Assembly (NCBI RefSeq): GCF_004001245.1
Contig: NZ_AP018724.1
Span: forward strand, 674,501-738,500
From: Sulfurivermis fontis
GTDB taxonomy: Bacteria > Pseudomonadota > Gammaproteobacteria > Thiohalomonadales > Thiohalomonadaceae
Direction: 5' to 3'
Length of the DNA stretch: 64,000 nucleotides
Shown here: piece after piece, positions 1-64,000 of the stretch
Position numbering within the stretch: position 1 is the stretch's first letter
How the letters are laid out: the number at the start of each line of letters is the position of its first letter
The notes under the pieces: generated by a model
The model's input: only the letters and a program-made list of their open reading frames with translations
Told to the model about the DNA's origin: nothing
Databases searched by the model: none
Translations under genes and position numbers: made by a program

Positions 1-312
1 GGGCTGGCGAGCAGACTACCGTGGCACAGTCCGTCGGGGCTACGGCGGCAACCCCAAGACCGATGTCGTAGTTCCCTGCCAGTGCAGTTACACGGTTGCT
101 GCGCATACGATCGGCAATTTCATAGGCAAGCACCGTGGCCTGAGATCGTTCCTGGGCGCTGGAATTGTTGCGCAGGGCATTGAGCTGCAGGCTGGCCATG
201 CCGAGCAGGCCGATGGCCAGGATCAGTACAGTGACCAATATCTCCATCAGACTGAAGCCCAGTTGTGCTGCCTGTGGATTTTTCCGGTTCATGGTCGGTG
301 TATGTCTCATCG
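1..312 (-). CDS. pilV: Type IV pilus minor pseudopilin, PilV-like (3' end outside window)
   Basis: The reading frame runs leftwards from ATG at 312 and leaves the window still open, giving about 104 N-terminal residues. Near residue 18 it has a class III prepilin signal, a basic stretch followed by GFSLMEILVTVLILAIGLLG. Cleavage by prepilin peptidase would fall after the Gly, with Glu at mature position 5, and the hydrophobic helix that follows anchors the subunit in the inner membrane. The sequence then reads QLNALRNNSSAQERSQATVLAYEIADRMRSN, typical of PilV. It lies just downstream of a FimT/GspH-like gene on the same strand with a 5-bp gap, as in minor pilin operons. An inner Met at residue 7 is an alternative start. 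Confidence 0.85.
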
Positions 313-317
313 GGGGA

Positions 318-767
318 TTAATCACACACGAAATTGCCCATTGCCAGCCGGCCGGTGGCTGCGACGGTGATCTGGCGGCCTGTTTCGCCGGTACGGCCGC
401 TATCGCAGACAGTAACGGTCAGCTGGGTGGCCATGCCGCTTCCGCGATAGGTGATGGCGGGTATGCTCCCTGTGATGGTTACGGTACCGGCGGTGGCGGG
501 GAAAATACGAAGATCAGCCCCACCGGCTGCCACGGTCCAGCCGTTATTCCAGTCGCCACCCGTCGCCGTGACGGTGGCGTCTGCGCCACGCTTGATGGCC
601 TCGCTGCGCGCCAGATTCAGCGCGATGACAACGTCATTCGCTCGCGTTGTCATGCGATTGTCCTGGAGCAACGTGTTGAAGCTGGGAACTGCGAACGACA
701 GGACGATGGCCAGCACCACCAGGGTGACCATCACTTCGACCAAGGTAAATCCGCGTACGTTTTTCAT
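318..767 (-). CDS. GspH/FimT family minor pseudopilin
   Basis: The product has 149 residues from ATG at 767. That start places the prepilin motif at the very N-terminus: MKNVRGFTLVEVMVTLVVLA, with Gly before the cleavage site and Glu at mature position 5. An open upstream extension to 869 adds only Arg/Pro-rich sequence without family character. The rest of the protein (a region such as NDVVIALNLARSEAIKRGA, then a beta-rich C-terminus with two Cys) matches the GspH/FimT/FimU minor pilins that prime type IV pilus assembly. It is the first of at least two minor pilin genes read leftwards out of the window. Confidence 0.87.
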   Translation of the reverse strand: MKNVRGFTLVEVMVTLVVLAIVLSFAVPSFNTLLQDNRMTTRANDVVIALNLARSEAIKRGADATVTATGGDWNNGWTVAAGGADLRIFPATAGTVTITGSIPAITYRGSGMATQLTVTVCDSGRTGETGRQITVAATGRLAMGNFVCD

Positions 768-942
768 GAGCAGAACACTAGCACAGCCTCGCGGCAGGGG
801 AACCGGCGGTCGACGGGCGGCGCGGATGGAGCGACGGATGGACGGCCATGCTGCGCTACCGGTCCGCACCGTAATGTTTTACCCTGCACCTGCGGTATTT
901 TCGGTGGTGGTGACGGCGGAATATTGAAGGGGAGTAGCGGTT

Positions 943-2031
943 TTGTCTGATTGCGTGGTTGTCGGAGGCGGTGTTATCGGTCTTTTGTCGGCACGGGAGC
1001 TGGCAAGCGGCGGTTGCCGGGTTCGCCTGCTGGAGATGAATGGAGTCGGGCGCGCCTCGTCCTGGGCCGGTGGCGGCATCCTTTCGCCACTGTATCCCTG
1101 GCGCTACCCCGACCCGGTGACCGAGTTGGCACGCTGGAGTCAGGCGGCGTATCCGGAGCTGGCGGAGCGGCTGCGTGACGAGGGCGGGATAGACCCGGAA
1201 TGGACGCGGAACGGGATGCTGATGCTGGATACCTCCGATCAGGTTCAGGCCCGCTCCTGGGCCGAACGCTTCGGGTACCGGTTGGAACTCCTGGACGGTG
1301 TCGGGTTGCGACAGTGTGAACCGGCATTGGCGGACGGGGATGCGGCGTTGTGGATGGCCGATGTGGCGCAGGTGCGCAATCCGCGGCTGGTACGGGCGGT
1401 GCGGCATGCCCTGGTGAAGCAAGGGGGCTTGATCGAAGAGGGGTGTGAAGTCACGGAACTGCTGGTGCGCGGCGGGCGCGTGGCGGGGGTGCGGACGATG
1501 CGGGGAGATTTTTCCGCCGATGTCGTGGTGATGGCAGCCGGTGCCTGGAGCGGGCGTTTGTTGGCGGAATTGGCCGTCCGCCCGGAGATACGCCCGGTGC
1601 GGGGGCAGATGCTGCTGTTCCGGGGCCCGCCCGGGCTGGTGTCGCGCATCATTCTGGGGCCGCGGCACTACGTCATCCCGCGACGGGATGGCCGGGTGCT
1701 GGTGGGCAGCACCATGGAGGAGGTGGGTTTCGACAGCACGACCACTGCGGCGGCGCGGGAGGAGTTGCTGGCGGCGGCGGTCGGGTTGGTGCCGGCGTTG
1801 GCAGCGTGCGAACTGGAGCGGCACTGGGCTGGCCTGCGCCCGGGCTCGCCGGACGGTGTACCTTACATAGGTGAGCACCCCGAAGTGGCCGGCTTGTATC
1901 TCAACAGTGGCCACTTCCGTAATGGTGTCGTCCTGGCACCGGCCTCGGCCCGCTTGCTGGCAGATTTGGTGTTGGGGCGGGCACCGCTACTGGACCCCGC
2001 AGCCTATGGGGTGCGGCGCTACCGACAATGA
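943..2031 (+). CDS. thiO: Glycine oxidase ThiO
   Basis: This 362-residue FAD-dependent amino-acid oxidase probably makes iminoglycine for the thiazole ring of thiamine. The N-terminus CVVVGGGVIGLLSARELASG is a dinucleotide-binding Rossmann motif (GxGxxG). It is followed by an acidic residue after the second strand (RLLEMN) and the ThiO-type block GRASSWAGGGILSPLYPWRY. Later blocks PVRGQMLLF, YVIPRRDGRVLVGSTMEEVGFD and HWAGLRPGSPDGVPYIG match the D-amino-acid-oxidase-like fold. The start is TTG at 943, preceded by a strong AGGGGAG ribosome site at 928-934. No other thi genes are visible, so the thiamine role rests on family assignment. Confidence 0.9.
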   Translation: MSDCVVVGGGVIGLLSARELASGGCRVRLLEMNGVGRASSWAGGGILSPLYPWRYPDPVTELARWSQAAYPELAERLRDEGGIDPEWTRNGMLMLDTSDQVQARSWAERFGYRLELLDGVGLRQCEPALADGDAALWMADVAQVRNPRLVRAVRHALVKQGGLIEEGCEVTELLVRGGRVAGVRTMRGDFSADVVVMAAGAWSGRLLAELAVRPEIRPVRGQMLLFRGPPGLVSRIILGPRHYVIPRRDGRVLVGSTMEEVGFDSTTTAAAREELLAAAVGLVPALAACELERHWAGLRPGSPDGVPYIGEHPEVAGLYLNSGHFRNGVVLAPASARLLADLVLGRAPLLDPAAYGVRRYRQ

Positions 2032-2060
2032 GATATGGCCTGCCCATAGAAGGGTTTTTA

Positions 2061-2113
2061 AGATGGCAGTGTTGATTTGCCATCTAGACCCATTCTTAAC
2101 CTATCGCTATACT
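2061..2113 (+). promoter_or_regulatory. Hairpin and likely promoter upstream of the Fur-family gene
   Basis: AGATGGCA at 2061-2068 and TGCCATCT at 2078-2085 form a perfect 8-bp stem with a 9-nt loop. No T-tract follows, so it may be an operator rather than a terminator. A -35-like TAGACC (2085-2090), a 17-nt spacer and a good -10 TATACT (2108-2113) point at the gene starting at 2121. That start codon is only 7 nt past the -10, so the mRNA would have almost no leader. The palindrome touches the -35 and could be an autoregulatory site; that is inference. Confidence 0.4.
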
Positions 2114-2120
2114 CGGGATC

Positions 2121-2552
2121 ATGGAAAATGCCAACGACAAACAACGCCTTGATCGTCGTGAGGTTATCGACCTGTTGCATCGGCACGGCGTGACCCCGAC
2201 CCAGCAGCGCGTGGAGATCGGCCAGATGCTGTTCGCCCGGCCGCAGCATTTGTCCGCGGATCAACTGCTGGCCCAGGTCAACAGTGAAGGTCATCATGTC
2301 TCCAAGGCGACGGTGTACAACACCCTCAACCTGTTCGCCCGCAAGGGGCTGGTACGAGAGGTCATCGTCGACCCGAGCCGGGTGTTCTACGACTCGACCA
2401 CCTCGGAGCATCACCATTTCTTCAACATCGATACCGGCGAACTGACCGACGTTCCGTTGCCGATACTGGGTATTGAGCAACTGCCGCCGCTGCCGGAGGG
2501 CACCGTGGCTGCCGGGGTCGATGTGATCATCCGCGTCCGTTCCGCCGACTGA
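2121..2552 (+). CDS. Fur-family (Irr/PerR-like) metalloregulator
   Basis: The protein has 143 residues. Its N-terminal winged helix covers roughly residues 10-90, with TPTQQRVEIGQMLF and the recognition-helix region VSKATVYNTLNLFARKGLV typical of Fur proteins. It is followed by the metal-binding stretch TTSEHHHFFNIDTGEL, with three consecutive His. The paired CxxC zinc motifs of classic Fur are absent and the C-terminus is short, which suggests an Irr- or PerR-like member rather than global Fur. Such proteins repress iron or peroxide genes. The gene stands alone between thiO and a tRNA gene, so its targets cannot be read from context. Confidence 0.85.
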   Translation: MENANDKQRLDRREVIDLLHRHGVTPTQQRVEIGQMLFARPQHLSADQLLAQVNSEGHHVSKATVYNTLNLFARKGLVREVIVDPSRVFYDSTTSEHHHFFNIDTGELTDVPLPILGIEQLPPLPEGTVAAGVDVIIRVRSAD

Positions 2553-2647
2553 CCCCCATCGCCTGACATCTCACAGCGCCGCCGGGTTTCTTTGCCAGCG
2601 CCGGTGTTTTCAGTATACTTGCGCCCTTCGCACGTCAGCCTGACGCA

Positions 2648-2723
<76 letters not shown>

Positions 2724-2811
2724 TTTCCCACCCTCCCGCGCAGCCTTTACCGTGTTACCCTGCTGCCCTCCCGCCGCGGGCATGTGGGTGGGTCAGGTTC
2801 AGGGATGATCC

Positions 2812-5421
2812 TTGTCATTTCCGTGCATAGCCCTGCCGGACAGCGGGTTGGTGCCCGGTAATAAGGTGATGCTTGATATGGTTGATTCCGGCGCAGAGCC
2901 CAGTACCTTGCCGACGGGCGAGGCCATCATCGACTCCTTGTTGACCTCCGATGTGTCCCTCGGACAGATCGTCAAGTCTTTTGTCCTCGAGTGCAGCCCC
3001 GATACCCCTGTGTGTGAGGCCGCGCGCCGCATGAGCGAAATGCGGGTAAGTTCCATTCTGGTGGTGGAGGCGGATGTCGCTATCGGAATCTGGACCGAGC
3101 GCGATGCGCTGGCGGTGGATTTTACCAAGCCGGACTCCTTCCTGCGTCCAGTGCGTGAGGTGATGAGTTCGCCGGTGCGCACTGTGCCGGCGGACATGAA
3201 ATTGCAGGCATTGGCGGGGAGATTCCGCGAGGAGCAAGTGCGCCACTATCTGGTGATTGATGCCGATGGCCGGCGCTGTGGCGTGGTGTCACAGACCGAT
3301 GTAGTGCTCAATCAGGGTATCGAACATTACCTGCGGCTGCGCAGTGTCGATTCGGTGGTGCGCGGGCGTTTGCAGGTGTTGCCGGAAACCGCGACGCTGG
3401 CACAGATGGCGGCGCTGATGAGAACCTCTGTCGTTGACGCCGTGGTGGTGAGCTATGCCGATGGCGCTTGGGGCATACTCACCGAACGCGACGTGGTCCG
3501 TCTGGTGGCGCGGCAGTGCGGCAACGAGACGGTGGGCACCCTGGCCAGCCGGCCGCTGCTGACCGTGGATCAGAACACCAGCCTGTATCGGGTACGTACA
3601 CTGCTGACAGAAAACAAGTTGCGCCATATCGGCGTGGTGCGTGACGACGGCACGCTGCTGGATATAGTCAGCTTCAGCGACATCCTGAGCGGGATGGAGT
3701 TGGTGTATGTGCAGGAGCTGCAGCTTGCCCTGCGCGAGCGCGACGAAGCGCTCAATATCTCGCAGCGCAATCTCCATCTGGCAGAAAAGGTGATCGAGAG
3801 CTCACTGGAGGGCATCATGATCACCGATGCCAACTCGACTATTGTTTCCGTCAACCCGGCCTTCACCCGTCTGACCGGCTACAGCGCCGAAGAGGTCGTG
3901 GGCAAGACGCCTGCACTGCTCAGCTCCGGACGTCACGACAAGGCGTTTTATGACGAGATGTGGCGGCAGTTGCATGAGAACGGCCACTGGCAGGGCGAGG
4001 TATGGAACCGGCGCAAGAGTGGCGAAATCTATCCTGAGTTGCTGACCATTGCGGCCATCTCCGATCGCGACGGCAAGTTGACCCATTATGCGGCGCTGTT
4101 CAGCGATATCACGGAGCTGAAGGAGAGCGAGGAGCGTATCCGCCATCTCGCCTATTACGATGCGCTGACCGGATTGCCCAATCGTCGTCTGCTGGAGGAT
4201 CGCCTGCGTGTCGCCCTGGCGCATGCCCACCGCAATCACCGCCAGCTGGCGCTGCTGTTCATCGATCTGGATCGTTTCAAGCGCATCAACGACAGCCTTG
4301 GTCACGAGGTTGGCGACCAGTTGTTGATTACCATCGCGCAACGTCTGCGTGACAGTGTGCGGGAGGACGATACCGTCGCGCGCATGGGTGGTGATGAGTT
4401 CATCGCCGTGCTGAGCGACATCGAAACCCCGGAACACGCCATGCACATCGCGCGGCGTCTCATCGATATCCTCCGGCAGCCGGTGTATGTCGATGGCCAC
4501 GAACTGGTGGTTACTACCAGCATTGGCATGAGCATCTATCCCGATGACAGCGAGGACGCGGCCCTTCTGCTGAAGAATGCGGACATCGCCATGTATCGTG
4601 CCAAGGACAGCGGCCGCAACAGCTTCCAGCTCTATGCGCCGGCCATGAATGCCCGCTCGCTGGAGCATCTGGCGCTGGAAAATGCGCTACACCGGGCCTT
4701 GGAGCGGGAAGAGTTTGAACTGTATTTCCAGCCGCTGCTGGATGCCGGTTCGGCACGGGTGATTGCCGCCGAGGCGCTGCTGCGCTGGCGTCATCCCGAC
4801 CTCGGTCTGGTCCCGCCGGCGGACTTCATCCCCCTGGCGGAAGAAACCGGGCTGATCATCTCCATCGGTGAGTGGGTGTTGCGCAGCGCCTGCGAGCAGC
4901 TGGCCCAGTGGCAGCGCCAGGGACATGGCGCGCTGCGCATGTCGGTGAACATTTCCGCACGCCAGTTCCACCAGCATGATTTCGCTGCCATCGCCGGTCG
5001 CTGTGCACAGCAGGCCGGAGTGAATGCGCAGCAGGTTACCCTGGAGCTGACCGAGAGCATGCTGATGGATGATGCGCTGGAAACCATCCGCATGCTGGGA
5101 CAACTGCACAGCCAGGGTTTCGGCATCGCCATGGATGACTTCGGCACCGGCTATTCCTCGCTCAGCTACCTCAAGCGTTTCCCCCTCGACGAACTGAAGA
5201 TCGACCGGGTGTTCATCCGCGATATCGAACGCAGCCAGGAGGATGCCGCCATCGTCTCCGCCACCATTGGTCTGGCGCATAGTCTGGGACTGCGTGTGGT
5301 GGCGGAGGGGGTCGAGACGGCGGCACAGCTGAATTACCTGCAACGGCAGGGCTGCGATTTCGTGCAGGGGTTTCATTTCAGCGCGCCGGTGCCGGCGGCG
5401 GAGTTCGAAAAGCTGCTGTAG
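2812..5421 (+). CDS. CBS-PAS-GGDEF-EAL cyclic di-GMP enzyme
   Basis: This 869-residue soluble signalling protein has no membrane segment. Tandem CBS domains fill roughly residues 55-300; they usually bind adenine nucleotides or other ligands. A PAS domain follows at about 330-430 (SSLEGIMITDANSTIVSVNPAF). The GGDEF domain at about 440-605 has an intact GGDEF at 526-530, and the EAL domain at about 615-869 has EALLRW at 654 and DDFGTGYSSL. Both active-site signatures look intact, so it could make and degrade c-di-GMP. I used TTG at 2812 because AGGGA lies 6 nt upstream; ATG at 2869 or 2878 (the latter with AAGG at 2863-2866) is equally possible and would remove about 20 residues. Confidence 0.9.
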   Translation: MSFPCIALPDSGLVPGNKVMLDMVDSGAEPSTLPTGEAIIDSLLTSDVSLGQIVKSFVLECSPDTPVCEAARRMSEMRVSSILVVEADVAIGIWTERDALAVDFTKPDSFLRPVREVMSSPVRTVPADMKLQALAGRFREEQVRHYLVIDADGRRCGVVSQTDVVLNQGIEHYLRLRSVDSVVRGRLQVLPETATLAQMAALMRTSVVDAVVVSYADGAWGILTERDVVRLVARQCGNETVGTLASRPLLTVDQNTSLYRVRTLLTENKLRHIGVVRDDGTLLDIVSFSDILSGMELVYVQELQLALRERDEALNISQRNLHLAEKVIESSLEGIMITDANSTIVSVNPAFTRLTGYSAEEVVGKTPALLSSGRHDKAFYDEMWRQLHENGHWQGEVWNRRKSGEIYPELLTIAAISDRDGKLTHYAALFSDITELKESEERIRHLAYYDALTGLPNRRLLEDRLRVALAHAHRNHRQLALLFIDLDRFKRINDSLGHEVGDQLLITIAQRLRDSVREDDTVARMGGDEFIAVLSDIETPEHAMHIARRLIDILRQPVYVDGHELVVTTSIGMSIYPDDSEDAALLLKNADIAMYRAKDSGRNSFQLYAPAMNARSLEHLALENALHRALEREEFELYFQPLLDAGSARVIAAEALLRWRHPDLGLVPPADFIPLAEETGLIISIGEWVLRSACEQLAQWQRQGHGALRMSVNISARQFHQHDFAAIAGRCAQQAGVNAQQVTLELTESMLMDDALETIRMLGQLHSQGFGIAMDDFGTGYSSLSYLKRFPLDELKIDRVFIRDIERSQEDAAIVSATIGLAHSLGLRVVAEGVETAAQLNYLQRQGCDFVQGFHFSAPVPAAEFEKLL

Positions 5422-5466
5422 CAGGAGCGCACTCCGTGGCACCTGTTCGCTGAGAGGACGCGGGTC

Positions 5467-6312
5467 TTATATATTGATCCGCATCGACAGGTCCACCGCC
5501 TGCACATGCTTGGTGATGGCGCCGATGGAGATGTAGTCGACACCGGTATCGGCGACGGCGCGGATGTTGTCGAGGGTGATGCCGCCGGAGGCCTCCAGCT
5601 TGGCCTGGCCGGCGGTGATCGCCACGGCCTGACGCAGCAGGTCCGGTTCCATGTTGTCGAGCAGCACGATATCGGCACCGGCAGCCAGGGCCTCGCGCAA
5701 CTGCTGCAAGTCCTCCACCTCCACTTCCACCGCAATGCCAGGCGGCGCGTGATGGCGCGCCTGGTCCACGGCGCGGCCGATGGAGCCGGCGGCGGCGATG
5801 TGGTTTTCCTTGATCAGCACGCCGTCATACAGCCCCATGCGGTGGTTGCGGCCGCCGGCGCAGCGCACGGCGTATTTCTGCGCCTGGCGCAGGCCGGGGA
5901 TCGTCTTGCGCGTGTCGAGCAGCTGCACGCCGCTGTCGCCCAGGGCGTCCACATAACGCCGGGTCGCAGTGGCGGTGCCGGACAGGGTCTGCAGGAAGTT
6001 GAGGGCGCTGCGCTCGCCGGTGAGCAGCACGCGTGCCGGGCCGTAGACCACGCACAGGATCTGGTTGGGTTCGACATTGTCGCCGTCCTGCGCGCGCCAG
6101 TCGATGCGCACGGACTCATCCAGCAGCCAAAAGGCCTGTTCGAACCATGCCTGGCCACACAGCACGGCGTGCTCGCGGCTGATCACCGTGGCCTCGGCCT
6201 GGCGCTCGGCGTCGATGAGGGCGGCGGTGATGTCGCCGCCGCCCACGTCTTCCTGCAGGGCGCGGCGCACATCCTCGCGCACGAGGGGGAGGGAGATGCC
6301 GTCCGGCTGCAT
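5467..6312 (-). CDS. nadC: Nicotinate-nucleotide pyrophosphorylase (quinolinate phosphoribosyltransferase)
   Basis: NadC converts quinolinate and PRPP to nicotinate mononucleotide in de novo NAD synthesis. The 281-residue product shows [13 protein letters not shown] near the N-terminus, then [47 protein letters not shown]-type and [16 protein letters not shown], the phosphoribosyltransferase signatures. It ends with [34 protein letters not shown] at 6312 shares one base with the stop of the upstream FKBP gene, so the two are translationally coupled. A longer in-frame extension to 6801 exists but is not homologous to NadC. Confidence 0.96.
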
Positions 6313-6656
6313 CAGTTCAGCGCCAGCAGCTCCACGTCGAAGATCAGCGTGGCGTTGGGCGGGATCACGCCGCCGGCGCCGCGCGCGCCGTAGCCGAGGT
6401 TGGCGGGGATGGTGAGCTTGCGCGTACCGCCGATCTTCATGCCGGCCACGCCCTCGTCCCAGCCGCGGATCACCTGGCCGGCGCCCAGCTTGAAGCGGAA
6501 CGGGTCGTTGCGGTCCTTGCTGGAATCGAACTTCTGGCCGTTCTCCAGCCAGCCGGTGTAGTGCACGGTGACCATCTGGCCGGCCTGGGCCGTCTCGCCG
6601 GTGCCTTCCACCAGGTCTTCGTACTTCAGTCCGGAATCGGTGATCTTTGCGGTCAT
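6312..6656 (-). CDS. FKBP-type peptidyl-prolyl cis-trans isomerase
   Basis: A single FKBP domain of 114 residues with no signal peptide, so it is probably cytoplasmic. Diagnostic blocks are [40 protein letters not shown] and [20 protein letters not shown]...[14 protein letters not shown]. It would catalyse prolyl isomerisation during folding. ATG at 6656 ([14 protein letters not shown]) fits family length; ATG at 6665 adds three residues. The stop overlaps the nadC start by one base, suggesting one transcript. Confidence 0.94.
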
Positions 6657-6873
6657 GGGATGCATCTCTATCAGTTGGGAATGGGATGGTGTGATTGTAC
6701 CCGGAACGGATGGGTAGGGTGGATATGGCTCTCGGCATCCTGCCTCCCGCCGAATATCGTCCTTCCATGGACATAAGCACAGCGCATCCACCACATATCA
6801 TCTTGTCGCAGGATCCGAGTCTTCTCGGCGAATGGTGCCAGGATGGACACCGCTTCGCCCACGGAGTGGGCTC

Positions 6874-8226
6874 CTACGATTTGAAGTAGCCGTCCTTCAG
6901 CTTCTTCGCCAGGCCGGCCAGCAGCACCAGGGCCAGCAGGTTGGGCAGGGCCATCAGCAGGTTGGTGATGTCGGCGATGTTCCACACCAGCTCCAGCGGC
7001 ACCGCCGCGCCGACCACCACCAGCAGGGTGAACACCACGCGGTAGGGCATCACGGCCTTTTCGCCGAACAGGAAGTAGGCGGAACGGTCGCCGTAGTAGG
7101 ACCAGGCGATGATGGTGGAGAAGGCGAACAGGGCGAGGCCGAGGCCGACGACGATGGCGCCGCCGCTGCCGAGGGACTCGCTGAAGGCGAAGGCGGTGAA
7201 GGCGGCGCCCTTCATCTCCTCCGGCCGCACCTCCCAGGCGCCGCTGACCACGATCACCAGGCCGGTCATGGTGCAGATCACCAGGGTGTCGATGAACGGC
7301 TCCAGCATCGCCACCAGGCCCTCGCGCACCGGTTCGTTGGTCCTGGCCGCGGCATGGGCCATGGGCGAGGAGCCCAGGCCGGCCTCGTTGGAGAACAGGC
7401 CGCGCGCCACGCCCCAGCGGATCGCCTCGCCCACGGCGGCACCGCCCACCGCCCACGGGTTGAGGGCATAGTTGAAGATGGTGACGAAGGCGCCGGGAAT
7501 GGCCTCGATGTGGTTGAACAGCACGATCAGCGCGGCGGCGATGTAGAGAATGGCCATGAACGGCACCAGGGTGCCGGCGACGCGGGCGATGCGCTTGACG
7601 CCGCCGAGGATCACCAGCCCCACCAGGATCGCCATGATCACGCCCACCAGCCAGGCATCCTGTTTCAGTTCCGGCCAGATGAAGGCGATGCCGTCGACGA
7701 CGGAATTGGCCTGCACCATGTTGCCGATGCCGAAGGAGGCGATGAGGGCGAAGGCGGCGAACAGCACCGCCATGCGCTTCATCTTCAGGCCGTGCAGCAG
7801 GGTGTACATGGGGCCGCCGGCCACGCTGCCGTCGGGGGCCACCTCGCGGAACTTGAGCGCCAGGGTGCATTCGGTGAACTTGGTGGCCATGCCGAAGAAG
7901 GCGGTCATCCACATCCAGAACAGGGCGCCGGGACCGCCCAGGGTGATGGCGGTGGCGACGCCGGCGATGTTGCCGGTGCCGACGGTGGCGGAGAGGGCGG
8001 TGGCCAGGGCCTGGAAGTGCGAGACCTCGCCCTGGTGGCTGGGGTCGCTGTAGCGGCCGCCGACGAGTTGGGTGGCATGGCGGAAGCCGCGCAGTTGAAT
8101 GAAGCCCAGGCGCAGGGTGAGGTAGAGGCCGATACCGAGCAGGAGGAGGAGGGTGAGGGGATTGCCCCACAGCACGCCGGCGATCTGGCCGGTGAGGGCG
8201 GTCAGCGCGTCGATGAGTGTCTGCAT
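6874..8226 (-). CDS. Sodium:alanine/glycine symporter (AGCS family)
   Basis: The product has 450 residues from ATG at 8226 and is dominated by about ten hydrophobic segments. Family signatures include FQALATALSATVGTGNIAGVATAI, GGPGALFWMWMTAFFGMATKFTE and WGVARGLFSNEAGLGSSPMAHAAA. AGCS proteins import alanine or glycine with Na+ across the inner membrane. ATG at 8226 is preceded by GGGAG at a slightly long distance; the open frame extends to 8295 with no typical membrane-protein start. The 217 bp between this gene and the FKBP gene hold no other coding frame or clear hairpin terminator that I can see. Confidence 0.93.
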   Translation of the reverse strand: MQTLIDALTALTGQIAGVLWGNPLTLLLLLGIGLYLTLRLGFIQLRGFRHATQLVGGRYSDPSHQGEVSHFQALATALSATVGTGNIAGVATAITLGGPGALFWMWMTAFFGMATKFTECTLALKFREVAPDGSVAGGPMYTLLHGLKMKRMAVLFAAFALIASFGIGNMVQANSVVDGIAFIWPELKQDAWLVGVIMAILVGLVILGGVKRIARVAGTLVPFMAILYIAAALIVLFNHIEAIPGAFVTIFNYALNPWAVGGAAVGEAIRWGVARGLFSNEAGLGSSPMAHAAARTNEPVREGLVAMLEPFIDTLVICTMTGLVIVVSGAWEVRPEEMKGAAFTAFAFSESLGSGGAIVVGLGLALFAFSTIIAWSYYGDRSAYFLFGEKAVMPYRVVFTLLVVVGAAVPLELVWNIADITNLLMALPNLLALVLLAGLAKKLKDGYFKS

Positions 8227-8379
8227 GGTTGTTCTTATTCTCCCTTGAGTGTGCAGCGATGGTAGCCAATGGCCTCCCCGGCGTGCAATGCGCACACCAT
8301 GACGGCGGCGCTTCCGTTATATTCTAGGGGCACTGTCCGCTCGTCCTGGGCGGAACCCCTGCCGGCCCGATACATCGCC

Positions 8380-10098
8380 TTGGAACTGACCAACTACATC
8401 ATCCTCGCCATCGGCGCCCTGCTGCTGGTGAGCGTCTACGCCAGCCTGCTGTCGGCGCGGGTGGGCATGCCCCTGCTGCTGGTGTTCCTCGGCCTCGGCA
8501 TGCTGATGGGCGAGCAGGGGCCGGGCGGCATCAAGTACGACGATGTGCAGAGCGCCCACCTCATCGGCAGCCTGGCGCTGGCGGTGATCCTGTTCGACGG
8601 CGGCATGCGCACCGAGGTCACCACCTTCCGCGTCGGCCTGCGCCCGGCCATGCTGCTGTCCACCCTCGGCGTGCTGGTGTCGTCGCTGGTCACCGGCTGG
8701 GCCGCCATGTGGGTGTTCGACCTGCACTGGATGGAGGGCATGCTGATCGGCGCCATCGTCGGCTCCACCGATGCGGCGGCGGTGTTCTCGCTGCTGCGCA
8801 ACCAGGGCATCGAACTGAAGCAGCGCGTCGGCGCCACCCTGGAGATCGAGTCGGGCAGCAACGACCCGATGGCGATCTTTCTCACCATCGTGCTGGTGGA
8901 GGCGCTGGCGACGGGACGGAGCGTGCTGGAGTGGCACTGGCTGCTGGAGTTCGTCCAGCAGATGGGCCTGGGCGGCCTGGCCGGCGTCGGTGGCGGCTGG
9001 CTGCTGGTGAGAATGGTCAACCGCATCCGCCTGACGCCGGGCCTGTATCCGCTGCTGGTGCTGGCCGCGGCGCTGGCGCTGTTCGGTGCCGTGTCCAGCA
9101 TCGGCGGCAGTGGTTTCCTCGCGGTCTATCTGGCCGGCCTGGTGGTGGGCAACAAGCCGCTGCAGGCGGGGCACAACATCCTGCGCTTCCACGACGGCAT
9201 GGCCTGGCTGGCGCAGATCGGCCTGTTCCTGGTGCTGGGGCTGCTGGTGCAGCCGTCGGCACTGCTGGACCATGCCGGCCAGGCGCTGTTCGTCGCCGCG
9301 ATCCTGATGTTCGTGGCGCGGCCGCTGGCGGTGGCGCTGTGCCTGAAGCCCTTCCATCTGCCCTGGCGTGAACAGGTGTTCATCGCCTGGGTGGGGCTGC
9401 GCGGCGCAGTGCCCATCGTGCTGGCGCTGTTCCCGCTGCTGGCCGGGCTGGAGCACGCGCGCGAGTTTTTCAACACCGCCTTCTTCGTGGTGTTGGTGTC
9501 ACTCACCGTGCAAGGCTGGTCGGTGGCGCCGCTGGCGCGCAAGCTGGGGCTGAACGTGCCGCAGGAGTCCGTCGGCCTGCATCGTGTCGGCCTGGACATT
9601 CCGGGACAGCCGGATTTCGAGCTGGCGGTGTATGAGGTCGCGGCGCGCACGCCCATTGCCGGAAAGCCGCTGACTGCCCTCACGCTGCCGCCGGGCTGCC
9701 GGCTCGCCGGTCTGGTGCATGATGGCGAGCCGCAGGACCTGCGCCAGGTGGAGAACTTTCGCGTCGGCGATTTTGTCTACGTGCTGGCCTTCCGTCAGGC
9801 GCTGCCGCAGCTGGAGCGGATGTTCATCCCCACCAGCGCGCAGGCCGAAACGGCCAAACGCCAGTTCTTCGGCGAGTTCGTGCTCAAGGGCGATGCGCGG
9901 CTGGAGGACATGGCCCTGGTCTACGGCATCAGCGTGCCGCCCGAGTACAGCGGCAAGTCCCTGGCGCAACTGTTCGGCGAACATTTCCACGGCCGTCAGG
10001 TGCCGGGCGATCGCCTGCCGCTCGGCAGCATCGAGCTGGTGATCAAGGAGATGCAGGGCGAGCAGGTGGTGAGCGTGGGCGTCAAGCTGCCGCACTGA
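8380..10098 (+). CDS. cvrA: K+/H+ antiporter, CvrA/NhaP2 type
   Basis: The membrane domain (about residues 1-390) is a CPA1 exchanger with GQ/DGG-type blocks: AVILFDGGMRTEV, GAIVGSTDAAAVFSLLRNQG, LEIESGSNDPMAIFLT and WVGLRGAVPIVLALFPLL. The DP of SNDP is the expected ion-binding region. The C-terminal 200 residues form a soluble TrkA_C-like and CorC_HlyC-like regulatory module, as in NhaP2. It would exchange cytoplasmic K+ for H+. TTG at 8380 gives MELTNYIILAIGALLL, matching the family start; ATG at 8299 and an upstream frame start at 8269 are alternatives. The next gene begins 13 nt downstream. Confidence 0.9.
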   Translation: MELTNYIILAIGALLLVSVYASLLSARVGMPLLLVFLGLGMLMGEQGPGGIKYDDVQSAHLIGSLALAVILFDGGMRTEVTTFRVGLRPAMLLSTLGVLVSSLVTGWAAMWVFDLHWMEGMLIGAIVGSTDAAAVFSLLRNQGIELKQRVGATLEIESGSNDPMAIFLTIVLVEALATGRSVLEWHWLLEFVQQMGLGGLAGVGGGWLLVRMVNRIRLTPGLYPLLVLAAALALFGAVSSIGGSGFLAVYLAGLVVGNKPLQAGHNILRFHDGMAWLAQIGLFLVLGLLVQPSALLDHAGQALFVAAILMFVARPLAVALCLKPFHLPWREQVFIAWVGLRGAVPIVLALFPLLAGLEHAREFFNTAFFVVLVSLTVQGWSVAPLARKLGLNVPQESVGLHRVGLDIPGQPDFELAVYEVAARTPIAGKPLTALTLPPGCRLAGLVHDGEPQDLRQVENFRVGDFVYVLAFRQALPQLERMFIPTSAQAETAKRQFFGEFVLKGDARLEDMALVYGISVPPEYSGKSLAQLFGEHFHGRQVPGDRLPLGSIELVIKEMQGEQVVSVGVKLPH

Positions 10099-10111
10099 AC
10101 GGGATCAGGAC

Positions 10112-10837
10112 ATGCTGCGACTGTTGCAGGACTTGTTGAGCGCCATGCGCGAGAGTGCGCTGACATTGGCCCCGTTGGCGGTGGTCTTGCTCGGCTTTGC
10201 CCTGATTCTGGGGGCGGCTTTGCCGCCATTGGGTGAACTGCTGACCGGCGGCTTGGTGCTGGTGGTCGGTCTCGCCCTGGTGGTGAAGGGGCTGGAATTC
10301 ACGCTGTTTCCCCTGGCCGAGGGCATTGCCCATGACTTCGTCAGCAAGGGCAGTCTGCGCTGGTTGCTGCTGTTTGCCTTCACATTGGGCTTCAGTGCCA
10401 CCGTGGCGGAGCCGGCGCTGGCGGCGGTGGCCGTACAGACGGCACAGGCCGCCGTAGCGGGGGGGCACATCGCCGCCGCGGATGCCGCGGCCTTTGCATG
10501 GGGTCTGCGGCTCGCCACGGCGCTGGGCATTGCGCTGTCCGTCGTCCTGGGCATCGTCCGCATCCTGCGTGGCTGGCCGCTGCCGCTGCTGCTGCTGGCC
10601 TTGCTGCTCCCGTTGTTGCTGCTGATCCTGGTGGCGCCGCCGCTGATGACCACCCTCGCCTTCGATATGGGTATCTCCGCCATGTCCACGCTGGCGGTGC
10701 CAGTGGTGGTGGCGTTGGGGATTGGCTTGGCCGCTAGTCTGGCCCAGCGTTCATCCCTGATTGATGGCTTCGGTATGGTGGCGCCGGCGCTGTTGCTGCC
10801 GCCCCTGTGCGTACTGTTGTGGGGCTGGTTGCGATGA
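10112..10837 (+). CDS. DUF1538 membrane protein (first copy)
   Basis: This 241-residue protein has about six hydrophobic helices. Blocks such as LVVGLALVVKGLEFTLFPLAEGIA, FTLGFSATVAEPALAAVA and MTTLAFDMGISAMSTLAVPVVVALGIGLA are characteristic of DUF1538, which contains conserved helix-breaking Pro/Glu positions and is thought to be transporter-like. The substrate is unknown. Its stop codon overlaps the start of a paralogous second copy, and a PII-like gene and a CBS gene follow. Together these suggest a two-subunit membrane carrier controlled by a small regulatory protein (inference). Confidence 0.85.
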   Translation: MLRLLQDLLSAMRESALTLAPLAVVLLGFALILGAALPPLGELLTGGLVLVVGLALVVKGLEFTLFPLAEGIAHDFVSKGSLRWLLLFAFTLGFSATVAEPALAAVAVQTAQAAVAGGHIAAADAAAFAWGLRLATALGIALSVVLGIVRILRGWPLPLLLLALLLPLLLLILVAPPLMTTLAFDMGISAMSTLAVPVVVALGIGLAASLAQRSSLIDGFGMVAPALLLPPLCVLLWGWLR

Positions 10838-11559
10838 TGGTGCAGGCCGGAGAGGCGCTGCTGGCCGTCATCAGCGATCTGCTGCCGATCGTCCTGGTGC
10901 TGGCGGCATTTCAGGGCCTGGTGCTGCGGCGGCCGCTGCGCCGTCCCGTACAGGTCGCCATTGGCCTGAGCCTGCTGGTCATCGGTCTGGTGCTGGTCCT
11001 CTACGGACTGGAGTACACCGTGTTTCCGCTCGGGCGCGAGGTGGCCGGTGCCCTGGCCGCCGCCGCGGTGGAGGCGACGGCGGTGAGCCTGTTGCAGCTC
11101 TATCTGTTCCTGGGTGCGCTGGGTTTTGCGGCGGCACTGGCCGAGCCGGTGTTGACCACGGTGGCGCACCGCGCCTCGCAGTTGTCGGGCGGCGCCATCC
11201 AGCCCTGGGGGCTGCGCCTGGCGGTGGCGACGGGGATCGGCCTCGGGGCCTGTCTCGGCCTGCTGCGCATGATGCTGGGCGTGCCGCTGTTTCCGCTGCT
11301 CGCCGTGCTGTTCGTCGTGCTGTATCTGCAGGCACGGGTGACGCCGCGCCTGGTGGTGAATCTGGCGCTGGATACCGGGGTGGTGACCATCTCCACGGTA
11401 ACGGCGCCCCTGCTGGTGGCGGTGGGTATCGGTGTGGCGCTGCAACTGGACGGGGGCAGCGCCGTGGATGGCTTCGGCCTGCTGGCCGTCACTGCGGTGG
11501 GACCGGCGCTGACGGTCATGGGCTACGCCCAGTTGGCGGTGTGGCGTGGCAAGGCGTGA
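10834..11559 (+). CDS. DUF1538 membrane protein (second copy)
   Basis: This 241-residue paralogue of the preceding gene has six or so hydrophobic segments. Matching blocks include LVIGLVLVLYGLEYTVFPLGREVA, LGFAAALAEPVLTTVAH and VVNLALDTGVVTISTVTAPLLVAVGIGVA. The ATG at 10834 lies inside an ATGATG context overlapping the TGA of the first copy, so the two should be made in similar amounts and may form a heterodimer. DUF1538 is often found as such pairs or as one double-length protein. Function is not known. Confidence 0.85.
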   Translation: MMVQAGEALLAVISDLLPIVLVLAAFQGLVLRRPLRRPVQVAIGLSLLVIGLVLVLYGLEYTVFPLGREVAGALAAAAVEATAVSLLQLYLFLGALGFAAALAEPVLTTVAHRASQLSGGAIQPWGLRLAVATGIGLGACLGLLRMMLGVPLFPLLAVLFVVLYLQARVTPRLVVNLALDTGVVTISTVTAPLLVAVGIGVALQLDGGSAVDGFGLLAVTAVGPALTVMGYAQLAVWRGKA

Positions 11560-11588
11560 TGGATGTTTTCTGACGAGGAGGTGGGATC

Positions 11589-11939
11589 ATGCATTTCAAG
11601 CTGTTGATAGCCCTGGTGGAGGATGACAAGACCGACGCGGTGCTGAAGGCGGCGCGCGAGGCCGGCGCCACCGGCGCCACCGTGGTCAGCCAGGCGCGCG
11701 GCGAAGGGCTGCGCCAGGCCAAGACCTTTTTCGGTCTGTCCGTGGAGACACAGCGCGACATGGTATTGTTCCTGGTGGAGGAGCATCTGGCGCGCAAGAT
11801 ACTGGAAAAGATTGCCGAGGTCGGTCAGTTCGACGATACGCCGGGTACCGGCATTGCCTTCCAGATCGATGTCGAAGATGCGGTGGGGGTGGCGCAGCAG
11901 GTGCGGACGCTGACCGCGGTAGTGGAGGGGGAGCTATGA
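11589..11939 (+). CDS. PII-like regulatory protein
   Basis: The product has 116 residues with the ferredoxin-like pattern of PII-family trimers: FKLLIALVEDDKTDAVLKAAREAGATGATVVSQARGEGLRQAKTFFGL, then VLFLVEEHLARKILEKIAEVG and PGTGIAFQIDVEDAVGV. The T-loop region lacks the Tyr51 of GlnB/GlnK, so this is a PII-like branch rather than nitrogen PII. Such proteins bind nucleotides and usually act on a transporter encoded nearby. Here the obvious partners are the two DUF1538 proteins immediately upstream. GAGGTGGGA upstream of ATG at 11589 is a good ribosome site. Confidence 0.82.
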   Translation: MHFKLLIALVEDDKTDAVLKAAREAGATGATVVSQARGEGLRQAKTFFGLSVETQRDMVLFLVEEHLARKILEKIAEVGQFDDTPGTGIAFQIDVEDAVGVAQQVRTLTAVVEGEL

Positions 11940-12337
11940 GCGAACGCAATGTGGTGCGGGTGCGCGAGGTGATGAGTACCCGCTTCGATACCGTCGACGG
12001 CATGGTCACGGTGAGCGAGGCCCTGGCGCTGATGTGCAAGATCGAGGCGGAGTGCCTGATCGTCGACAAACGTCATGACGATGACGAGTACGGCATGCTG
12101 CTGGTGTCCGACATCGCGCGCCACGTGCTGGGCAAGGACCGGGCGCCGGAACGGGTGAATGTGTATGAGGTGACGGCCAAGCCGGTGATCGCCGTCGACC
12201 CGCAGATGGACATCCGTTACTGCGCGCGGCTGTTCACCCGCTTCGACCTGAGCCGCGCGCCGGTGATCGAGAACGGCAAGGTGGTGGGCATCGTCAGTTT
12301 CAGCAACCTGGTGTTCGGCGGGCTATGCCGGTTCTGA
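11936..12337 (+). CDS. CBS-domain-pair protein
   Basis: This 133-residue protein is essentially one Bateman module. The two CBS motifs are VREVMSTRFDTVDGMVTVSEALALMCKIEAECLIVDK and VTAKPVIAVDPQMDIRYCARLFTRFDLSRAPVIENGKVVGIVSFSNLV. It has no catalytic domain or membrane segment. Its start overlaps the stop of the PII-like gene (ATGA) and its end overlaps the next gene by 13 bp. It probably senses an adenine nucleotide and, with the PII-like protein, adjusts the DUF1538 carrier (inference from operon position). Confidence 0.85.
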   Translation: MSERNVVRVREVMSTRFDTVDGMVTVSEALALMCKIEAECLIVDKRHDDDEYGMLLVSDIARHVLGKDRAPERVNVYEVTAKPVIAVDPQMDIRYCARLFTRFDLSRAPVIENGKVVGIVSFSNLVFGGLCRF

Positions 12338-12666
12338 CGCCACTGGCCGGTGATTTTCATCACCGCCTGGCGGAGACGCCGGGCGTCAGCCTGGTGCTGT
12401 TCACCGGGCCGGCCTGTGGTGCCTGCAAGCGGCTGAAGCAGGTATTGCGCGAGCAGCGCGCGCTATTCGCCGACGTTCACCTGTTCGAGGTGGATGCCGG
12501 GCGCGACATGGCGCTGACGCGCGAGTTCGGCGTGTTCCACCTGCCGGCGCTGTTTCTGTTCCGCGACGGCGAGTATCACTGCGCGCTGCACAGCGAGGCG
12601 CAGCCAGAGCATCTGCGCGCGGCCATCGATGCGGCGCTGGCGCGCCCCGCCGAGGAGGCGCCGTGA
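12325..12666 (+). CDS. Thioredoxin-like protein with CGAC motif
   Basis: A thioredoxin fold of 113 residues. VLFTGPACGACKRLKQVLREQ carries the redox motif CGAC, and FGVFHLPALFLFRDGEYHCAL supplies the cis-Pro strand. There is no signal peptide, so it should be cytoplasmic. The CGAC pair replaces the CGPC of classical thioredoxin, which changes redox potential in other members. It overlaps both neighbours (13 bp upstream, 4 bp with ampD). A partner is not evident. Confidence 0.83.
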   Translation: MPVLTPLAGDFHHRLAETPGVSLVLFTGPACGACKRLKQVLREQRALFADVHLFEVDAGRDMALTREFGVFHLPALFLFRDGEYHCALHSEAQPEHLRAAIDAALARPAEEAP

Positions 12667-13238
12667 CGCTGGTCATCGACAAGGTAACCGGCCTGATCAC
12701 CACGGCGCGCCAGGTACCGTCACCCAATTGCGATGAACGTCCGGCCGACATGGCGCCGGAACTGATCGTCATCCACGGCATCTCCCTGCCGCCGGGCGAA
12801 TTCGGCGGGCCGTGGATCGACGCCCTGTTCACCAACACCCTCGACCCGGCGGCGCATCCCTATTTCCAGGAGATCCATCGGTTGCGCGTGTCGTCGCACC
12901 TGCTGATCCGCCGCGACGGCGAGCTGGTGCAGTATGTGCCGCTGCATCGCCGTGCCTGGCATGCCGGAGCGTCATCCCATTGCGGCCGCGAACGCTGCAA
13001 CGACTTTTCCATCGGCATCGAGCTGGAGGGTGCGGATGAGCTGCCCTACGCGCCGGTGCAGTATCAGGTGCTGGGCGCGGTGGTTGCCGCCCTGCGCGCG
13101 GCCTATCCTGCACTGGCGGCCGGGCAGATCGCCGGCCACAGCGACATCGCGCCGGGACGCAAGACCGACCCCGGCCCCTGTTTCGACTGGCCCCAGCTGT
13201 ATGCCCTGCTGGCTACAGAGGAAAAGATTCTGTCGTAG
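12663..13238 (+). CDS. ampD: 1,6-anhydro-N-acetylmuramyl-L-alanine amidase AmpD
   Basis: AmpD cleaves anhydro-muropeptides in the cytoplasm during cell-wall recycling. The 191-residue protein carries the zinc ligands of the family: His38 (LIVIHGISLPPG), His159 and Asp169 (AGHSDIAPGRKTDPGPCFDW). The NFSIGIELEG-type region is also present (NDFSIGIELEGAD). The GTG start at 12663 overlaps the preceding gene by 4 bp. ampE, its usual neighbour, lies about 1.1 kb downstream, separated by a Usp gene. The TAG stop is the first part of a REP-like repeat. Confidence 0.95.
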   Translation: MTLVIDKVTGLITTARQVPSPNCDERPADMAPELIVIHGISLPPGEFGGPWIDALFTNTLDPAAHPYFQEIHRLRVSSHLLIRRDGELVQYVPLHRRAWHAGASSHCGRERCNDFSIGIELEGADELPYAPVQYQVLGAVVAALRAAYPALAAGQIAGHSDIAPGRKTDPGPCFDWPQLYALLATEEKILS

Positions 13239-13300
13239 GCGCGGACCGTGTCCGCGATAGGCCGTGGTGTGCTGCCGGTCGCGAATACGGTCGCTCCTAC
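13235..13300. repeat. Paired inverted REP-like element (BIME)
   Basis: GTAGGCGCGGACCGTGTCCG from 13235 reads rightwards, and the reverse complement of 13275-13300 (GTAGGAGCGACCGTATTCGC, then GACCGG) reads leftwards. The two are therefore imperfect copies facing each other in the ampD-usp gap. A third copy of the same motif is at 59348-59378. Such extragenic palindromes are common in gammaproteobacteria, stabilise mRNA ends and may derive from REP-associated transposases. Confidence 0.6.
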
Positions 13301-13319
13301 CCTGAACGGAGAGAAAACC

Positions 13320-14276
13320 ATGCATCGGTTCAACAACATTCTGTGCGTGATTGAGGCCGAGGCGGAACAGCGCTGGGTGCTGGAGCGCGCGGTGACGCTG
13401 GCGCAGAACCAGCAGGCGCGGCTGACGGTGCTCACGGTGCTGGATCCGGTGCCGCCGGTGGCGGGCATCGTGCCGCAGAGCGTGGAGCAGGCGCTGCAGC
13501 AGCGTTTCATCGACCATGTCGCGACCCTGCTGCGCGATATCCCCGGCGCCATGGCACCGCAGGTGAAGGTGGTGTTCGGCCGCGGCTACCTGGCGGAGAT
13601 CCGCGAGGTGCTGCGTCATGGCTACGACCTGGTGCTCAAGCCGGCCCGCGCCGACGCCGACCTGCGCAGCGTGCTGTTCGGCAGCGACGACATGCACCTG
13701 CTGCGCAAGTGCCCGGTGCCGGTGTGGTTGCTGAAGGAGGGCGGCGCCGTGCCCTACCGGCGCATCCTGGCGGCGGTGGATTTCGACCCGGCGGCGGCGG
13801 TCGAGGCGGCGGAGTTCAACCGCCGCATCATCGAGCTGGCCGCGGCCCTGGCCCTGGCGGAGTCCGCGACACTGCACGTGGTGCATGTGTGGGAGGCGGC
13901 GGCGGAGAACACCCTGCGCCTGTGGGCGCCCGGGGCCGGCGAGGCGCAGGTGGCCGCCTACGTGGCCGAGGAACGGCAGCGCCACGAGCGCTGGCTGCAG
14001 GAACTGATGGCGGCATCGGCCGCGGTGTGGCTGGGGCAGGAGACCCTGGATTACCTCAAGCCGCAACTGCATCTGCCGCGCGGCAATGCGGGCAAGGAGG
14101 TGCCGGCGCTGGCGCACGCGCTGGGGGCCGATCTGATCGTCATGGGCACGCTGGGACGCAGCGGCATCCCCGGCCTGCTCATCGGCAATACGGCGGAGAC
14201 GATACTGCACAAGGTCGACTGTGCCGTGCTGGCGCTCAAGCCGGCGGCATTCGTTTCGCCGGTGACCCTGCCATGA
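13320..14276 (+). CDS. Tandem universal stress protein (UspE-like)
   Basis: A 318-residue protein with two Usp folds: one from MHRFNNILCVIEAEAE to about residue 145, the second from VPYRRILAAVDFDP to the end. The second half keeps the nucleotide-binding block ADLIVMGTLGRSGIPGLLIGNTAETIL, close to GxxGx9GS(N/T); the first half has a weaker version (DLVLKPARAD...LFGSDDMHLLRKCP). It would be cytoplasmic and stress-related. ATG at 13320 has GGAGAG at 13309-13314. It interrupts the ampD-ampE pair. Confidence 0.87.
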   Translation: MHRFNNILCVIEAEAEQRWVLERAVTLAQNQQARLTVLTVLDPVPPVAGIVPQSVEQALQQRFIDHVATLLRDIPGAMAPQVKVVFGRGYLAEIREVLRHGYDLVLKPARADADLRSVLFGSDDMHLLRKCPVPVWLLKEGGAVPYRRILAAVDFDPAAAVEAAEFNRRIIELAAALALAESATLHVVHVWEAAAENTLRLWAPGAGEAQVAAYVAEERQRHERWLQELMAASAAVWLGQETLDYLKPQLHLPRGNAGKEVPALAHALGADLIVMGTLGRSGIPGLLIGNTAETILHKVDCAVLALKPAAFVSPVTLP

Positions 14277-14325
14277 TGCGGAATGATGGCTTGCAACTCG
14301 CGGCCTGAAACTCGAAACTAGCGCC

Positions 14326-15186
14326 ATGGCCCTGCTCACGATATTGCTGTGCGTCTTTCTCGAACGTCTCCTCGGCTCGCTGGAGGAGATGCGTCGCTTT
14401 GGCTGGCTGGATCTGCTGATGCAGCAGGTGCGGCGGCAGCCCTGGGCCGATGGCCCTGCCGGTGTTGCGGTTGTGGTGCTGATCCCGGTGCTGACCGTGC
14501 TGCTGCTCGGTGTCCTGTTCCACGCCATCGGCTGGCCGCTGTTCTTCCTGTTTGCCGTGCTGGTATTGCTGTACAGCTTCGGGCCGCGCGATCTGGAGGC
14601 GGAGGTGGAGGCGTTTCTCGAGGCGCGCGAGCGCGGCGACGAGGAGTCGGCCATGCTCTATGCTGGCGACATGCTCGGCAACACCACGGTGGACAGCTCC
14701 GGCAAGCTGACCCGCGTCATGCTGGAGACCATGCTGGCCGAGGCCAACGAGCGCTTCTTCGGCGTGGTGCTCTGGTTCATCCTGCTCGGACCGGTCGGTG
14801 CGCTGCTGTATCGCGTGGCCGTGCTGGTGCGGCGTGGCAGTGCCAGCGAGGCCTCCGGTTTCGCCGCCGCGGCGCAGCGTCTGCACCAGATCCTGGCTTG
14901 GCTGCCGGCACGCCTCACCGCCCTAGCCTATGCCCTCAGCGGCAGCTTCGTCGATGCCATGCACTATTGGCGCGAGGAGGCCGGCAAGTGGCTGGAGGAC
15001 AGCCGCTTCATCCTCGTCGCCAGCGGCTTCGGCGCCCTGCGCTACCAGCCGGCGGAGGACGACGGCGTGACCCCGGACCTCGCGGAGGAGGACAGCTACA
15101 TCCGCGAGGCCCTCGCCCTGATCCGCCGCGCCGCCCTGGTCTGGCTGGTGGTGCTGGCGGTGTTTACCCTGGCGGGGGCGTTGTAG
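14326..15186 (+). CDS. ampE: Inner-membrane protein AmpE
   Basis: A 286-residue polytopic membrane protein. It begins MALLTILLCVFLERLLGSLEEMRR and has hydrophobic helices around residues 45-85, 145-165 and at the C-terminus (AALVWLVVLAVFTLAGAL). The central block RFFGVVLWFILLGPVGALLYRVA is shared with AmpE/CobD-like proteins. AmpE is linked genetically to AmpD and beta-lactamase induction; its biochemical role is not settled. A short cob cluster starts 49 bp downstream. Confidence 0.88.
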   Translation: MALLTILLCVFLERLLGSLEEMRRFGWLDLLMQQVRRQPWADGPAGVAVVVLIPVLTVLLLGVLFHAIGWPLFFLFAVLVLLYSFGPRDLEAEVEAFLEARERGDEESAMLYAGDMLGNTTVDSSGKLTRVMLETMLAEANERFFGVVLWFILLGPVGALLYRVAVLVRRGSASEASGFAAAAQRLHQILAWLPARLTALAYALSGSFVDAMHYWREEAGKWLEDSRFILVASGFGALRYQPAEDDGVTPDLAEEDSYIREALALIRRAALVWLVVLAVFTLAGAL

Positions 15187-15235
15187 CCGCAGCACCTGCC
15201 CCGTTTGCCGCGCACACCATTCGTTCCCTCGTGCC

Positions 15236-15742
15236 ATGAAGCATCTCATTCTCGGCGGTGCCCGTTCCGGCAAGAGCCGCCATGCCGAGCAGTTGGCTGC
15301 ACAGGCTGGCCGCAGCGTCGTCTACATCGCTACTGCCGAGGCGCTGGACGAGGAAATGGCGATGCGCATCACCCATCATCGTGCCCGGCGCCCCGCCGAC
15401 TGGGCGCTGGTGGAGGAACCTTTGGCGTTGGCGCAGGTGCTGCGGCGCGAGGCGGCAGCGCATCGTTGCCTCCTGGTGGACTGCCTGACCCTGTGGCTCG
15501 GCAACCTGCTGGCACTGGACGACGCGCGCATGCAGCAGGAAACGCACGCGCTGTATGCCGCGCTGCCGGAGTTGTCCGGCGATATCCTGCTGGTCAGCAA
15601 CGAGGTGGGCTGGGGTATCGTGCCCGACAATCCCCTGGCCCGGCGTTTCCGCGACGAGGCCGGCCGTCTGCACCAGCGGCTGGCGGAATTGTGCGATCAC
15701 GTCAGCCTGGTGGCCGCCGGACTGCCCCTGCGCTTGAAATGA
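15236..15742 (+). CDS. cobU: Adenosylcobinamide kinase/guanylyltransferase
   Basis: CobU phosphorylates adenosylcobinamide and then transfers GMP to it, activating the corrin for nucleotide-loop assembly. The 168-residue protein starts MKHLILGGARSGKSRHAEQL with its P-loop, carries ITHHRARRP with the candidate guanylyl-accepting His, and shows LLVDCLTLWLGNLL and VSNEVGWGIVPDNPLARRFRDEAG. It stands next to cobT on the same strand, as in many salvage pathways. Confidence 0.95.
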   Translation: MKHLILGGARSGKSRHAEQLAAQAGRSVVYIATAEALDEEMAMRITHHRARRPADWALVEEPLALAQVLRREAAAHRCLLVDCLTLWLGNLLALDDARMQQETHALYAALPELSGDILLVSNEVGWGIVPDNPLARRFRDEAGRLHQRLAELCDHVSLVAAGLPLRLK

Positions 15743-15851
15743 GAGGGGCGTCGCGCTTCCGGGCGACGGGTATTGATCCAAATCTTTTGTATTTGCCCCC
15801 GCTTGGGCGACAATGCGCCTCCCCGGAAATTTCCACACAGGATATAAGTCA

Positions 15852-16901
15852 ATGTCTGATGCCTGGTTGCACCAGCCCGTTGCCGCGCCCGATGAATCCG
15901 CCATTGCCGCCGCTCAGGCGCGGCAGGGGGTGCTGACCAAGCCGCCCGGGGCACTGGGGCGGCTGGAGGAACTGGCGGTCGAGCTGGCCGGCCTGCAGCG
16001 GCGCGAGCGGCCGCAACTGGAGCGGGTGCGCGTCGTGGTGTTTGCCGCCGATCACGGCGTCGCGGCGGAGGGGGTGTCGGCCTTTCCCCAGGCGGTGACG
16101 GTGGAAATGATTCGCAACTTTGCCCGCGGCGGCGCGGCGATCTGCGTGCTGGCGCGGGCCGTGGGGGCGACGCTGGAAGTGGTCGACGTGGGGGCGGCCA
16201 GCGCGGTGGAGCCGCTGCCCGGCGTGGTGAGCCGCCGGGCCGGCGACGGCAGTGCCAACTTCTGCCGCAAGCCGGCCATGAGCGCCGGGCAGTTGCACAT
16301 CGCCCTCGCCGCCGGGCGCGAGGCAGTGGAGCGGGGCCTGGCGGCCGGCATGGACTTGTTCATCGGCGGCGAGATGGGCATCGCCAATACCACGGTGGCC
16401 ACGGCGGTGGCTTCGGCAGCTCTGCAACTGGATCCGGCCCTGGTGGCCGGTGCCGGTACCGGCCTCGATGCGGCGGGGATCGGTCACAAAGCCGAGGTGG
16501 TACGCCGCGCGCTGGCTCTGCACCGCGAGGAACTGGAGCTGCCACTGGACATCCTGCGTTGCGTCGGTGGCTTCGAGATCGCCGCCCTGACCGGCGCCTA
16601 TATCGCCGCCGCCCAGGCCGGTGTGCCGGTGCTGGTGGACGGCTTCATTACCACCACCGCGGCGCTGATGGCGGTGCAGATCAATCCCACCATACGCCCC
16701 TGGCTGCTGTTCTCCCATCACTCCGCCGAACGGGGCCACGGCCGCCTGCTCGCCGCCCTGGAGGCACATCCGTTGCTCAGTCTGGGGCTGCGCCTGGGCG
16801 AGGGCAGCGGTGCGGCGACGGCGCTGCCGTTGTTGCAACTGGCCTGCCGCCTGCACGGCGAGATGGCCACCTTTGCCGAGGCAGGGGTAAGCGACGGGTA
16901 G
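15852..16901 (+). CDS. cobT: Nicotinate-nucleotide--dimethylbenzimidazole phosphoribosyltransferase
   Basis: CobT makes alpha-ribazole phosphate, the lower-ligand precursor of cobalamin. The 349-residue sequence contains [45 protein letters not shown] and [18 protein letters not shown], with SHHSAERGH and a Glu near the C-terminus where the catalytic base is expected. ATG at 15852 has AGGA at 15839-15842. No cobalamin riboswitch is recognisable in the 109 bp upstream. Confidence 0.95.
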
Positions 16902-17104
16902 AGCGCAATGCCTGTGGCTTGCTTGGGTTGTCCGCAATGCGGGCGGCTTTCTTTACCTTTTCACTGGACTATTGTTACTGGTAAGGAATATCCCGATACC
17001 GTGGCCTTTGCGCGGTATGTGATAGTTGCGGTGCCGGCGGTGTGAGTGTATCCCCCGGGCCGTATGCAAACATGTTTTCATAACAATAAAGAAAGGCCAG
17101 TGTC

Positions 17105-19657
17105 ATGTGGCATCTGTTTCGCACCATCAAGGGCTTCATGCTGCTCGCCGCTCTGGCCGGATCCCTGCTGTTGTTTGCCGGCGCCTACGGCGTCGTCGCC
17201 TCACTCTATGATCGGACCGTGCGCGAGGATGCCCGCGAGGTGTCCGAAGTGCTCGCCGGACAGACCTTCGATGCCATGTTTCAGGTAATGCGCAAGGGCT
17301 GGACGCGCGCCGAGCTGGAAGAATTCCTCGCCGCCATGCGCGGCCGTTTCGCCGACACCCCCTACAGCCTGGAGATCTACCGCGGCGAACGCGTCGAGGC
17401 GCTGTACGGCGCCATCGAGCAGCCGCTGCCCGACGCCGCCATCCGGCAGGCATTCGCGGACGGCCGCAACGTGGTGCACGAGGACGATGCCGGTCTGCGC
17501 CACGTCTATCCGCTGCGTGCGCGTCAGGAGTGCTTGGGTTGCCATACCAACGCCGCCGTAGGCGACACCTTGGGGGTGATCGATCTGCGGCAGGATTTGC
17601 GCCCGGTGCTGGAGCGCGCCCGTGCCGGCTTCATGGCGGCGCTGTGGCTGATCGTGCCGGTGATGCTGGCGGGCGCCTTCCTGGTGGCGATGTTCATCCA
17701 CGGCCGCATCGATCATTCGGTGCAACTGCTGCGCGGCCGTGTCGGCCAGGTCAACAAGGTATCCGATCTCGCCCATTTCGCCATGGACGACTCCCAGGTC
17801 GGCTTTCGTGAGCTGGACGACATCCTCGGCGAGGTGCGCGCCCTGGTGGAGCGGCTGCGCGAGTTCGCCGTGGACAAGGACCTGCTGGAGTTCGAGATCC
17901 GCCTGCTGGAGCGCTTCATCATCACCTCCGAGGTGGTGCGCGACTGGCGCGAGTACGTCAATCACCTGTTGCTGGAGATCAACAAGGTGATGGAGGCCTA
18001 TGTGCTGTTCTCCGTGTTCAAGGTCGAGGAAGAGGTCTTCGATCTGGAAATCTTCTGGCGCAACCGCCCCTCGCCGCATATGACCCAGGTGCTGGAGCGC
18101 AGCGTACGTGCCGTATTGCAGCGCCATCCTTACTTCAAGGGCATGGCCTCGGTGGAGGTCAACCACAACACCGCCGATGCCAGCCGCGACATGCCGAACC
18201 TGTCCGAGGCCGACATCGAGTTGCAGAGCAAGAGCCTGTTCGTGGATACGCCGAAGATCGGCGGCATCGTCGGTATCGGTGTGCAGGCCGGCCTCGGCAA
18301 GGATGCCATGCGCCTGTTGGTGATGGAGAGCATCCTCTCCACCCTGCTCAATGTGGTCGGCTCGGTCAAGGCCATCTACAAGTACACCAAGGAGCTGGAG
18401 TATTACGCCACGCGCGACCCGCTCACCCATCTCTACAATCAGCGCGCCTTCTGGGAGCTGCTGGAGTACGAAATGGATCGCGCACGGCGCAAGGGCGAGC
18501 GCCTCGGCTTGCTGATGATCGACATGGACAACTTCAAAAGTGTCAACGATACCTACGGGCATGGTTTCGGCGATGCCTTCCTGCAGGCCTTCGCCAATCT
18601 GCTCAAGCAGGTGTTCCGCCACGGCGATGTGGTGGCGCGCTACGGCGGTGATGAGTTCGTCGTGCTGTTGACCGACACGCCGGAAAACCAGGCCTGGACA
18701 GCGGCGCAGCGCCTGGTGGAGGAGGCCGCGCAGATGAGCCTCACCGCGCCGGACGGTAAGGCGGTACGCGCCACTATTTCCATCGGTATCGCCCTGTGTC
18801 CGGACCATGCCGAGGCGGCGCGCGATCTGTTCCTCATCGCCGACAACCTGATGTATCGCGCCAAGAGCGAGGGCAAGAACCGCGTCATGCTGGCAGGCAG
18901 CGAGGATGTGGCGGAGATCTACCGCGGCATCGGCGCGCAGAGTTTCACTATTCTGGCGGCACTGGAGGAAAAACGCTTCGTGCCCTATTTCCAGCCCATT
19001 GTCGCCGCTGGTGACGGCACGCCCTTCGCCTTCGAGGTGTTGAGCCGCATGCTGGGCGAGAGCGGCGAGGTGGCGGTGGCCGGTGAATACATCGATGTGG
19101 CCGAGCGCATGGGGGTGGTGCACAAGCTGGATTACCAAGTGATGGAGCATGCCTTCGAGGCGGTGCGCCGCACCGGCTATACCGGCAAGTTGTTCGTCAA
19201 TCTGTCGCCCAAGGCGCTGATTCTCGGTGAATTCATGCCGACGGTGGAGCGGCTGGTGGAGCAAAGCGGCATCGATCCGGCGCAGGTGGTGTTCGAATTG
19301 ACCGAGCGCGAGACGGTGCGCAATCTGGCGCTGTTGCAGACCTTCGTCACCGAACTGAAGGCGCGCGGCTTCCAGTTCGCCATTGACGATTTCGGCTCCG
19401 GCTTCTCCTCCTTCCACTATCTCAAGCACTTTCCCATCGATTACGTGAAGATCGACGGCGACTTCATCATCAATCTCATGCACGACGAGCGCGATCAGGT
19501 GTTCGTGCGCCATATGGCGGCGATGGCGCGCGACCTCGGTATCCAGACCATCGCCGAGTTCGTCGAGGATGCCGAGGTGATGATACATGTGCGTGAGGCG
19601 GGGGTTGGTTACGTGCAGGGCTATTTCATCGGCCGGCCGGGGGCGAAGCTGGGCTAG
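17105..19657 (+). CDS. Heme-c sensing membrane GGDEF-EAL protein
   Basis: An 850-residue c-di-GMP protein. An N-terminal helix (FMLLAALAGSLLLFAGAYGVVA) and a second one near residue 180 enclose a periplasmic DUF3365/Tll0287-like domain with a heme-c attachment motif C143-L-G-C146-H147. It is therefore likely to sense redox state or a gas ligand. A long alpha-helical cytoplasmic region leads to a GGDEF domain with intact YGGDEF (513-518) and an EAL domain whose signature reads EVL (644-646). DDFGSGFSSF is kept. Cyclase activity looks intact, while hydrolase activity is less certain because of the EVL change. The gene ends in the CTAG target duplication of an inserted MITE. Confidence 0.88.
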   Translation: MWHLFRTIKGFMLLAALAGSLLLFAGAYGVVASLYDRTVREDAREVSEVLAGQTFDAMFQVMRKGWTRAELEEFLAAMRGRFADTPYSLEIYRGERVEALYGAIEQPLPDAAIRQAFADGRNVVHEDDAGLRHVYPLRARQECLGCHTNAAVGDTLGVIDLRQDLRPVLERARAGFMAALWLIVPVMLAGAFLVAMFIHGRIDHSVQLLRGRVGQVNKVSDLAHFAMDDSQVGFRELDDILGEVRALVERLREFAVDKDLLEFEIRLLERFIITSEVVRDWREYVNHLLLEINKVMEAYVLFSVFKVEEEVFDLEIFWRNRPSPHMTQVLERSVRAVLQRHPYFKGMASVEVNHNTADASRDMPNLSEADIELQSKSLFVDTPKIGGIVGIGVQAGLGKDAMRLLVMESILSTLLNVVGSVKAIYKYTKELEYYATRDPLTHLYNQRAFWELLEYEMDRARRKGERLGLLMIDMDNFKSVNDTYGHGFGDAFLQAFANLLKQVFRHGDVVARYGGDEFVVLLTDTPENQAWTAAQRLVEEAAQMSLTAPDGKAVRATISIGIALCPDHAEAARDLFLIADNLMYRAKSEGKNRVMLAGSEDVAEIYRGIGAQSFTILAALEEKRFVPYFQPIVAAGDGTPFAFEVLSRMLGESGEVAVAGEYIDVAERMGVVHKLDYQVMEHAFEAVRRTGYTGKLFVNLSPKALILGEFMPTVERLVEQSGIDPAQVVFELTERETVRNLALLQTFVTELKARGFQFAIDDFGSGFSSFHYLKHFPIDYVKIDGDFIINLMHDERDQVFVRHMAAMARDLGIQTIAEFVEDAEVMIHVREAGVGYVQGYFIGRPGAKLG

Positions 19658-19862
19658 GGAAGCTCTGAATAAGTTCAGAGCTTCCGCGGCACAGGGATGT
19701 GCCGCCATTTTTCAACGACGATAAGTCGTTGAAAAATGAAGCCAAGCGAAAATCACACTTTTCGCTTGGCGTGGTTTTGTCCATGGATGGACTTATGTCG
19801 CGCAGCCCAGGGAAGGGCGGGAGCGACCCGAGAAGTCCAGGATGGACTTATTCAGACCTTCC
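19658..19862 (+). mobile_element. 205-bp IS5-like MITE, copy 1
   Basis: The element starts GGAAGCTCTGAATAAGT and ends with the imperfect inverse, which read backwards is GGAAGGTCTGAATAAGT. It is flanked by CTAG (19654-19657 and 19863-19866), a 4-bp target duplication. It encodes nothing. Inside are several hairpins: the left tip itself, GGCACA/TGTGCC, a 12-bp stem TTTTTCAACGAC/GTCGTTGAAAAA and a 12-bp stem GCCAAGCGAAAA/TTTTCGCTTGGC. The target YTAR and the tip sequence are those of IS5-group elements. It separates the heme GGDEF-EAL gene from a histidine kinase gene. Confidence 0.85.
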
Positions 19863-19896
19863 CTAGGGAGAACCATCGGCCGGTGGAGGCGGGCGC

Positions 19897-21252
19897 ATGC
19901 AGAGGCAAGAGGAAAGCAATGTCGCCACGGACCGCCGCTGGGTCGTGTTGCCGGCGCTGCTGGCGGCGGCCGCCTGCGGCGGTGTGCTGGGCCGCAGTCT
20001 CGGTTGTGCGGCCCCCTGGGATGCATCGCTGCCGTTCGCTGTGGCGGCCGGACTGCTGGCCAGCGGTGCGGTACTGATATGGTGCCTGTGGCGGATGCGT
20101 GGTTCCTGCCGGCGCGATGCCGCCGCCGTACAGCAGTTGAGTGCGGCGCTGGAGCAGAGCCGTGTCGCCGAGCAGGTGTTGCAGCGCCGCGAGCATTTCT
20201 ATCTCACCATCCTCGAGGACATTCCGGAGATGATCTGCCGCTGGTATCCCGACGGCCGTATCAGCTACGTCAACGAGGCCTATTGCCGTCATTTCCAGGT
20301 GTCACGCGAAGAGTTGTTGCGTCAGGGCGGTTTTCCCCTGTTTCACCCCGGTGCCGGACGTCGTGACGCGGCGCTGTACCATGAGCAGCCAGTAGTGGTG
20401 ATGGAGTATCCGGTGCAGCAGGACGATGGGTCGCAGCGTTGGGAACGTTGGGTGGATCGCGCGCTGTTCAACGACGATGGTTCCATCCGTGAGTTCCAGT
20501 CGGTAGGCGAAGATATCACCGCGCGCAAGCATGCCGAGCAGGAGACGGCACGGCTGCTGGAGGAGAATCGCCGCCTGGCGCGCATGGCCCTGGCGATCCA
20601 GGAAGAGGAGCGCGCCAATCTGGCGCGCGAGCTGCACGATGAATTGGGGCAGTCGCTTACCGCCATTCGTGCCGAGGCGGAGTGCGTGTTGCAACTCAAT
20701 CGTGATCGCAGTGCGCTGATCAGTGAGTGCGCCAGTTCCATCAATGCCGTCGCCGGCCAGGTGTACGTCACGGTGCGCGGCATGATGCGGCGTCTCCGTC
20801 CGTCGTTACTCGACGATCTGGGGCTGGTGGCCGCGCTGGAGGAACTGCTGCAGCAGTGGCACGGCCATCATCCTGAAGTGGTGCTGGAGAGTTCGCTGTC
20901 AGCACCACCTTCACTGCCGCAGACGGTGGAGTTGACGGCGTATCGCATTGCCCAAGAGGCGCTGACCAACATCAGCAAGCATGCCGCCGCCAGCCGGGTG
21001 ACGGTATCGTTGCGCCCGGCCGCAGGGCGGCTGGAACTGTGTGTGCGCGACGACGGGGTCGGCATCGACAAGCGTGCCGCTGACCGTGGTTTCGGCCTGC
21101 TCGGCATGCGCGAGCGTGCGCTGGTGGTAGGTGGCGAGTTTCATGTCTCCACGGGGCCGGGCACGGGAACGACCGTGCGTGCCGTGCTGCCGTTGACGGA
21201 ACGGGAGGTGCAAGATGCCGGGAGAGACTATCCGGATCCTGCTGGTGGATGA
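19897..21252 (+). CDS. PAS-containing NarL-type sensor histidine kinase
   Basis: The 451-residue kinase has two N-terminal membrane helices (about residues 13-60) with almost no periplasmic loop. A coiled coil and a PAS domain (about 95-215: HFYLTILEDIPEMICRWYPDGRISYVNEAYC, closing SVGEDITARK) follow. The HisKA_3 dimerisation region ARELHDELGQSLTAI carries the phosphorylated His247. The HATPase blocks are YRIAQEALTNISKHAAAS and VRDDGVGID...GFGLLGMRERA. ATG at 19897 has GGAGG at 19885-19889. Its end overlaps the first response regulator by 38 bp. Confidence 0.9.
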   Translation: MQRQEESNVATDRRWVVLPALLAAAACGGVLGRSLGCAAPWDASLPFAVAAGLLASGAVLIWCLWRMRGSCRRDAAAVQQLSAALEQSRVAEQVLQRREHFYLTILEDIPEMICRWYPDGRISYVNEAYCRHFQVSREELLRQGGFPLFHPGAGRRDAALYHEQPVVVMEYPVQQDDGSQRWERWVDRALFNDDGSIREFQSVGEDITARKHAEQETARLLEENRRLARMALAIQEEERANLARELHDELGQSLTAIRAEAECVLQLNRDRSALISECASSINAVAGQVYVTVRGMMRRLRPSLLDDLGLVAALEELLQQWHGHHPEVVLESSLSAPPSLPQTVELTAYRIAQEALTNISKHAAASRVTVSLRPAAGRLELCVRDDGVGIDKRAADRGFGLLGMRERALVVGGEFHVSTGPGTGTTVRAVLPLTEREVQDAGRDYPDPAGG

Positions 21253-21847
21253 CCATCCGGTGGTGCGCGCCGGGTTTCACCGCCTGCTGGAGGTGAATGC
21301 GGGGGTGGTGGTGGCCGAGGCGAGCAGCGGGGAGGAGGCGGTGCAGTTGTATGCGGCGACCGCTCCCGACGTGGTGGTGCTGGACCTGGCCATGCCGGGT
21401 ATCGGCGGCCTGGAGACGGTGCGTCGCATCCTGGCGCGCGATGGCGAGGCGCGTATCCTGGTGTTCAGCATTCACGACAATGAAGCGATGCTGTCGCGCG
21501 CATTGCAGGCCGGTGCCCTGGGTTATCTGACGAAGCAGTCGGCGCCGGCGATCCTGTTGGAGGCGGTGCATGCGGTGGCCGAGGGGCGCATGTATATCGA
21601 CCCCGATCTCGTGGGACACGCCCTGGGCGGCGGTCGCGACGGGCTGCTGGAGCGGTTGACGCCGCGTGAGTTCGAGGTGTTTCGCCTGCTGGCGGAGGGA
21701 CATTCGGTCAACGAGATCGCCAATCTGCTGTCCATCAGCCCGAAGACCGCCGGTGTGCACCACACCCGTATCATGCACAAGCTGGAAGTGAAGACATCGG
21801 CACAACTGGTGCGCCTCGCGCTGCGCCATGGTGTGATCATGCCGTGA
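21215..21847 (+). CDS. NarL/FixJ-family response regulator 1
   Basis: A 210-residue regulator. The receiver domain has the acidic pair DD (IRILLVDDHPVVRAG), phospho-acceptor Asp57 (VVVLDLAMPGIGG) and the Lys of TKQS. The LuxR-type HTH follows: LTPREFEVFRLLAEGHSVNEIANLLSISPKTAGVHHTRIMHKLEV. It overlaps the kinase gene by 38 bp, so it is the cognate partner. A close paralogue lies about 240 bp downstream. Confidence 0.92.
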   Translation: MPGETIRILLVDDHPVVRAGFHRLLEVNAGVVVAEASSGEEAVQLYAATAPDVVVLDLAMPGIGGLETVRRILARDGEARILVFSIHDNEAMLSRALQAGALGYLTKQSAPAILLEAVHAVAEGRMYIDPDLVGHALGGGRDGLLERLTPREFEVFRLLAEGHSVNEIANLLSISPKTAGVHHTRIMHKLEVKTSAQLVRLALRHGVIMP

Positions 21848-22084
21848 GTTGTCCCGGTAATCGTTGATTGTTTTGCTTGTAAGTCTTCTTGTGACGCTCC
21901 GTGCGGTGATGGCCGGTCAGGTCGCCGCGTGTCTTTATGGCGGGTGCCAAATGCAAGCCTGGCGCCGGGGGCTGCGGCACCAAAAATACGCCATCTGCTT
22001 ATTTCCCAATTCCTGCGCAACAGGCATCTTGCCCGCATGGTCGGCGGCGGGTGTCGCGGCGTTGGTACTGAAACACGGGTAGTG

Positions 22085-22726
22085 ATGAGCGGTGACAAGA
22101 TTTCCGCCCTGGTGGCGGATGACCATCCGGTGGCGCGCATCGGCATGCGTCGATTATTGGAGGTGAATGGAATTGGTGTCGTGGCCGAGGCCGCCACCGG
22201 GGAAGAGGCCTATCGTCTGTACGAATTCCATCGGCCCGACATGGTGTTGATGGACATGCGCATGCCAGGCATCGGCGGTCTGGAGGCGGTGCGCCGCATC
22301 CGCCTGCGCGATGCCGCTGCCCGCATCCTGATGCTGAGCGTCTCGGACAGCACGGCGCTGTTTCAGCAGGCGCTCGGTCTGGGGGTGGCGGGCTATCTCA
22401 CCAAGAGCGCCGCGCCCGCCGAGATCGTCAGCGCGGTACGGCGTGTGGCGGCCGGCGGCAAGCATTTTGATCAGGTACTGCTCGCAAAGAGTAACGGTGC
22501 ACCAGGCGAGGCGCCGCGCCCGTTGCTGCAGGTGCTGACGCCGCGCGAGTTCGAGGTGTTCCGTCTGCTGGCGGAAGGGTATTCGGTTACAGAAATTGCG
22601 GGTATTCTGTCGATCAGCCCGAAGACCGCGGGTGTCCACCACACCCGCATCATGCACAAGCTGGGGATCCGTTCACCGGTGCAGCTCGTGCGTCTGGCCT
22701 TTCAACAGGGAGTGATCACGTTGTGA
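22085..22726 (+). CDS. NarL/FixJ-family response regulator 2 (paralogue)
   Basis: The product has 213 residues from ATG at 22085, or from GTG three bases earlier. The receiver contains ADDHPVARIG, Asp57 in MVLMDMRMPGIGG and TKSAAP; the HTH is nearly identical to that of regulator 1 (LTPREFEVFRLLAEGYSVTEIAGILSISPKTAGVHHTRIMHKL). The pair clearly arose by duplication. The 237 bp between them have no comparable coding content; an upstream extension of this frame to 21929 lacks receiver similarity. It may share the upstream kinase or answer to another one. Confidence 0.9.
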   Translation: MSGDKISALVADDHPVARIGMRRLLEVNGIGVVAEAATGEEAYRLYEFHRPDMVLMDMRMPGIGGLEAVRRIRLRDAAARILMLSVSDSTALFQQALGLGVAGYLTKSAAPAEIVSAVRRVAAGGKHFDQVLLAKSNGAPGEAPRPLLQVLTPREFEVFRLLAEGYSVTEIAGILSISPKTAGVHHTRIMHKLGIRSPVQLVRLAFQQGVITL

Positions 22727-22730
22727 ATAA

Positions 22731-22760
22731 GGGAAGCTCTGAACTTATTCAGAGCTTCCC
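22731..22760 (+). terminator. Hairpin equal to an inverted MITE tip
   Basis: GGGAAGCTCTGAA, a TTAT-centred loop and TTCAGAGCTTCCC form a 13-bp perfect stem 4 bp after the response regulator stop. The 28 central bases are the exact reverse complement of the first 28 bp of the 205-bp MITE. No T-run follows, so termination would be inefficient or Rho-assisted. It may be a MITE remnant reused as an mRNA 3' end. Confidence 0.55.
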
Positions 22761-22792
22761 TAAGACAATAACAACAGCGGAGGAGAGACAGT

Positions 22793-23266
22793 ATGAGCAT
22801 ACTATCGTGGTTGAAGAGTGTTACCCAGGGCGGCGCTGACGTCGCCGATAACATTGCCCTCCAGCCGTTGCAGTTTGCTGCCGGCGAGGAGGAGTTCCGC
22901 GGCCTGAACATGAAGCAGGCACTGGATGCGCACATCGCCTGGACACGGCGCATCGAGAATCATCTGAAAGGCGGCGATGACAGCCGCTACGAGGTGGCCG
23001 AGGTGGCCGCCGACCATCTGTGTACCCTCGGCAAGTGGATTCACGGCGCCGCCCAGATTGAGTTTGGCCGGACGCCGGAGTATGCCGACCTGCGCCGGGT
23101 GCATGCCGATTTTCACATCGCCGTCGGTGCGGTGCTGAACGATGTGGACAACGGCACCGTCACCGATGCCGAGCAGACCCTCAAGAAAATCCGTCATAAA
23201 TCCGGAGAGGTGCAGCTGGCACTGATCCGTCTCTACGCGGCGGCACGATCGGCGGGCATGCACTGA
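22793..23266 (+). CDS. Stand-alone CZB (zinc-binding) domain protein
   Basis: This 157-residue cytoplasmic protein carries the chemoreceptor zinc-binding signature: LDAHIAWTRRIENHL (first His), DHLCTLGKWIHG (Cys of CxLGxW) and LRRVHADFHIAVG (two His). These residues bind Zn2+ tightly in known CZB domains. No other domain is present. It sits 29 bp before a GGDEF-EAL gene, so it may be a zinc- or oxidant-responsive partner of that enzyme; this is inferred from position. GGAGGAGAG precedes the start. Confidence 0.82.
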   Translation: MSILSWLKSVTQGGADVADNIALQPLQFAAGEEEFRGLNMKQALDAHIAWTRRIENHLKGGDDSRYEVAEVAADHLCTLGKWIHGAAQIEFGRTPEYADLRRVHADFHIAVGAVLNDVDNGTVTDAEQTLKKIRHKSGEVQLALIRLYAAARSAGMH

Positions 23267-23294
23267 AGCAGGCGCCGCGCAGGCGCTGTCCACC

Positions 23295-26200
23295 ATGCAG
23301 TTATTTCGACTCTTCCTGCTGTTTGCCCTGGTGCTCACGGCACTGCTGGCGATCCCCGCCGGCGTGGTGCTGTGGGATGCCGGTGCACGTCTGCGCGAGG
23401 TACGTGATGCCGAGGTTGTGCTGACGCGCCTGCAGCAACTGTCGACACAATTGCGGGCCGTGCACGAACGACAGTATGCCGCGCTGCGCGGGCACAGCGA
23501 CGCCCGTCCCGAACCGTTGCCCGGGCGGTGTACCGCGGCTGCCGCCGTGGTGCCGACTGCGGCCGGGGGGGCGGGACTGCCTGCCGATTTGCCCGCCACT
23601 GCTCCGGCATTGTTGCAGCAGGCCGAGCAGGAGGTCGCTGCCGTACGTCTGCCGCCGCCGCTGGTCCTGCCGGTAATCGCCTGGCTCGATCTGTTGCGCA
23701 GCCTCGATTATGCGGCGCGCGAGCGCGAACTGGCCTGGCAGCTGGCGCAGGGCGGCAGCGAGGCGACTCTGGCGACGCTGTTCGAGCTGTGCGGCCTGGC
23801 GGTGCGGCTGGACGACGTGCTGCAACGGCGCCTCGTGCGGGAGCTGCCGCCGGCGCTGTCGCTGGCTACCGCTTCCATTGTCCACGGCGTATCCGCGCCG
23901 GAGCCCGGCAAGTGCGCCCAGGCCGGTGATGACGCGGCACTGGCCTCGCGCCACATGACGGCCGCGGCACGCCATGCGGCGCTGCTGACGGTCGAGCGGC
24001 AATATGGCCAATGGATCAGTGACCAGGCGCAGCAACTGCTGCTGCAGGCCTGGCTGCGCGGCTTCGTCATCGTCTGCGCTGGTGGTGCCGCACTGCTGGC
24101 CATGTCGCTGTTCGGCTTTGGCGTGCTGCGCTTTCATGCCCGCCCTGTGCTGTCCCTGTCGCGGGTCCTCCATGCCCTGCGGCAGGATGCGACGGCAACG
24201 GCGCGCGCCGCTGCCGGTGGCAGTGGCGAGATGGCTGCGCTGGGCAGTTCCATCAATGAACTGGTGGATCGCTGGCAGGCCCACGATCACTATCACCGTC
24301 TGGCCGACAGCGTGTTCGAACATGCCCTGGACGGCATCCTCGTCACCGACGCCGCCGGCGTCATCCAGGCGGTGAATCCGGCCCTGGGACGCATGATGGC
24401 CTATCCGGGGCGCGCCCTGATGTACCGCAATGTGCGCCTGTTCAAGTCCGGTTGTCATGATGCGGAATTCTATCGGTCGATGTGGCAGGCGATCTCGCAG
24501 CAGGGTCAGTGGAGCGGCGAGATATGGAACCGGCGCGGCGATGGTGAACTGGCGTTGCTGCGCCTGTCCATCGCGGCGGTGCGCGATGCGGCGGGAGAGC
24601 TGTTGCACTACGTCGGCATCTACAGCGACGTCACCGAGCAGCGTCGCGCCGAAGAGGCCCTGCACCGCGCCCACGATTACCAGCGCACCATTCTTGCCGC
24701 GCTGGGTGAAGGACTGTACTGCGTCGATGGCGAGGGGTTCCTGCGCTTTCTCAATCCGGCGGCGGAACGGATGCTGGGCTGGCGCGAGAGCGAATTGCTC
24801 GGCCGCAATGCCCATGACGCCTTCCACGGCAAGCGGCCCGACGGCACGCCGCTGCCGCGCAGCGAGTGCGCCTTGCTGGGGGTGTTTCGTGACGGCGCCT
24901 CCTATCATGGTGAGGAAATGTTCACCCGGCGCGACGGCCGCAGCTTTCCGGTGGAATGCCATTCCACGCCACTGTACGAGAACGGCACCATCACCGGCGC
25001 CGTGGTGGCGTTCACCGACATCAGCCGGCGCAAGGAGGACGAACAGCGCATCCTGCATCTGGCCTACCACGATGGCCTGACCGGGCTGGCCAACCGCAGC
25101 TTCCTGCTGCAGCATCTGCGCCTGCTCATCGCCCAGGGGCACCGCCACCCCATGCCGCTGGCGGTGCTGTTCCTCGACCTCGATCGCTTCAAGCAGGTCA
25201 ACGATTCACTCGGTCATCATATCGGCGATACCTTGCTGATGCAGGTGGCGGCGCGCCTGCGCGGCGTGCTGCGCAGCGGCGACATGCTGGCGCGCCAGGG
25301 TGGCGACGAGTTCATCGTGGTATGCAGCGCCGAGCCGGACGGTGGCGCGGTCTGCCCGGCGGCACTGCGTGTGGCGGCAAAGATCCATGCCGTGCTGGGT
25401 CAACCCTTCAGCATCGACGGGCAGGAGCTGTTCATCGGCGCCAGTATCGGCATCAGCTGCCTGCCGGAGCATGGTATCGATGCCGACATTCTGCTGCGCC
25501 GTGCCGACCAGGCCATGTACCAGGCCAAGCAGGCCGGGCTCGATACCGCCATCTATACCCCGGGAGGCGAGCGCTACGTGCAGGACCGCCTGACGCTGGA
25601 GACCCGCCTGCGCGGGGCGCTGGCGCGCAACGAGTTGCGTACCCTGGTACAGCCGGTGGTGGAGCTGGCCAGCGGCCGCATCATCGGCGGTGAGGTGTTG
25701 CTGCGCTGGAACGATCAGGGGCGGCTGGTTGCGCCGGAACAATTCATCCCGCTGGCGGAGGAGACCGGCCAGATCATCGCCATCGGCGCCTGGGTCAATG
25801 CGGAGGCCTGCCGGCTGGCGGCGCAGTGGCGCGCCCTGGTGCCGGATTTCGTGCTGGCCGTGAACCTGTCGCCGCGCCAGCTGTTCGACCAGCACCTGCT
25901 GCGCGACCTGTGCAGTGCCATGGGGAGTCATGGCCTGGCGGGGAATGCCCTGGAGCTGGAGATCACTGAAACCGTCACCATGTCGCTGCCGCGGCGCGCC
26001 CGCCGCAGCATCCACTGGTTGCGCCAGCGCGGTCTGCGCCTGTCCATCGACGACTTCGGTACCGGTCATTCCAGCCTGAAGCGCCTGCAGGAGATCACCG
26101 CCGACCGCCTCAAGATCGATCGCTCCTTCGTCCAGGGCCTGCCGGAGGCGGGCCACAGCGTGACCATCGTGCGCAACACCATCGCCCTGGCCCATGACCT

Positions 26201-26393
26201 CGGCATGGAGGTGATTGCCGAGGGTGTCGAGACGGAGGCGCAGCGCCGGCTGCTGGCGGAACTGGGCTGCGACCTCGTCCAGGGATTCCTCTATAGCCGC
26301 CCGGTGGAGCCGGAGGCCTTTACCCGTTTGCTGCAGAGCGGCCTCATCTCGCCGGAGGACGGCGGCAATACGGACAGTACGCAGCCACAATAG
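23295..26393 (+). CDS. Membrane PAS-PAS-GGDEF-EAL protein
   Basis: A 1032-residue protein. The first helix (LFRLFLLFALVLTALLAIPAGVVLW) and a second near residue 255 (GFVIVCAGGAALLAMSLFGFGVL) bound a periplasmic sensory region of about 220 residues. A HAMP-like linker, a PAS at about 335-455 (ALDGILVTDAAGVIQAVNPAL) and a second PAS at about 460-580 follow. The GGDEF domain has intact GGDEF at 669-673. The EAL domain has EVL at 800-802 instead of EAL but keeps DDFGTGHSSL and AEGVETEAQ. Cyclase activity is likely; phosphodiesterase activity is less certain. Confidence 0.88.
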   Translation: MQLFRLFLLFALVLTALLAIPAGVVLWDAGARLREVRDAEVVLTRLQQLSTQLRAVHERQYAALRGHSDARPEPLPGRCTAAAAVVPTAAGGAGLPADLPATAPALLQQAEQEVAAVRLPPPLVLPVIAWLDLLRSLDYAARERELAWQLAQGGSEATLATLFELCGLAVRLDDVLQRRLVRELPPALSLATASIVHGVSAPEPGKCAQAGDDAALASRHMTAAARHAALLTVERQYGQWISDQAQQLLLQAWLRGFVIVCAGGAALLAMSLFGFGVLRFHARPVLSLSRVLHALRQDATATARAAAGGSGEMAALGSSINELVDRWQAHDHYHRLADSVFEHALDGILVTDAAGVIQAVNPALGRMMAYPGRALMYRNVRLFKSGCHDAEFYRSMWQAISQQGQWSGEIWNRRGDGELALLRLSIAAVRDAAGELLHYVGIYSDVTEQRRAEEALHRAHDYQRTILAALGEGLYCVDGEGFLRFLNPAAERMLGWRESELLGRNAHDAFHGKRPDGTPLPRSECALLGVFRDGASYHGEEMFTRRDGRSFPVECHSTPLYENGTITGAVVAFTDISRRKEDEQRILHLAYHDGLTGLANRSFLLQHLRLLIAQGHRHPMPLAVLFLDLDRFKQVNDSLGHHIGDTLLMQVAARLRGVLRSGDMLARQGGDEFIVVCSAEPDGGAVCPAALRVAAKIHAVLGQPFSIDGQELFIGASIGISCLPEHGIDADILLRRADQAMYQAKQAGLDTAIYTPGGERYVQDRLTLETRLRGALARNELRTLVQPVVELASGRIIGGEVLLRWNDQGRLVAPEQFIPLAEETGQIIAIGAWVNAEACRLAAQWRALVPDFVLAVNLSPRQLFDQHLLRDLCSAMGSHGLAGNALELEITETVTMSLPRRARRSIHWLRQRGLRLSIDDFGTGHSSLKRLQEITADRLKIDRSFVQGLPEAGHSVTIVRNTIALAHDLGMEVIAEGVETEAQRRLLAELGCDLVQGFLYSRPVEPEAFTRLLQSGLISPEDGGNTDSTQPQ

Positions 26394-26522
26394 ACCGGGC
26401 TGCCGCGCCATGGCGGCGTGGCCTGCCCCTGGGCAACGAGTGGTTGCGCAGCCGCTTCGCGCCGAACTCCGGTCCGGTTTCTCGCGCTTGTAATTTGTGT
26501 GCCGGGTTTGTAGGGTGCGCGC

Positions 26523-27134
26523 ATGTCCGACCACATCACCACGACAGTCGATCTGATCCGCCACGGCGAGCCCGTCGGCGGGCGCAAGTACCGCGGCCAG
26601 ATGGATGATCCCCTGAGCGACAAGGGCTGGCGGCAGATGCGCGCGGCGGTGGGCGAGCATTGCCCGTGGCAGGTGATCGTCAGTTCGCCGCTCGCCCGCT
26701 GTGCCGCCTTTGCCGAGGAACTGGCGGCACGCCACGGCCTGCCGTTGCGGTTCGACGAGCGCCTGAAGGAAATCGGCTTCGGCGCCTGGGAAGGGAAGAC
26801 CGCGGCCGAGTTGATGGCCGACGACCCGGAGCGGCTGGCGCGCTTCTGGCGCGATCCGCTCAACCATACGCCGCCCGGCGCGGAAACCCTGTATGCCTTC
26901 CGGGATCGGGTCATCGCCGGCTGGCAGGACCTGCTCCTACAGTACGCCGGCCGGCATGTGCTGGTGGTGGGGCACGCCGGCATGATGCGCATGATCATCC
27001 GCGAGGTGCTGGAGATGCCGTTGGACAAATTGTTCCGCCTGCAGGTGGGCAATGCCGCCATCACCCGCATCCGTATCGACGGCTGCGGCAGCGAGGCCCT
27101 GCCGCAGCTGGTGTTCCACGACGGCCGCTTGTGA
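26523..27134 (+). CDS. cobC: Alpha-ribazole phosphatase (histidine phosphatase family)
   Basis: The 203-residue protein begins with the phosphohistidine motif DLIRHGEP, followed by SPLARCAAFAEELAARHGL, FDERLKEIGFGAWEG and LVVGHAGMMRMI, the family signatures. Adjacent to cobS, it most likely removes phosphate from alpha-ribazole or adenosylcobalamin 5'-phosphate. The general phosphatase family is broad, so the CobC call relies on context. Confidence 0.87.
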   Translation: MSDHITTTVDLIRHGEPVGGRKYRGQMDDPLSDKGWRQMRAAVGEHCPWQVIVSSPLARCAAFAEELAARHGLPLRFDERLKEIGFGAWEGKTAAELMADDPERLARFWRDPLNHTPPGAETLYAFRDRVIAGWQDLLLQYAGRHVLVVGHAGMMRMIIREVLEMPLDKLFRLQVGNAAITRIRIDGCGSEALPQLVFHDGRL

Positions 27135-27229
27135 CGGCATTGCCGGGGACGTGTGCGCGGCAGCCGCGCCAGATATAATCCCGCTGCTGCCTTCCTTCAT
27201 CCATCCCTGGTCTCCGGCCTCCCTGCGTC

Positions 27230-27958
27230 ATGAACAGCTTCCTCATCGCCCTGCAGTTCCTCACCCGTTTTCCCGTGCGCCTGGCGGCGCCGCCCACGGC
27301 CGAGGCGCGGGGCCGGTCATTGCTGGCCTATCCGCTGGTGGGCGGCGTCATCGGCCTGTTGCTGGTGGTGCTCGACTGGATGCTGGGAACCCCGGACCCA
27401 TGGCTGGAGGCGGCGTTGCTGCTCACCGCCTGGGTCATCGTCACCGGTGCGCTGCACCTGGACGGCCTGGCCGACAGCGCCGATGCCTGGCTCGGCGGCC
27501 GCGGCGATCCGGCGCGTACCCTGGAGATCATGAAAGATCCGCGCAGCGGTCCCGCCGGCGTGGCGGCGGTGGTGATGCTGCTGCTGGTGAAGTTTGCCGC
27601 CCTGACCGCACTGCTGCGCGCCGAATTGTGGCAGGTGCTGTTGATCGCGCCGATCCTCGGCCGCACCTTGCTGATATGGCTGTTCCTTTCCACGCCCTAT
27701 GTGCGCGAGAACGGCCTGGGCAGCGATCTGGCGCGCCATCTGCCGCGGGAAACCGGTTGGCTGGTGCTGTGTCTGGTGGCCCTCGCCATGCCGCTGCTGT
27801 TCGGCTGGCAGGGGCTGCGCCTGCTGCTGATCCTGGCGCTGGTCGCCTGGCTCATGCGCCATCTGATGCTCAAGCACATCCATGGCACCACCGGCGACAC
27901 CGCCGGCGCACTGCTCGAGGTGATCGAGGTCACCTGCCTGGTGGCGCTGGCTTTGTAA
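27230..27958 (+). CDS. cobS: Adenosylcobinamide-GDP ribazoletransferase (cobalamin synthase)
   Basis: CobS joins adenosylcobinamide-GDP with alpha-ribazole in the inner membrane. The 242-residue protein is strongly hydrophobic, starts NSFLIALQFLTRFPV and carries the signature HLDGLADSADAWLGGRG followed by EIMKDPRSGPAGV. It closes with MLKHIHGTTGDTAGALLEVIEV, also typical. It follows cobC by 95 bp. Confidence 0.95.
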   Translation: MNSFLIALQFLTRFPVRLAAPPTAEARGRSLLAYPLVGGVIGLLLVVLDWMLGTPDPWLEAALLLTAWVIVTGALHLDGLADSADAWLGGRGDPARTLEIMKDPRSGPAGVAAVVMLLLVKFAALTALLRAELWQVLLIAPILGRTLLIWLFLSTPYVRENGLGSDLARHLPRETGWLVLCLVALAMPLLFGWQGLRLLLILALVAWLMRHLMLKHIHGTTGDTAGALLEVIEVTCLVALAL

Positions 27959-28052
27959 TGATCAGTTACGAGTTGCAAGCTGCAAATGACAAGAAAAAAC
28001 AATTCTTTGTCCTTCGCTTGAGACTTGCAACTTGGAACTTGGAACTTTTTCT
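27959..28052. repeat. Low-complexity intergenic repeat
   Basis: The cobS-pepN gap contains near-tandem heptamers, such as ACTTGCA then ACTTGGA twice, and an inverted piece (GAGTTGCAAGC at 27970 against CTTGCAACTT near 28024). Similar tandem heptamers occur before ampE (14286-14322) and between cbiP and btuF (about 61300-61325). No promoter is obvious inside it. Confidence 0.4.
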
Positions 28053-30668
28053 ATGTCCACCATCTACCTGAAAGACTACACGCCCTATCCCTTCCGCATC
28101 ACGAAGATCGATCTGCACTTCGAGTTGGAGGAGACGCGCACCCATGTCACGGCGCGTTCGCACTGGCAGCGCGTTGCGGCCGGGCCGTTGCGCCTCGACG
28201 GCCAGGAGCTGGAGCTGATCGCGATCCGGCTGGACGGCCGTGTGCTGGGTGCGGATGAATACACGCTGGATGCCGAGGCGCTCACCATCGCCCAGGTGCC
28301 GGACCGCTTCACGCTGGAGATCGAGACCATCATCAATCCGGCGGCCAATACCGCGCTGGAGGGACTGTACGTTTCCGGCGGCAACTTCTGCACCCAGTGC
28401 GAGGCGGAGGGGTTCCGCAAGATCACCTTTTTTCCCGACCGCCCCGACGTGATGACTGTCTATACCACCACGCTGGTCGCCGAACAGGCAAAGTATCCGG
28501 TGCTGCTGTCCAACGGCAACCGGGTGGCGGAGGGCAGGCGCGACGACGGTCGTCACTACGCTACCTGGCATGACCCGTTCCCCAAGCCCTGCTATCTGTT
28601 CGCCCTGGTGGCCGGCGACCTCGACTGCGTCGCGGACAGCTTCACCACCCTGAGCGGGCGTGAGGTGGCGCTCCATCTGTATGTGCGCAGCCACGACCGG
28701 GACAAGACCGCCCATGCCATGGCCTCGCTCAAGCGCGCCATGGCCTGGGACGAGCAGGCCTACGGCCGCGAGTACGACCTCGATATCTACATGATCGTCG
28801 CGGTGTCCGACTTCAACATGGGGGCGATGGAGAACAAGGGGCTCAACATCTTCAATTCGCGCTACGTGCTGGCCAGCCCCGACACCGCCACCGACGCCGA
28901 TTACGTCGCCATCGAGGGTGTCATCGGTCACGAGTATTTCCACAACTGGTCCGGCAACCGCGTCACCTGCCGCGACTGGTTCCAGCTCTCGCTCAAGGAA
29001 GGCTTCACCGTGCTGCGCGATCAGCAGTTCACCGCGGCGATGCTGGACAGTGCTGTGCCGCGCATCGATGACGTGCGCCTGCTGCGCGCGCATCAGTTCC
29101 CCGAGGATGCCGGACCGCTGGCCCATCCGGTGCGGCCGCAGAGCTACCAGGAGATCAACAATTTCTACACCCTCACGGTGTACGAAAAGGGCGCCGAGGT
29201 GGTACGCATGTTGCACACCCTGCTCGGGCCCGAACTTTTCCGTAAAGGCACCGATCTGTATTTCAGCCGCCACGACGGCCAGGCCGTCACCACCGACGAT
29301 TTCGTGCAGGCGATGATGGACGTGTCGGGCCGTGACCTGACGCAGTTCAAGCGTTGGTATGACCAGGCCGGCACGCCGCATGTCAGTGTGCAGCGCAGCT
29401 ATGATGCGCAGCAGAAGACCTATACCCTGACCCTGCGCCAGACCTGCCCGCCGACGCCGGGGCAGGAGCACAAGCTGCCGTTCCATATTCCCCTGCGCAT
29501 GGCCTTGCTCGATGGCCGCGGCATTCCCTTGCCGTTGCGCCTTAGCGATGAGGCGGCGGCGGTTGGCGGCGAGCGGGTGCTGGAGCTGACGCAGGAGGAG
29601 CAACGCTTCACCTTTGTCGATGTGCCGGGCGAGCCGGTGCCCTCGCTGCTGCGCGGCTTTTCCGCACCGGTGAAGCTGGCATTGGAGCTGAGCGACGACG
29701 AGCTGGCCTTTCTCATGGGCCATGACACTGACAGTTTCAACCGCTGGGAGGCGGGACAGCAGCTCGCCCTGCGCGTGCTGTTGCGCCTGATCGAGACGCA
29801 GCGTGCCGGTGCGGCCCCGGTGTTGGATACCGCCTTTTCTGCCGCCTTCGCCCGCACGCTCGCCGACACCGCGCTCGATCCGGCGCTCATCGCCGAGGCG
29901 CTGACCCTGCCGGCGGAGGAGTACGTGGCGGAGTTCATGGCGGTGGTGGACCCGCAGGCGATCCATCAGGCGCGGCAGTTCCTGCGCCGCGCCCTCGCCG
30001 CCGCCCATCGCCCGGCGCTGCTGACCGCGTATCAGCGCCTTGCCGATGCCGGGCCGTACCAGATCGATGCCGCCGCCATGGGCAGACGGCGCCTGCGCAA
30101 CGTGTGCCTCGGCTATCTGGTGGAGTTGGGGGACGCGGAGGCGCGTGGTCTGGCCGTGGCGCAGTTGCAGGCCGACGGCAACATGACCGACGTGCAGGCG
30201 GCGCTCACCGCGCTGGTGCACAGCGGCGCGCCGGAATGCAGCGAGGCGCTGGGTGCGTTCCATGCCCGCTGGCGCGAGGAGGCGCTGGTGCTGGACAAGT
30301 GGTTCGCCATTCAGGCCACCGCGCCGTTGCCCGGCACGCTGGCGCAGGTGCAGCGTCTGGTGGCATCCAGCGACTTCAACATCAAGAACCCCAACCGCGT
30401 GCGCAGCCTGGTGGGCGCGTTCAGTGCGCGCAACCCGGTCTGCTTCCATGCCGCCGACGGCGCCGGTTACGCCTTCCTCGCCGACTACGTCTGCGAACTC
30501 AACGCCCTCAACCCGCAGATCGCCGCCCGCCTGCTCGCGCCGCTGACACAATGGAAACGTTACGATGCGGCACGGCAGGCGTTGATGCGCGCGCAGCTGC
30601 AGCGCATCGGCGCGTTGCCGGCGCTGTCGCGCGATGTGGCGGAGGTGGTGGAAAAAAGCTTGGCGTAG
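28053..30668 (+). CDS. pepN: Aminopeptidase N
   Basis: PepN is a cytoplasmic M1-family zinc aminopeptidase that completes protein and peptide breakdown. The 871-residue product has the substrate-anchor MGAMENKGLNIFN and the zinc site HEYFHNWSGNRVTCRDWFQLSLKEG (HExxH-18-E). Its four-domain length equals that of E. coli PepN. ATG at 28053 gives MSTIYLKDYTPYPF, close to the family start; seven more in-frame residues upstream are unlikely. It lies between two cobalamin blocks. Confidence 0.96.
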   Translation: MSTIYLKDYTPYPFRITKIDLHFELEETRTHVTARSHWQRVAAGPLRLDGQELELIAIRLDGRVLGADEYTLDAEALTIAQVPDRFTLEIETIINPAANTALEGLYVSGGNFCTQCEAEGFRKITFFPDRPDVMTVYTTTLVAEQAKYPVLLSNGNRVAEGRRDDGRHYATWHDPFPKPCYLFALVAGDLDCVADSFTTLSGREVALHLYVRSHDRDKTAHAMASLKRAMAWDEQAYGREYDLDIYMIVAVSDFNMGAMENKGLNIFNSRYVLASPDTATDADYVAIEGVIGHEYFHNWSGNRVTCRDWFQLSLKEGFTVLRDQQFTAAMLDSAVPRIDDVRLLRAHQFPEDAGPLAHPVRPQSYQEINNFYTLTVYEKGAEVVRMLHTLLGPELFRKGTDLYFSRHDGQAVTTDDFVQAMMDVSGRDLTQFKRWYDQAGTPHVSVQRSYDAQQKTYTLTLRQTCPPTPGQEHKLPFHIPLRMALLDGRGIPLPLRLSDEAAAVGGERVLELTQEEQRFTFVDVPGEPVPSLLRGFSAPVKLALELSDDELAFLMGHDTDSFNRWEAGQQLALRVLLRLIETQRAGAAPVLDTAFSAAFARTLADTALDPALIAEALTLPAEEYVAEFMAVVDPQAIHQARQFLRRALAAAHRPALLTAYQRLADAGPYQIDAAAMGRRRLRNVCLGYLVELGDAEARGLAVAQLQADGNMTDVQAALTALVHSGAPECSEALGAFHARWREEALVLDKWFAIQATAPLPGTLAQVQRLVASSDFNIKNPNRVRSLVGAFSARNPVCFHAADGAGYAFLADYVCELNALNPQIAARLLAPLTQWKRYDAARQALMRAQLQRIGALPALSRDVAEVVEKSLA

Positions 30669-30711
30669 AAGCGGCTCGGCCGTGATGCGGTGTGGTGCGG
30701 CAGGGTCGATC

Positions 30712-32031
30712 CTACAGGGGGGCGGCGTAGAAGCGGTAGCTGTTCTTGCCGCCCTTCTTGGTTTCGTACATCGCCATGTCGGCGTGGGTGATGAGGGAGT
30801 CGGGGTCTTCACCGTCCTGCGGGAACAGGCTGATCCCCACGCTGGTGGTGACCTGCACGCGGTTGCTGCCCAGGTAATAGGGTTTGGCCACCGCCGCGAT
30901 GATCTTCTGTGCCACACGGCTGATGTCGTCGTCGGGGGTCAGGTCCGGCACCGAGACGGTGAATTCGTCGCCGCCGAAGCGGGCCACGGTGTCGGAGGCG
31001 CGCAATACGCCGCTGAGGCGGCGCGCCACCTGGCGCAGCAGCTCGTCACCGGCATGATGACCCAGTTCATCGTTCACCTGTTTGAAACCATCCAGATCGA
31101 GGAACATGATCGCCACCTGCCGGTTGTTGCGCTTCGCCCGCAACAGACCCTGGCGCAGGCGATCGTAGAACAGCATGCGATTGGGCAGGTCGGTGAGCAG
31201 GTCGTAGTGGGCGAGGTGGTAGAGGCGTTCCTCGTTTTCCTTCTCGCTGGTGATGTCGGAGAACACCGCGACGTAGTGGGTGATGGTGCCCGCTTCGTCA
31301 CGTACACCGGAGATGGTGAGCCATTCCAGGTAGTGCTTGCCGTCCTTGCGCCGGTTCCAGATCTCACCTTCCCACTGTCCCTCGTTCTGCAGCGTCAGCC
31401 ACATGTGGCGGTAGAAGGCTTCGCTCTGGCGTCCCGAGCGCAGCAACGCCGGCGTCTTGCCGATGGCCTCTTCGGCGGCATAGCCGGTGAACTCGGTGAA
31501 GGCGTGGTTGACGCTGAGGATCACGCCGTTGGGATCGGTGATGAGTACGCCTTCGGCGGCATTCTCGAACACCTTGCCCATCAGGAGCGAAATCAGGTTC
31601 ATGTTGTGCTTGAAGCCGCTGCGCAGTTGGCTCATTTGTCGGCGCATTTCATCGCTCAGCAGCAGCAGCCGATCGTAGGTGGCGATGTCGAAGGGCTTGC
31701 CCTCCTGTTGTGCCAGCAACAATTCCCGTGCCGCCTTGTGCATGGCCTCATGCACCGGGCCGATGGCTTCGAACTCGGGCAGTTTGAGCAGGGCGGGGTT
31801 GTCGATGCCGTGGTACCAGCGGCCGAAATGGCAGTGCAGATGCGGTTCTGCCGCCAGGTCGGCAGCATCGGGTGTGCCGTGGCACAGCAGGGTACGGCTG
31901 ATGCCGTTGACCCAGCGCGTGTGGTTCTCCACCGCATGTTCCAGCTCGATGGCATAGCTGTCCAGCTCACTGGTGGTCAGACGTTGAAACAGGTTCTTGT
32001 CCATGTTGGCCCGGGGTTGAACAGTGGTCAT
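30712..32031 (-). CDS. CZB-PAS-GGDEF diguanylate cyclase (DgcZ-like architecture)
   Basis: About 439 residues. The N-terminal CZB domain has ENHTRWVNGI, HCHFGRWYHG and GPVHEAMHKAA. A PAS domain (ENAAEGVLITDPNGVILSVNHAF ... VAVFSDITSEKE) follows, then a GGDEF domain with intact FGGDEF and no EAL. E. coli DgcZ also joins CZB to GGDEF and is inhibited by zinc, so zinc control is likely here with an extra PAS input. In this protein the second CZB motif reads CHFGRW rather than CxLGxW. ATG at 32031 or 32004 are both plausible starts. Confidence 0.88.
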   Translation of the reverse strand: MTTVQPRANMDKNLFQRLTTSELDSYAIELEHAVENHTRWVNGISRTLLCHGTPDAADLAAEPHLHCHFGRWYHGIDNPALLKLPEFEAIGPVHEAMHKAARELLLAQQEGKPFDIATYDRLLLLSDEMRRQMSQLRSGFKHNMNLISLLMGKVFENAAEGVLITDPNGVILSVNHAFTEFTGYAAEEAIGKTPALLRSGRQSEAFYRHMWLTLQNEGQWEGEIWNRRKDGKHYLEWLTISGVRDEAGTITHYVAVFSDITSEKENEERLYHLAHYDLLTDLPNRMLFYDRLRQGLLRAKRNNRQVAIMFLDLDGFKQVNDELGHHAGDELLRQVARRLSGVLRASDTVARFGGDEFTVSVPDLTPDDDISRVAQKIIAAVAKPYYLGSNRVQVTTSVGISLFPQDGEDPDSLITHADMAMYETKKGGKNSYRFYAAPL

Positions 32032-32047
32032 TCCTGCCGGCGGGAAT

Positions 32048-32314
32048 TCATTTCCCGGCAATGGCGGCGTCCATCTGTGCCACAGCCTCGCTCCATTCCC
32101 TGTGCGCGGTTGCCCCCTGCACCATCAGCTCCATCAGGCCATAGGCGAGCTGGCGGGTGTCGGGATTCATCTCTTTCAGTTTGGTCAGCAGGTAGGCATG
32201 GCCGCCCTGCGGAATCGACAGCGTCTTGATCAGCGCGTACAGCAGCAGCGCCTGGCCGGAACGCGGGTCGGCCTGGATGCGGTCACGGGCGGTGTACAGC
32301 GGGCTGATGTCCAT
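32048..32314 (-). CDS. Small conserved-looking protein of unknown function
   Basis: This 88-residue acidic, alpha-helical protein starts MDISPLYTARDRIQADPRSG and has no recognised domain, membrane helix or Cys. It lies 16 bp upstream of the CZB-PAS-GGDEF gene on the same strand, so the two are probably cotranscribed. Divergent to it, about 95 bp away, is a CZB-domain gene. A role in the same signalling unit is possible, but nothing in the sequence shows it. Confidence 0.6.
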   Translation of the reverse strand: MDISPLYTARDRIQADPRSGQALLLYALIKTLSIPQGGHAYLLTKLKEMNPDTRQLAYGLMELMVQGATAHREWSEAVAQMDAAIAGK

Positions 32315-32409
32315 GGGATGTCGGAAACCGGTGGAGTCACCGTAGTTTACCCCAATTCACGCGTATAATCGCGGCACCGGCACCGCCGCCGGTCGAGCAG
32401 CAGAAGCGG

Positions 32410-32763
32410 ATGAATTTCTACGACGCCATCAATTCCCATGTCGCCTGGAAGGTGCATTTGCAGAATCATCTGCTCGGCATCAGCGACACGGCATTCGATG
32501 TCCATACCGTCGGGCAGGACAATCTGTGCGCGTTGGGTCACTGGCTGTATGCCAACCTGGCCGCCTGGCAGGATCAGCCGCTGTATTGGGAGGTCATCAA
32601 GGCGCATGCCGCCTTTCACCGCTGCGCCGGCGAGATCGTCCACCTGCACGCCGCCGGCAAGACGGAGGAGGCGGAGCACCTGCTGCATCATGAGTATGCG
32701 CAGTTGTCCCACCAGTTGGTGCACGCGCTGCGCGAGTTGAGCCGGGTCAGCGACGGTAGCTGA
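32410..32763 (+). CDS. Stand-alone CZB domain protein
   Basis: This 117-residue protein is made only of a CZB domain: [32 protein letters not shown] and [19 protein letters not shown] supply the His, Cys, His, His zinc ligands. It is shorter than the CZB protein at 22.8 kb and lacks that protein's N-terminal extension. The stop lies 2 bp before the cbiB start, so it is coupled to a cobalamin gene, an unusual pairing. The divergent neighbour set encodes a CZB-containing diguanylate cyclase. Confidence 0.82.
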
Positions 32764-32765
32764 GC

Positions 32766-33659
32766 ATGGGGCTGGCCGTCGTCGGTTTTTGTGCCGTCCT
32801 GCTCGACCTGTGGTTGGGGGAGCCGCGTCGTTATCATCCGCTGGTCGGTTTTGGCCGGTTGGCGGCCGCGCTGGAGACGCGGCTCAACCGGCGCCGTCGC
32901 ACACAGGGCGTGCTGGTGCTGTTGCTGGCGGTGCTGCCCCTGGTGCTGGTGACGGCCGTATTGGCCCATCTGCCCCATATTGGTGTGGTAGCCGAGGTGC
33001 TGTTGCTGTATCTCGCCATCGGCGCAACCAGTCTGGCGCAACACGGCCGCGCCGTCGCGGCGGCACTGGCCGGCGGTGATCTGGCGTTGGCCCGCCAGCG
33101 CGTGGGCTGGATGGTGAGCCGTGATACGGCCGCGCTGGATGAGGCAGGCGTAGCCCGGGCGGCAACGGAGTCGGTGCTGGAGAATGGCAACGATGCGATA
33201 TTCGGCGCGCTGTTCTGGTTTGTGGTGCTCGGCGCGCCGGGGGCGGTGCTGTATCGCCTGGTGAACACGCTGGACGCCATGTGGGGTTATCGCAACGAGC
33301 GCTATGCCGCCTTCGGCTGGGCGGCGGCGCGCCTGGATGACGTGCTCAACTGGATACCCGCGCGCCTCACCGCACTCAGCTATGCCCTGCTCGGCGACGG
33401 TCGCCGCGCCCTGCGCTGCTGGTATCGGCAGGGCCATCGTACGAGCCCCAATGCCGGCGTGGTGATGGCGGCCGGTGCCGGCGCCCTTGGCCTGCAGTTG
33501 GGCGGTCCGGCCAGCTATCACGGCAGCGTCGAAGAGCGGCCGTTGCTGGGCGAAGGGGGGGCGCCGGGGGCCGTCGATATCCTGCGTGCCATCCGTCTGG
33601 TGCAGCACAGCCTGTGGTTGTGGCTGGGCGCCATTGTGGTACTGGACCTGGCGCGTTGA
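32766..33659 (+). CDS. cbiB: Adenosylcobinamide-phosphate synthase
   Basis: CbiB attaches the aminopropanol phosphate arm to adenosylcobyric acid in the membrane. The 297-residue polytopic protein contains [61 protein letters not shown] and [37 protein letters not shown], all diagnostic. It starts 2 bp after the CZB gene. The symbol cobD is used for the same enzyme in the aerobic nomenclature. Confidence 0.95.
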
Positions 33660-33696
33660 GGCAGGGCGAACAGAGGGGATTTGCAGGAACAACGGC

Positions 33697-34776
33697 ATGA
33701 CGCTAGCCACTGCATTGCTACACGGTGGCCGCCTGCGCCAGGCGGCGCGCGACTATGGCATTCCGCTGCAACAATGGCTCGACCTGTCCACCGGCATCAA
33801 CCCGGCGGGCTGGCCGGTGCCGCCGCTGCCGGCGGCCTGCTGGCAGCGCCTGCCGGAAGACGACGACGGTCTATTGGAAGCGGCCGCCGCCTATTACGGC
33901 ACTGCCAACCTGCTGCCCTGTGCCGGATCGCAGCAGGCGATCCAGGCCCTGCCGTCGCTGCGTGCACCGGGGCGTGTCGGCCTGCTGCAACCGAGCTACG
34001 CCGAACATGCCCATGCCTGGCGTCTGGCAGGGCATGAGGTCGTGGCACTGGCCGCTGACGACATCGAGGCACGGCTGGCGCTGCTCGATGTGCTGTTGCT
34101 GGTCCATCCCAACAATCCCGGCGGCGAGCGTTTCGCCCCCGAACAACTGCTCTCCTGGCAGGAGCGGCTCGCCATGCGCGGCGGCTGGCTGGTGGTGGAC
34201 GAGGCGTTCATGGATGCCACACCGCAGCACAGCATTGCCACCGCGGCGGGCCGCGAGGGGCTGGTCGTGTTGCGCTCGCTGGGGAAGTTCTTCGGCCTGG
34301 CCGGCGCCCGTGTCGGTTTCGTGCTGGCCTGGCCGCAGTTGCTGCAGCGCCTGATGGCTGTGTTCGGGCCGTGGCCGGTGAACCATCCGGCGCGCGAGGT
34401 GGCGCGTCTGGCATTACTGGATACGGCCTGGCAGGAAGCCATGCGCGGGCAACTGTTGCAGCAGGGGGCGCGCCTGCACGCGCTGCTCACCGCGGCGGGA
34501 TTGCCGCCGCACGGCGGCACCGCCCTGTTCCAGTACCTGCGTCACCCCGCTGCGCTGCGCCTCCATCAGGCGCTGGCGCAGCAGGGCATACTGGTACGCC
34601 GCTTCGACCAGCCGGCGGCGCTGCGTTTCGGCCTGCCCGGCAGCGAGGCGGAATGGCAGCGCCTGCGCAGCGCGCTTGCTATGGTGGGAGCGGGGGATGA
34701 ACAGGCTATTCGCCGGGAGGACTCGGTTCCTACCTTGGCGTACCGAGGAGCAAGCGATGCTGCACACGATGCGTGA
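33697..34776 (+). CDS. cobD: L-threonine-O-3-phosphate decarboxylase
   Basis: A PLP-dependent class I/II aminotransferase-fold enzyme of 359 residues that supplies aminopropanol phosphate for CbiB. Signatures are LDLSTGINPAGWPVP at the N-terminus, LLLVHPNNPGGERF, WLVVDEAFMDATPQHS and the PLP-lysine region LVVLRSLGKFFGLAGARVGFVLA. It starts 37 bp after cbiB. The C-terminal 25 residues after SALAMVGAG look unrelated to the family and may reflect loss of the original stop. The end overlaps the ankyrin gene by 20 bp. Confidence 0.92.
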   Translation: MTLATALLHGGRLRQAARDYGIPLQQWLDLSTGINPAGWPVPPLPAACWQRLPEDDDGLLEAAAAYYGTANLLPCAGSQQAIQALPSLRAPGRVGLLQPSYAEHAHAWRLAGHEVVALAADDIEARLALLDVLLLVHPNNPGGERFAPEQLLSWQERLAMRGGWLVVDEAFMDATPQHSIATAAGREGLVVLRSLGKFFGLAGARVGFVLAWPQLLQRLMAVFGPWPVNHPAREVARLALLDTAWQEAMRGQLLQQGARLHALLTAAGLPPHGGTALFQYLRHPAALRLHQALAQQGILVRRFDQPAALRFGLPGSEAEWQRLRSALAMVGAGDEQAIRREDSVPTLAYRGASDAAHDA

Positions 34777-35368
34777 CTACGCCTACCGTCATCCCTATCG
34801 TTTCTTTGCCCTGCTGGCCGTGCTCGCCGCCGGCCTCTACTACGCCGTGCAGGCCCTCGACACCGAGCGGCGCGACAGCCACGGCCGCACCCTGCTGATC
34901 CAGGCGGCCGAGGCCGGCGATATGGCGGCGGTGCAGCGCCTGTTGCGCCGCGGCGCCGAGGTGGACGCCTGCGATGACTGTCGCTGGACCGCGATGATGA
35001 AGGCCGCCAACAACGGCCATACCGCCATCGTGCAACTGCTGCTCGATCATGGCGCCGACGTGAACGCGCAGGACAAGGGCGGCTATACGGCGTTGATGGT
35101 CGCCGGCGCCAACGGCTATGTCGATACGGTGCGGCTGCTGCTGGCGCGTGGTGCCCGTGTCGATGTGCAGGATCAGGGCATGGGCTGGAGCGCGCTGATC
35201 TGGGCGGCGAAGGAGGGCGAGACGGAGGTGGTGAAGCTGCTGCTCGCCGCCGGTGCGCAACGGGAACTGCGTGACAACGAGGGTATGAGCGCACTGGACT
35301 GGGCAGAGCGCGAACAGCGTGCGGCGGTGATCGAGCTGTTGCGGCAGCATACCGTACCCGCCCAGTGA
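34757..35368 (+). CDS. Membrane-anchored ankyrin-repeat protein
   Basis: The 203-residue product has one N-terminal helix (FFALLAVLAAGLYYAVQAL) and then four to five ankyrin repeats: SHGRTLLIQAAEAGDMAAVQRLLRRGAEVDA, RWTAMMKAANNGHTAIVQLLLDHGADVNA, GYTALMVAGANGYVDTVRLLLARGARVDV, GWSALIWAAKEGETEVVKLLLAAGA, and a final partial one. It is probably a periplasm-facing or membrane-tethered binding protein with an unknown partner. ATG at 34757 has GAGGAG six bases upstream. Confidence 0.85.
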   Translation: MLHTMRDYAYRHPYRFFALLAVLAAGLYYAVQALDTERRDSHGRTLLIQAAEAGDMAAVQRLLRRGAEVDACDDCRWTAMMKAANNGHTAIVQLLLDHGADVNAQDKGGYTALMVAGANGYVDTVRLLLARGARVDVQDQGMGWSALIWAAKEGETEVVKLLLAAGAQRELRDNEGMSALDWAEREQRAAVIELLRQHTVPAQ

Positions 35369-35429
35369 TGGCCTGATACATCACATTGCTGCGCTCTCCC
35401 CGGCTTGGCACAATCAGCCCAAGACCTAG

Positions 35430-35634
35430 GGAAGCTCTGAATAAGTTTAGAGCTTCCGCGGCACAGGGATGTGCCGCCATTTCCCAACGACGACAAGTCG
35501 CCGAAAAATGAAGCCAGGCAAAAATCACACTTTTCGCTTGGCGTGGTTTTGTCCACGGATGGACTTATGTCGCGCAGCCCAGGGAGGGGCGGGAGCGACC
35601 TGAGAAGTCCAGGATGGCCTATTTCAGACCTTCC
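35430..35634 (+). mobile_element. 205-bp IS5-like MITE, copy 2
   Basis: It has the same length, orientation and hairpins as copy 1, flanked by CTAG at 35426-35429 and 35635-35638. It carries more substitutions than the other copies: the stem TTTTTCAACGAC/GTCGTTGAAAAA is broken on both sides and the right tip has changes near 35620. That suggests it is the oldest of the three. It marks the left edge of the CRISPR-Cas island, 19 bp before the WYL gene. Confidence 0.82.
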
Positions 35635-35653
35635 CTAGGGAGGAGCCACAATA

Positions 35654-36613
35654 ATGAACCAGGCCGAACGCATCTTTCGCATCCACCGCGAATTAAAGTC
35701 CGGCAAGCGGGTTACCTTTCAGCGTTTGCGTGAAGCGCTCGAAGTTTTATCTGCCACTCTGAAACGCGATATCGCCTATATGCGCGATTTCATGGATGCA
35801 CCTATTCTCAACGAACGTGACGGCAGCGGCTACTGGTACGACCCTGCCGCCCTGGAGTTTGAACTCCCCGGCCTGTGGTTCAACGACTCCGAACTCTACG
35901 CCCTGCTGGCCAGCGAACAGTTGCTGGAAGCGGTACAGCCCGGTTTGCTCACCCCTTACATCGGCCCGCTGCGTGGTCGCATCCGCAAACTGCTGGAGCA
36001 AAGCGGCCATAGTGCCGACATCGTCACCAGCCGCGTCCGTCTTCAGGCCGCCGCGCGTCGTCCGGTGGATGCGGAGCATTTCGGCGCCGTTGCCGGTGCC
36101 GTGCTCAATGGCCGCATCATAGATATCGAATATCACGGTCGCGAAAAAGGCCACACCACCCGCCGACGGGTCCATCCGCAGCGCCTGCTGCACTACCGCG
36201 ACAATTGGTATCTGATTGCTTGGTGTGAGCAGGCACAGGATCTGCGCACCTTCTCCCTCGATCGCATCCGCCCGCTCACCACCCATGCGGAGGCGGCTCG
36301 CACCCTGCCCGACTCCGACATCGATCGTCTCGTCGGTGCCACATTTGGCATTTTTTCCGGCACCGCCACCGCGTGGGCGGTACTGCGCTTTTCGCCCCAT
36401 GCCGCCCGCTGGGTTGCCGACGAGCATTGGCATCCAGAACAGATCGGCCAGTGGAACAATGGCTATTATGAGTTGCAGGTTCCTTACTCCGATCCCAGGG
36501 AACTGCTCATGGACATACTCAAATATGGCCCGGACGTGGAGGTTCTCGCACCGGAGAGCCTGCGTGAGACCGTGGCCGGCCGCCTGCGGGAGGCCGTAGC
36601 CCGCTATAGCTGA
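35654..36613 (+). CDS. WYL-domain transcriptional regulator
   Basis: This 319-residue protein has an N-terminal winged-helix (MNQAERIFRIHRELKSGKRVTFQRLREALEVLSATLKRDIAYMRD) and a WYL domain at about 150-230. The WYL domain includes IIDIEYHGREKGHTTRRRVHPQRLLHYRDNWYLIAWCEQAQDLRTFSLDRI. A WCX-type C-terminal extension ends near PYSDPRELLMDILKYGPDVEVLAPESLRE. WYL proteins sense nucleic acid or nucleotide ligands and commonly regulate CRISPR and other defence loci. GGGAGGAG precedes ATG at 35654. The gene heads a same-strand run into cas3. Confidence 0.9.
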   Translation: MNQAERIFRIHRELKSGKRVTFQRLREALEVLSATLKRDIAYMRDFMDAPILNERDGSGYWYDPAALEFELPGLWFNDSELYALLASEQLLEAVQPGLLTPYIGPLRGRIRKLLEQSGHSADIVTSRVRLQAAARRPVDAEHFGAVAGAVLNGRIIDIEYHGREKGHTTRRRVHPQRLLHYRDNWYLIAWCEQAQDLRTFSLDRIRPLTTHAEAARTLPDSDIDRLVGATFGIFSGTATAWAVLRFSPHAARWVADEHWHPEQIGQWNNGYYELQVPYSDPRELLMDILKYGPDVEVLAPESLRETVAGRLREAVARYS

Positions 36614-36670
36614 GGGCCGGGCTCAACTGGTGAGCCAACCGGCGTGGTATACAACCCATAGGACTGCAAT

Positions 36671-37249
36671 ATGAAAAAGCCATCGGTACAGGTCACCCCA
36701 TTGAAAGCAGCACAGATCTACCAGCTCAAAGTCACCCTGAAATGGAGCAAGCCACCCATCTGGCGTCGTCTCCAGGTGCGCGGCGACACCAAACTGGGCA
36801 AGTTGCACCAGATATTGCAGATCGCCATGGGCTGGTGGGACCAACACCTCCATGCCTTTGACGCCGGCGGCGTCGCTTACGGTGAGCCCGACCCCGACTT
36901 CCCCAGCAACCTGCGCAGCGAGCGCAACGTCCGCCTCGACAAGATCGCCCGCGAAGGCGACACCTTCCGTTACGAATACGACTTCGGCGACAGTTGGGTA
37001 CACGAGATCAAGGTGGAAAAAGTGCTCGAGCCCGAGCCCGGCGTGCACTATCCCCGCTGCCTCGCCGGCAAGCGCGCCTGCCCGCCGGAAGACTGCGGCG
37101 GGGTGCCGGGGTATGAACGCATGCTGGAAATCGTTGGCAACCCCAAGGACGAAGAACATGCGGAAATGGTCGAATGGTTGGGGGAGGAATTCGATCCGGA
37201 GGCGTTCGATTTGGAGGCGGTGAATGAGGAGCTGGAGATGCTGCGATGA
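36671..37249 (+). CDS. Plasmid pRiA4b ORF-3-like protein
   Basis: The 192-residue protein matches the pRiA4b ORF-3 family: [47 protein letters not shown], then [55 protein letters not shown]. Paired Cys ([15 protein letters not shown]) suggest a structural metal site. The family occurs on plasmids and in accessory islands, and its biochemical function is unknown. The stop overlaps the next gene by 4 bp. Confidence 0.88.
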
Positions 37250-38184
37250 GTAATGGGAATAATCCTGTTCTCACACTGCCTTCCTACAGTGACGACGAAC
37301 TGGCCAGACTGGACGAGAAGGCGTTGCTACAACTCTTACGACGCGAGTGCGATCGCGTCCCACGTAACGTCATTGACGCCTGCGCAGCGCGTGGCGATGC
37401 AATGATCCGGCAGTTACGAGAAACGATGACTGCCTCCCGGAGCGGCGAGGATTTGGAGGAAGGCGACTGGTGGCTCAGTTACCATGCGGCGATGATCGCC
37501 GGACTCATCCCGACGGCGGCGGCCGGAAACCTGCTTGTCGATCTCATGCACTGGCTGGATGTAAGCGACGATAACAATATGCAGGACTGGCTCGCCGGAT
37601 GGTGGCCCGCACTCTTTGCTAACAAAGAGGCAATGCACGCAGATGCCCTACGTGCGATAGCCGAGAACTGGACCTACGACGTATTCATCAGGGTACACGC
37701 CGCTGAAGTTGCGCATTACCTTGCCCAGCGGCAAGGCATGGATCAAGGTGAAGCCGTGCTCGACTGGATCGCCGGACTGGCAGGCGACGAACGGCAGGAA
37801 GCGGACTCTCGTATACCTCTCGGCTATACCCTCCTCAATTTTCCACGCGAGCGCCATCGCCCCGTCCTGGAAAAGCTGGTTAGCCTGCAAGAAGGTTATA
37901 TCAGGGATTTCGACGAAAACGATATCGTGCGTGCCTTCGCCAAGGGCAGGGACACACCGGGATGGGAACGTTTTGCCGACCCTTGGCAATTCTACGAGCC
38001 CAGTCAGATCGAAGCCCGCCAACGGCGCTGGGCCAAAGAAGCGTCTTACCCTACGGAGCCAACCGATACCGCGCTGCTGGATTGGAACGAACCTTATGTG
38101 CGGGACGAACCCAAGATCGGCCGCAACGACCCCTGCCCGTGCGGCAGTGGGAAGAAATACAAGAAATGCTGTTTGGATGGATGA
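37246..38184 (+). CDS. SEC-C zinc-motif protein with DUF1186-like region
   Basis: The 312-residue protein ends in a canonical SEC-C motif, [23 protein letters not shown], a small zinc finger also found at the C-terminus of SecA. The main body (about residues 10-270) is helical and resembles DUF1186 repeats ([33 protein letters not shown]). Function is not known. It is coupled to the upstream gene by a 4-bp overlap and is separated from cas3 by 25 bp. Confidence 0.8.
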
Positions 38185-38209
38185 CAATGGATGAAACGGA
38201 GGGAAATCG

Positions 38210-40948
38210 TTGAATCCGCGTCAAAATGAGTTGTTGTTCCGCTATTGGGGCAAGGCCGGCAAGAACGAAGCCGGCGAGCCTATATGGCACCCGTTGGTCT
38301 ACCACAGCCTGGATGTGGCGGCGGTCGGTTATGTCCTGTTGCGCAAGAATGCCTACATCCGTAAAAGGCTGGCGCAGATGCTCGGGCTCAGTGAGGATGA
38401 ACTGGTCTGGCTGGCGGTCTTTTTCCTCGGATTGCATGACATCGGCAAGTTCGCGCGCCATTTCCAGGCGCTGCAACCCGACCTGTTTCTGGAATTGCAG
38501 GGTGACAAGGCGGAACTGCCTTATGTACGCCACGATGCGCTTGGTGAGCTGTTGTGGAACAGGTTTCTGCGGCCCTACTGTGCGGCGCGAGGCTACCTGG
38601 GCATAGCGGCACAACGGGGGAGCCGGTCCTCGGCCGACGGTGCCGCCGATTATTGGATGCATACCGTCCTTGGCCACCACGGCAGACCTGTTACCGCAAA
38701 GGATGCCGAACGCGTCGTGGCCACCGAGTACTTTCCCGAGTCGGCACGGCAGGCGGCCGAGACGTTCTTCGAGCAATGGTTAGGCGTCTGCGAGAATGTT
38801 GCCGGAATTCGCTGGCCTTCAGCGAAGCAGGTGAAGGCCGCCTCCTGGTGGCTCGCCGGCCTGACGGTGCTTTGTGACTGGCTCGGTTCCAACCAGGAGC
38901 AGTTCGCCATGACGCCGCAGCCCATGCCGTTGGCAGAGTATTGGCGGCATGCCCTGGGGCTGGCAGAGGCGGCGGTTGCCAAGGCCGGGATGGTTCCTGC
39001 GACGCCGGCGCCTATGCATGATCTGGCAGAACTCTTCGGCGAGTCGTTCAAAAAACCGACGCCGTTGCAGGCGCACTGTCTTGATTTGCACCTTGAGCCG
39101 GGGGCAGGCTTCTATCTCCTGGAGGACGTGACCGGTGCGGGCAAGACGGAAGCTGCCTTGATACTGGCCCACCGCTTGATGGCGGCCGGGGCACAACGCG
39201 GTTTGTACTTTGCGCTGCCGACCATGGCCACGGCCAACGCCATGTTCGAAAGGATGGGGCGCGTCTATCGGCGTCTGTATGCGAACGACAGCAGCCCGTC
39301 GTTGGTCCTGGCTCATGGCGCCCGGCGGTTGCACGAAGGTTTCCGTGAAGCCATCGATCACTATCCCAACGCACAAGACGACAGCTACGGCGACGATACC
39401 GAGCCGGCACAGTACCGTTGTGCCGCCTGGCTGGCGGACAGCCCGAAGAAATCACTCTTGGCCGAGGTGGGGGTAGGTACGGTGGATCAGGCGGTGCTTG
39501 GCGTTTTGCCTTCTCGCCACCAGTCTTTGCGCCTCTTCGGCCTGTTCGGCAAAGTGCTTATCGTCGACGAAGTACACGCCTACGAAGCCTATCTGTTTCG
39601 CCTTCTCACCGCGCTGATCACCTTCCACGCCGCCTCCGGCGGAAGCGTCATCCTCCTTTCGGCTACCTTGCCCCATCGCCAGCGGCGCGCATTGCTCGAA
39701 GCGTTTTACGAGGGGCTTGGTCAGGAACCACGGGATTTGACGCGCACGAGCGACCAAGACTACCCCCTGGTCACCCATGCCTCGACGATTGCGCAGGAAG
39801 AGTCTGTGGTCGCCTCCAGGGAGGAGGTCTGTCGTACCGTCCATGTAAAACGCGTTGATACCGTCGAGCAGGTCGAAGCGCTCATGGCTGAGGCGGTAGA
39901 TGCGGGCAGATGCGTCTGCTGGATACGCAACACCGTTCACGACGCTCGCAAGGCCTATCGCGAACTACGGGCGCACCATCCAGACTGGAATATCGTTCTG
40001 TTCCATGCCCGTTATGCGCTGGGCGACCGGCTGGAGATCGAAACGCGCGTGGTGAACCGGTTCGGCAAAGACGGTGGCGAAGCGGAGCGCAAGGGGCAGA
40101 TCCTGATCGCCACCCCCGTCGTGGAGCAATCTCTCGACATCGATTTCGACGAAATGATCAGCGACCTGGCACCTATCGACCTCATCATCCAGCGGGCCGG
40201 TCGTCTGCGGCGCCACCGCCGGGACACAAGAGGCAATCCGATCGATGCACAGGATCAGCGCGGCCAGCCGACTCTGCATCTTTTCGCACCCGAGCCGGTG
40301 GACGCACCGGACGAGGAGTGGTTCGCCTCCTTCCTGCCGAAGGCGGCCTACGTCTACGACAACCATGCCCAGCTCTGGCTCGGCCTGCGACTGCTGATGG
40401 AGCAGGGCGCCTTCACCATGCCTACCGATGCCCGCCGCCTGATCGAAGGCGTCTATGGCGACGTATATCCTCCGCCGGGTTTGGAAAAAAGCTACTGGGA
40501 TTCCCATGGCGAGGAACTGGGCGACGGTAGTCTCGCCGACTACAACGCCCTCAGTATTGCTGCCTACTACGGCGATACCGACGCCGGCCGGTGGTGGGCC
40601 GAAGAAAAGGCGCCGACAAGGCTGGGCGACAGCACCGTCGTTTATCTGGCCCGTTGGGACGGCGAGCGTCTCGCGCCCTTGCGTGAGGGCGGTGAGTTTC
40701 CCTGGCAGGTGTCGTCGGTATCGGTATTGGCCGTCCGCATCCGCTCGGCCGAGCGGCCGGCCCTCGTTCCTGAAGCGGAGTGGGAGCGGGTGTTGGGCGA
40801 ACTGCCGGCCAAGGGTAAGTGGGGTGTATTGCTGGCGCTGGATGGAGATATGCACGGAAGCGCCACGGACGGCCGTGGGAACACTGTGCCGGTTCTCTAC
40901 AGCGATAAGGAGGGATTGCTGGTGGGGGAGGAGTGCGAGGAGCTGTGA
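38210..40948 (+). CDS. cas3: CRISPR-associated helicase-nuclease Cas3 (type I-E)
   Basis: Cas3 is recruited by Cascade after R-loop formation and then unwinds and cuts the displaced DNA strand. The 912-residue protein has an N-terminal HD nuclease: His27/His32, H76-D77 in LGLHDIGKFARHFQ and H156-H157 in LGHHGRP. The SF2 helicase core has Walker A DVTGAGKTEAAL at about 305-316, DEVH box at 453-456 and LLSATLPHRQRRAL. Motif VI, PIDLIIQRAGRLRRHRR, is intact. Start is TTG at 38210 with GGAGGG at 38198-38203. All catalytic motifs look functional. Confidence 0.96.
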   Translation: MNPRQNELLFRYWGKAGKNEAGEPIWHPLVYHSLDVAAVGYVLLRKNAYIRKRLAQMLGLSEDELVWLAVFFLGLHDIGKFARHFQALQPDLFLELQGDKAELPYVRHDALGELLWNRFLRPYCAARGYLGIAAQRGSRSSADGAADYWMHTVLGHHGRPVTAKDAERVVATEYFPESARQAAETFFEQWLGVCENVAGIRWPSAKQVKAASWWLAGLTVLCDWLGSNQEQFAMTPQPMPLAEYWRHALGLAEAAVAKAGMVPATPAPMHDLAELFGESFKKPTPLQAHCLDLHLEPGAGFYLLEDVTGAGKTEAALILAHRLMAAGAQRGLYFALPTMATANAMFERMGRVYRRLYANDSSPSLVLAHGARRLHEGFREAIDHYPNAQDDSYGDDTEPAQYRCAAWLADSPKKSLLAEVGVGTVDQAVLGVLPSRHQSLRLFGLFGKVLIVDEVHAYEAYLFRLLTALITFHAASGGSVILLSATLPHRQRRALLEAFYEGLGQEPRDLTRTSDQDYPLVTHASTIAQEESVVASREEVCRTVHVKRVDTVEQVEALMAEAVDAGRCVCWIRNTVHDARKAYRELRAHHPDWNIVLFHARYALGDRLEIETRVVNRFGKDGGEAERKGQILIATPVVEQSLDIDFDEMISDLAPIDLIIQRAGRLRRHRRDTRGNPIDAQDQRGQPTLHLFAPEPVDAPDEEWFASFLPKAAYVYDNHAQLWLGLRLLMEQGAFTMPTDARRLIEGVYGDVYPPPGLEKSYWDSHGEELGDGSLADYNALSIAAYYGDTDAGRWWAEEKAPTRLGDSTVVYLARWDGERLAPLREGGEFPWQVSSVSVLAVRIRSAERPALVPEAEWERVLGELPAKGKWGVLLALDGDMHGSATDGRGNTVPVLYSDKEGLLVGEECEEL

Positions 40949-41087
40949 ACTCCCTGCACTCTCCGAACCCCTCAGGCAAATGTGCCTGCGCAGATTTTGG
41001 AGGTCTGCAGCGGGATATACCACGCTCATTCAATCCAATCGGATCAATGAGTTGGATATACAGGATAGGTTTTGGAGGTCTTCCTGC

Positions 41088-41116
41088 ATGTCCCTCCCCG
41101 TAACACGGGGAACATT
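41088..41116 (-). other. CRISPR-repeat-like hairpin (possible guide-RNA remnant or terminator)
   Basis: Read on the minus strand, the sequence is ATGTTCCCCGTGTTACGGGG, then AGGGACATG. The array repeat reads GTGTTCCCCGCGCACGCGGGG, then ATGAACCG. The TGTTCCCCG and CGGGGA arms are shared and the loop differs. The 7-bp stem with a 3-nt loop mimics the repeat hairpin that Cas6e recognises. On the plus strand the same hairpin is followed seven bases later by TTTTT, so it could instead act as a weak terminator for cas3. Confidence 0.45.
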
Positions 41117-41192
41117 CTTTTTGCGGTTGAGCTAAGTGGTTCAGCCTCGAAGGTTTCGAGGAACGACATATAATATTGCAGTTGAACTAAGC

Positions 41193-41221
41193 TTGTCAAG
41201 AACATGAAATGCCTGTATTGT
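41193..41221 (+). promoter_or_regulatory. Predicted promoter of the Cascade operon
   Basis: TTGTCA (-35, 41193-41198), a 17-bp spacer ending in an extended-minus-10 TG, and TATTGT (-10, 41216-41221) lie about 70 bp before cas8e. The second copy of the TTGCRGTTGARCTAAG direct repeat ends 1 bp before the -35, so a bound regulator would sit against RNA polymerase. The WYL protein encoded at 35.7 kb is a candidate for that role (inference). Confidence 0.55.
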
Positions 41222-41289
41222 CGCTTGAAAGTAGCCTGTGCTCGTACAGGGGGCTTCTAGGAGCGTGAATAACTAGGGAAGAGGACTAA

Positions 41290-42918
41290 ATGGCTAGCTT
41301 GAACCTGATTGATGAACCATGGATACCGGTAAGGAGAAAACATGGCAGCTGTGAGCTGATCGCCCCCTGGGCGCTGACCGACCGGCACGACACCGACCCC
41401 ATCGTCGCCCTCGACGCCCCCCGCGCCGACTTCAAGGGGGCGTTGGCCCAGTTCCTCATCGGCCTGCTCCAGACCGCTGCCGCGCCGGACGAGGACCGAG
41501 GGATCGAGTGGCAGGCGTGGTTGGCGGAGCCGCCCTCGCCCGAGCAACTGCGCGAACTGTTCGCTCCCTATAGCAACCACTTCAACCTCGGTGGCGATGG
41601 TCCCCGCTTCCTGCAGGACCGGGAACCGTTGGGTGACGAGACGAGGCCTATCTCGGCGCTGCTGATAGAGATCCCCGGCGCCAATTCACTGCGCAACAAC
41701 ACCGATCACTTCGTCAAACGCGGCGGGGTCAACGGCCTCTGCCCGGCCTGTGCCGCAACCGCCCTGTTCACGCTCCAAACCAACGCCCCGAGCGGCGGCG
41801 CCGGTCACCGTACGTCGCTACGCGGTGGTGGTCCGCTCACCACCCTGGTGGTGTTGGACCCGAAGGCGGAGGGGCTGGACGCTACCCTGTGGCGCGACCT
41901 CTGGCTCAACGTCCTTCCGGCGGAGGAGGTGCCGCGGCTGACCGGCAACGCCAGGCTGACCCAGCCCGAGGCGACCTTTCCCTGGCTGGCGCCTACGCGC
42001 ACCAGCGCCAAGGGCGAGCCGGACACCCTTCCTCAGGACGCTCACCCGTTGCAGATGTATTGGGGAATGCCGCGCCGTATCCGCCTGGCACTGGACGACT
42101 TGGCCGAAGGTGAATGCGATATCTGTGCGGTGCAGGGGACGCCATTGGTGACCGAATATGTGACCAAGAACTACGGCGTCAACTACGGCGGCGCCTGGGA
42201 GCACCCCCTGAGCCCCCACTATCTGGACGAAAAGACTGGCGCGCCGATGCCTACCCATGCCCAACCCGGTGGTTTCAGCTATCGCCACTGGAGCAATTGG
42301 GTCATCTCCAGCGATACCCGCAAGCCGGCCCGCGTCGTGACCTATTTCGACGTGAACAATCGGCTTCAGGATGCGCAGCTCCGTATCTGGGCCTTCGGCT
42401 ATGACATGGACAACATGAAGGCCCGCGCCTGGTACGAAACCACCGTGCCGCTCTATCTGATGCCCTCGGGCGAGCAGCGCGAACGGTTCGTCAAGCAGGT
42501 CAACAACCTGATCGAGGCCGCGGTACAGACCGCCGGCTACGTCCAGGGCGCCATCAAGGACGCCTGGTTTCGGCGCCCGGGCGATGTGCGGGGCGACACC
42601 GCGTTCCTCCGCGGCGCGTTCTTCGAACGTACCCAAACGGCGTTCTACGGCCTGTTGCAGGAATGCCATGCGGTCGTCCAAAAAGGGGACGACGAAACTG
42701 CTCTGCGCGAACAGTGGCTTTGGTCGTTGCGTAAAGAGGCGGAAGCCCTGTTCGTGGAGCGGGCGGAAAACGGCGCCCTGGACGAAGGCGATCTGGCCCG
42801 TATCGCCAGGGCCCATATAGATCTGCGCAAGAAGCTAAGGGGCAACAAGCTGTACGAGATTCTCCACCTTACGAAGCCGAAAAAGGAAAAAGGGAAAGAG
42901 GAGGGAATGACACCATGA
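41290..42918 (+). CDS. cas8e: Cascade large subunit Cas8e (Cse1/CasA)
   Basis: Cas8e recognises the PAM and recruits Cas3. The 542-residue product begins ASLNLIDEPWIPVRRKHG and has the family blocks FKGALAQFLIGLLQTA, FNLGGDGPRFLQD and GGVNGLCPACAATALFTLQTNAPSGGAGHRTSLRGGGPLTTLV. Further along are KNYGVNYGGAWEHPLSPHY and ARVVTYFDVNNR. The length is within the usual 500-560 range. Its stop overlaps cse2 by 4 bp. A weak GAAGAGGA site precedes the ATG. Confidence 0.95.
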   Translation: MASLNLIDEPWIPVRRKHGSCELIAPWALTDRHDTDPIVALDAPRADFKGALAQFLIGLLQTAAAPDEDRGIEWQAWLAEPPSPEQLRELFAPYSNHFNLGGDGPRFLQDREPLGDETRPISALLIEIPGANSLRNNTDHFVKRGGVNGLCPACAATALFTLQTNAPSGGAGHRTSLRGGGPLTTLVVLDPKAEGLDATLWRDLWLNVLPAEEVPRLTGNARLTQPEATFPWLAPTRTSAKGEPDTLPQDAHPLQMYWGMPRRIRLALDDLAEGECDICAVQGTPLVTEYVTKNYGVNYGGAWEHPLSPHYLDEKTGAPMPTHAQPGGFSYRHWSNWVISSDTRKPARVVTYFDVNNRLQDAQLRIWAFGYDMDNMKARAWYETTVPLYLMPSGEQRERFVKQVNNLIEAAVQTAGYVQGAIKDAWFRRPGDVRGDTAFLRGAFFERTQTAFYGLLQECHAVVQKGDDETALREQWLWSLRKEAEALFVERAENGALDEGDLARIARAHIDLRKKLRGNKLYEILHLTKPKKEKGKEEGMTP

Positions 42919-43415
42919 GCATCAGTTTCAATGCGGGGCGGCCGGCCGGAGACATCGTCGCCGGCTGGTGGGAAGGACTGCAACAGGACAGTGGTGGCCG
43001 GGCTCAGCTGCGGCGCTGCAAGAGTCCGGACGAGGTGATGCTTGAGCCGGCGTTCCATCGCCTGCTCAATCGGATGCGGGGCCTGTTGGAGAGCGACGGC
43101 AATATGCCGGTGGATGAATCCTATCGCCGTTTGGCGGCGGTGGCCGGGTTGCTGTCTCATGTAAAGAAGCCTGATAACAAGGCGCTAGCCGAAAGGATGG
43201 CCGAATCAAAAGGAGGCCGTCCGCGTTTCAGTTCATTGCGTTTTCGCCGGTTGATGAAGGAGTCGTTCGACGATCTCTATCCGGCGATGATCCGCGTCAT
43301 TCGCCAACTCGACAAAACGGCCAGCCTCAGCGATCTGGCCAACTCGGTTTTCTATTGGGGCGACAAGGTACGCAAAGACTGGGCGCTCGCCTACTTCCCC
43401 AACGTAGTGGAATAA
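42915..43415 (+). CDS. cse2: Cascade small subunit Cse2 (CasB)
   Basis: Two copies of Cse2 line the belly of Cascade and stabilise the R-loop. The 166-residue protein has the family pattern VAGWWEGLQQDSGGRAQLRRCKSPDEVMLEPAFHRLL, KGGRPRFSSLRFRRLMKE and LANSVFYWGDKVRKDWALAYF. ATG at 42915 overlaps the cas8e stop. Confidence 0.94.
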   Translation: MSISFNAGRPAGDIVAGWWEGLQQDSGGRAQLRRCKSPDEVMLEPAFHRLLNRMRGLLESDGNMPVDESYRRLAAVAGLLSHVKKPDNKALAERMAESKGGRPRFSSLRFRRLMKESFDDLYPAMIRVIRQLDKTASLSDLANSVFYWGDKVRKDWALAYFPNVVE

Positions 43416-43449
43416 CCCGCACGTTATCAATCGACACAAGGAGCACGTC

Positions 43450-44511
43450 ATGACCCGTTTCGTTCAACTTCACCTGCTGACCTCTTACCCGCCCGCCAAC
43501 CTCAATCGCGACGACCTGGGGCGCCCGAAGACGGCGACCATGGGCGGCGCGCAGCGCCTGCGTGTCTCATCGCAAAGCCTCAAGCGTGCGTGGCGCACCT
43601 CGGAGTTGTTCCAGGAGGCATTGGCCGGACACGTCGGTGTACGGACCAAGGAGATGGGGCGTCAGGTATACCAACGGTTGCTTGAGCAGGGCGTCAAGGA
43701 AAAGGATGCCAAGGCCTGGGCCATCGAGATTGCCGGTGTGTTCGGCAAGGTGAAATCCGAAGACAAGAAGAACACCGACCCGCTGCACGTGCTCGACATC
43801 GAGCAGTTGGCCCATTTCAGCCCCGAAGAGCGCCAGGCCATCGATAGCCTGTGCGACACGCTGGCCGAGCGCGGCAGCGGACCGGACAAGGACGACCTGG
43901 CCCTGCTGCGCAAGCAGCACACCGCGGCCGATATCGCGCTGTTCGGTCGCATGCTGGCCAACAGCCCCGCCTACAACACCGAAGCCGCGGCCCAGGTGGC
44001 CCATGCCATTACGGTTCACAAGGTGACGGTGGAGGACGACTTCTTCACGGCGGTGGATGACCTCAACACCGGTGAGGAGGACGTGGGCGCTGGCCACATG
44101 GGCGAGACCGAGTTCGCCGCCGGCCTGTTCTACCAATACATCTGCATCGATCGGGAACAGCTGAAGAAGAACCTGAGTGGCGATTCGGGGTTGGCCAACA
44201 AGGCCCTGGCCGCGCTCACCGAGGCGGCGGCCACTATTGCTCCCATCGGCAAGCAGAACAGCTTCGCCTCCCGCGCCCGTGCCTCCTACATCATGGCCGA
44301 GGTGGGGGCGCAGCAACCGCGCTCACTCTCTGTGGCGTTCCTCAAGCCGGTAACCGGCAATGACCTGCTCGACAACGCCATACAGTCTCTGGATAAGACG
44401 AGAAAGGCGATGGACAAGGCCTATGGCAACTGTGCGGATGGTTATCGCATCATGAATCTCATGACCGGCGAAGGGAGCCTGCAGGAGATCATTGAGTTCA
44501 TCGTGGAGTAA
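43450..44511 (+). CDS. cas7e: Cascade backbone subunit Cas7e (Cse4/CasC)
   Basis: Six copies of this RAMP-fold protein bind along the crRNA. The 353-residue sequence contains FVQLHLLTSYPPANLNRDDLGRPKTATMGGAQRLRVSSQSLKRAWR, ADIALFGRMLANSPAYNTEAAAQVAHAITVHKV and AAATIAPIGKQNSFASRARASYIMAEVG, all I-E Cas7 signatures. AAGGAG precedes the ATG. Its stop is 5 bp from cas5e. Confidence 0.96.
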   Translation: MTRFVQLHLLTSYPPANLNRDDLGRPKTATMGGAQRLRVSSQSLKRAWRTSELFQEALAGHVGVRTKEMGRQVYQRLLEQGVKEKDAKAWAIEIAGVFGKVKSEDKKNTDPLHVLDIEQLAHFSPEERQAIDSLCDTLAERGSGPDKDDLALLRKQHTAADIALFGRMLANSPAYNTEAAAQVAHAITVHKVTVEDDFFTAVDDLNTGEEDVGAGHMGETEFAAGLFYQYICIDREQLKKNLSGDSGLANKALAALTEAAATIAPIGKQNSFASRARASYIMAEVGAQQPRSLSVAFLKPVTGNDLLDNAIQSLDKTRKAMDKAYGNCADGYRIMNLMTGEGSLQEIIEFIVE

Positions 44512-44516
44512 GGGTG

Positions 44517-45254
44517 ATGGACAACTATCTCCTGTTCCGTCTCTACGGGCCGCTCGCCTCCTGGGGCGAGACGGCGGTCGGTGAGATGCGTCCCAGCGCC
44601 GCCTGGCCAGGCCGCTCCGCCATTCTCGGCCTGCTGGCGGCGGCATTGGGCGTGCGCCGCGACGAGGAAGCTCGGCAGCGCGCTCTGGCTCAGAGCTATG
44701 GTGTGGCAGTCTGCGTGGAAAGCAGTGGTGAACTACTACGGGATTACCACACCACACAGGTGCCACCGGAGCGGCGTGGCGTGGTGCATCGTACCCGTCG
44801 CGACGAACTCACTACCGAAGGGCTGAATACCATCCTGTCGCAACGGGACTACCGTTGCGATGCGCTCTATACGGTCGCGCTTTGGCAAAAGGAAGGCACC
44901 ACGGAAAACTTGTCGCAGCTGGCCGAAGCGTTGTTGTGTCCAATCTTTCCGCTCTACCTCGGCCGCAAATCGTGCCCGGTAGCCCTGCCGCTGGCGCCGC
45001 AACTCGTGCCGGCAGCGAGTCTTCGCGAGGCCTTCGCCAAGGCCTCGTTCCCGGATGATGCCTTCTTGGCTGACTTGCCGATGGCCGATGAGCGCCTCTT
45101 CATATGGGAGAATATGCCGCGAAGTGGGATGGAGGCGTTGCACGTCGGCCCCCGTCGTGACGAACCGATCACCCGCAAGCGCTGGCAGTTCGGTGAGCGT
45201 GAGGAGTACTACCGCAGCGAATCGCGTCATGCGGCAACAGGGAGGAATGTGTGA
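44517..45254 (+). CDS. cas5e: Cascade subunit Cas5e (CasD)
   Basis: Cas5e holds the 5' handle of the crRNA. The 245-residue product starts MDNYLLFRLYGPLASWGETAVGEMRPSAAWPGRSAILGLLAAALGVRRDEEAR, typical of the family, with YHTTQVPPERRG and LGRKSCPVALPLAPQL further on. A GTG three bases upstream is an alternative start. TGA and the cas6e ATG overlap by one base. Confidence 0.95.
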   Translation: MDNYLLFRLYGPLASWGETAVGEMRPSAAWPGRSAILGLLAAALGVRRDEEARQRALAQSYGVAVCVESSGELLRDYHTTQVPPERRGVVHRTRRDELTTEGLNTILSQRDYRCDALYTVALWQKEGTTENLSQLAEALLCPIFPLYLGRKSCPVALPLAPQLVPAASLREAFAKASFPDDAFLADLPMADERLFIWENMPRSGMEALHVGPRRDEPITRKRWQFGEREEYYRSESRHAATGRNV

Positions 45255-45931
45255 TGTACTTCAGTCGAATCGAACTCAACCGCTCGGGAACGGGGATAGC
45301 CCGGCTGCTCAAGATGATGTCGGCCGATGACTATCGTCACCATCAATTCGTCTGGCAGCTGTTCAAGGGCGTCGAAGCGCGTGATTTTCTTTATCGCCGG
45401 GAGGATGCCGGCAATTGGCCACGCTATTACGTCATCTCCTCCCGCGAACCGGTGGATGCCGATGGGTTGTGGACCATCGAGACCAAACCCTATGCGCCGA
45501 AAGTGGCGGACGGCATGGTCTTGGCGTTCAGCCTTCGCGTCAATCCGGTGGTCACCCGCAAGAACAATAACGGCAGGCAACAGCGTCATGATGTGGTGAT
45601 GGACCACAAGCGTAAGATCGGCTTCAAGGATCTGCCTCGCTCCATGCGGTTGTCACTACCGCAGATCATGCGGGAGGCGGGACTGAAGTGGTTGCGAAGC
45701 CGCGCCGCCAAGCACGGATTTTCTTTCGACGATGGCTTGGTGACCGTCGATGCCTACGAACAACATCAGAGTCTGAAAAAGGAGGGCGGAAAACCCATCA
45801 GTTTCAGTACCCTGGACTTCGGTGGGGTGTTGACGGTTACCGACAGCGCCACGTTTTGCCAGACCCTGTTCAACGGCATCGGTCCCGCCAAGGGCTTGGG
45901 ATGTGGCATGTTGATGGTTCGGCGAGTATGA
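45254..45931 (+). CDS. cas6e: CRISPR RNA endoribonuclease Cas6e (CasE)
   Basis: Cas6e cuts each repeat hairpin to release mature crRNA and stays bound to its 3' end. The 225-residue protein starts MYFSRIELNRSG. His30 in YRHHQFVWQLF lines up with the catalytic His of E. coli Cas6e. The C-terminal Gly-rich loop FNGIGPAKGLGCGMLMV is intact. Unlike the canonical operon, the next gene is not cas1 but an antitoxin, after a 209-bp gap. Confidence 0.95.
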   Translation: MYFSRIELNRSGTGIARLLKMMSADDYRHHQFVWQLFKGVEARDFLYRREDAGNWPRYYVISSREPVDADGLWTIETKPYAPKVADGMVLAFSLRVNPVVTRKNNNGRQQRHDVVMDHKRKIGFKDLPRSMRLSLPQIMREAGLKWLRSRAAKHGFSFDDGLVTVDAYEQHQSLKKEGGKPISFSTLDFGGVLTVTDSATFCQTLFNGIGPAKGLGCGMLMVRRV

Positions 45932-46084
45932 CAGTTGTTGTGACAGTATTGCTGGAGGTGGTTAATGCCCCTGTTTGGAATTGAAGGTGACCCGCAACAC
46001 CAAGCATCCTGAGCGCACCGCGGCCGGTGCTGAATTCCTAGAATGGCGAAAGAGACTTTTTGCGCGGCCGGGTGGCACCAGCTT

Positions 46085-46140
46085 TTGGTCCTCCAGGAAA
46101 TTTGTGCTATTTTTTGATGGCACAAATATGGAGGTCCACC
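46085..46140 (+). promoter_or_regulatory. Promoter and palindromic operator of the toxin-antitoxin module
   Basis: TTGGTC (46085-46090), 17 bp, and TATTTT (46108-46113) form a plausible promoter. TTTGTGC (46101-46107) and GCACAAA (46120-46126) make a perfect 7-bp inverted repeat that brackets the -10 box. Such placement is typical of toxin-antitoxin autorepression. GGAGGT at 46130-46135 is the ribosome site for the GTG start at 46141. Further left, 45932-46084 holds only a 15-codon frame with no recognisable product. Confidence 0.6.
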
Positions 46141-46479
46141 GTGGATATCTTTACTGTCAGAGACTTACGCGAACGTACCGGCGAGCTGATCCGCGATGCG
46201 GAGGCGGGCAAGTTGTCCGTCGTCACCAAGCATGGGCAGCCGGTATTTGTCGCCGTGCCTTTCGACGAGGTGCTGGTGCGTGAGGGCGTGGCAGTCGCAT
46301 TGGCCGTTAAGCTCTTCGATGAGGAAGTGCTCACGCTGCGCCAGGCGGCGAAGGTGGCAGGTATGACCCTGGCGCAGTTCATGGAGGAGTGTTCTGCGCG
46401 GGAGGTCCCTGTGGTTCGTTATGGTCCGGAAGAACTCGAACAGGAAGTGAAGGTCTTCGATGAGTTGCATCGTCGCTGA
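46141..46479 (+). CDS. UPF0175-family antitoxin with Phd-like N-terminus
   Basis: A 112-residue protein. The N-terminal half, VDIFTVRDLRERTGELIRDAEAGKLSVVTKHGQPVFVAVPFDE, resembles the DNA-binding Phd/YefM fold. The C-terminal half, LAVKLFDEEVLTLRQAAKVAGMTLAQFMEECSAREVPVVRYGPEELEQEV, matches UPF0175. The GTG start is chosen for its GGAGGT site; an upstream frame to 46060 includes the operator and is rejected. Its end overlaps the DUF3368 gene by 20 bp, the expected antitoxin-then-toxin order. Confidence 0.82.
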   Translation: MDIFTVRDLRERTGELIRDAEAGKLSVVTKHGQPVFVAVPFDEVLVREGVAVALAVKLFDEEVLTLRQAAKVAGMTLAQFMEECSAREVPVVRYGPEELEQEVKVFDELHRR

Positions 46480-46948
46480 CGCGGGCCCACTGATCGCGCT
46501 TGCCAAAGCGGGATTGCTGGAGCTGCCGAGGCGTGCCTTTGGGCAGGCACTGATTTCCAGCACCGTCTTCGACGAGTGCCTGACTCAAGTGCGCAGCCAT
46601 GACGCCCAGCGAATTAGAGAAGCGGTAGAGGCCGGTGTACTGGTTGTATGCAGTGCACCCGATTGGCCTGTGGGCAGACCCGCCCCACGTCTGGACCCCG
46701 GTGAATTGAGCGCCATTGCCCTCGCACTGCATCACTCAGCGCCACTGCTCATGGACGAGAAACGCGGGCGCCGCTCGGCCGCCCGCATGGGAATTCCTCT
46801 GGTGGGTGTCTGCGGATTGCTCGTTATCGCCAAGCGGCAGGGGTGGATCAGCAGTGTGCATGATGTGCTCACTGCCATGAAGAGAGACGGTTACTACATC
46901 GCCCCCTCCCTGACGCATAAAGTCCTCCAACTCGCCGGCGAGGGATAG
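46460..46948 (+). CDS. DUF3368-family PIN-like toxin
   Basis: A 162-residue protein. SCIVADAGPLIALAKAGLLELPRRAFGQALISSTVFDECL has the first acidic residues and the PLIAL block of DUF3368 (PIN-like nucleases). LDPGELSAIALALHHSAPLLMDEKRGRRSAARMGIPLVGVCGLLVIAKRQGWI contains the remaining acidic positions (GE, DE) and the RRxA motif. It probably cleaves RNA when free of antitoxin. The TAG stop is 3 bp from the cas1 start, so toxin and cas1 translation are likely coupled. Confidence 0.82.
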   Translation: MSCIVADAGPLIALAKAGLLELPRRAFGQALISSTVFDECLTQVRSHDAQRIREAVEAGVLVVCSAPDWPVGRPAPRLDPGELSAIALALHHSAPLLMDEKRGRRSAARMGIPLVGVCGLLVIAKRQGWISSVHDVLTAMKRDGYYIAPSLTHKVLQLAGEG

Positions 46949-46951
46949 GAA

Positions 46952-48143
<1,192 letters not shown>

Positions 48144-48247
48144 CAATTCGGAAATGGGTTGCCCCTGGCGCGTGGCTATAGGGGCAACCTGCTGGTAAAA
48201 TCCGCCAGGCACAAAATTGTCCGGTGGATCAATTTGTTACATTAAGT
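48144..48247 (+). promoter_or_regulatory. CRISPR-1 leader with IHF-like site
   Basis: The leader of about 100 bp contains a perfect 9-bp inverted repeat, GGTTGCCCC (48157-48165) against GGGGCAACC (48181-48189), then TAAAAT (a possible -10) and an AT-rich stretch. GATCAATTTGTTA at 48227-48239 matches the IHF consensus WATCAANNNNTTR except at the first base, and ends 8 bp before the first repeat. In E. coli an IHF site at this place bends the leader for Cas1-Cas2 docking. Confidence 0.7.
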
Positions 48248-51200
48248 GTGTTCCCCGCGCACGCGGGGATGAACCGGCCCACGGGCCGCTCGCCTTGCTC
48301 CATCCGCTGTGTTCCCCGCGCACGCGGGGATGAACCGGCCGTGACCGCGCCCAAGGGCACGTTCGAGCAGTGTTCCCCGCGCACGCGGGGATGAACCAGT
48401 TGAATTCCAGCTTTTGTCGTTTGAACAACTGTGTTCCCCGCGCACGCGGGGATGAACCGGTTAGCGGCCCGCCTGAATACTGCTACCCGGCGGTGTTCCC
48501 CGCGCACGCGGGGATGAACCGTACAGCGACTTCTTCGCTGCCACCCAACTCCAGGTGTTCCCCGCGCACGCGGGGATGAACCGCCACTGATCGCAGTTGC
48601 GCCCAGCTAGTAACCGTGTTCCCCGCGCACGCGGGGATGAACCGTTCGGCACCGGCTTCGTCCGCCTTGGCTCGGCGTGTTCCCCGCGCACGCGGGGATG
48701 AACCGTCGGCTCTTTCTGGGTTGCCTGTTGATATGCTGTGTTCCCCGCGCACGCGGGGATGAACCGCCGCTCCGCCTCTATCAATTCGTTTTCGGTATGT
48801 GTTCCCCGCGCACGCGGGGATGAACCGGCAGCCAGCTCGGGAAACTGGCGGCGGTTGTGGTGTTCCCCGCGCACGCGGGGATGAACCGGCGCTCTCGCGC
48901 CACATCGGCCAGGGCAACGGCGTGTTCCCCGCGCACGCGGGGATGAACCGCTCTACGAGATCACCGTGCCAGCAGGCGACACGTGTTCCCCGCGCACGCG
49001 GGGATGAACCGGACGTGGACGTATCCAGCCCGAGCGCGGGAGAGTGTTCCCCGCGCACGCGGGGATGAACCGTGGGTGGTCGAGGGCTTCGTGATGGTCA
49101 AGAGGTGTTCCCCGCGCACGCGGGGATGAACCGGTTGCTGCGTGGTCGCGGCCGTGGTTGTTGTTGTGTTCCCCGCGCACGCGGGGATGAACCGATGAAC
49201 CTGGCCCGCCCGATGTTTCAGCTCAAGTGTTCCCCGCGCACGCGGGGATGAACCGGCGTCGGCCTCGATGCAGGGGGACAGGTAGCGGTGTTCCCCGCGC
49301 ACGCGGGGATGAACCGTTCGAGGGAGACGGCCTGGCCTGGCTGAACGAGTGTTCCCCGCGCACGCGGGGATGAACCGGACGGCCTGCCGGCGGAGGCGCT
49401 GGAGGCGACGTGTTCCCCGCGCACGCGGGGATGAACCGGCGATCCTGGAGGAGGCGAAGTGATGACGAAGGTGTTCCCCGCGCACGCGGGGATGAACCGG
49501 AGTCCGGCAAAGTCCGATTTCCCATCCAAGCGTGTTCCCCGCGCACGCGGGGATGAACCGACCGGGAACGATTACGACATGACGCGGCTGCTGTGTTCCC
49601 CGCGCACGCGGGGATGAACCGCCATGCCTTTTATGTATCCAGTTTGGACGCTGGTGTTCCCCGCGCACGCGGGGATGAACCGCCACGATGCGAGATCACA
49701 AATTGGCTGATACGGTGTTCCCCGCGCACGCGGGGATGAACCGGCCGCCTACGTCCTGAAGACCAAGGGCTGCCCGTGTTCCCCGCGCACGCGGGGATGA
49801 ACCGTCGTCCACGCTGTCGCCGACCACCTGGCCGGAGTGTTCCCCGCGCACGCGGGGATGAACCGTTCAACAATCTCGACAACTTCGGCGGGTTCCCGGT
49901 GTTCCCCGCGCACGCGGGGATGAACCGTAACCCAACCAACACCCAACGCCATAACCACCGTGTTCCCCGCGCACGCGGGGATGAACCGATTGTTGGGCTA
50001 ACATCGATCCAGATGCCAGCGTGTTCCCCGCGCACGCGGGGATGAACCGATCATCGCCGCCCTGACGGCGAACCGCGATGAGTGTTCCCCGCGCACGCGG
50101 GGATGAACCGCTGTGATCATCGGCTACGAGGAGCTCTATTCGGTGTTCCCCGCGCACGCGGGGATGAACCGTGTTGTTGGAAGTGGCGAACTCGACTGTG
50201 GACGTGTTCCCCGCGCACGCGGGGATGAACCGCCCCCGGCCCACTTCAACTGCCGGTCGGTCATGTGTTCCCCGCGCACGCGGGGATGAACCGACATGGT
50301 GGGCGAGATTCCTTCCATCCTCAACGTGTTCCCCGCGCACGCGGGGATGAACCGACAGGTCAAGGCGAACTTGCCGTCGGCAGCGCGTGTTCCCCGCGCA
50401 CGCGGGGATGAACCGGTCGATGACCGCGTGGCCTGGCTCGGGCGGAGGTGTTCCCCGCGCACGCGGGGATGAACCGCCCTCCGTGGAGGTCCAGGCGTGG
50501 CCGGTGGTGTGTTCCCCGCGCACGCGGGGATGAACCGCGGTCCCTCAGCGCCTTGCCCAACAGGACCGCGTGTTCCCCGCGCACGCGGGGATGAACCGCT
50601 TGCCGCAGTTGGCAAAGCCGCCGCGATTACGTGTTCCCCGCGCACGCGGGGATGAACCGCTTATGTCGATTTGGCCGACCGCGCCAATGGGGTGTTCCCC
50701 GCGCACGCGGGGATGAACCGCTGCGTAATCGACAGTTCTTCGCCGACCTTCGGTGTTCCCCGCGCACGCGGGGATGAACCGTGATGATCTCATCCTTGAA
50801 CTTCCCGCCGATGGTGTTCCCCGCGCACGCGGGGATGAACCGTCCAGGTCATACGGGAGGTTGGCCCCCACGATGTGTTCCCCGCGCACGCGGGGATGAA
50901 CCGCCGCATCAACGTCGTGTAGTTGCCATCTCCCAGTGTTCCCCGCGCACGCGGGGATGAACCGGACCTCCCATGCAACCTTCAGGCCATCTTCCAGTGT
51001 TCCCCGCGCACGCGGGGATGAACCGGCCCGGCTCCAGGACGCGGATGCGGCGCTTGCGTGTTCCCCGCGCACGCGGGGATGAACCGCCCCCGGCCCACTT
51101 CAACTGCCGGTCGGTCATGTGTTCCCCGCGCACGCGGGGATGAACCGACATGGTGGGCGAGATTCCTTCCATCCTCAACGTGTTCCCCGCGCACGCGGGG

Positions 51201-54111
51201 ATGAACCGCTATTTCGGTCATTTCCCGAACAGCATTAAAAGTGTTCCCCGCGCACGCGGGGATGAACCGCGACCCAACCGCGCGCGAACTGTTCCAACAA
51301 TGTGTTCCCCGCGCACGCGGGGATGAACCGGTACGACGCCGCTTGTTCCCAATCGTAACAAAGTGTTCCCCGCGCACGCGGGGATGAACCGGCCGACGAA
51401 TCACAATGGCTGGAACCGTCGCAGTGTTCCCCGCGCACGCGGGGATGAACCGCCGGTTGCCTTGTGCGTCGGTCGGCTTGTAAACGTGTTCCCCGCGCAC
51501 GCGGGGATGAACCGATGCCGTCCGCATAGGCGTTCTTGCGCGTCCCGTGTTCCCCGCGCACGCGGGGATGAACCGCCTTCCGGGGTGACGTGCGGGCTCG
51601 AACCCTGGTGTTCCCCGCGCACGCGGGGATGAACCGCTACGGTCAATCTTCCACCGCTTCGGGATCACGTGTTCCCCGCGCACGCGGGGATGAACCGAGC
51701 ACGGCACCCCTTCAGCTCCGGGTGCGACCGTGTTCCCCGCGCACGCGGGGATGAACCGACCCTCAGTGTGTCCTTGTCCAACGTGGGCGGGTGTTCCCCG
51801 CGCACGCGGGGATGAACCGCACGTCCGCATCCTGGAGCATTACACGGAGCAGTGTTCCCCGCGCACGCGGGGATGAACCGTGGTCCGCCTCCTGACCTTC
51901 TGGGAGTCGGACCGTGTTCCCCGCGCACGCGGGGATGAACCGGTCGGAGCCGTCCTGGTTCGGCCCAACAACAGGTGTTCCCCGCGCACGCGGGGATGAA
52001 CCGGCTATGCCCTGCGGCAGATCGAACGCGCCCACGTGTTCCCCGCGCACGCGGGGATGAACCGTCCGTGACCGCGCCCAAGGGCAACTTCGAGAAGTGT
52101 TCCCCGCGCACGCGGGGATGAACCGGAGGAGTGGGCCGTGGTCGATGAGTGGGCGACGTGTTCCCCGCGCACGCGGGGATGAACCGAACGACATCAGCCG
52201 CAAGGCCCTGATCCAGGCGTGTTCCCCGCGCACGCGGGGATGAACCGTGGTCGAGCTGCCCAGCGGTGCCGAAGTCCCGGTGTTCCCCGCGCACGCGGGG
52301 ATGAACCGGGACAGCATGGCCGTCCGGGGAGCGCCCCGTGGTGTTCCCCGCGCACGCGGGGATGAACCGCTGATGGGGCCACCGTTGCCGCCGGTCGCCA
52401 CCGTGTTCCCCGCGCACGCGGGGATGAACCGTTCGCCCTGCGCATGCTGTCGGAGCCGCAGGAGTGTTCCCCGCGCACGCGGGGATGAACCGGAGCGGTC
52501 AACCTTCCACCGCTTGGGAATGAGGTGTTCCCCGCGCACGCGGGGATGAACCGCTGGCGTGAGCCGGATCGTCTGTCCAGCCCTCGTGTTCCCCGCGCAC
52601 GCGGGGATGAACCGGCTACGCCCTCCGCCAGATCGAACGCGCCCACGTGTTCCCCGCGCACGCGGGGATGAACCGTCCAGGCGCGCAGCGAGTCGTGGGC
52701 GGCGCGTGTGTTCCCCGCGCACGCGGGGATGAACCGCATTGCCTGCTTCGAGCCCTCGCGACAAGCAACGTGTTCCCCGCGCACGCGGGGATGAACCGTA
52801 TAGCCGGTCAATCGGAAGAAGTAAAGAGGCGTGTTCCCCGCGCACGCGGGGATGAACCGTGACGGCGCTCATGACCCCGGGGCCAGCGACCGTGTTCCCC
52901 GCGCACGCGGGGATGAACCGGAGGTGCTGTCATGACCCCGCTGGCTAGGATAGTGTTCCCCGCGCACGCGGGGATGAACCGGGCGAGACGGCCCTGCTGC
53001 GAATCAATCCCCAGTGTTCCCCGCGCACGCGGGGATGAACCGGCGCATTGCTCCTCCTCAGTGACGCGAGTGCGGTGTTCCCCGCGCACGCGGGGATGAA
53101 CCGGCGCATTGCTCCTCCTCAGTGACGCGAGTGCGGTGTTCCCCGCGCACGCGGGGATGAACCGTCGCTATCGTCGCGCGGAAGCACCGGCAGCGTGTGT
53201 TCCCCGCGCACGCGGGGATGAACCGGCACCACTGGCTTCTTGCGCACCAGCTTCTCAGTGTTCCCCGCGCACGCGGGGATGAACCGCCGCACCATGCAGA
53301 ACTTCCTGATGGACACCAGTGTTCCCCGCGCACGCGGGGATGAACCGGCGGAGAAAAGCCTTCAGGCTCTTGGTGGCCGGTGTTCCCCGCGCACGCGGGG
53401 ATGAACCGTAGTCCCCTGCTTCCTCCGGCGGCTCCCCTGAGTGTTCCCCGCGCACGCGGGGATGAACCGCCCAACACCTCGTCGACGCGCTCGCAGGAAT
53501 CGTGTTCCCCGCGCACGCGGGGATGAACCGGTTCACGGCCGTGGCCGGCCGCCCGGGTTTCTGTGTTCCCCGCGCACGCGGGGATGAACCGCGCGACGAC
53601 GCGGTGGTGCATATCGACGTTATGTGTTCCCCGCGCACGCGGGGATGAACCGGAAGCCAAGGCGCAGCGCGCCGAGGTACAGATGTGTTCCCCGCGCACG
53701 CGGGGATGAACCGGAAACCATCCGCGCCCTGCCCGACGAGGCCAAGTGTTCCCCGCGCACGCGGGGATGAACCGATCAACGAGCAGGTAGCCGTCTGTAT
53801 CGGTGCGTGTTCCCCGCGCACGCGGGGATGAACCGCTAGCCCGGTACCGTGACATCGTGACCAAGGAGTGTTCCCCGCGCACGCGGGGATGAACCGGTTT
53901 CGCCGTCCATTTCGACGAAGCTTCGCACGTGTTCCCCGCGCACGCGGGGATGAACCGGGATGCCCGATCTGGCGATGTTGCGCCGCGCGGTGTTCCCCGC
54001 GCACGCGGGGATGAACCGTCTGGCGGCGACGCCTACCTCTCCCGCGCCCTGTGTTCCCCGCGCACGCGGGGATGAACCGATTAAAGAAGACTTGTATGTC
54101 AACCGCCTTAA
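48248..54111 (+). CRISPR. CRISPR-1, leader-proximal segment: 96 type I-E repeats
   Basis: The 29-bp repeats begin GTGTTCCCCGCGCACGCGGG and end GATGAACCG. By counting start positions I find 96 of them between 48248 and 54079, spaced 61 bp apart (32-nt spacers) with eight 33-nt spacers. No repeat variant is visible in this part. crRNA would be read on the plus strand, away from cas2, with 5' handle ATGAACCG. The last spacer (54080-54111) ends in TTAA where an IS element entered. Duplicated and related spacers are listed in the findings. Confidence 0.98.
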
Positions 54112-55269
54112 GGAACTTCTGCAAAAGTCCCCGATCTGATCTTGCAACCGCATGACCGGAGCCGAGGACGGGGAAAATGAAACAACTGAGCATGACCACG
54201 GGGTTCGAGAAATACACCAAGGCGACCAAGCGCCAGGCGTTTCTGTCCGACATGGACCGCCTGCTGCCGTGGGCGGAGCTGTGCGCGCTGATAGCGCCGC
54301 ACTACCCGCAGGCCGGTAACGGCCGGCCGCCGAAGGAGCTGGAGATGATGCTGCGCATCCACTTCCTCCAGCAGTGGTTCAATCTCTCGGACCCGATGGC
54401 CGAGGAAGCCCTGTACGACTCGCTCAGCATGCGCGCCTTCGCCGGCATCGACCTGGGCGAGCATCCGGTGCCGGACGAAACCACGATCTGCCGCTTCCGC
54501 CACCTGCTGGAGCAGCATGGCCTGGGTCGCAAGCTGTTCCAGCAGATGCACCAGTACCTGCAACGCCATGGCTTCAAGCTGGGCACCGGCACCATCGTCG
54601 ATGCCACCCTCATCAGCGCCCCGTCCTCGACCAAGAACAAGGACCAGCAGCGCGACCCGGACATGCACCAGACCAAGAAGGGCAACCAGTGGTATTTCGG
54701 CATGAAGGCCCATGTCGGTGTCGACCACCGCACCAAGCTCATCCACTCGGTGGTGGCCACCGCCGCCAACGTCCACGACTCCCACTGCCTGCCCGACCTG
54801 CTGCACGGCGATGAAACCCGCGTCTGGGGGGATTCGGCCTATCAGGGCCAGACCGAGGTCATCAAACAGCATGCGCCCAGGGCCCGCGACCTCACCCACC
54901 GACGCTACCGCTACAAGGGCTGGGTCGACGAAGCCGAACGGGCGAAGAACCGCCTCAAGTCCACCATCCGGGCACGGGTCGAACACAGCATCGGTGTCAT
55001 CAAACGGATATTCGGTTTTGCCAAGACCCGCTACCGGGGATTGGAGAAGAATGCCAACCGCCTGTTTGTCACCTGTGCCCTGGCCAACATCTACCTGGTG
55101 CGCAGGCAGCTGCTGCGTACTTTGCAGGCGTAGTGCCGATGCACTACGCCAAATGCGGCTCACGGGCCGCCGGGATGAGCAAATACCGGCGCTGCCGGTG
55201 CGATTCGGCGCGTGATGACTCGCTGATATCGACGATTTGCTCATATTGGATTACTTGTTCAGAGCATCC
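54112..55269 (+). mobile_element. IS5-family insertion sequence inside the CRISPR array
   Basis: The 1158-bp element has imperfect terminal inverted repeats: left GGAACTTCTGCAAAAGTCC and right, read inwards, GGATGCTCTGAACAAGTAAT. TTAA flanks both ends (54108-54111 and 55270-55273) as a 4-bp target duplication of the YTAR type used by IS5-group elements. One transposase gene occupies most of it. It splits the array exactly at a spacer-repeat border. Confidence 0.93.
54177..55133 (+). CDS. IS5-family transposase
   Basis: A 318-residue DDE transposase of the IS5 group. The N-terminal domain has YPQAGNGRPPKELEMMLRIHFLQQWFNLSDPMAEEALYDSLSMRAFAGIDL, then VPDETTICRFRHLLEQH. The catalytic acids are in GTIVDATLI (first D), VWGDSAYQGQ (second D) and RARVEHSIGVIKRIFGF (E with the YREK-like spacing). 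The frame is uninterrupted, so the element may be active. GGACGGGG lies just upstream of the ATG. Confidence 0.95.
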   Translation: MKQLSMTTGFEKYTKATKRQAFLSDMDRLLPWAELCALIAPHYPQAGNGRPPKELEMMLRIHFLQQWFNLSDPMAEEALYDSLSMRAFAGIDLGEHPVPDETTICRFRHLLEQHGLGRKLFQQMHQYLQRHGFKLGTGTIVDATLISAPSSTKNKDQQRDPDMHQTKKGNQWYFGMKAHVGVDHRTKLIHSVVATAANVHDSHCLPDLLHGDETRVWGDSAYQGQTEVIKQHAPRARDLTHRRYRYKGWVDEAERAKNRLKSTIRARVEHSIGVIKRIFGFAKTRYRGLEKNANRLFVTCALANIYLVRRQLLRTLQA

Positions 55270-55547
55270 TTAAGTGTTCCCCGCGCACGCGGGGATGAAC
55301 CGCACCAGACCGGCAATGGCCCGTGCTATTGCCAGGTGTTCCCCGCGCACGTGGGGATGAACCGCCCACCGCCGAGGTCCGCGACCTGCGGGCGGAATGT
55401 TCCCCGCGCACGCGGGGATGAACCGGTAGCATGACCTCCACGGCGGCGCGCAACGGCATGTTCCCCGCGCACGCGGGGATGAACCGGCGTTGTTCGGGCT
55501 CGTGATTTTTATCGCAAAATGTTCCCCGCGCACGCGGGGATGAACCG

Positions 55548-55739
55548 AAAACGAAAGAGGCGCCCAACAGCGCCCTGACCTTCGACCGCCTGGCCGGCAG
55601 CCTGGGCAAGGGCAACTACCGCAAGGACGGCCGCCTGAACGCCAAAGGCGCCGACCGTGTCGCCGGCAAGACCCCTGATCGGCGAGACCAAGCAGCTCTC
55701 CACCAAGATATTCCCCCGCGCCACCGCCCACAGTGTCGA
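55548..55739 (+). other. 192-nt oversized spacer with coding-like content
   Basis: Between the repeat at 55519-55547 and the repeat start at 55740 lie 192 nt where 32 are expected. One frame reads TKEAPNSALTFDRLAGSLGK, then GNYRKDGRLNAKGADRVAGK, with no stop. Deleting one C from the CCCC run at 55672-55675 continues it as TLIGETKQLSTKIFPRATAH. Codon-like composition and the frame suggest a fragment of a foreign, perhaps phage, gene with a single-base shift. I do not recognise the protein with confidence. Confidence 0.65.
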
Positions 55740-55958
55740 GTGTTCCCCGCGCACGCGGCATGAGTCAGAAATGGTGATGTCAAGACCTGACCCCGAATAT
55801 TCTTCCGACCGTGTCGCCGGCAAGACCCCTGATCGGCGAGACCAAGCAGCTCTCCACCAAGATATTCCCCCGCGCCACCGCCCACAGTGTCGAGTGTTCC
55901 CCGCGCACGCGGCATGAGTCAGAAATGGTGATGTCAAGACCTGACCCCGAATATTCTT
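55651..55958 (+). repeat. Exact tandem duplication, 154 bp x 2
   Basis: Positions 55651-55804 and 55805-55958 appear identical. Each unit holds the last 89 bp of the oversized spacer, the first 19 bp of a CRISPR repeat (55740-55758 and 55894-55912), the 44-bp CATGAG...AATATTC element and TT. A third copy of only the element follows (55964-56007) before the last seven bases of a CRISPR repeat (TGAACCG, 56008-56014). Confidence 0.88.
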
Positions 55959-56007
55959 TACGGCATGAGTCAGAAATGGTGATGTCAAGACCTGACCCCG
56001 AATATTC
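55759..56007. repeat. Short repeated element inserted in CRISPR repeats (three copies)
   Basis: The 44-bp unit starts CATGAGTCAGAAATGGTGAT, contains GTCAAGACCTGACCCC and ends GAATATTC. Copies lie at 55759-55802, 55913-55956 and 55964-56007. The first two follow exactly base 19 of a CRISPR repeat, and the third is followed by the repeat's last seven bases, so a single repeat was split with loss of GGA. I associate the GTCAAGACCTGACCCC core with repeats near REP-associated transposases in proteobacteria, from memory only. Confidence 0.6.
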
Positions 56008-56858
56008 TGAACCGCCAGCCACGGCAGCAGGACTTCGGGGCAGGTGATGTTCCCCGCGCACGCGGGGATGAACCGAACGCCGCCGCCAATCGCTTATGGG
56101 ATGCGTAGTGTTCCCCGCGCACGCGGGGATGAACCGCGATCTGCGCCTCGGCGCCGGACAGCGTGACCGTGTTCCCCGCGCACGCGGGGATGAACCGCTG
56201 GCCAGCAGCGGCAGTCCGTCGATCTCGGCGTGTTCCCCGCGCACGCGGGGATGAACCGTCCCAGATGCTGAATTCATTGATGCCAGCAATGTGTTCCCCG
56301 CGCACGCGGGGATGAACCGGCCGACGCCGGGCACCAGAAGCAGGCGCAGCGGTGTTCCCCGCGCACGCGGGGATGAACCGCGATTGGCGGCGGCGTTCTT
56401 GGCGCCCTCGCTGTGTTCCCCGCGCACGCGGGGATGAACCGATGATGCGCCGAATGACCGCCGATTGCCTGCCGTGTTCCCCGCGCACGCGGGGATGAAC
56501 CGCCAGCGGCGGAACTCGGTGTCAGGGATTGGATGTGTTCCCCGCGCACGCGGGGATGAACCGTTGACCGGCGAATTCTCCGGAGTGCGCAGCACGTGTT
56601 CCCCGCGCACGCGGGGATGAACCGCAGCTTGAGAACAGCGCCACACCGTAGGGATTGTGTTCCCCGCGCACGCGGGGATGAACCGAAATCAAGGCGGGGG
56701 CGTAACCATGGCTGGATGTGTTCCCCGCGCACGCGGGGATGAACCGCCACCGATGTGGCCGCCTCGCTGGGGCTCGACATGTTCCCCGCGCACGCGGGGA
56801 TGAACCGTCCATGACGAGGACCTGGGCGCAGTCTCCTTCGTGTTCCCCGCGCACGCGG

Positions 56859-56935
56859 CATGAGTCAGAAATGGTGATGTCAAGACCTGACCCCGAATAT
56901 GTGCGAATATGATGTCAAGACCTGACCCCGAATAT
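56859..56935. repeat. Same short element at the trailer end (one full, one partial copy)
   Basis: The element CATGAGTCAGAAATGGTGAT...GAATAT follows base 19 of the last, truncated CRISPR repeat (56859-56900). A partial second copy, GATGTCAAGACCTGACCCCG with AATAT, is at 56911-56935, flanked by GCGAATATG repeats. The junction inside the CRISPR repeat is identical to the two internal ones at 55758/55759 and 55912/55913. Confidence 0.6.
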
Positions 56936-57066
56936 GCGAATATGCTGTTCTTTAATAATTTGGTAAGCTGCATATCCATGAGTGCGGGAGCAATCTCATC
57001 TTCTGGGGCATGGTTCGCGCATTCATGGTTTTATCCGTATTTACAGCGCAATGTTGCGAGTACGGT
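56936..57066 (+). promoter_or_regulatory. Putative leader of CRISPR-2
   Basis: The 131 bp before the second array are locally AT-rich (CTGTTCTTTAATAATTTGGT at about 56944-56963), which contrasts with the GC-rich surroundings and is common in leaders. No coding frame stands out. Its position upstream of the repeats, in the orientation set by the ATTGAAAC repeat ends, fits a leader. Confidence 0.45.
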
Positions 57067-57461
57067 GCATCACCCGCTCACCAGAGCGGGTGCGGATTGA
57101 AACCCGGACTGACCACTTGTTGTCGACGCACAGGAAGGGCATCACCCGCTCACCAGAGCGGGTGCGGATTGAAACAGCAAGGAGCAGATCAAGCAGCTCA
57201 AGGATGAGCGCATCACCCGCTCACCAGAGCGGGTGCGGATTGAAACGAGCTGGAGGCCACCGATGTGTGGGGCGGCAGCACGCATCACCCGCTCACCAGA
57301 GCGGGTGCGGATTGAAACATCGTGCCGACCGCCGAAGCGGTGGTGGGTCGTCGCATCACCCGCTCACCAGAGCGGGTGCGGATTGAAACTCGATCACGGC
57401 CTTGACGTCCTTCAGGGCCGTTTCGCATCACCCGCTCACCAGAGCGGGTGCGGATTGAAAC
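57067..57461 (+). CRISPR. CRISPR-2: six 37-bp repeats, no cas genes nearby
   Basis: Six identical repeats start at 57067, 57139, 57210, 57282, 57353 and 57425. Each begins GCATCACCCGCTC, has loop ACCA and second arm GAGCGGGTG, and ends CGGATTGAAAC; the perfect stem is 9 bp. The five spacers are 34-35 nt. The ATTGAAAC end is typical of 5' handles in type I-B, I-C, I-D and III systems, not I-E, so Cas6e encoded here should not process it. No matching cas genes occur in the window. Confidence 0.95.
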
Positions 57462-57603
57462 CGCGAACCGTCAAGCAGTTCAGATCGTTACGCCATCTGG
57501 CCCTCGATAGTACGCAATATCGTTGCAGCGAGCGTTTCTCCGGTACCGATGATATTGGTTATCTCTTTGGTTTTGAGACCGACGGCGTCCCGAATATTGA
57601 TTC

Positions 57604-57975
57604 TCACCGCTTACGAGTTGTCTTCAGCAATGTATCTATGACTTCCTTGAGCACTTCGCGGTAGGCCTTGGGTAAGGCTTGCCATGCGGCGGCTAGATTT
57701 TGGGCGTCCTTGGGGAGGGTGTGATAGGTGGTATCACTATCTTCTCGTACGGCTCCGTGGGCCTGGTCCAGCCAGCCGTGCGGTTTTTTTAGCCTCTGCT
57801 CGATAGTTCTTGCCGTGGTCGAGCCGATGTTGCGCATTTGATTTTTGTTGCTGAAGTAGCGGGAGATGTAGCTGGGATCTTTGCCGATGAAACGGGAAAA
57901 CTCGGCCAGATTACCGTTGAATTCTTCGTCGATGATGCGGCGCAGGTTATGCCGGCGGATTTGGCTGATTTCCAT
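57604..57975 (-). CDS. Phage-type helix-turn-helix repressor
   Basis: The product has 123 residues from ATG at 57975. The HTH lies at about residues 5-60: NLRRIIDEEFNGNLAEFSRFIGKDPSYISRYFSNKNQMRNIGSTTARTIEQRLKKPHGWLDQ. Its second half (LPKDAQNLAAAWQALPKAYREVLKEVIDTLLKTT) is helical and may mediate dimerisation; there is no LexA-like peptidase domain. An upstream extension to 58020 is less likely because it crosses the operators. It faces away from a 53-codon gene across an operator-like gap. Confidence 0.75.
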   Translation of the reverse strand: MEISQIRRHNLRRIIDEEFNGNLAEFSRFIGKDPSYISRYFSNKNQMRNIGSTTARTIEQRLKKPHGWLDQAHGAVREDSDTTYHTLPKDAQNLAAAWQALPKAYREVLKEVIDTLLKTTRKR

Positions 57976-58100
57976 GGAAGGCAAGGGTACTGCCGGCGTG
58001 ATCAAATTGGTAAGTGCCAACTTGGTATGCTATCATTAAAAAAACGTACCATATTGGTTCATGGTGAATTTGGCGGTAATGGACGCATAGGGACGCAGCG
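57976..58100. promoter_or_regulatory. Divergent operator region with TTGG/CCAA palindromes
   Basis: Three related sites are visible: TTGGTAAGTGCCAA at 58007-58020 (palindromic ends), a single TTGGTA at 58023-58028 and the palindrome ACCATATTGGT at 58048-58058. An A-run lies between the last two. The layout, with several half-sites TTGGTA between a repressor gene and a divergent small gene, resembles a phage immunity region. Confidence 0.5.
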
Positions 58101-58262
58101 ATGAATGACATGGAAGAGGATATTCGGGAGCAGATTGCAGAGTTGGAGGCGATTCTTGCGGACTGGGAGGATGACGGTTCGTATGAGCGCCGCTGGACCT
58201 ATCAGTTGCTGAGCCTTTGTCTGGAATGGTGGAAAGCCAAGATGCGGCGCGGACTCCATTGA
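58101..58262 (+). CDS. Small 53-residue acidic protein, unknown
   Basis: ATG at 58101 opens a 53-codon frame ending TGA at 58260-58262. The protein starts MNDMEEDIREQIAELEAILA, continues DWEDDGSYERRWTYQLLSLC and ends in a basic helix. It is rich in Glu/Asp at the front and Trp/Arg at the back. AGGGA lies about 8 bases upstream. Its place opposite a phage-type repressor suggests a Cro-like or repressor-controlled gene, but there is no HTH that I can recognise. Confidence 0.5.
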   Translation: MNDMEEDIREQIAELEAILADWEDDGSYERRWTYQLLSLCLEWWKAKMRRGLH

Positions 58263-58345
58263 GCCCGGGTAGGGTACGATCATCTTTCGCTGTGTTGGCC
58301 TGCTTATTCCTTACACGGAATCTGGTCAGATGTTCAATGGCTTAG

Positions 58346-58550
58346 GGAAGCTCTGAATAAGTTCAGAGCTTCCGCGGCACAGGGATGTGCCGCCATTTTT
58401 CAACGACGATAAGTCGTTGAAAAATGAAGCCGAGCGAAAATCACACTTTTCGCTTGGCGTGGTTTTGTCCACGGATGGACTTATGTCGCGCAGCCCAGGG
58501 AGGGGCGGGAGCGACCTGAGAAGTCCAGGATGGACTTATTCAGACCTTCC
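58346..58550 (+). mobile_element. 205-bp IS5-like MITE, copy 3
   Basis: This copy is nearly identical to copy 1, including all hairpins; one G-T wobble change appears in the GCCAAGCGAAAA stem. The flanks are TTAG at 58342-58345 and 58551-58554, a different target duplication from the other two copies. Its right tip supplies the last codons and the stop of the gene at 58540-59316. It marks the right edge of the CRISPR island. Confidence 0.85.
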
Positions 58551-59316
58551 TTAGTTTGGCAATCTCGCGCAGTTTCGGCACGGCCAGGCCGAATTGATCG
58601 GCGTGCTGCAGGGCGCGGGCGAGGCGCGCGGGGGCGGAGCGTCCCATGCACTTATGCCGCAGATCACCCTCGATGCCTTCCACCATGCCAGTGATGAGCC
58701 GGTCGCGCGGCAGTTCCGCGCCGATCAGCCGGAACTGGATGTCCATTACCTCGTCGGCCACTTCGCGCGCCAGCGCCTGGTGTTGATTCCACAGCGCATC
58801 GACGTCGGTGCCGGCGGGCAGGGCGAGGCCGGCGATGTTGGTGGTGAGGATGTAGACGTTTTTGCGCACCAGTTCGAAGGTGAGTTCTTCGCTGCTGCCC
58901 AGTTCCCATACCGGTATGTCCAGCGACTCCAGCGCGCGCTCGATGATGGGCGCGGCGGGGCCGTATACCGGCGAGGGCACCAGCACCTTGTAGTCTTGTC
59001 CCTTCTTCTTCTCGAACCACACGGCGATTACCGTCGGGTCGTCGATGCCGTGCGGCTGCCAGTCGCGCGGCAGCAGCTCGTTCTGCAGCAGGCCGAGGCG
59101 ATCGCGCCAGGCGGTGGGAAGCTTGGCCAGGACCGGCTGCAGGTCGTCTTCGCCGACGGTGACCAGCACCAGCAGGGGCTGTGGCACGGCGGCGGCGACC
59201 TGCGCCATGTCCATCTGCCGCGTGACCGGCACGAGCGGGTGGCCCTGCCGGAGCAGGCCGCGGCTGAATACGCCGGCCATTTCGCCGGTGCCGATGACGA
59301 TGACGGGATGATCCAT
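58540..59316 (-). CDS. Rossmann-fold NAD(P)-binding protein of unknown substrate
   Basis: The product has 258 residues. The N-terminus DHPVIVIGTGEMAGVFSRGLLRQGHPLVPVTR is a dinucleotide-binding motif (GxGxMA). A C-terminal helical domain follows, as in ketopantoate-reductase-like or 6-phosphogluconate-dehydrogenase-like folds. I do not recognise a specific enzyme. ATG at 59316 replaces a much longer frame that lacks similarity. The final LRKV and the TGA stop lie in the MITE tip; without the insertion the frame would have ended IAKLSH a few bases later, so the protein is barely changed. Confidence 0.78.
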   Translation of the reverse strand: MDHPVIVIGTGEMAGVFSRGLLRQGHPLVPVTRQMDMAQVAAAVPQPLLVLVTVGEDDLQPVLAKLPTAWRDRLGLLQNELLPRDWQPHGIDDPTVIAVWFEKKKGQDYKVLVPSPVYGPAAPIIERALESLDIPVWELGSSEELTFELVRKNVYILTTNIAGLALPAGTDVDALWNQHQALAREVADEVMDIQFRLIGAELPRDRLITGMVEGIEGDLRHKCMGRSAPARLARALQHADQFGLAVPKLREIAKLRKV

Positions 59317-59347
59317 GGTGTAACCCTTGTGTTGGTGCCGCGATATC

Positions 59348-59378
59348 GTAGGAGCGAATCGTATTCGCGCCCGGCCGG
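59348..59378 (+). repeat. REP-like extragenic palindrome
   Basis: GTAGGAGCGAATCGTATTCG, then CGCCCGGCCGG, lies in the 62-bp gap between the DUF2322 gene and the Rossmann-fold gene. It shares the GTAGGAGCGA core and a CGTATTCGCG-like second half with the paired elements at 13235-13300. Confidence 0.55.
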
Positions 59379-59696
59379 CTATTTGCCGATGCGCACGTCG
59401 TAGCGGAGATTCTGTTCCATCACCTGCAGCAGGCGATCGATGTTGGGGTGCTTGCCGGGGTGGGCGCGGGCGTCCGGCGTGTGCTCGGCATACAGCGCCA
59501 GTCCTTCCTCTGCCGCCGCGGCATTGATGCTGCCGTGCTTTTGCCACAGGGCGTGATAGACGCGCAGCGAGCCGGCCTGGCCCGGTTTGTTTTCGATCAC
59601 CGCGGCGACATCGCCGCTGTCGTGCGCGATCAGTTCAAGGTGCGCGATGCCGTCGACGGCGGGCAGGGTGGGCAGGATTTCCGCAAAGATGGTCAT
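59379..59696 (-). CDS. DUF2322 family protein
   Basis: A 105-residue protein with the DUF2322 pattern: LPTLPAVDGIAHLELIAHDSGDVAAVIENKPGQAGSLRVYHALWQKHGSINAAAAEEGLALYAEHTPDARAHPGKHPNIDRLLQV. It has no signal peptide, Cys or known catalytic motif. Function is unknown. ATG at 59696 is chosen because the upstream extension to 59777 is not similar to the family. Confidence 0.8.
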   Translation of the reverse strand: MTIFAEILPTLPAVDGIAHLELIAHDSGDVAAVIENKPGQAGSLRVYHALWQKHGSINAAAAEEGLALYAEHTPDARAHPGKHPNIDRLLQVMEQNLRYDVRIGK

Positions 59697-59773
59697 GTTT
59701 TTCTCCGGCGTTGACTGGCGCGTATTGTACGGAAAATGCCCGCAGGGTGCGCATCGCACAGCGATGGGCGATC

Positions 59774-61243
59774 TCAACGGCCATGGTGCGCACCCTGCAT
59801 CGACAGCAGGGCGGCGAGGTCGAGGTGCTGTTCCGCCGCGTCGGCCAGGCGATCGATCTGCGCCTCGCGCTGCGCCGGATAGTCGGGGCTGCGCACGTCA
59901 TGCAGCCCGGCCCAGCGCAGCAGTGCGTCGCAGGCGGCGGGTTCGTCGAACAGGCCGTGCAGGTAGGTGGCCATCACCTGGCCATCGGCGGAGCGCGCGC
60001 CGTCGGGGCGGCCGTCAAGGATACAGGCCGGTCGTTGCAGGGCGGGGCCATGGCTCACGCCGCAATGGATCTCGTAACCGCTGAGCGCCACCTCGCTGCC
60101 GGCGAGCACACCGCTGACGCGGCGCAGCTGCTTCTCCGTCTCCAGCGTGGTTTCCAGATCGAGCAGGCCGAGGCCGGCACTGGAGCCGGCGCGGCCTTCG
60201 ATGCCGTGCGGGTCATGGATGGCGGTGCCCAGCATCTGCAGGCCGCCGCAGATGCCGAGCACCTTGCCGCCGTAGCGCAGATGACGTAACAGTTGCGTAT
60301 CCCACTGTCGGGCGCGCAGAATGGCGAGGTCGTCGCGCACGTTCTTGCTGCCGGGCAGGATCACCAGGTCGCTCGGCGGCAGCGCCTCGCCCGGTGCCAC
60401 GAAGTGCAGCTCCACCTGCGGATGCAGACGCAGGGCATCGAAGTCGGTGTGGTTGCTGATGCGCGGCAGCAGCGGCACGCTGACGACGAGTTTGTCGGTG
60501 CTGTTGGCGCTCCAGCGCAGGCGATCGCCGAGACCATCCTCCGCTTCCAGGTGCAGGTCGTGCAGCCAGGGCAGCACGCCGAATACCTGCTTGCCGGTTT
60601 TCTGCTCCAGCCAGTCGAGGCCCGGCTGCAGCAGGGCGATGTCGCCGCGGAAGCGGTTGATGATGAAGCCGCGCACGCGCGCGCGTTCGCTGTCGCTGAG
60701 CAGCTCCAGCGTGCCGACGATCTGGGCGAACACGCCGCCCTTGTCGATATCGGCCACCAGCACCACCGGGCAGTCGACTGCTTCCGCAAAGCCCATGTTG
60801 GCGATGTCGCGTTCCCGCAGGTTGATCTCCGCCGGGCTGCCGGCACCTTCCACCATGATCGCGTCATATTGCGCACACAGGCGCGCATACGATTCCAGCA
60901 CCGCGGCCATGGCGCGCGGCTTGTACCGGTGATAGGCCACGGCATCGAGATTGGTGAGTGCGCGGCCGTGGATGATCACCTGGGCGCCGGTGTCGCTGTT
61001 GGGCTTGAGCAGCACCGGGTTCATGTCGGTGTGCGGCGGCAGGCCGCAGGCCTGCGCCTGTACCGCCTGGGCGCGACCGATCTCGCCGCCGTCGATGGTG
61101 ACCGCGCTGTTCAGCGCCATGTTCTGCGGCTTGAACGGCGCCACGCGCACGCCGCGCCGATGCAGCACGCGGCACAGCGCCGCCACCAGGGTGGACTTGC
61201 CGGCGTCGGAGCCGGTGCCTTGGATCATCAGTGTGCCGTACAT
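59774..61243 (-). CDS. cbiP: Cobyric acid synthase
   Basis: The enzyme amidates adenosylcobyrinic acid a,c-diamide at four positions using glutamine and ATP. The 489-residue protein (also named CobQ) starts [25 protein letters not shown] with its P-loop and carries [33 protein letters not shown] and the class I glutamine amidotransferase Cys in [10 protein letters not shown]. The catalytic His is in YLHGLFD. It is the last of a minus-strand cobalamin run. Confidence 0.95.
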
Positions 61244-61393
61244 GTCTCGTGTTTCAGTTCTGTAGGGGGCAGGCGCAGCGTAGCCTCAAGCGGACAGGTA
61301 CAAGAGACGAGATACGAGATACAAGGCCGGTGTGCTCTCGTTCATTCTCGGCCAGGGCATGGATGTCGCGGCGCAGCGCGCACCCCGCGGGAA

Positions 61394-62281
61394 TCAGGGT
61401 TGTCTCCGCGCCCGTGCCTCTTCCAGCCGCGCGCACAGCTGCGCGGCGCCTGTGAGGAGGCGCGGGCCGTGGCGTTGCAGGATGTCGGGCGGGATGAAGT
61501 ACAGGTTGTCCAGGCGTACGGCCGGCAGCTGCTGCCAGCGCCGCCAGTCGTCCAGCCATTCGGGGCGGGACTCGCCCATGCCGCTGGCAACGATTACCTC
61601 CGGCGCCGCCTGCAGTACCGCTTCCTCCGATACTGTTGGCGTTACCGTGCCCAGTGTGCCGAAGACATTGCGGCCGCCGCACAGGGTGAGCACCTTGCCG
61701 ATGAGATGCTGATCGTTGACGGTCATCAGCGGCCGGTTCCAGACCTGGTAGAACACCGTGATGGGCGGCTGCCGGGCATAGCGCGCGCGCAGCTCCGCCA
61801 GCCTGAGGCGGTAGGCGGTGGCGGCGGCAGCGGCCTGCTGTTCCGTGGCGCCCAGTTGTCCGAGGCGTTCGAGGGTGCTGGCAACGGCGTCCAGTTCGTG
61901 CGGGTCGCTGATGTACAGCGTGAGGCCGAGGCGGCGCAGGGTGTCGAGTTGCGCCGGGTGATTGCCCTCGCGCCATCCCACCACCAGGTCCGGTGCGAGG
62001 GCGGCGATGTGCTCCACGTCCAGATTGTTGTAGCCGCCGACGCGCGGGATCTCGCGCGCTTGCGGCGGATAGTCGCTGTAGCTCACTGCACCGACGATGC
62101 GTGTGCCGAGACCGGCGGCGTAGAGGATTTCGGTGGCGTGCGGCGCCAGGCTGACGATGCGCTGTGCCGGTTGTGCCAGGGTCACGCTGTGGCCAAGGTC
62201 GTCGGTTACGGTGAGCGGCGCAGCCTGCGCGACAACAGCGAGGCAGCACAGCAGCGCGACAATCAGGCGGTGCGTGTTCAA
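61394..62281 (-). CDS. btuF: Periplasmic cobalamin-binding protein BtuF
   Basis: A 295-residue class III solute-binding protein. The signal peptide MNTHRLIVALLCCLAVVAQA precedes the two-lobed domain beginning APLTVTDDLGHSVTLAQPAQRIVSLAPHATEILYAAGLG. Further blocks are VGGYNNLDVEHIAALAPDLVVGWREGNH and FYQVWNRPLMTVNDQHLIGKVLTLCGGRN, which favour the BtuF subfamily over siderophore binders. It overlaps cobO by 4 bp. No btuC or btuD is present in the window. Confidence 0.9.
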   Translation of the reverse strand: MNTHRLIVALLCCLAVVAQAAPLTVTDDLGHSVTLAQPAQRIVSLAPHATEILYAAGLGTRIVGAVSYSDYPPQAREIPRVGGYNNLDVEHIAALAPDLVVGWREGNHPAQLDTLRRLGLTLYISDPHELDAVASTLERLGQLGATEQQAAAAATAYRLRLAELRARYARQPPITVFYQVWNRPLMTVNDQHLIGKVLTLCGGRNVFGTLGTVTPTVSEEAVLQAAPEVIVASGMGESRPEWLDDWRRWQQLPAVRLDNLYFIPPDILQRHGPRLLTGAAQLCARLEEARARRQP

Positions 62282-62880
62282 AACTCGACCCCCACCTGCG
62301 CCTTGATGCCGGCCTTGAAGGCATGCTTCACCTCGCGCATCTCGGTGACGGTGTCGGCCAGTGCGATCAGTTCATCCGGCGCGCCGCGTCCGGTGATGAT
62401 CACATGCTGCATCGCGGGACGTTGCTGCAAGGCGATCAATACCTCATCCAGCGGCAGGTAGCGGTACTTCAGCACGATGTTGAGTTCGTCCAGCACCACC
62501 AGGTCGATGGCCGCATCGCGCAACAGGCCGGCTGCGATCTCCCATCCCTTGCGCGCCGTTGCCTCGTCCTGGGTGCGGTTTTGCGTGTCCCAGGTGTAGC
62601 CGTCGCCGGTGACGTGAAACGGCGCGGCGGTGTGCTGCCTGAAGAACATCTCCTCGCCGGTGGCGCCGCGTCCCTTGATGAACTGGACGATGCCCACCTT
62701 CATGCCGTGGCCGAGGGCGCGCAGGGCCAGGCCGAAGGCGGCCAAGCTCTTGCCCTTGCCGTTGCCGGTGTTGACGACGAGCACGCCGCGCTCGCCGGTG
62801 GCCTGGGCGATCCTTTCCTCCACCACGGCCTTCTTGCGCGCCATGCGTTGGTTATGGCGCTGGTCGTCAGCGTGGCTCAT
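62278..62880 (-). CDS. cobO: Cob(I)yrinic acid a,c-diamide adenosyltransferase
   Basis: CobO/CobA attaches the adenosyl group to reduced corrinoid. The 200-residue protein starts MSHADDQRHNQRMARKKAVVEERIAQATGERGVLVVNTGNGKGKS with the P-loop GNGKGKS. It continues with VGIVQFIKGRGATGEE, LVVLDELNIVLKYRYLP and VIITGRGAPDELIALAD, all diagnostic. ATG at 62880 overlaps the stop of the upstream binding-protein gene. A second, unrelated adenosyltransferase (PduO type) lies nearby. Confidence 0.95.
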   Translation of the reverse strand: MSHADDQRHNQRMARKKAVVEERIAQATGERGVLVVNTGNGKGKSLAAFGLALRALGHGMKVGIVQFIKGRGATGEEMFFRQHTAAPFHVTGDGYTWDTQNRTQDEATARKGWEIAAGLLRDAAIDLVVLDELNIVLKYRYLPLDEVLIALQQRPAMQHVIITGRGAPDELIALADTVTEMREVKHAFKAGIKAQVGVEF

Positions 62881-63686
62881 CGGCGGTTCCACAGGTGCTG
62901 TTGTTGTTGCAGTTCGGCCAGGCCTTCCAGCAGCACCGGCGCCGGGTGGAGAAACTTTTCGCCGTCCAGGTGCACGATCTGCAGCGGGGTCTGCGGCATG
63001 ATCAGGGCGCACTGCCTGCTTTGCGTGCGCTCGAACACGAACAGCAGCTCCGGTTGCAGCGTGTCGATCAGTTCATTGAGCGTGGCGACCTCCTCACCCG
63101 GTTTGATATGGCGGATCGTCGCTGCCGTTTCGACGTTGACGAAACCGGCGTGGCTGAACAGGTCGGAGAGCCAGCGCTTGCGGCCGAAGGCGTAGGGCGT
63201 GCCGGAGCAGGCGGAGAGCAGCAGGATCTTCTTGCCATGGCCGTTTATTGCCGCGGCCTGTTCCTGCCATCGACGGTGAAAGGCGCTGACGCGCTGCTCG
63301 ATGTCGCCCATCCCCGCTGCGTGGCCGATGAGGCGCAGGTTGTCCTCGATCTGCGCCATGCTCTCGAAGCCGCCGAGGCGGAAGCCGCGCGCGCCCGGCG
63401 GTGTTGCCGCGGCCAGTTTTTCCGCCGTGGTCCAGTCCGAGGTGAACAGCAGGTCCGGCGCCAGGGTGTGGATGGCGGCGGCATCCGGATCGAGTATGCC
63501 GCCGGTGTGCGGGCGGTCGAGGCTGTCGTAGCGGCTGACGCCGACGATGCACGGCTCCAGACCGAGCCACTGCAGCGTCTTGGTGATGTAGGGCGACTGG
63601 CTGACGATGCGCGGGCAGTCGTGGGGGGCGCCGCTCGCGGCGGCGGTGAACAGTGACAGGGCGAGGGCGAGCAGTAGATGGCGCAT
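62877..63686 (-). CDS. Second BtuF-like periplasmic binding protein
   Basis: A 269-residue protein. The signal peptide MRHLLLALALSLFTAAASGA is followed by a class III binding-protein fold, HDCPRIVSQSPYITKTLQWLGLEPCIVGVSRYDSLDRPHTGGILDPDAAAIHTLAPDLLFTSDWTT. It is diverged from the BtuF at 61.4 kb and contains Cys residues at mature positions near 3 and 25. The substrate may be a corrinoid or another metal chelate; gene order favours a corrinoid. It overlaps cobO by 4 bp. Confidence 0.85.
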   Translation of the reverse strand: MRHLLLALALSLFTAAASGAPHDCPRIVSQSPYITKTLQWLGLEPCIVGVSRYDSLDRPHTGGILDPDAAAIHTLAPDLLFTSDWTTAEKLAAATPPGARGFRLGGFESMAQIEDNLRLIGHAAGMGDIEQRVSAFHRRWQEQAAAINGHGKKILLLSACSGTPYAFGRKRWLSDLFSHAGFVNVETAATIRHIKPGEEVATLNELIDTLQPELLFVFERTQSRQCALIMPQTPLQIVHLDGEKFLHPAPVLLEGLAELQQQQHLWNRR

Positions 63687-63692
63687 GACGGG

Positions 63693-64000
63693 CTATTCGG
63701 GCTTGGGTTTCGGCTGCCACAGTACCTCGCTGCCATGCTCGAAACGCGCCAGCACGCGGGCGATGACGAACAGCAGATCGGACAGGCGGTTGAGGTAGGC
63801 GAGACTGTGCGGGTTGACGGCGTCGCTGCGCATCAGGCTGTAGACGCGGCGTTCGGCACGGCGGCAGATGGTGCGTGTCAGGTGACAGTGGGCGGTGGCG
63901 CGACCGCCGGCCGGCAGGATGAATTCCTTCAGCATCGGCAGGGCGGCATTGTGCTGATCGATGTGCCGCTCCAGCGCCGTGACATCGGCGGCATCGATGA
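63693..64000 (-). CDS. pduO: PduO-type cob(I)alamin adenosyltransferase (5' end outside window)
   Basis: The frame enters from the right edge and stops at 63693, giving about 102 C-terminal residues. The sequence FILPAGGRATAHCHLTRTICRRAERRV, then NRLSDLLFVIARVLAR, is the C-terminal ATP- and corrinoid-binding part of PduO/MMAB enzymes (RxAERR and NRLSDxLF). It transfers adenosyl to cob(I)alamin. It begins the visible part of the minus-strand cobalamin run, 6 bp before the second binding-protein gene. Confidence 0.92.
   Translation of the reverse strand, partial: IDAADVTALERHIDQHNAALPMLKEFILPAGGRATAHCHLTRTICRRAERRVYSLMRSDAVNPHSLAYLNRLSDLLFVIARVLARFEHGSEVLWQPKPKPE

Follow-up and report, generated by a model that had tools for sequence, protein, structure and literature searches.

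The window analysed here, a stretch of 64,000 nucleotides, belongs to the 3.25 Mb genome of Sulfurivermis fontis, which consists of a single contig. It carries a type I-E CRISPR-Cas locus in which Cas7, Cas5, Cas6e, Cas1e and Cas2e were confirmed with NCBIfam; a large Cas3-like open reading frame and others were read by eye upstream in the locus. The leader end of the array is on the left, beside cas2, which places the region of the 192-nt insert described below near the old, trailing end (Table 1). Two small overlapping open reading frames between cas6e and cas1 (46060-46948) resemble a toxin-antitoxin pair, and shortly downstream of the array, at 57066-57478, comes a second CRISPR array with six copies of a different repeat, GCATCACCCGCTCACCAGAGCGGGTGCGGATTGAAAC. 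The locus is absent from the related genomes of the family, which therefore provide no empty site for comparison.

The ordinary spacers of the array are 32 nt (n = 102) or 33 nt (n = 9) long. Besides the 192-nt insert there is a single length outlier, caused by an IS5-family element (54112-55269, transposase 54177-55133) that interrupts spacer 54080-54111 and has duplicated its TTAA target. Several repeats at the old end start with A rather than G (55397, 55458, 55519, 56047 and 56779). The two-spacer block 50233-50325 (50233/50294) is duplicated 854 nt away at 51087-51179 (51087/51148), and another spacer is duplicated in tandem (53043 and 53104). The presence of duplicated spacer blocks indicates that the array recombines.

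Table 1. Features of the array and of its interrupted region near the trailing end (window positions).
Feature	Position	Strand	Remarks
cas1e and cas2e	46952..48143	+	adjoin the leader end of the array
Type I-E array	48248..56858	+	114 full 29-nt repeats found
Left repeat, type I-E, intact	55519..55547	+	complete except for the A/G first base
192-nt insert ('giant spacer')	55548..55739	+	gene fragment whose frame shifts by +1 around 55669-55677
Putative original left spacer S1	55548..55579	+	first 32 nt of the insert; assigned from position only
Putative donor DNA replacing a repeat	55580..55707	+	128 nt, ends in AAG
Putative original right spacer S2	55708..55739	+	32 nt; AAG before, repeat directly after
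Split repeat, first 19 nt, GTGTTCCCCGCGCACGCGG	55740..55758	+	
RAYT-flank-like element, copy 1 (CATGAGTCAGAAATGGTGATGTCAAGACCTGACCCCGAATATTC...)	55759..55804	+	
Tandem second copy of 55651-55804 (154 nt, exact)	55805..55958	+	last 89 nt of insert, 19 nt of repeat and element copy 2
RAYT-flank-like element, copy 3	55964..56007	+	
Remaining 3' end of split repeat, TGAACCG	56008..56014	+	GGA missing
Truncated last repeat (same 19 nt as at 55740) and element copy 4	56840..56900	+	same junction as at 55740

The 192-nt insert

The insert abuts the end of the left repeat exactly and the next repeat starts at 55740. It is thus placed between two repeats just as an ordinary type I-E spacer would be, with the right repeat split further on, but its length falls outside the 32-33 nt of such spacers. 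The initial annotation had described it as six times the usual spacer length and as bounded by repeat sequence on both sides. The first statement is borne out (192 nt versus 32 nt). The second holds for the exactness of the edges and needs qualification on the right, where only 19 nt of repeat, GTGTTCCCCGCGCACGCGG, are followed by an interruption.

The coding potential of the insert was scored with the codon usage of the host genes. The best reading was on the plus strand in frame 1 up to nt ~122-130, followed by a +1 shift, and gave 32.3 bits; no single frame scored above 17.6, and no antisense split above 13.9. The position of this break agrees with the earlier proposal that the insert reads as one coding stretch after removal of a C at 55672-55675. 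Over the first 24 nt the evidence of coding is weak and frame 3 has a slight edge; at the other side, the coding frame carries on, although weakly, to the right end of the insert. The extra C recurs in the tandem copy, because 55651-55804 and 55805-55958 have the same sequence; a sequencing error is therefore unlikely, as the same base-calling error would be needed twice. Together the coding signal and the exact repeat boundaries support a foreign origin of the insert, which looks like foreign coding DNA. The possibility that it represents six fused spacers (192 = 6 x 32) was rejected because the coding frame spans several 32-nt boundaries; the frame also crosses the proposed boundaries of both S1 and S2.

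Apart from its own tandem copy, no second copy of the insert was found in the genome. According to the initial annotation, transposition would be indicated if a chromosomal match lay beside a further copy of the 44-bp element; no such match was encountered. The phage or plasmid with the contiguous 192 bp that the same annotation suggested looking for did not turn up either: the insert had no match in PHROGs, Pfam, phages (DNA and protein) or IMG/VR, nor in 369 genomes of the class or 84,980 GTDB representative genomes, and searches of plasmids and the PDB gave matches at chance level only. The same was true for IMG/VR when it was searched with DNA patterns derived from the insert peptide. No mobile element was recognised in the insert. 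The assignment of the fragment to a Mu-type virion morphogenesis protein (Phage_tail_S) was dropped: a comparison with family members from related genomes was unsupportive, although it was rough and several open reading frames had been taken in the wrong frame, and the Pfam profile gave no match. A candidate homologue with 32% identity (L025, E 0.004 across the 369 genomes) was dismissed as a chance match that overlaps unrelated genes.

The RAYT-flank element in the split repeat

The right repeat is interrupted by 249 nt that comprise three CATGAGTCAGAAATGGTGATGTCAAGACCTGACCCCGAATATTC copies and the tandem duplicate. An ordinary 32-nt spacer (56015-56046) comes after the TGAACCG that remains of the repeat. 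A partial fifth copy of the element, a 35-nt tandem partial copy, is present at 56910 in the region 56840-56945. In the genome the core GATGTCAAGACCTGACCCC occurs only in the array region and, inverted, to the left and right of a RAYT gene encoding an IS200-like transposase (Y1_Tnp; C1:91722-92579). The array copies differ from the right flank of this gene by 3 mismatches in 31 nt. The same sequence was found to flank a Y1/IS200-like transposase gene both in this genome (L023) and in a relative (L071), whose RAYT is 71% identical to the one described here. In another relative GATGTCAAGACCTGACCCC forms inverted pairs of roughly 70 nt at two places (L065, L072), and solo copies occur too. Judged by these sequence matches, the ~45-bp (44-bp) element is a RAYT flank.

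The array copies resemble RAYT and TnpA-REP elements in their match to the right flank of the RAYT gene and in having solo and paired counterparts in relatives. They differ in lying inside CRISPR repeats and in the lack of a strong predicted hairpin: the element alone gave no stable REP hairpin (z = 0.71). For this reason we regard the copies as flank repeats rather than classical REPs. A search for this RAYT flank within other I-E-like repeats in the 84,980 genomes, performed in one orientation only, gave none.

Tandem duplications accompany the ends of the element in the array, on both sides of the RAYT gene of this genome, and at L061. This suggests that RAYT-flank ends provoke local duplications. 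At the RAYT gene of S. fontis (L023:1000-2200) the tandemly duplicated stretches measure about 167 nt on the left and 79 nt on the right. The junction between repeat and element is shared by positions 55758 and 56858, which may reflect site-specific insertion or copying.

Yuavirus protospacers and the PAM

A search of phages with the array gave many matches to Yuavirus phages, which infect Pseudomonas. Each spacer was scanned against the phages YuA and Lydia with up to 6 mismatches allowed, and reversed spacers served as a control. At this threshold 26 spacers (48338-53318) matched YuA, six of them exactly; the reversed spacers gave zero matches against the two phages. The trinucleotide AAG stands directly upstream of 21 of the 27 Yuavirus protospacers. 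The PAM of the array is thus AAG, and these protospacers fix it independently of the insert. Six neighbouring spacers (51820-52126) all derive from the YuA plus strand. Three same-strand spacer pairs lie within 300 nt of each other on YuA, at distances of 90, 129 and 196 nt, and these are not neighbours in the array. The observed YuA spacer pairs that are adjacent in the array are all farther apart than 160 nt on the phage, with a minimum of about 1.4 kb. The spacer pairs 48338/52065 and 52004/52615, whose members differ by 3-4 bases, share the YuA protospacers 23826 and 20933; it seems that the array took up these YuA sites repeatedly, from diverged phages.

In the insert AAG is found at 55705-55707 (insert nt 158-160), directly before the final 32 nt, which is where a recombinant that ends in a complete spacer would carry it. 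By chance AAG occurs at 7 of 190 positions within the insert and at a rate of 1.45% in host genes; given the codon phase the chance is about 8% (5 of about 63 codons). The evidence from this single site is moderate.

Origin of the insert

Our tentative explanation is that the insert is target DNA of phage or plasmid origin, brought into the array by spacer-anchored recombination with the erasure of one repeat; we consider this quite possible, if somewhat short of probable. The neighbours S1 and S2 would probably have come from one foreign gene and the same strand, with protospacers about 128 nt apart. Strand exchange with the incoming gene via S2, and via S1 or an illegitimate join inside S1, would then have swapped the repeat between S1 and S2 for the native 128 nt, leaving a single 192-nt 'spacer'. 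Two variants would fit equally well, one with homology at S2 only and an illegitimate join inside S1, the other with two joins that meet at the frame break. We infer the recombination step and the identity of S1 from the sequence, the donor being absent from the collections searched.

Such a recombination is supported by the exact fit of the insert between two repeats, by the coding frame that crosses the proposed S1 and S2 boundaries, and by the AAG before the final 32 nt. Suitable substrates also exist, in that neighbouring spacers derive from a single phage strand and some same-strand pairs lie close together on YuA, and the duplicated spacer blocks show that the array itself recombines. 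Against it stand the failure of the searches to find a donor, the frame break at nt 122-130, which has to be explained by an additional indel or by a second join, and the distances between adjacent YuA spacers, all of which exceed 160 nt. Since no repeat precedes S2, no S2 crRNA should form, and self-targeting would be avoided although a PAM and S2 now stand together in the array. The wider proposition that adjacent spacers from one target gene can act as two homology arms, between which the target overwrites the repeat, appears to us somewhat doubtful.

The insert could also be an ordinary 32-nt spacer into which an unrelated, illegitimate event placed ~160 bp of foreign or mobile DNA, leaving spacer remnants at the ends that are unrecognisable. 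An insertion within a spacer would appear just as exactly repeat-bounded, the IS5-family element in the same array provides a precedent, and the weak coding signal of the first 24 nt, with its slight preference for frame 3, is in line with it. This explanation is nevertheless unlikely, as it leaves to chance that AAG stands precisely 32 nt before the right end, the reading frame runs on to that end, if weakly, and neither a mobile element nor a second copy was found. Uptake of a whole 192-bp prespacer by Cas1-Cas2, with both ends joined at the normal staggered sites 29 bp apart, would have an analogy in the casposon integrase, which integrates long DNA. Both insert ends coincide with repeat boundaries and intact-looking cas1e and cas2e genes are located at the leader end, in agreement with such an event. 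The prespacer length of type I-E Cas1-Cas2 is, however, fixed near 33 nt and all other readable spacers are 32-33 nt long; an AAG at 32 nt from the right end is not predicted by uptake of a long prespacer, and no terminal inverted repeats were seen by eye, so we regard it as decidedly improbable. Compared to ordinary type I-E adaptation by Cas1e-Cas2e, the array type, the AAG PAM, the cas1-cas2 genes at the leader end and the repeat-bounded insert are alike, and the difference is one of length (192 nt versus 32-33 nt). The initial annotation had left the choice between an aberrantly long prespacer and recombined foreign DNA. Because AAG directly precedes the last 32 nt we moderately favour recombination over the prespacer.

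It is very improbable that the RAYT-flank element brought the 192 nt along as flanking DNA, which would make the whole block 55548-56007 the product of one transposition. No more than 19 nt lie between the insert and the element to its right, and the tandem duplications linked with the element include part of the insert, but these 19 nt are repeat sequence that separates the two, and the element after the last repeat at 56840 has no insert. Moreover, the other genomic copies of the element flank the RAYT gene and lack the insert sequence, which has no other copy in the genome. For this last reason the element is assigned to a separate event, probably later than the arrival of the 192 nt.

Spacer-target recombination between phages and CRISPR loci has been documented (Varble et al. 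2019, cited in PMC8616872 and PMC10434264). As presented in these accounts, spacers provide the short stretches of homology through which exchange with the target phage takes place, much as proposed here for S1 and S2; the outcome described there is transduction of the CRISPR locus, whereas in the present case it would be a fused giant spacer and the loss of one repeat. A giant spacer as the product of spacer-protospacer recombination was not found in the literature searched. If the proposed recombination is true, arrays would be editable by the elements they remember, with a giant spacer containing an internal PAM as the scar, and oversized spacers with a PAM before the last 32 nt would provide a searchable signature. 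Invaders could then erase repeats and silence spacers, and primed adaptation, with several spacers from one region, would create recombination targets inside the array.

After the recombination proposed above, the RAYT-flank element would have landed, probably later, in the right repeat, and the local tandem duplications would have come next. The insertion probably disabled processing at the split repeat. Since the sequence before TGAACCG that would form the usual 8-nt handle is missing from this repeat, the spacer 56015-56046 is probably silent.
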